DNA of 11,871 nucleotides from Bacteroidota bacterium (GTDB lineage: Bacteria; Bacteroidota; Bacteroidia; Flavobacteriales; Flavobacteriaceae). Where the stretch lies: the NCBI GenBank assembly GCA_006227965.1, contig SBFL01000337.1, positions 1 to 11,871 of the forward strand, given 5' to 3'. The position numbers and the translations under genes were made by a program. The notes beneath the pieces were generated by a model. That model did no database searches. It was given only the letters and a program-made list of their open reading frames with translations, and was not told the origin of the DNA. Below are positions 1-11,871 of this stretch, piece after piece (position 1 is the first letter of the stretch; each line of letters opens with the position of its first letter).

Positions 1-26
1 CACCGAGAAACCTCAGCACCCCTTCA

Positions 27-90
27 TTAGATTTCTCACGTCCCTGAAGTGAGCTCCGCTCTACTTTGGGGGGTTCGAAATGACATTGTC
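27..90. repeat. Dispersed-repeat-like intergenic segment
   Basis: The stretch contains GATTTCTCAC (30-39) and, further on, TTCGAAATGACAT (74-86). This pairing of a 'gatttctc' arm with a 'cgaaatgaca' arm resembles a short interspersed intergenic repeat that I recall as common in Bacteroidota genomes. No second copy lies in this window, so repeat status rests on recollection and not on anything visible here. No coding region is supported in 1-120. A short open frame ends at the TAG of 28-30 and could be the tail of an upstream gene, but too little of it is present to say. Confidence 0.4.
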
Positions 91-94
91 CCTG

Positions 95-118
95 GTTTTG
101 CAGTGTGAGCTGCAAAAC
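95..118. repeat. Perfect 9-bp inverted repeat (hairpin)
   Basis: GTTTTGCAG (95-103) is the exact reverse complement of CTGCAAAAC (110-118), with a 6-base loop. A 12-base perfect palindrome, CTTTTGCAAAAG (121-132), follows 2 bases later and shares the TTTTGCA core. No T-run follows, so a classical intrinsic terminator is not well supported. The pair may be part of a mobile intergenic repeat or a structured leader. Confidence 0.6.
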
Positions 119-146
119 TCCTTTTGCAAAAGTGCCCTTTCTTTTG

Positions 147-180
147 GTTCGTTTTCCTTGGGCAAGCAAAGAAAATGAAC
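147..180. repeat. Imperfect 14-bp hairpin before the DUF6090 gene
   Basis: The left arm (147-160) pairs with the right arm (167-180) around a 6-base loop. Twelve positions are Watson-Crick, one is G-T (151/176) and one is mismatched (157/170). The segment is open in the frame of the following gene and would translate to an aromatic-rich peptide containing PFFWFVF, unlike the rest of that protein. It is better read as a non-coding repeat or hairpin. The ATG at 175 lies inside the right arm, which argues against its use as a start. Confidence 0.5.
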
Positions 181-213
181 AAAACCCGTATCTTAGAAGA
201 ACATCTTAAACCT

Positions 214-1002
214 ATGTTTCGAATCTTCCGCCGCGTCAGATACGGCCTTTCGGCCAGCAGAAATACACGCCGATACCTCCTCTATGCTTTCGGGGAGATG
301 GTGCTGGTGGTGATCGGGATTGTGATTGCTCTGCAGATCGACAACTGGAACGAGTGGCGGCAGGAACGGGAAGACGAACAGATCGTGCTCAGTCAGCTCA
401 GGGACGATTACCGGGCCAACCTGGCGCAATTGGAGCAGAAAATGGATATGCGCAAATCCATCATCAAAGCGTCCCTTTCGGTACTCGGTGCCATGGATAC
501 CCCGGGGGAGATAAAGCGGGATACCCTGATCGGCCACCTGACGGTACTTTTGGTAGACCCTACGTTCGATCCTATTGAAAACGATTTAAGCAGCAGCGGG
601 GATTTACGGCTGATTACCAACCAGGACCTCAAACGACTGCTTTCCAACTGGACTGCCGACATTGTCGGCGTGCGAGAACTGGAGCAAAACTGGTCCGATA
701 TCGTATTCCAGCAATTGCAGCCTGTGCTCACCGATCTGGGAATCTCCCGGGACCTGGCCAATTACTTTACCAATGATCTGAAAGTCGACTGGTCCCTCGC
801 CGCCGGTGCCCGCCTTCAGCAACAGGATATAGGTGCCTCCACTCAGGGCGCATCGGTGCTGGAAATCACCGGTAGCAAAGAACTGGAAGGTTTGGTCTCT
901 TTTGCCATTACTTATAACGCCACTGCCAACCTGCAATCAGAGATCCTTCGCGAACGAATTGAGGAGATCATTGCGCATATTGATCGGGAAATCCAGGAAT
1001 GA
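214..1002 (+). CDS. DUF6090 family single-pass membrane protein
   Basis: The protein has 262 residues from the ATG at 214. It starts with a basic N-terminus (FRIFRRVRYG), then has one membrane helix at about residues 21-41 containing the motif LVVIGIVIALQ, followed at once by DNWNEWRQ. This run (LLYA-GE-LVVIGI-IALQI-NWNE) is the signature of DUF6090, a family of unknown function common in Flavobacteriia. The remaining 210 or so residues are charged and probably helical, and should lie on the far side of the membrane. The frame stays open upstream to a TTG at 124 and an ATG at 175, but those codons cover a hairpin repeat, while the ATG at 214 gives the usual family N-terminus. A paralogue lies at 9041-9766. 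It is separated by 200 bases from the next gene and seems to be its own unit. Function is unknown. Confidence 0.85.
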   Translation: MFRIFRRVRYGLSASRNTRRYLLYAFGEMVLVVIGIVIALQIDNWNEWRQEREDEQIVLSQLRDDYRANLAQLEQKMDMRKSIIKASLSVLGAMDTPGEIKRDTLIGHLTVLLVDPTFDPIENDLSSSGDLRLITNQDLKRLLSNWTADIVGVRELEQNWSDIVFQQLQPVLTDLGISRDLANYFTNDLKVDWSLAAGARLQQQDIGASTQGASVLEITGSKELEGLVSFAITYNATANLQSEILRERIEEIIAHIDREIQE

Positions 1003-1202
1003 ATACTCCGGTCCCGAGGGTTTTGTGGTCAATTCTCATTTCATTCGTGCCTCCTCGCATTTGCAGCGATCAAGAAGTTACCAACAAATCTGTGTGCCTT
1101 TTATAGCTTCCTGCCAATGTTCCTGAAAGACCCGCCCGGCTAATCCTACTTCTCCTGCCCCAAATCAAAATTTTCACTACCTTAAAGAATAATTTCCCTT
1201 AT
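1003..1202. other. Intergenic region upstream of the isoprenoid operon
   Basis: These 200 bases should hold the promoter of the five-gene operon, since the downstream genes overlap one another and none has room for its own promoter. The last 50 bases are AT-rich. I see no convincing TTG/TAnnTTTG pair and no clear terminator for the preceding gene. Confidence 0.4.
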
Positions 1203-2102
1203 TTGACCAGGTCTTCCAGAATAGTGTTTAAGCAGGCTCCGGGGAAGCCCGATCTATGGCGCATCCGCAAAGAGATCTATAGGCACATGCTGCAAACCCG
1301 TGGCTGGAAGTACAGGTCATTCCTCAGGTTCCTGCGGTTCTTTAAATACATCAGCTTTTCCCCCACACGGGGCTCTTTTCTGGAATACTACTATGTGATG
1401 ATGCGCTACCTCGACGACGTGGTGGACGGGGATGCGCCCCTGCCGGAAGGCTACACAGACCCAAAAGATTACATTCAGGACAAGATCGCTTTTTCACGCC
1501 ACCTTGCCGGCCCACGGGATGGGGCTGACCACCTCATGCTGCACTGCTTCAGTCTGGGGGAAAAATTCGGTCAGGAATTCCAGCAGGAGACCCAGGACAT
1601 CCTGCATTCCCTCCTTTTCGATGCCAAACGCCGCGGCACCTGGGAGGTTTTTCCCGCTGACATCCTGCGTGAACACTTCCACAAGATGGATATTCGGGGT
1701 ACCATCCGGGCCACGCTGAAGATTTTTGGGGACGAACCGGACCAGTACCCGATCCTGGAACCCCTGGGGGTGGCATGCCGGTATCAGTACGACATCGAAG
1801 ACGTCAGTACTGACCTGGCTGCCGGGTATGTAAACATCACCCGGGAAGAAGTGGACGCCCTTGGGATCCGACCTGAAGAGCTCCGGGACCCGGCCTCTTC
1901 AGGTGTGAAGCGCTGGGTGCAAAAACACGCCCTGGAGGGGCTGGAATTACTGGAAAAACACAGGACAAAGGTTACAGAAGGTCGCTTTTCCCCTCTTGCA
2001 CGGGCAACCTTCCCGGTAGTTTACGGCTGGCCGGCCCGAAAAGTATTCCAGAATACGCTGCATGGGACCTCCCTTCACCAAAACTTCATACACCAGACAT
2101 GA
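1203..2102 (+). CDS. Divergent squalene/phytoene synthase family prenyltransferase
   Basis: The family joins two prenyl diphosphates head to head (squalene, phytoene, dehydrosqualene), with Mg2+ held by two Asp-rich motifs. Here the first motif is DDVVD at residues 71-75 within YLDDVVDGD. The second is DVSTD at residues 200-204, within YDIEDVSTDLAAGYVNI. The second aligns with the usual NxxRDxxED...GRxYxP segment, but Asn becomes Tyr196, the Arg before the Asp becomes Glu199 and the last Glu becomes Thr203. The metal-binding Asps are kept while diphosphate-contact residues differ, so substrate or product may be unusual. At 299 residues it has family length and no C-terminal membrane anchor. 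The start is TTG at 1203; GTG at 1224 is possible, and the first in-frame ATG (1287) leaves only about 42 residues before the first motif, which looks short. Its TGA overlaps the next ATG (ATGA, 2099-2102). The family call is firm and the product is unknown. Confidence 0.85.
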   Translation: MTRSSRIVFKQAPGKPDLWRIRKEIYRHMLQTRGWKYRSFLRFLRFFKYISFSPTRGSFLEYYYVMMRYLDDVVDGDAPLPEGYTDPKDYIQDKIAFSRHLAGPRDGADHLMLHCFSLGEKFGQEFQQETQDILHSLLFDAKRRGTWEVFPADILREHFHKMDIRGTIRATLKIFGDEPDQYPILEPLGVACRYQYDIEDVSTDLAAGYVNITREEVDALGIRPEELRDPASSGVKRWVQKHALEGLELLEKHRTKVTEGRFSPLARATFPVVYGWPARKVFQNTLHGTSLHQNFIHQT

Positions 2103-2941
2103 AACATACCCGGGACACCCGCAAAAAAGGCTTCCACCTCACCAAATGGTTTCTGGACTTCGCAGGGGAGGATGGCAGCGTTTTTATATGCTACGCCGCA
2201 CGCCTCACCTGGAAAGGGATCACGGTTCCTTATACACATATCCTGTGGCAGCGTCCGGGCGAGCCCACAACCCAAAAGACCAGGTATACCAGGGCCCGCA
2301 TGCCGGTGCAGGATGGCAGGCAGCTCATCTGGGGGGACCCCCGCTGCCAGGTTGCCGGCATCTGGGAAACGAGCGTCGATCCGTTAGAGGCTCGGTTGTT
2401 TGAATCCGGGCAGGGATATCTGGACTGGCACTGCCTGCATCCCTGCTCCAGGGTCACCCTGGAATTTGAGGGGAGTCAATACATAGGGGAAGGGTATGCT
2501 GAGGTGCTCCACATGACCATCCCCGCCTGGGAAATGCCCATGCGCGAATTGCGCTGGGGCCATTTTCTCTCGCCAGGTCACTGGGGGGTGTGGATCGAAA
2601 TCAAAGAAGAGACAGGTCCCCGTCAATGGGTCTGGTGGGATGGGAAGCCGGAGGCCGGTTGCCGGATTTCGGACTCGGAAATCTATATCCCCGGAGCCAA
2701 TGGTTCGCTCCTCCTGAACCGCGGAAGGGTCCTGGAAGCGGATAAGAAGATTCTGCAAATAGTTGGAAAACTGGTGCGTTACCTGCCCGGATTCCGGAAG
2801 GTGATCCCGGAGTCCTTCCTCATGGCTGATGCCCATAAATGGTACAGCCAGGCTCGTATGGACTTGGGCCCCAAAGAGACATTCACAGGCCGGGCCATTC
2901 ATGAGTTTGTTAATTTCAACCCCGCTGCAGATGGTGCTTAG
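2099..2941 (+). CDS. CrtC/AttH-like lipocalin-fold protein (putative isoprenoid hydratase or cyclase)
   Basis: The protein has 280 residues, with no signal peptide or membrane helix. It is rich in Trp, Gly and beta-type sequence. Recognisable pieces are KWFLDFAGEDGS (16-27), a GEGYAEVLHM segment (130-139), LRWGHF (151-156) and WGVWIEI (162-168). The GxGYAE...P...P...LRWG pattern is what I associate with the AttH/CrtC group, two stacked lipocalin-like barrels that includes carotenoid 1,2-hydratase (hydroxyneurosporene synthase). Known members act by protonating an isoprenoid double bond or by cyclisation. Its place directly after a prenyl-synthase gene, with a 4-base overlap, fits a tailoring role on that product. 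Its end overlaps the ABC ATPase start by 11 bases. The family call is by motif memory only. A generic lipocalin-like carrier is an alternative. Confidence 0.55.
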   Translation: MKHTRDTRKKGFHLTKWFLDFAGEDGSVFICYAARLTWKGITVPYTHILWQRPGEPTTQKTRYTRARMPVQDGRQLIWGDPRCQVAGIWETSVDPLEARLFESGQGYLDWHCLHPCSRVTLEFEGSQYIGEGYAEVLHMTIPAWEMPMRELRWGHFLSPGHWGVWIEIKEETGPRQWVWWDGKPEAGCRISDSEIYIPGANGSLLLNRGRVLEADKKILQIVGKLVRYLPGFRKVIPESFLMADAHKWYSQARMDLGPKETFTGRAIHEFVNFNPAADGA

Positions 2942-3530
2942 GGCGGAACATATTTACAAATCCTTTGGGAAAAACCAGGTGCTGCGGGACCTTTTCCTGG
3001 AAGTTGACCCGGGCAGCCTCTGCGGTATTGTAGGTGAGAATGGGTCCGGCAAGTCTACGCTGCTCAAGATCCTGGTGGGGGAATGGAAACCCGGGAGCGG
3101 GACTGTCCAGATCTCCGGGAGGCTCGGGTACTGCCCCCAGCGCGTAACACTTTACCCCCAGTTGTCCGTGAACGAGCATTTTAGCTATTTCGGGGCAGCT
3201 TATGGTATGACCGGTCCGGAACAGAGAAATAGTCAGGCACATTTGCTGGAATATTTCAATTTCGGGAAATACCTGGGGGAAAAAGTGGCCCACCTCAGCG
3301 GCGGGACTGCCCAGAAACTGAACCTCAGCCTGGCATTGTTGCACAAGCCAAAATTACTGATCCTTGACGAGCCTTACAGCGGATTCGACTGGGACACCTA
3401 CCAGCGCTTCTGGGGATATGTAAGCAAATTACGAGAGGAGGGATGTGCCATTCTCGTGGTAAGCCACTTTATTACGGAAAAAGAACTATTTGATCGGATC
3501 TACGAAATGAAAAATGGCCAGTTGCAATGA
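2931..3530 (+). CDS. ABC transporter ATP-binding subunit
   Basis: A compact 199-residue ATPase that drives the adjacent permease. All nucleotide-binding elements are present: Walker A GENGSGKST (35-43), Q-loop Gln70 in GYCPQ, signature LSGGT (122-126), Walker B LLILDEP (142-148) with catalytic Glu147, D-loop SGFD (150-153) and switch His179 in VVSHF. It is shorter than most ABC-2 ATPases because it ends soon after the H-loop and has no C-terminal regulatory extension. The frame is open upstream to an ATG at 2829, but that part lies inside the previous gene. The ATG at 2931 gives the normal family start (VLRAEHIYKSFG) and overlaps the previous gene by 11 bases. It ends with an ATGA overlap (3527-3530) with the permease. 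The substrate cannot be read from the ATPase. Confidence 0.93.
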   Translation: MVLRAEHIYKSFGKNQVLRDLFLEVDPGSLCGIVGENGSGKSTLLKILVGEWKPGSGTVQISGRLGYCPQRVTLYPQLSVNEHFSYFGAAYGMTGPEQRNSQAHLLEYFNFGKYLGEKVAHLSGGTAQKLNLSLALLHKPKLLILDEPYSGFDWDTYQRFWGYVSKLREEGCAILVVSHFITEKELFDRIYEMKNGQLQ

Positions 3531-4291
3531 ACCCGGACCGCTTAAAGATCAGTTTTGTAATGACTCTTCGAATGTTGCTGAGGCGGCATATCGTGCTCCT
3601 GCTCCTGCTGGTGATCCCGGCGATTTTCCTGGGGATCGTCAGCCTGACCACTTCAGACCGGCCGCTGCCTTTCCGCCTGGCATCCCTGGAAGAGGAGCCC
3701 GTGGTGTCGATACCTGAGGAAGGGATCCACTTTGTCTTCTTTGCCGTGGCTTCGGTGGGATTCCTTCTTTCCTTCCTCGCCCTGAACCTCATCCAGAATA
3801 ACCGGCACGTAACCCGGCGTTTGGTCCTCTGTGGCTATTCTCCCACCGAGCTTCTGACCTCCAAATTGGCTGCCCTACTGGTTTTCATCCTGTTGGTCTC
3901 CACCTATGTGGGGCTCCTGACAAACATCCTCTATGAAATAGACCACCTGTGGTTGTTCATCTTCAGCCTTGTGTCTATTGGTTTTGTCTACGGCTGCTAC
4001 GGACTGCTGGCGGGCAGTCTTATCCGCGGCGAACTGGAGGGCATCCTGGTGATCGTACTTCTGGTGAACATCGATGTGGGTTGGTTGCAGAATCCGCTTT
4101 TTTATGAAGGGGCCCAGAACCAGGAAGTCATTCGCTATCTCCCGGCATATTTTCCCTCCCAGGCTTCCCTAATCGCCGCCTTTACGGATTACGGGGTCAG
4201 TCATGCCATCGGCAGTGCCTATCTCTACGGGGCCGGTTTCCTCCTGCTCAGTCTGCTGATCTATTACAAAACCATGAAAACCTACCGATGA
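3527..4291 (+). CDS. ABC-2 type transporter permease
   Basis: A 254-residue integral membrane protein with about six hydrophobic segments: 21-41, 67-90, 112-133, 139-162, 170-186 and 228-246. The order is that of ABC-2 permeases, with one helix, a short soluble loop (44-66, acidic), a cluster of helices, a second soluble loop around 187-227 with RYLPAYFPSQASLI, and a last helix ending in a basic tail. Such permeases pair with ATPases like the one encoded just upstream and usually export lipids, polysaccharides or drugs. It shares ATGA overlaps on both sides (3527-3530 and 4288-4291), so all partners are probably made from one mRNA. The specific substrate is unknown. Context makes a lipid or isoprenoid the leading guess. 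Confidence 0.85.
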   Translation: MNPDRLKISFVMTLRMLLRRHIVLLLLLVIPAIFLGIVSLTTSDRPLPFRLASLEEEPVVSIPEEGIHFVFFAVASVGFLLSFLALNLIQNNRHVTRRLVLCGYSPTELLTSKLAALLVFILLVSTYVGLLTNILYEIDHLWLFIFSLVSIGFVYGCYGLLAGSLIRGELEGILVIVLLVNIDVGWLQNPLFYEGAQNQEVIRYLPAYFPSQASLIAAFTDYGVSHAIGSAYLYGAGFLLLSLLIYYKTMKTYR

Positions 4292-6159
4292 AAAAGATTC
4301 CTCCTACTCTTCAGAAATTCCTGTACGGGTTTGCCTTCATGGTCCTTGTCCCGCTGGGCCTGGTTTTTTGGGCGGGTATTACAGAAAGCCATGTGCGCTA
4401 CCCAGGTCTTAAATCCGAAGCGGCGGGAGTATTGCTGCTCCTTTCAGGTGGGTTGCTTATGCTATGGTCCATGGGTTCCCTGATGACGAAAGGCGGAGGC
4501 CTGCCCATGAATGCCTTTCCTCCCCGGAACTTTGTGGAATCAGGTCCTTACGGACTCTTCCGACACCCTATTTACTTGGGTTTTGGAGCTATGGTGGCTG
4601 GATACTTCCTCTACACCGGTTCAGCCAGCGGGCTTTGGATGGTCACGCCCCTGACCATCCTGGGGATGATTGCCCTGGTCCTTGGCTTTGAAGGGCCGGA
4701 CCTGAAAGAGCGCTTCCCTGGGAAAAAGCTCAGCCCCCTGTTTGGGCTGTCGGAGGCGAACAGCCATGTCCCCGGCCCTGACAAAAGATTGGTTAGTCTC
4801 GGCAGCGTTTTAGTGCTAATGATTACATTCAACTACCTCACTGCAAATACAGACCGCAGTTTTCCATTGGAAGAGATCGCTTCTCTTTTTTCAGGAGGCC
4901 GGGACCGGAGTGCCTGGGGATACCTGAATCTGATTCCGCTGCTGGCGGTACCTTTTGTGCTTAAACGAAATTCGGATTTGCGCTCATGGACCCTCTGGTC
5001 TTCCACTGCCCTGCTGGCCGGGTTCCTCTGGACCCTGGTTTGCCGGGAACTCTGTGGGAACTCATGGGGTTTCCCCGGCGGGCATATCCTGAACGTCCCG
5101 CTGTATATTGTCCTGATCGCCTTGTTTACCCCCTTTCGGAATTATCGGAGCGCCTACCTGATTACGGGGGTTGCATACCTGCCTTTCCTGGCTTTACAGG
5201 TCGTTTCCCAGGATAACTTTGTTAACAGTCTGATTTTATCAGTGCTCCTGTTCCTGGCTGTGGTAAATGCAAGTGTCCTGTGGGGGTGGATCCGGCGGCT
5301 TTCAGAGCGGCTTGCCAATTCATGGAAGGAATGGGTTTTCGGCCGGGTGCGGGTCATCAACCACGGGTTTTATGTTGGGGGCGGGGCCCTTCTCGGCATC
5401 CTTATGGCCGGCATCCTGGCAGGTGAGGCCTATGCATGGGCGCTGTTGGCATTTGTGGTCACCGTGGTCATCTTTTCCGCTATCTGGGCCCAGGTGATAG
5501 AGGGTTCCGAAAAGCTGAAACGCCCTTTCGGTTTCTACGGGGCCCTCGTGGGCATCCTCTTTGCCAGTCTTCTGGTCTGGGCACTGGGTTTTAACCCCTG
5601 GGTGCTGATCGGGGCAATATCCGTCATGATTCCCTGGGTACAAGCGATTGGCAGGGTACGTTGCCTGATCAACGGGTGTTGCCACGGCATGAAGACAGAG
5701 AATCCGGAAGTGGGTATCCGTTACTTCCACCCGCGTTCTCGGGTTTGCAGCATCTCAGACATGAAAGGTGAATGGCTGCACCCGACACCGCTCTACTCAA
5801 TTCTATGGTTATTGCCTGTCGGCTTTATACTCTTGGCCCTGTGGCATGGGGGTGCAGCGCCCAATTTCATTTTCGGCCTCTACCTATTTTTGACCGGTAT
5901 CGGCAGGTTCGTTGAGGAAGCCTACCGGGGGGAGGTGCAGACCCCGATCCTTGGAAAACTTCGCCTTTACCAATGGACCGCGGCCCTTTCGGTTCTTGTG
6001 GGTATCCTGTTCACCATGCTCCAGGTACAAACCCCGGCCCTTTCTCCCGGGTTCAGTATTGAGATCCTGCTGGCCGCCCTGTCCGGAGGCCTCTTTGTGT
6101 TCTTTGCCATGGGGGTGGATTTCCCGTATTCCAACAAACGGTTCTCACGGCTGGTCTGA
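4288..6159 (+). CDS. Membrane fusion protein: ICMT-like methyltransferase + middle region + Lgt-like domain
   Basis: A 623-residue polytopic protein. Residues 1-150 resemble isoprenylcysteine carboxyl methyltransferase/PEMT-type enzymes: helices at about 10-30 and 45-65, then the SAM-binding signature GPYGLFRHPIYLG (86-98), and FEGPDLKERFPG (134-145) in place of the usual ExxLxxxFG. Residues 165-340 are a hydrophobic region I cannot assign with confidence; it holds CRELCGNSWGFPGGH (252-266). Residues 350-580 resemble prolipoprotein diacylglyceryl transferase: FGFYGALVG (414-422), GRVRCLINGCCHG (455-467), HPTPLYS (498-504) and GRFVEEAYRGE (539-549). The canonical His of the FHGG-type motif is Tyr417, and the Asn of GRxGNF is Cys459, so ordinary lipoprotein lipidation is doubtful. 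Free-standing Lgt is usually under 350 residues. The gene overlaps the permease by ATGA and ends the operon, 90 bases before a terminator. Methyl or lipid transfer to an isoprenoid is my inference. Confidence 0.75.
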   Translation: MKKIPPTLQKFLYGFAFMVLVPLGLVFWAGITESHVRYPGLKSEAAGVLLLLSGGLLMLWSMGSLMTKGGGLPMNAFPPRNFVESGPYGLFRHPIYLGFGAMVAGYFLYTGSASGLWMVTPLTILGMIALVLGFEGPDLKERFPGKKLSPLFGLSEANSHVPGPDKRLVSLGSVLVLMITFNYLTANTDRSFPLEEIASLFSGGRDRSAWGYLNLIPLLAVPFVLKRNSDLRSWTLWSSTALLAGFLWTLVCRELCGNSWGFPGGHILNVPLYIVLIALFTPFRNYRSAYLITGVAYLPFLALQVVSQDNFVNSLILSVLLFLAVVNASVLWGWIRRLSERLANSWKEWVFGRVRVINHGFYVGGGALLGILMAGILAGEAYAWALLAFVVTVVIFSAIWAQVIEGSEKLKRPFGFYGALVGILFASLLVWALGFNPWVLIGAISVMIPWVQAIGRVRCLINGCCHGMKTENPEVGIRYFHPRSRVCSISDMKGEWLHPTPLYSILWLLPVGFILLALWHGGAAPNFIFGLYLFLTGIGRFVEEAYRGEVQTPILGKLRLYQWTAALSVLVGILFTMLQVQTPALSPGFSIEILLAALSGGLFVFFAMGVDFPYSNKRFSRLV

Positions 6160-6170
6160 ACCCGGTATTC

Positions 6171-6221
6171 TGAACCTTGAACCATCAAACTTAGAACATT
6201 CACAGAAGCATCCCAACTGCC
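6171..6221. repeat. Intergenic direct repeat, copy 1
   Basis: This 51-base segment matches 6854-6904 in the same orientation with about five substitutions and no gaps. It begins TGAACCTTGA and ends around CATCCCAAC plus four bases. It lies between the end of the fusion gene and the terminator, and contains no gene. The shared block ends abruptly on both sides. Confidence 0.8.
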
Positions 6222-6249
6222 TGCTGCGACCCCCCGCAGCCTGCCAACT

Positions 6250-6276
6250 AAAAACCCCGGCTTACCCGGGGTTTTT
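6250..6276. terminator. Bidirectional intrinsic terminator
   Basis: A perfect 11-bp stem, five A then CCCCGG (6250-6260) against CCGGGG then five T (6266-6276), with a 5-base loop. The A and T tracts make it work in both directions. It serves the five-gene operon from the left and the convergent DUF1508 gene (stop at 6298) from the right. Confidence 0.9.
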
Positions 6277-6297
6277 ATTCCAAAATGATGTTTTGCT

Positions 6298-6627
6298 TTA
6301 TTTCGCCATTTCCACCGTGGCATCGGGAGCATTAGTCTTCACGGATGCGATTCCATTTTCCATCGCTTCCTCAGAGGAATACATCTGGCTGGTGCCTATA
6401 ACCTGGGCATTGGCAGCTTTAAGATTGAAATAGGGACGGCCGTCTTTGGCAACCCTGCGCTCAAATTTGCCGTCATCTGATGAGTTGGTGCGGACCGACT
6501 CGATCCCGTTATCACAACCAGCTTTGGAAGCATATTCTTGGCTGCTTAGGATGATCTGGCCGTTTGCGGCTTTAAGGCTGAAATGGAATTGTCCCTTGTC
6601 GTTTTCTTGGATCACAAATTTTCCCAT
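6298..6627 (-). CDS. YegP-like protein with two tandem DUF1508 repeats
   Basis: A 109-residue soluble protein made of two copies of the DUF1508 unit. Copy one (about 2-49) has GKFVIQ...GQFHFSLKAANGQIILSSQ-Y and GIESVRTN. Copy two (about 52-101) has GKFERR...GRPYFNLKAANAQVIGTSQMY and GIASVKTNA. The repeated LKAANxQxIxxSxxYxS...GIxSVxxN pattern is diagnostic of this family, which is widespread and of unclear function. It starts at the ATG read from 6627 down, with an A-rich leader and no clear Shine-Dalgarno. It is convergent with the upstream operon, shares its terminator, and is bracketed by the two direct repeats at 6171 and 6854. No secretion signal is seen. Confidence 0.92.
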   Translation of the reverse strand: MGKFVIQENDKGQFHFSLKAANGQIILSSQEYASKAGCDNGIESVRTNSSDDGKFERRVAKDGRPYFNLKAANAQVIGTSQMYSSEEAMENGIASVKTNAPDATVEMAK

Positions 6628-6648
6628 AATGTTTTTTTATTTACCATT

Positions 6649-6678
6649 TCAAGATATTGAAAATCCTGTATTTCTCAA
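6649..6678 (-). promoter_or_regulatory. Possible promoter of the DUF1508 gene
   Basis: Read on the minus strand, a TTG (6678-6676) is followed after 19 bases by TATCTTGA (6656-6649). This approaches the Bacteroidota -33 TTG / -7 TAnnTTTG layout, with two mismatches in the last bases of the -7 element. The gene starts 21 bases downstream. The match is weak. Confidence 0.25.
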
Positions 6679-6853
6679 GTTAAACAATGGTTAAAGCTTT
6701 CCCCGGCAGATAAGGTATCAGCGGTCCAATCCGCCGTGTTCGCTTTTCTTCGAATTTCAATTTTGCTTAGGTCAAAAGATCCGCATCTCTGCTTTGTAGG
6801 CGATTCCCCAAATAGCATTGTTGCTGAAATCCTTCAGGCCCGAACATTCTCCC

Positions 6854-6904
6854 TGAACCTTGAGCGATCAAACTTTGAACATTCACAGACGCATCCCAAC
6901 GGCC
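6854..6904. repeat. Intergenic direct repeat, copy 2
   Basis: This is the partner of 6171-6221, in the same orientation and about 90% identical over 51 bases, starting TGAACCTTGA. It sits in the leader region of the lipoprotein gene at 6981. Together the copies flank the DUF1508 gene at a spacing of 683 bases. Confidence 0.8.
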
Positions 6905-6980
6905 AAGTTTTCCCCGGCTATAAACAAGACAACCCGTTCTAATTCCTTAAATTGAGGTCAGGAATAACCAGCCTATACAT

Positions 6981-7499
6981 ATGACCCGTTTTCTTCACCT
7001 GCCCGTATCTCAATACAACCTCCCATCGCCCCCCTTGATAACAGTGGCTGTATTGCTCTTGCTCCTGGTCTTCGGATGTGCGCCAAAACAGGAGTCCATA
7101 ACCAAAACAGAGGTCATCAGTACGATAGAAGGCCTTTTTGAGGCCCTGGATGTAACTAACGAGAATCCTGGCCTGATGGACCATTACACCACCCCAGATT
7201 TCCTGATCTACGAGGCAGGCCAGAAAATGGACAGGGAGCAGTTCAAGGCCTTTGCGGAGGGTTCCACGGCAATTGAAACAGATTGGGAGCTTAGCGATTT
7301 CAGGATTTCCACGGATGAGCACTCGGCCCACGCCAGTTTCTTTAATCGTGGGGAATTTGTGGTCCAGCAGGACTCGGTGCGTATCCGACTGGAAATTCAA
7401 TGGCTGGAAAGCGCTTTTTTAGTAAAGAAAGGGGATTCGCTAAAAATCAAATTTTATTTCTCAGATAATATCGGGATAAAATCGGATACCATCCGTTGA
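6981..7499 (+). CDS. Lipoprotein with SnoaL/DUF4440-like (NTF2-fold) domain
   Basis: A 172-residue protein with a hydrophobic stretch at 19-31 followed by the lipobox-like LVFGC, giving lipid-modified Cys33. The n-region before it is longer than usual, but no better in-frame start is seen. The mature part opens with a helix-like ISTIEGLFEALD (46-57). GLMDHYTTPDFLIYEAGQKM follows, then several beta-like strands ending in IQWLESAFLVKKGDSLKIKFYFSD. The order of a helix, YTxDFxxxE, then strands ending in W and KI is the general plan of SnoaL/DUF4440 small-barrel proteins. Some members of that fold are ketosteroid-isomerase-like enzymes and others only bind ligands. It lies 51 bases before the amidohydrolase lipoprotein and may share its mRNA. 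The lipoprotein call is firmer than the domain call. Confidence 0.7.
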   Translation: MTRFLHLPVSQYNLPSPPLITVAVLLLLLVFGCAPKQESITKTEVISTIEGLFEALDVTNENPGLMDHYTTPDFLIYEAGQKMDREQFKAFAEGSTAIETDWELSDFRISTDEHSAHASFFNRGEFVVQQDSVRIRLEIQWLESAFLVKKGDSLKIKFYFSDNIGIKSDTIR

Positions 7500-7550
7500 T
7501 GGGTCACAAGGCTCACCAAGGTGGAACCAATCAAATACAAGAATAAACCC

Positions 7551-8981
7551 ATGAAAAAAAACATCCTGGCAGTCCTTGGGGTTGCCCTTATCGTATCCTG
7601 CGGGACGAACCAGCAGAAGGATCAGGAATTTATGGTGCTCAAAGGCGCCACCGCCTATGACGGTAATGGTGGTGTAATTTCCAACAGCGTGGTAATCATC
7701 AGGGAAGGAAAAATTGAAGCCATCGGGGATTCCTCCCTGGAAATCCATGGCAATTCAACGCAAATTGACCTTTCCGGAAAATTCATTGCCCCGGGCCTGG
7801 TGGATGCCCATGTGCATTTTGCACAAACCGGGTTTTTCGATGGCAGACCCGATGCGCTTGACCTTCGGGACAGTATCGATTACAACATGCTACAGTCCCA
7901 CTTGCAAAATTATCCCGATCGGTATTATGAGAGTTACCTGCGCTCCGGCGTGACCGCTGTCTACGATGTGGGAGGTTATCCCTGGAGCATTGGACTGCAG
8001 GTTTCGGCTGAATACAACCTGAACGCCCCACATGTGGCCGCAGCGGGTCCGTTGATCACCCCGGTATCCGATCAGAACCTGCTCCCACTGAATACCCCGG
8101 GTCAAAAACAACTCGTGAACCTAAGATCACCTGAATTTGGCCGGCAGGTGGTCCGGCAGAACTCGAGTCTGGGGTCCACGGGCATTAAGATCTGGCAAAT
8201 AGCCCTTGATGACCCGGTCTTTATGGAAGGTTTAAGGGCGGTAGCGGACGAGGTGGCCCTGCAGGGTAACAAACTCATTGTACATGCCACCGGTCTGGAC
8301 CAGGCCAAGGAGGCCCTGAGGCTGGGTGCCAAAGTGCTGGTGCACAGCGTGGATGACCAGCCCGTGGATGAAGAATTTATAACCCTGGCTAAGCAGGCAG
8401 GGGCCCTCTACTGCCCCACCCTTGTTGTAATGCGGGGCTATTTCAACGCCTTTAAGTCCCTGAAAGGCGGATTTTTGCTTGAAGACCCTAACAACACAGT
8501 AGATGTCGACACCAGGAAGCTGATCCAATCAGCAACCCTGTTTTACGACTACCTGCCCAACCCGGAAGGGTACAGCTCTATGATCACCAATTACGAGAGC
8601 TATGTCAACAGTCTTGAAAAGACTATGGCTGAAAACATCATGCGCGTCCACCAGGCAGGTATCCCTATTGCCGTATCTACAGATGCTGGAAACCCGGGCA
8701 CACTTCACGGGATTTCGATTTACGATGAAATGGAAGCCATGCAGCAGGCGGGTATACCCGCGGCGGACATCCTCGTGATGGCCACAAAGAACGGAGCCCG
8801 GACCATGGAAAGGGAAGGTGATTTTGGAACCCTGGAAGCTGGAAAAATGGCAGATCTCATCGTCCTGGACGCAGATCCCGCGGCAGACATTCGAAACATG
8901 AGATCCATCTCACATGTGATGAGGGGTGGCCTGCTGCGGCCCGTGGACCAACCTTTTGAAGATAACCCCAAAGATGAATAG
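7551..8981 (+). CDS. Secreted amidohydrolase-family lipoprotein (imidazolonepropionase-like)
   Basis: A 476-residue metal-dependent hydrolase anchored as a lipoprotein. The signal is MKKNILAVLGVALIVSCG with the lipid-bearing Cys at 17. The amidohydrolase elements follow in order: the N-terminal beta part (KGATAYDGNG...REGKIEAIG), then metal-binding HVH at 87-89 in APGLVDAHVHF. Next are Lys213 in GIKIWQ, His245 in KLIVHATG, His265 in VLVHSVDD, Asp378 in STDAGNPG, and a C-terminal GTLEAGKMADLIVLD. All usual metal ligands are therefore present and it should be active. Family members cleave amide or cyclic amide bonds, including dipeptides such as Xaa-Pro, but the substrate cannot be read here. 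An in-frame GTG at 7521 would add ten residues and spoil the signal peptide, so ATG 7551 is chosen. Confidence 0.9.
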   Translation: MKKNILAVLGVALIVSCGTNQQKDQEFMVLKGATAYDGNGGVISNSVVIIREGKIEAIGDSSLEIHGNSTQIDLSGKFIAPGLVDAHVHFAQTGFFDGRPDALDLRDSIDYNMLQSHLQNYPDRYYESYLRSGVTAVYDVGGYPWSIGLQVSAEYNLNAPHVAAAGPLITPVSDQNLLPLNTPGQKQLVNLRSPEFGRQVVRQNSSLGSTGIKIWQIALDDPVFMEGLRAVADEVALQGNKLIVHATGLDQAKEALRLGAKVLVHSVDDQPVDEEFITLAKQAGALYCPTLVVMRGYFNAFKSLKGGFLLEDPNNTVDVDTRKLIQSATLFYDYLPNPEGYSSMITNYESYVNSLEKTMAENIMRVHQAGIPIAVSTDAGNPGTLHGISIYDEMEAMQQAGIPAADILVMATKNGARTMEREGDFGTLEAGKMADLIVLDADPAADIRNMRSISHVMRGGLLRPVDQPFEDNPKDE

Positions 8982-9040
8982 CGGATATTTGCCCATCCCC
9001 TGAACTCACCACTGGGCTGGACGAGATTCCCCCCGAACCC

Positions 9041-9766
9041 GTGTTACGCTTTCTCCGACATATCCGAAAACAAGTTATGGAACAGAAGAACATCCGTAAA
9101 TACATCCTCTATGCCCTTGGTGAAATCCTGCTGGTGGTTATAGGGATCCTGATCGCCCTGCAAATCAACACCTGGAATGAAGAACGGAAAAACGCCCTGG
9201 AGGCCAACCGTCTCCTAAAAGACCTTTTCGAAGAAGTCGAGATGGCGGTAAGCAGCCGGGAGGAATTCCTTAGGGAAGACATAGCGGTGCAGGATGGGAT
9301 TGCCTCGGCCCTTAACAAGATATTCTCAAAGGGCCTTGCAGAGTTAACTTCTGAAGAATGTGAGTCCATTTTTTACTCGCACATGATCCGGTGGGACCCC
9401 TTTAACCTTACCACCCTGGATGAAATGATCACGACGGGGAAAATTTCCATCCTGTCGGATTTGGAGCTTCGAAATGCCCTGCTGGAATTCCGGAATTTGG
9501 CCAACAGCAACAGGGAACGCCTGAACCAAACCGTATTTGAAGCCAATGTCCTGGTAGATGATTTTCCCCATCTTATTATCCGGGACTGGGATATCGCCAG
9601 CCAGGAGTCTGTGTTCACTTGCGACATAAAGGCCATGCGCGAAAACCGGCACTTCCTGGCTCAGCTACAAAGTAACCGGGGGCGTTTAGGGGGGCCTATC
9701 AACGCGGCAAGAAGGGAACTGGATGCGCTGGTGCTAATACGGAACAACCTAAGAGAATCATTATGA
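9041..9766 (+). CDS. DUF6090 family single-pass membrane protein (second copy)
   Basis: A 241-residue protein starting at GTG 9041. The GTG start gives the normal family N-terminus (LRFLRHIRKQVMEQ). The next in-frame ATG, at 9077, would remove most of the basic segment. One membrane helix spans about 22-43 (YALGEILLVVIGILIALQ), followed by INTWNEERKN. The rest is charged and likely helical or coiled, for example LLKDLFEEVEMAVSSREEFL. It shares the helix and the NWNE-like motif with the gene at 214-1002, but the C-terminal parts are divergent. It lies 59 bases after the amidohydrolase, so co-transcription is possible. Function is unknown. Confidence 0.88.
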   Translation: MLRFLRHIRKQVMEQKNIRKYILYALGEILLVVIGILIALQINTWNEERKNALEANRLLKDLFEEVEMAVSSREEFLREDIAVQDGIASALNKIFSKGLAELTSEECESIFYSHMIRWDPFNLTTLDEMITTGKISILSDLELRNALLEFRNLANSNRERLNQTVFEANVLVDDFPHLIIRDWDIASQESVFTCDIKAMRENRHFLAQLQSNRGRLGGPINAARRELDALVLIRNNLRESL

Positions 9767-9787
9767 GGTTACCTCTGCTTCCATTAC

Positions 9788-10003
9788 TCAGAAAAGATCC
9801 TGAAGTGCCTCCGCCCAGGAGGGCAATTCAATCTGGGCCTGTTTCATAAAAATGAAAAATCCTTCAAAGGCGAGCGTGTAGATAAGTTCCAGGTGATCAA
9901 ACTGCATATCGGAAAGCAACCCGATTAGGGGTTCATATACATTGGCACTAAGACTATAAATCTTGATTGCCGGCAGTATAATGTGGCTTGTTTTGAAGAA
10001 CAT
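9788..10003 (-). CDS. Doubtful small ORF, unrecognised
   Basis: A 71-residue open frame on the minus strand in a region with no competing gene. The peptide is mixed hydrophobic and acidic, with EPLIGLLSDMQFDHLELIYT and a C-terminal LPSWAEALQDLF. It has no clear membrane helix or signal and no family I recognise. The composition is protein-like, but no Shine-Dalgarno or clean TAnnTTTG promoter is visible upstream. It could equally be chance or a decayed gene end. Confidence 0.35.
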   Translation of the reverse strand: MFFKTSHIILPAIKIYSLSANVYEPLIGLLSDMQFDHLELIYTLAFEGFFIFMKQAQIELPSWAEALQDLF

Positions 10004-10275
10004 GGTTGAGGTTGCTTTGGTCGTTCTGTACTTAAGAGACGAGCAACTTCAGGGGTTATAACAGTCTTTAGGAACATTTTAACGCATTAGGCTGAATTTT
10101 ATCAATTTTTTAAAACTTAGGCTTAACATCTCTCATTCACCGGCCCGGGCCAATTCAATGGCTTCTACACGATTTCTGGTGATACAGGATTCTACCGGTT
10201 TACATCTATTTTTGCTGTAACAATTACCTGAAAAGGTGCTCTTTAAAGAGAGTACTAACCAATTCCCTATTTAAG
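10004..10275. other. Gene-free AT-rich region before the protease gene
   Basis: No coding region is seen in these 272 bases. TTAGGCT occurs twice, near 10087 and 10117. A 12-base perfect palindrome, CTCTTTAAAGAG, lies at 10239-10250, 25 bases before the next start codon. It also holds the -7 candidate at 10207-10214. The palindrome could be an operator, but nothing proves it. Confidence 0.4.
10207..10214 (+). promoter_or_regulatory. Candidate Bacteroidota -7 element (TAnnTTTG)
   Basis: TATTTTTG matches the Bacteroidota -7 consensus TAnnTTTG exactly and lies about 60 bases before the protease start codon. No good TTG is seen at the expected -33 distance, so the call rests on one element. The palindrome at 10239-10250 would fall within the transcribed leader. 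Confidence 0.35.
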
Positions 10276-11223
10276 ATGATCTATAATAATTCAGGCAGGA
10301 TGCGTAACCTGTTGCTTGCAGGAATGTGTTTATTCCTTGCTTTAAAAACCATTGCCCAGCCAAACTATCCTGGTAGTCCCGAGAAGGCAGAAATTGTTTA
10401 TGCGGATCTCAGAAATTTTGTCGACGCCTACAAAGAGCTTCAATCGAATCCGGACACCCTTGCGGTGTTACAAAAAATGTACTTCGACCGGGGGTCTGAA
10501 GGCCTAAAGGAATTTATCTCCCGACACCAACTAACTCCTGAACTCATGAGGGATGCCATGGCTGCCAATCCGGACAGATATGCCCTGATGCCGGATTTTC
10601 TCTCAAACATCAAGGAGGTGGAGGCAATTTATCAGGACCTCATGAAGGCATTTGGGGAGGTATTGCCAAATGCCATGTATCCGCCCACCTACCTCTTGGT
10701 GGGGGCAAACCGAGGCATCGGACAGGCCTCCCTTGTGGGTCAGCTCATCACCATAACCCGTGTGAGCGATAACCCAGAAAAATTGCGAAAGCTCATTGTC
10801 CATGAATTGTCCCATTTTCAGCAGGCAATGGCCATGGGAGGGCAGAAATACGTAGCGCTTTATTCGACCCCGGACAACATGCTGGGGCTATGCCTCAGGG
10901 AAGGCGGGGCGGAATTTGTCACCTCCCTTGTCCTGAATGATATTACCCAAAGTGCCGCACTTCAGTATATTGAGGAAGGGGAAGATCGTCTGAAAAAACA
11001 ATTTTTGGAGGACCTGAAGGTCCAGAACAGTGATTTCTGGTTGTGGGCTTCCCTGGAACAGCAAGAACACCCAAAGTTGCTCGGATATGCCATGGGGTAT
11101 AAAATCTGTGAATCCTATTTTAAAAAGGAGGGTGACAAAATTGGGGCACTTCAGGAAATCCTACGCATGGATAATGAACAGGCTTTTTTGGAAGCAAGTG
11201 CTTATTTTGAGGACTCCCCCTGA
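10276..11223 (+). CDS. Secreted HExxH zinc metalloprotease-like protein (DUF2268-like)
   Basis: A 315-residue protein with an N-terminal signal sequence (hydrophobic 11-25, ending TIAQ) and no lipobox. The metal site is HELSH (176-180) in LIVHELSHFQQ. REGGAEF (208-214) is about 30 residues later, with Glu209 or Glu213 as the probable third zinc ligand, and GYAMGYKICESYF (270-282) lies near the C-terminus. This order of HExxH, EGxAEF and a late GYxxGY is what I associate with DUF2268/predicted Zn-dependent proteases. The mature protein should be periplasmic. ATG 10276 is used. ATG 10300 (MRNLLLAG) would give a more compact signal peptide and is a real alternative. The next gene begins 21 bases later, so the two are probably co-transcribed. 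Confidence 0.75.
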   Translation: MIYNNSGRMRNLLLAGMCLFLALKTIAQPNYPGSPEKAEIVYADLRNFVDAYKELQSNPDTLAVLQKMYFDRGSEGLKEFISRHQLTPELMRDAMAANPDRYALMPDFLSNIKEVEAIYQDLMKAFGEVLPNAMYPPTYLLVGANRGIGQASLVGQLITITRVSDNPEKLRKLIVHELSHFQQAMAMGGQKYVALYSTPDNMLGLCLREGGAEFVTSLVLNDITQSAALQYIEEGEDRLKKQFLEDLKVQNSDFWLWASLEQQEHPKLLGYAMGYKICESYFKKEGDKIGALQEILRMDNEQAFLEASAYFEDSP

Positions 11224-11244
11224 GATGCACATCAACACAACCTA

Positions 11245-11871
11245 ATGAAAGCATTTCTTAGTACATTCCTTATTGCAGCCTTTCACGTCGTCTGGTGCCA
11301 GGACGCTCAGAATGGGCAGGAAACCGTTCTGGATAGTATTACACACCTGGAGGACCGCATTTATTATGTCGTGCCGGAACTGCCGAGGCTCTGCGATTCC
11401 GTTGATTCCGTAAAAGAGCGGGTTGACATTGGGGGTTGTAGCCTTTTTGTGGAGATGGAAGGGGACGGGATCCCGGTGGTTCTTATCAATGGTGGGCCTG
11501 GAGGAACCCACCATTATTTCCACCCCTGGTTTTCCGGGATCAGGGAGAACCACAGGGTAATTTACTACGACCAGCGAGGAACAGGACTTTCCGATTTCAA
11601 TCCGCAAAAGGGGTATACCTTCCGGCAAGCCGTGGAAGACCTTGAGAAACTGCGTAAAAAGTTGAAGATCCCCCAGTGGGTGGTTTGTGGCTTCTCCTAT
11701 GGCGGAGGGCTGGCGCAGATGTATTCGGCGACCTATCCCGAGCATGTTTTGGGCATGGTGCTTATCAGTCCCTTGCCCCTTTTTGAAAGTGAACATTTTG
11801 TAAGTGAGCAGGAAAAATATTTCTCCGAGCAAAAAAAGAAGAAAAAAAATGACCTGGTGAGGGAGTATTTA
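11245..11871 (+). CDS. Alpha/beta hydrolase, prolyl aminopeptidase-like (partial, runs off window)
   Basis: The first 209 residues of an alpha/beta hydrolase, open to the last base with no stop. It begins with a signal-like segment (MKAFLSTFLIAAFHVVWC), so export is likely. The diagnostic elements of the prolyl iminopeptidase group are all present: NGGPGG (about 83-88, oxyanion region), YYDQRGTGLS (about 108-117) and the nucleophile elbow GFSYGG with Ser at about 150. The catalytic Asp and His would lie beyond the window. After the elbow the cap region begins with a very basic stretch (EQKKKKKND). Members release N-terminal proline from peptides or hydrolyse small esters and amides. Together with the secreted metalloprotease 21 bases upstream, this suggests peptide breakdown outside the cytoplasm. 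Confidence 0.88.
   Translation, partial: MKAFLSTFLIAAFHVVWCQDAQNGQETVLDSITHLEDRIYYVVPELPRLCDSVDSVKERVDIGGCSLFVEMEGDGIPVVLINGGPGGTHHYFHPWFSGIRENHRVIYYDQRGTGLSDFNPQKGYTFRQAVEDLEKLRKKLKIPQWVVCGFSYGGGLAQMYSATYPEHVLGMVLISPLPLFESEHFVSEQEKYFSEQKKKKKNDLVREYL

Follow-up and report, generated by a model that had tools for sequence, protein, structure and literature searches.

The window (the whole stretch of DNA analysed, 11,871 nucleotides) contains a five-gene operon that probably encodes a dedicated pathway for a modified lipid derived from an isoprenoid. The core of the gene set consists of gene 2, which has the AttH/CrtC fold, and gene 5, a membrane protein composed of a SAM methyltransferase, a PAP2-type phosphatase and an Lgt-like transferase. 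In the branch that includes the window, gene 1 and usually the ABC genes 3 and 4 join the core, and the phosphatase triad of gene 5 is lost. The gene set is scattered over distant Bacteroidota and is rare yet conserved. We tentatively propose that it serves one modified membrane lipid made from a prenyl diphosphate, and that gene 1 and the PAP2 domain replace one another; this fuller reading has a substantial but less than even chance of being right.

Arrangement and distribution of the gene set

Five genes on the + strand occupy positions 1203-6159 of the window and are joined by four consecutive overlaps (Table 1), exactly as placed by an earlier note on this DNA; ORF coordinates and junction letters were checked. 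The database copy of gene 1 (P0001, 292 aa) fits the GTG start. The reading frame of gene 3 begins at 2829, and the alignment of its relatives starts from the ATG at 2931. The description of gene 5 is based on PEMT and LGT scores above the Pfam cut-offs, a 12-sequence alignment and a predicted model with a pLDDT of 78.3. A promoter scan found 1 candidate against 3.5 in shuffled sequence, and a terminator scan 10 against 7.8 in shuffles (sd 3.3).

Table 1 Genes and gene 5 domains of the operon, in window positions
Feature	Positions (strand)	Description	Overlap with next gene
Gene 1	1203..2102 (+)	squalene/phytoene-synthase-like protein (predicted); start TTG 1203 or GTG 1224	ATGA, 2099-2102
Gene 2	2099..2941 (+)	AttH/CrtC-fold protein, invariant-core member	ATGGTGCTTAG, 11 bases, 2931-2941
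Gene 3	2931..3530 (+)	short ABC ATPase, 199 aa	ATGA, 3527-3530
Gene 4	3527..4291 (+)	ABC-2-type permease, 254 aa	ATGA, 4288-4291
Gene 5	4288..6159 (+)	methyltransferase / PAP2 remnant / Lgt-like fusion, invariant-core member
Gene 5, residues 45-143	4420..4716 (+)	PEMT/ICMT-type SAM methyltransferase domain
Gene 5, residues 144-338	4717..5301 (+)	degenerate PAP2 domain, catalytic triad lost
Gene 5, residues 336-580	5293..6027 (+)	Lgt-like domain

Conservation was assessed in 15 Bacteroidota loci retrieved with gene 1 as the query. The same five-gene order is present in ten of them (L001-L009 and L011, including the near-identical L002 and L004), with one additional gene between genes 1 and 2 in L003. 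Cultured bacteria among these hosts are Algoriphagus sp. CAU 1675 (L005) and Christiangramia crocea (L006). Two loci contain genes 1, 2 and 5 alone (L010 and L013), and L012 has gene 1 by itself; the contig of L014 ends inside gene 1, and L019 holds broken pieces of genes 1, 2, 3 and 5. Of the 13 of these loci with a readable neighborhood, 12 have gene 1 adjoining the core. Genes 2 and 5 form an invariant pair that occurs without gene 1 in seven loci, and gene 1 is missing genome-wide in 5/5 core-only genomes searched. The prenyl enzyme, which the earlier note lists first among the five genes, is an add-on to this pair. The locus forms are nested: genes 2 and 5; genes 1, 2 and 5; and all five. 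Gene 1 is present without the ABC genes in L010, L013 and L043; in L087 both gene 1 and the PAP2 triad are missing. Chance neighbors are ruled out by the gene order kept across distant Bacteroidota.

Order conservation, raised in the earlier note for Flavobacteriaceae, is real in 10/15 Bacteroidota loci and is no general trait of that family. Among 119 close relatives searched, gene 5 is present in one, the host itself, and the trait is therefore accessory and patchy. The operon was not found in any of nine congeneric genomes searched, and gene 5 had no match in 72,556 plasmid records. The genome count for gene 5 excludes three of ten matching genomes that hold only a partial copy. The gene 1 profile matched in 26 genomes; 24 of these matches are weak (best E 1.8e-5 to 8.3e-4) and were read as ordinary SQS_PSY proteins, which leaves 2 of 296 genomes. 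Seven non-Bacteroidota loci contain relatives of gene 1, with neither gene 2 nor gene 5 in the flanks compared; for relatives in CPR bacteria and archaea the comparison covered the immediate flanks, some of them very short. Together with the L012 genome, which has gene 1 and lacks gene 5, these loci indicate that gene 1 is also used outside the pathway. None of the titles and abstracts listed in the literature search, which took in a minority of subscription papers, describes the gene set, in agreement with the earlier note, which knew of no such pathway.

Predicted prenyl enzyme, AttH/CrtC-fold protein and transporter

Gene 1 is predicted to be a squalene/phytoene-synthase-like enzyme other than the ordinary one. 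In the Pfam scan it scores 16.3 bits for SQS_PSY (PF00494), below the family cut-off of 26, which two relatives just exceed (29.4 and 26.1, the latter with neighbors in frame). A profile comparison with ten canonical members of that family gives P 81.6 and E 1.1e-5 across 213 columns. Two Asp-rich motifs are present, with Asp71, Asp75, Asp197, Asp200 and Asp204 identical in 33/33 aligned sequences, and sequence searches of solved structures gave only weak matches to phytoene synthase and HpnC. A separate, stronger SQS_PSY gene is found in 7/9 genomes holding gene 1. The role of ordinary synthase, which the earlier note had also not assigned to it, is thereby rejected for these seven. In genome G008, gene 1 accounts for the sole SQS_PSY match, and genome G002 lacks any match. 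The window's own genome (a MAG, 74.8% complete) is no arbiter of this question, since its PF00494 search matches nothing, gene 1 included.

The predicted structure of gene 2 has an AttH/CrtC-type fold. The earlier AttH/CrtC-like label holds for this structure and is not matched by sequence families: gene 2 has no Pfam match at E 0.1, including the CrtC family PF07143, and no NCBIfam match. Searches of solved structures by sequence or profile gave nothing usable. His268 is conserved in 40/41 and 19/21 proteins, and a Trp, a Tyr and Asp20 are also conserved; the catalytic residues of CrtC, which itself could not be aligned, are His239, Trp241, Tyr266 and Asp268 (PMC4717167). The fold relatives of gene 2 include prenyl-group hydratases and a lyase; where their chemistry is known, the substrates are prenyl or polyene chains.

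Gene 3 scores 93.9 bits for ABC_tran against a cut-off of 25 (Pfam scan), and its P-loop, LSGGT and DEP(Y)SGFDWD stretches are kept in ten operons. Gene 4 matches ABC2_membrane_3 (E 1.2e-6) with 28.3 bits, just under the cut-off of 31.6, and has a mean column identity of 72% across ten operons. An ATPase with nucleotide-binding motifs adjoining an ABC-2 permease is the arrangement of a putative ABC exporter. Among the family labels of the operon, scores exceed the Pfam cut-offs for ABC ATPase, PEMT and LGT and fall below them for the permease and gene 1.

The chemistry of the spheroidene pathway runs from an SQS/PSY-like enzyme through a CrtC-like enzyme to a methyltransferase. The operon could likewise tailor a carotenoid or triterpenoid, with a C30/C40 backbone from gene 1, CrtC-like hydration by gene 2, CrtF-like methylation by gene 5 and desaturation elsewhere, and the retained Asp motifs of gene 1 and the conserved His of gene 2 fit such a role. 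We consider it quite improbable, because the methyltransferase belongs to the PEMT/ICMT type and not to the CrtF type, and carotenoid tailoring has no place for the PAP2 and Lgt parts. Gene 2 also lacks any match to the Pfam CrtC family, and, as first pointed out in the earlier note, no phytoene desaturase or lycopene cyclase lies beside the operon (10 window proteins scanned with Pfam).

Domains of gene 5

Gene 5 had been described as a methyltransferase/Lgt-like fusion. Both of these domains exceed their cut-offs, and a third, degenerate PAP2 domain, which that description omitted, lies between them. The methyltransferase domain scores 38.6 bits for PF04191 (PEMT) against a cut-off of 25, and the region of its RHPIY-G motif is conserved. 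The middle domain is homologous to that of the core-only relatives (profile P 97.9 with E 4.6e-13, against P 0.3 or less for three controls), in which PAP2_3 is over the cut-off in 5/5 proteins scanned. PAP2_3 domains could also have phospholipids as substrates or work as phosphotransferases. The His-His-Asp triad is intact in 7/7 core-only gene 5 proteins versus 0/14 others, and Ile, Asn and Ser stand at its columns in the window protein. The triad alignment and the tree were built without L004 (a near-copy of L002) and without L012, L014 and L019, in which gene 5 is absent or incomplete. The exchange between gene 1 and the triad corresponds to a single split of this tree.

The gene 5 model contains the seven-transmembrane Lgt fold. 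The fold comparison (VIA) covered almost only residues 336-584 and bears on neither the methyltransferase fold nor that of the middle part, which was identified by profile. Solved-structure searches by sequence or profile gave nothing usable. Arg456, Arg540 and Glu544 align (P 95.6, E 1.3e-8) with the canonical Lgt proteins encoded by host genomes and are invariant in 12/12 sequences. They are the predicted equivalents of Arg143, Arg239 and Glu243, the Lgt network for diacylglyceryl transfer, and Arg547 corresponds to Arg246 by spacing only. Other positions differ: His103 of the HGGL motif is Tyr417, and the signature-motif residues Gly145 and Glu151 are Arg458 and Cys464. The E. coli residue numbers were transferred by motif from PMC4728403, according to which H103A/N/Q/R/Y all fail to complement and G145A/I/V and E151A/Q are inactive.

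A separate LGT gene is present in 8/9 genomes holding gene 1. Gene 5 as housekeeping Lgt is therefore rejected for these eight; G002 has the operon copy alone. Gene 5 might instead be an alternative Lgt by which exported proteins acquire, on their cysteines, an unusual lipid that is methylated or derived from a prenyl group. We regard this as highly improbable, given the separate LGT genes and the Tyr, Arg and Cys at positions where the replacements tested in E. coli are inactive. Moreover, no conserved neighbor in the flanks compared is fit to be a dedicated substrate.

Proposed pathway and related systems

We hypothesize that the substrate is a prenyl diphosphate, from which the PAP2 domain of core-only systems would strip phosphates at the membrane. 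In the branch of the window, ionization of the diphosphate by gene 1 would take the place of this step, and the PAP2 site may have decayed for this reason. Gene 2 would subsequently hydrate, cyclize or eliminate on the isoprenoid, and gene 5 would methylate it. The Lgt-like domain would transfer diacylglyceryl from phosphatidylglycerol to an acceptor other than a lipobox cysteine, and genes 3 and 4 may move a product across the inner membrane.

This modified-lipid model draws on the conserved order and nested forms, the absence of gene 1 from core-only genomes, the distribution of the PAP2 triad, the Lgt fold with its key residues kept, the prenyl chemistry of gene 2 fold relatives, the invariant Asp motifs of gene 1, and the separate SQS_PSY and LGT genes. 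It is weakened by the swap being one tree split, by L087 and the three loci without ABC genes, and by gene 1 occurring outside the set.

The PEMT, PAP2_3 and Lgt families each include phospholipid-acting members, and seven core loci are without gene 1. Both points favor a non-isoprenoid system in which a phospholipid or glycolipid is remodeled by genes 2 and 5, with gene 2 serving as a lipid carrier and not as an enzyme, and gene 1 was recruited as a helper with its prenyl chemistry secondary. The AttH paper (PMC2954199) points the same way: it notes an ABC transporter association and suggests a role in transporting lipids. We find this system doubtful, since gene 1 adjoins the core in nearly all readable Bacteroidota loci and the gene 2 fold relatives of known chemistry use prenyl or polyene chains; another SQS_PSY gene is present in 6/6 genomes with 2-5 or 1-2-5 loci, a count without a base rate.

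A further reading, a repurposed Lgt fold that places diacylglyceryl onto a methylated, gene-2-modified isoprenoid, with PAP2 and gene 1 as evolutionary alternatives for handling prenyl diphosphate, is unlikely. No bacterial description of such a hybrid diacylglyceryl-isoprenoid lipid was found in the literature searched. If the modified-lipid model is right, the Lgt fold gains a second chemistry and Bacteroidota an additional lipid class, and database proteins named prolipoprotein diacylglyceryl transferase may have another function. The nested forms suggest a route of pathway assembly and a tie between the lost phosphatase site and the recruited prenyl enzyme.

Gene 1 resembles squalene/phytoene synthases in its weak but consistent profile match and its Asp motifs, but the window protein is under the family cut-off and canonical copies are separate in 7/9 genomes. 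Gene 2 belongs by predicted fold to the group of AttH (2ICH, PF09410), CrtC, kievitone hydratase, 25-phosphosteroid lyase and CghA-Fsa2, at 7-10% identity, with no Pfam match and with a putative chemistry. The methyltransferase domain has the PEMT score and RHPIY-type motif of PEMT/ICMT methyltransferases (PF04191, PF04140), but is fused with PAP2 and Lgt parts. The core-only middle domain is close to PAP2_3 phosphatases/phosphotransferases (PF14378) in cut-off score and triad, whereas the domain is placed between two other enzymes and the window triad is gone. The Lgt-like domain shares with Lgt (phosphatidylglycerol:prolipoprotein diacylglyceryl transferase; 5AZB, PF01790) the fold, the GR and GRF-EE motifs and the HPT-LY stretch. 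It differs from Lgt in its fusion to two other domains, its changed HGG, Gly145 and Glu151 positions, its invariant GCCHG motif, and the separate LGT kept by 8/9 hosts.

Layout and distribution of the five-gene operon

The five open reading frames and four overlaps proposed in the earlier note are confirmed as placed by a reading of the frames and junctions in the window. Relatives of gene 3, the ABC ATPase, align from ATG 2931, so the overlap with gene 2, which encodes the AttH/CrtC-fold protein, is 11 bases long. Gene 1, encoding the SQS/PSY-like protein, starts at TTG 1203 or GTG 1224. The host assembly is a MAG with 74.8% completeness. A sequence 96% identical to gene 2 comes from a Robiginitalea sp. 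MAG, and on this basis the host is taken as a member or close relative of Robiginitalea.

A gene 1 profile search of named genomes identified at least 22 loci, with 15 Bacteroidota and 7 CPR bacteria or archaea among the matches listed. Ten of the 15 Bacteroidota loci (L001–L009 and L011) contain genes 1-2-3-4-5 in order. The remaining loci comprise genes 1-2-5 without the ABC genes (L010 and L013), gene 1 by itself (L012), a contig that stops within gene 1 (L014), and fragments of genes 1, 2, 3, and 5 (L019). The CPR and archaeal gene 1 relatives (L015–L018, L020–L022) are 29–41% identical, and genes 2 and 5 were not found in their available flanks, which in some cases extend only a very short way.

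Full-length gene 5, the fusion gene, occurs in 7 of 296 genomes sampled across the phylum and in 6 of 245 from another class, four of these six being shared with the larger set; a seventh genome of the class sample has gene 5 divided between two contigs. A search of 395 genomes belonging to the host's class detected gene 2 in three. Strong gene 1 matches are limited to two of the 296 phylum genomes, in both of which genes 2 and 5 adjoin. Among 119 close relatives, gene 5 is found in the host only; none of the nine listed genomes of its genus gave a match. The set is thus an accessory trait, uncommon and patchily distributed but with a conserved gene order. Its scattered occurrence suggests putative horizontal transfer.

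Features flanking the operon and extra genes in related operons
Feature	Location	Context	Basis
DUF6090 protein	window 124-1002	5' of operon	Pfam
Perfect inverted repeat	window 6251-6275	AAAACCCCGG, 5-base loop, CCGGGGTTTT	by eye
DUF1508 protein, two copies of domain	window 6298-6627 (-)	convergent with operon	Pfam
Amidohydrolase, lipoprotein-like start	window 7521-8981		Pfam
Predicted Zn protease, DUF2268/GldB type	window 10276-11223		Pfam
LysA-like proteins, mutual identity 46-67%	L003:4061-5254, L011:15071-16207, L087:1418-2575		
Sulfotransferase/APS-kinase fusion	L009:14939-16558	14 bases 3' of gene 5	

The inverted repeat separates gene 5 from the convergently oriented DUF1508 gene. It is missing from the terminator scan output, and is a possible shared terminator of the two genes. 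By eye, the start of the DUF6090 protein resembles those of ORF 9041-9766 and of L002:13077-14114.

Genes 2 and 5 and the PAP2 triad

Genes 2 and 5 are the core of the operon. Among loci with distant gene 5 matches, L043 contains genes 1-2-5, and seven (L044–L048, L094 in G820, L095 in G746) contain genes 2 and 5 only. Gene 1 is absent genome-wide from the five core-only genomes searched for it (G102, G129, G252, G110, G155). L087 consists of genes 2-3-4-5, and gene 1 was not found in its 92%-complete genome. In branching order, the gene 2 and gene 5 trees of 21 loci have in common the main split, core-only versus other operons, and several further groupings, as expected if the pair were inherited jointly.

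Pfam places a PEMT methyltransferase at the N-terminus of gene 5 and an LGT domain at its C-terminus. The middle of the window protein has no Pfam match, whereas that of core-only relatives matches PAP2_3 above the cut-off in all five proteins scanned. Comparison by hhalign shows homology between the two types of middle (P 97.9, E 4.6e-13; P ≤ 0.3 for a reversed copy and two other gene 5 regions). The His-His-Asp PAP2 triad is whole in 7/7 core-only proteins and missing in all 14 others (13 gene-1 operons and L087). Of 120 database relatives listed, compared by sequence only, 117 retain none of the triad letters and three retain one. LGT-like paralogues beyond the operon copy are present at G155:C14:407740-408441 (L042) and G008:C362:38035-38775.

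Proposed pathway

Gene 1 scores under the Pfam SQS_PSY cut-off. Its profile aligns with that of ten canonical SQS_PSY proteins (P 81.6, E 1.1e-5), and Asp71, 75, 197, 200, and 204 are identical in 33/33 sequences, which together make an active diphosphate-ionising enzyme plausible. The concern that gene 1 might be the sole ordinary synthase is answered for seven of nine gene-1 genomes, which carry a separate, stronger SQS_PSY gene. As a raw count, another SQS_PSY gene is present in 6/6 genomes tested whose loci comprise genes 2 and 5, alone or with gene 1, and four of these six carry two adjacent copies.

The gene content and order of the operon, its folds, and its kept and lost residues are direct results of the comparison. 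We infer that the substrate is a prenyl diphosphate. In core-only systems it would be dephosphorylated by PAP2; in the gene-1 branch, gene 1 would take over the diphosphate and the PAP2 site would decay. Gene 2 may then modify the chain, the methyltransferase domain of gene 5 may methylate it, and the Lgt-like domain may attach a diacylglyceryl group. Genes 3 and 4, the ABC pair, may export the product. The gene 1/PAP2 swap is supported by a single tree split, and L087 is an awkward case for it. The active site of Lgt is believed to face the periplasm (PMC4728403). A gene 1 product made in the cytosol would therefore need to cross the membrane, which would account for the ABC genes. Against this explanation, three loci with gene 1 (L010, L013, and L043) lack ABC genes.

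Three operons come with a LysA-like gene, which separates genes 1 and 2 in L003, follows gene 5 in L011, and precedes gene 2 in L087. All three proteins score under the NCBIfam lysA cut-off (237–248 versus 297.9), and in each a Met replaces the AxKAN Lys of solved diaminopimelate decarboxylases, a PLP-binding residue. Judged by these sequences, they are likely pseudo-decarboxylases. The sulfotransferase/APS-kinase fusion of L009 is perhaps a tailoring enzyme for the operon product.

Comparison with known systems

No description of the five-gene set was found in the part of the literature covered, and the available portion of the lipocone paper mentions Lgt only in a different context (PMC12419801). 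Gene 5 shares the Lgt fold, yet lacks features that define Lgt itself. For the AttH family, one study notes an association with ABC transporters and proposes a role in lipid or isoprenoid metabolism (PMC2954199), which is consistent with our reading of the operon. We rate the operon as a lipid-modifying system assembled from known families.
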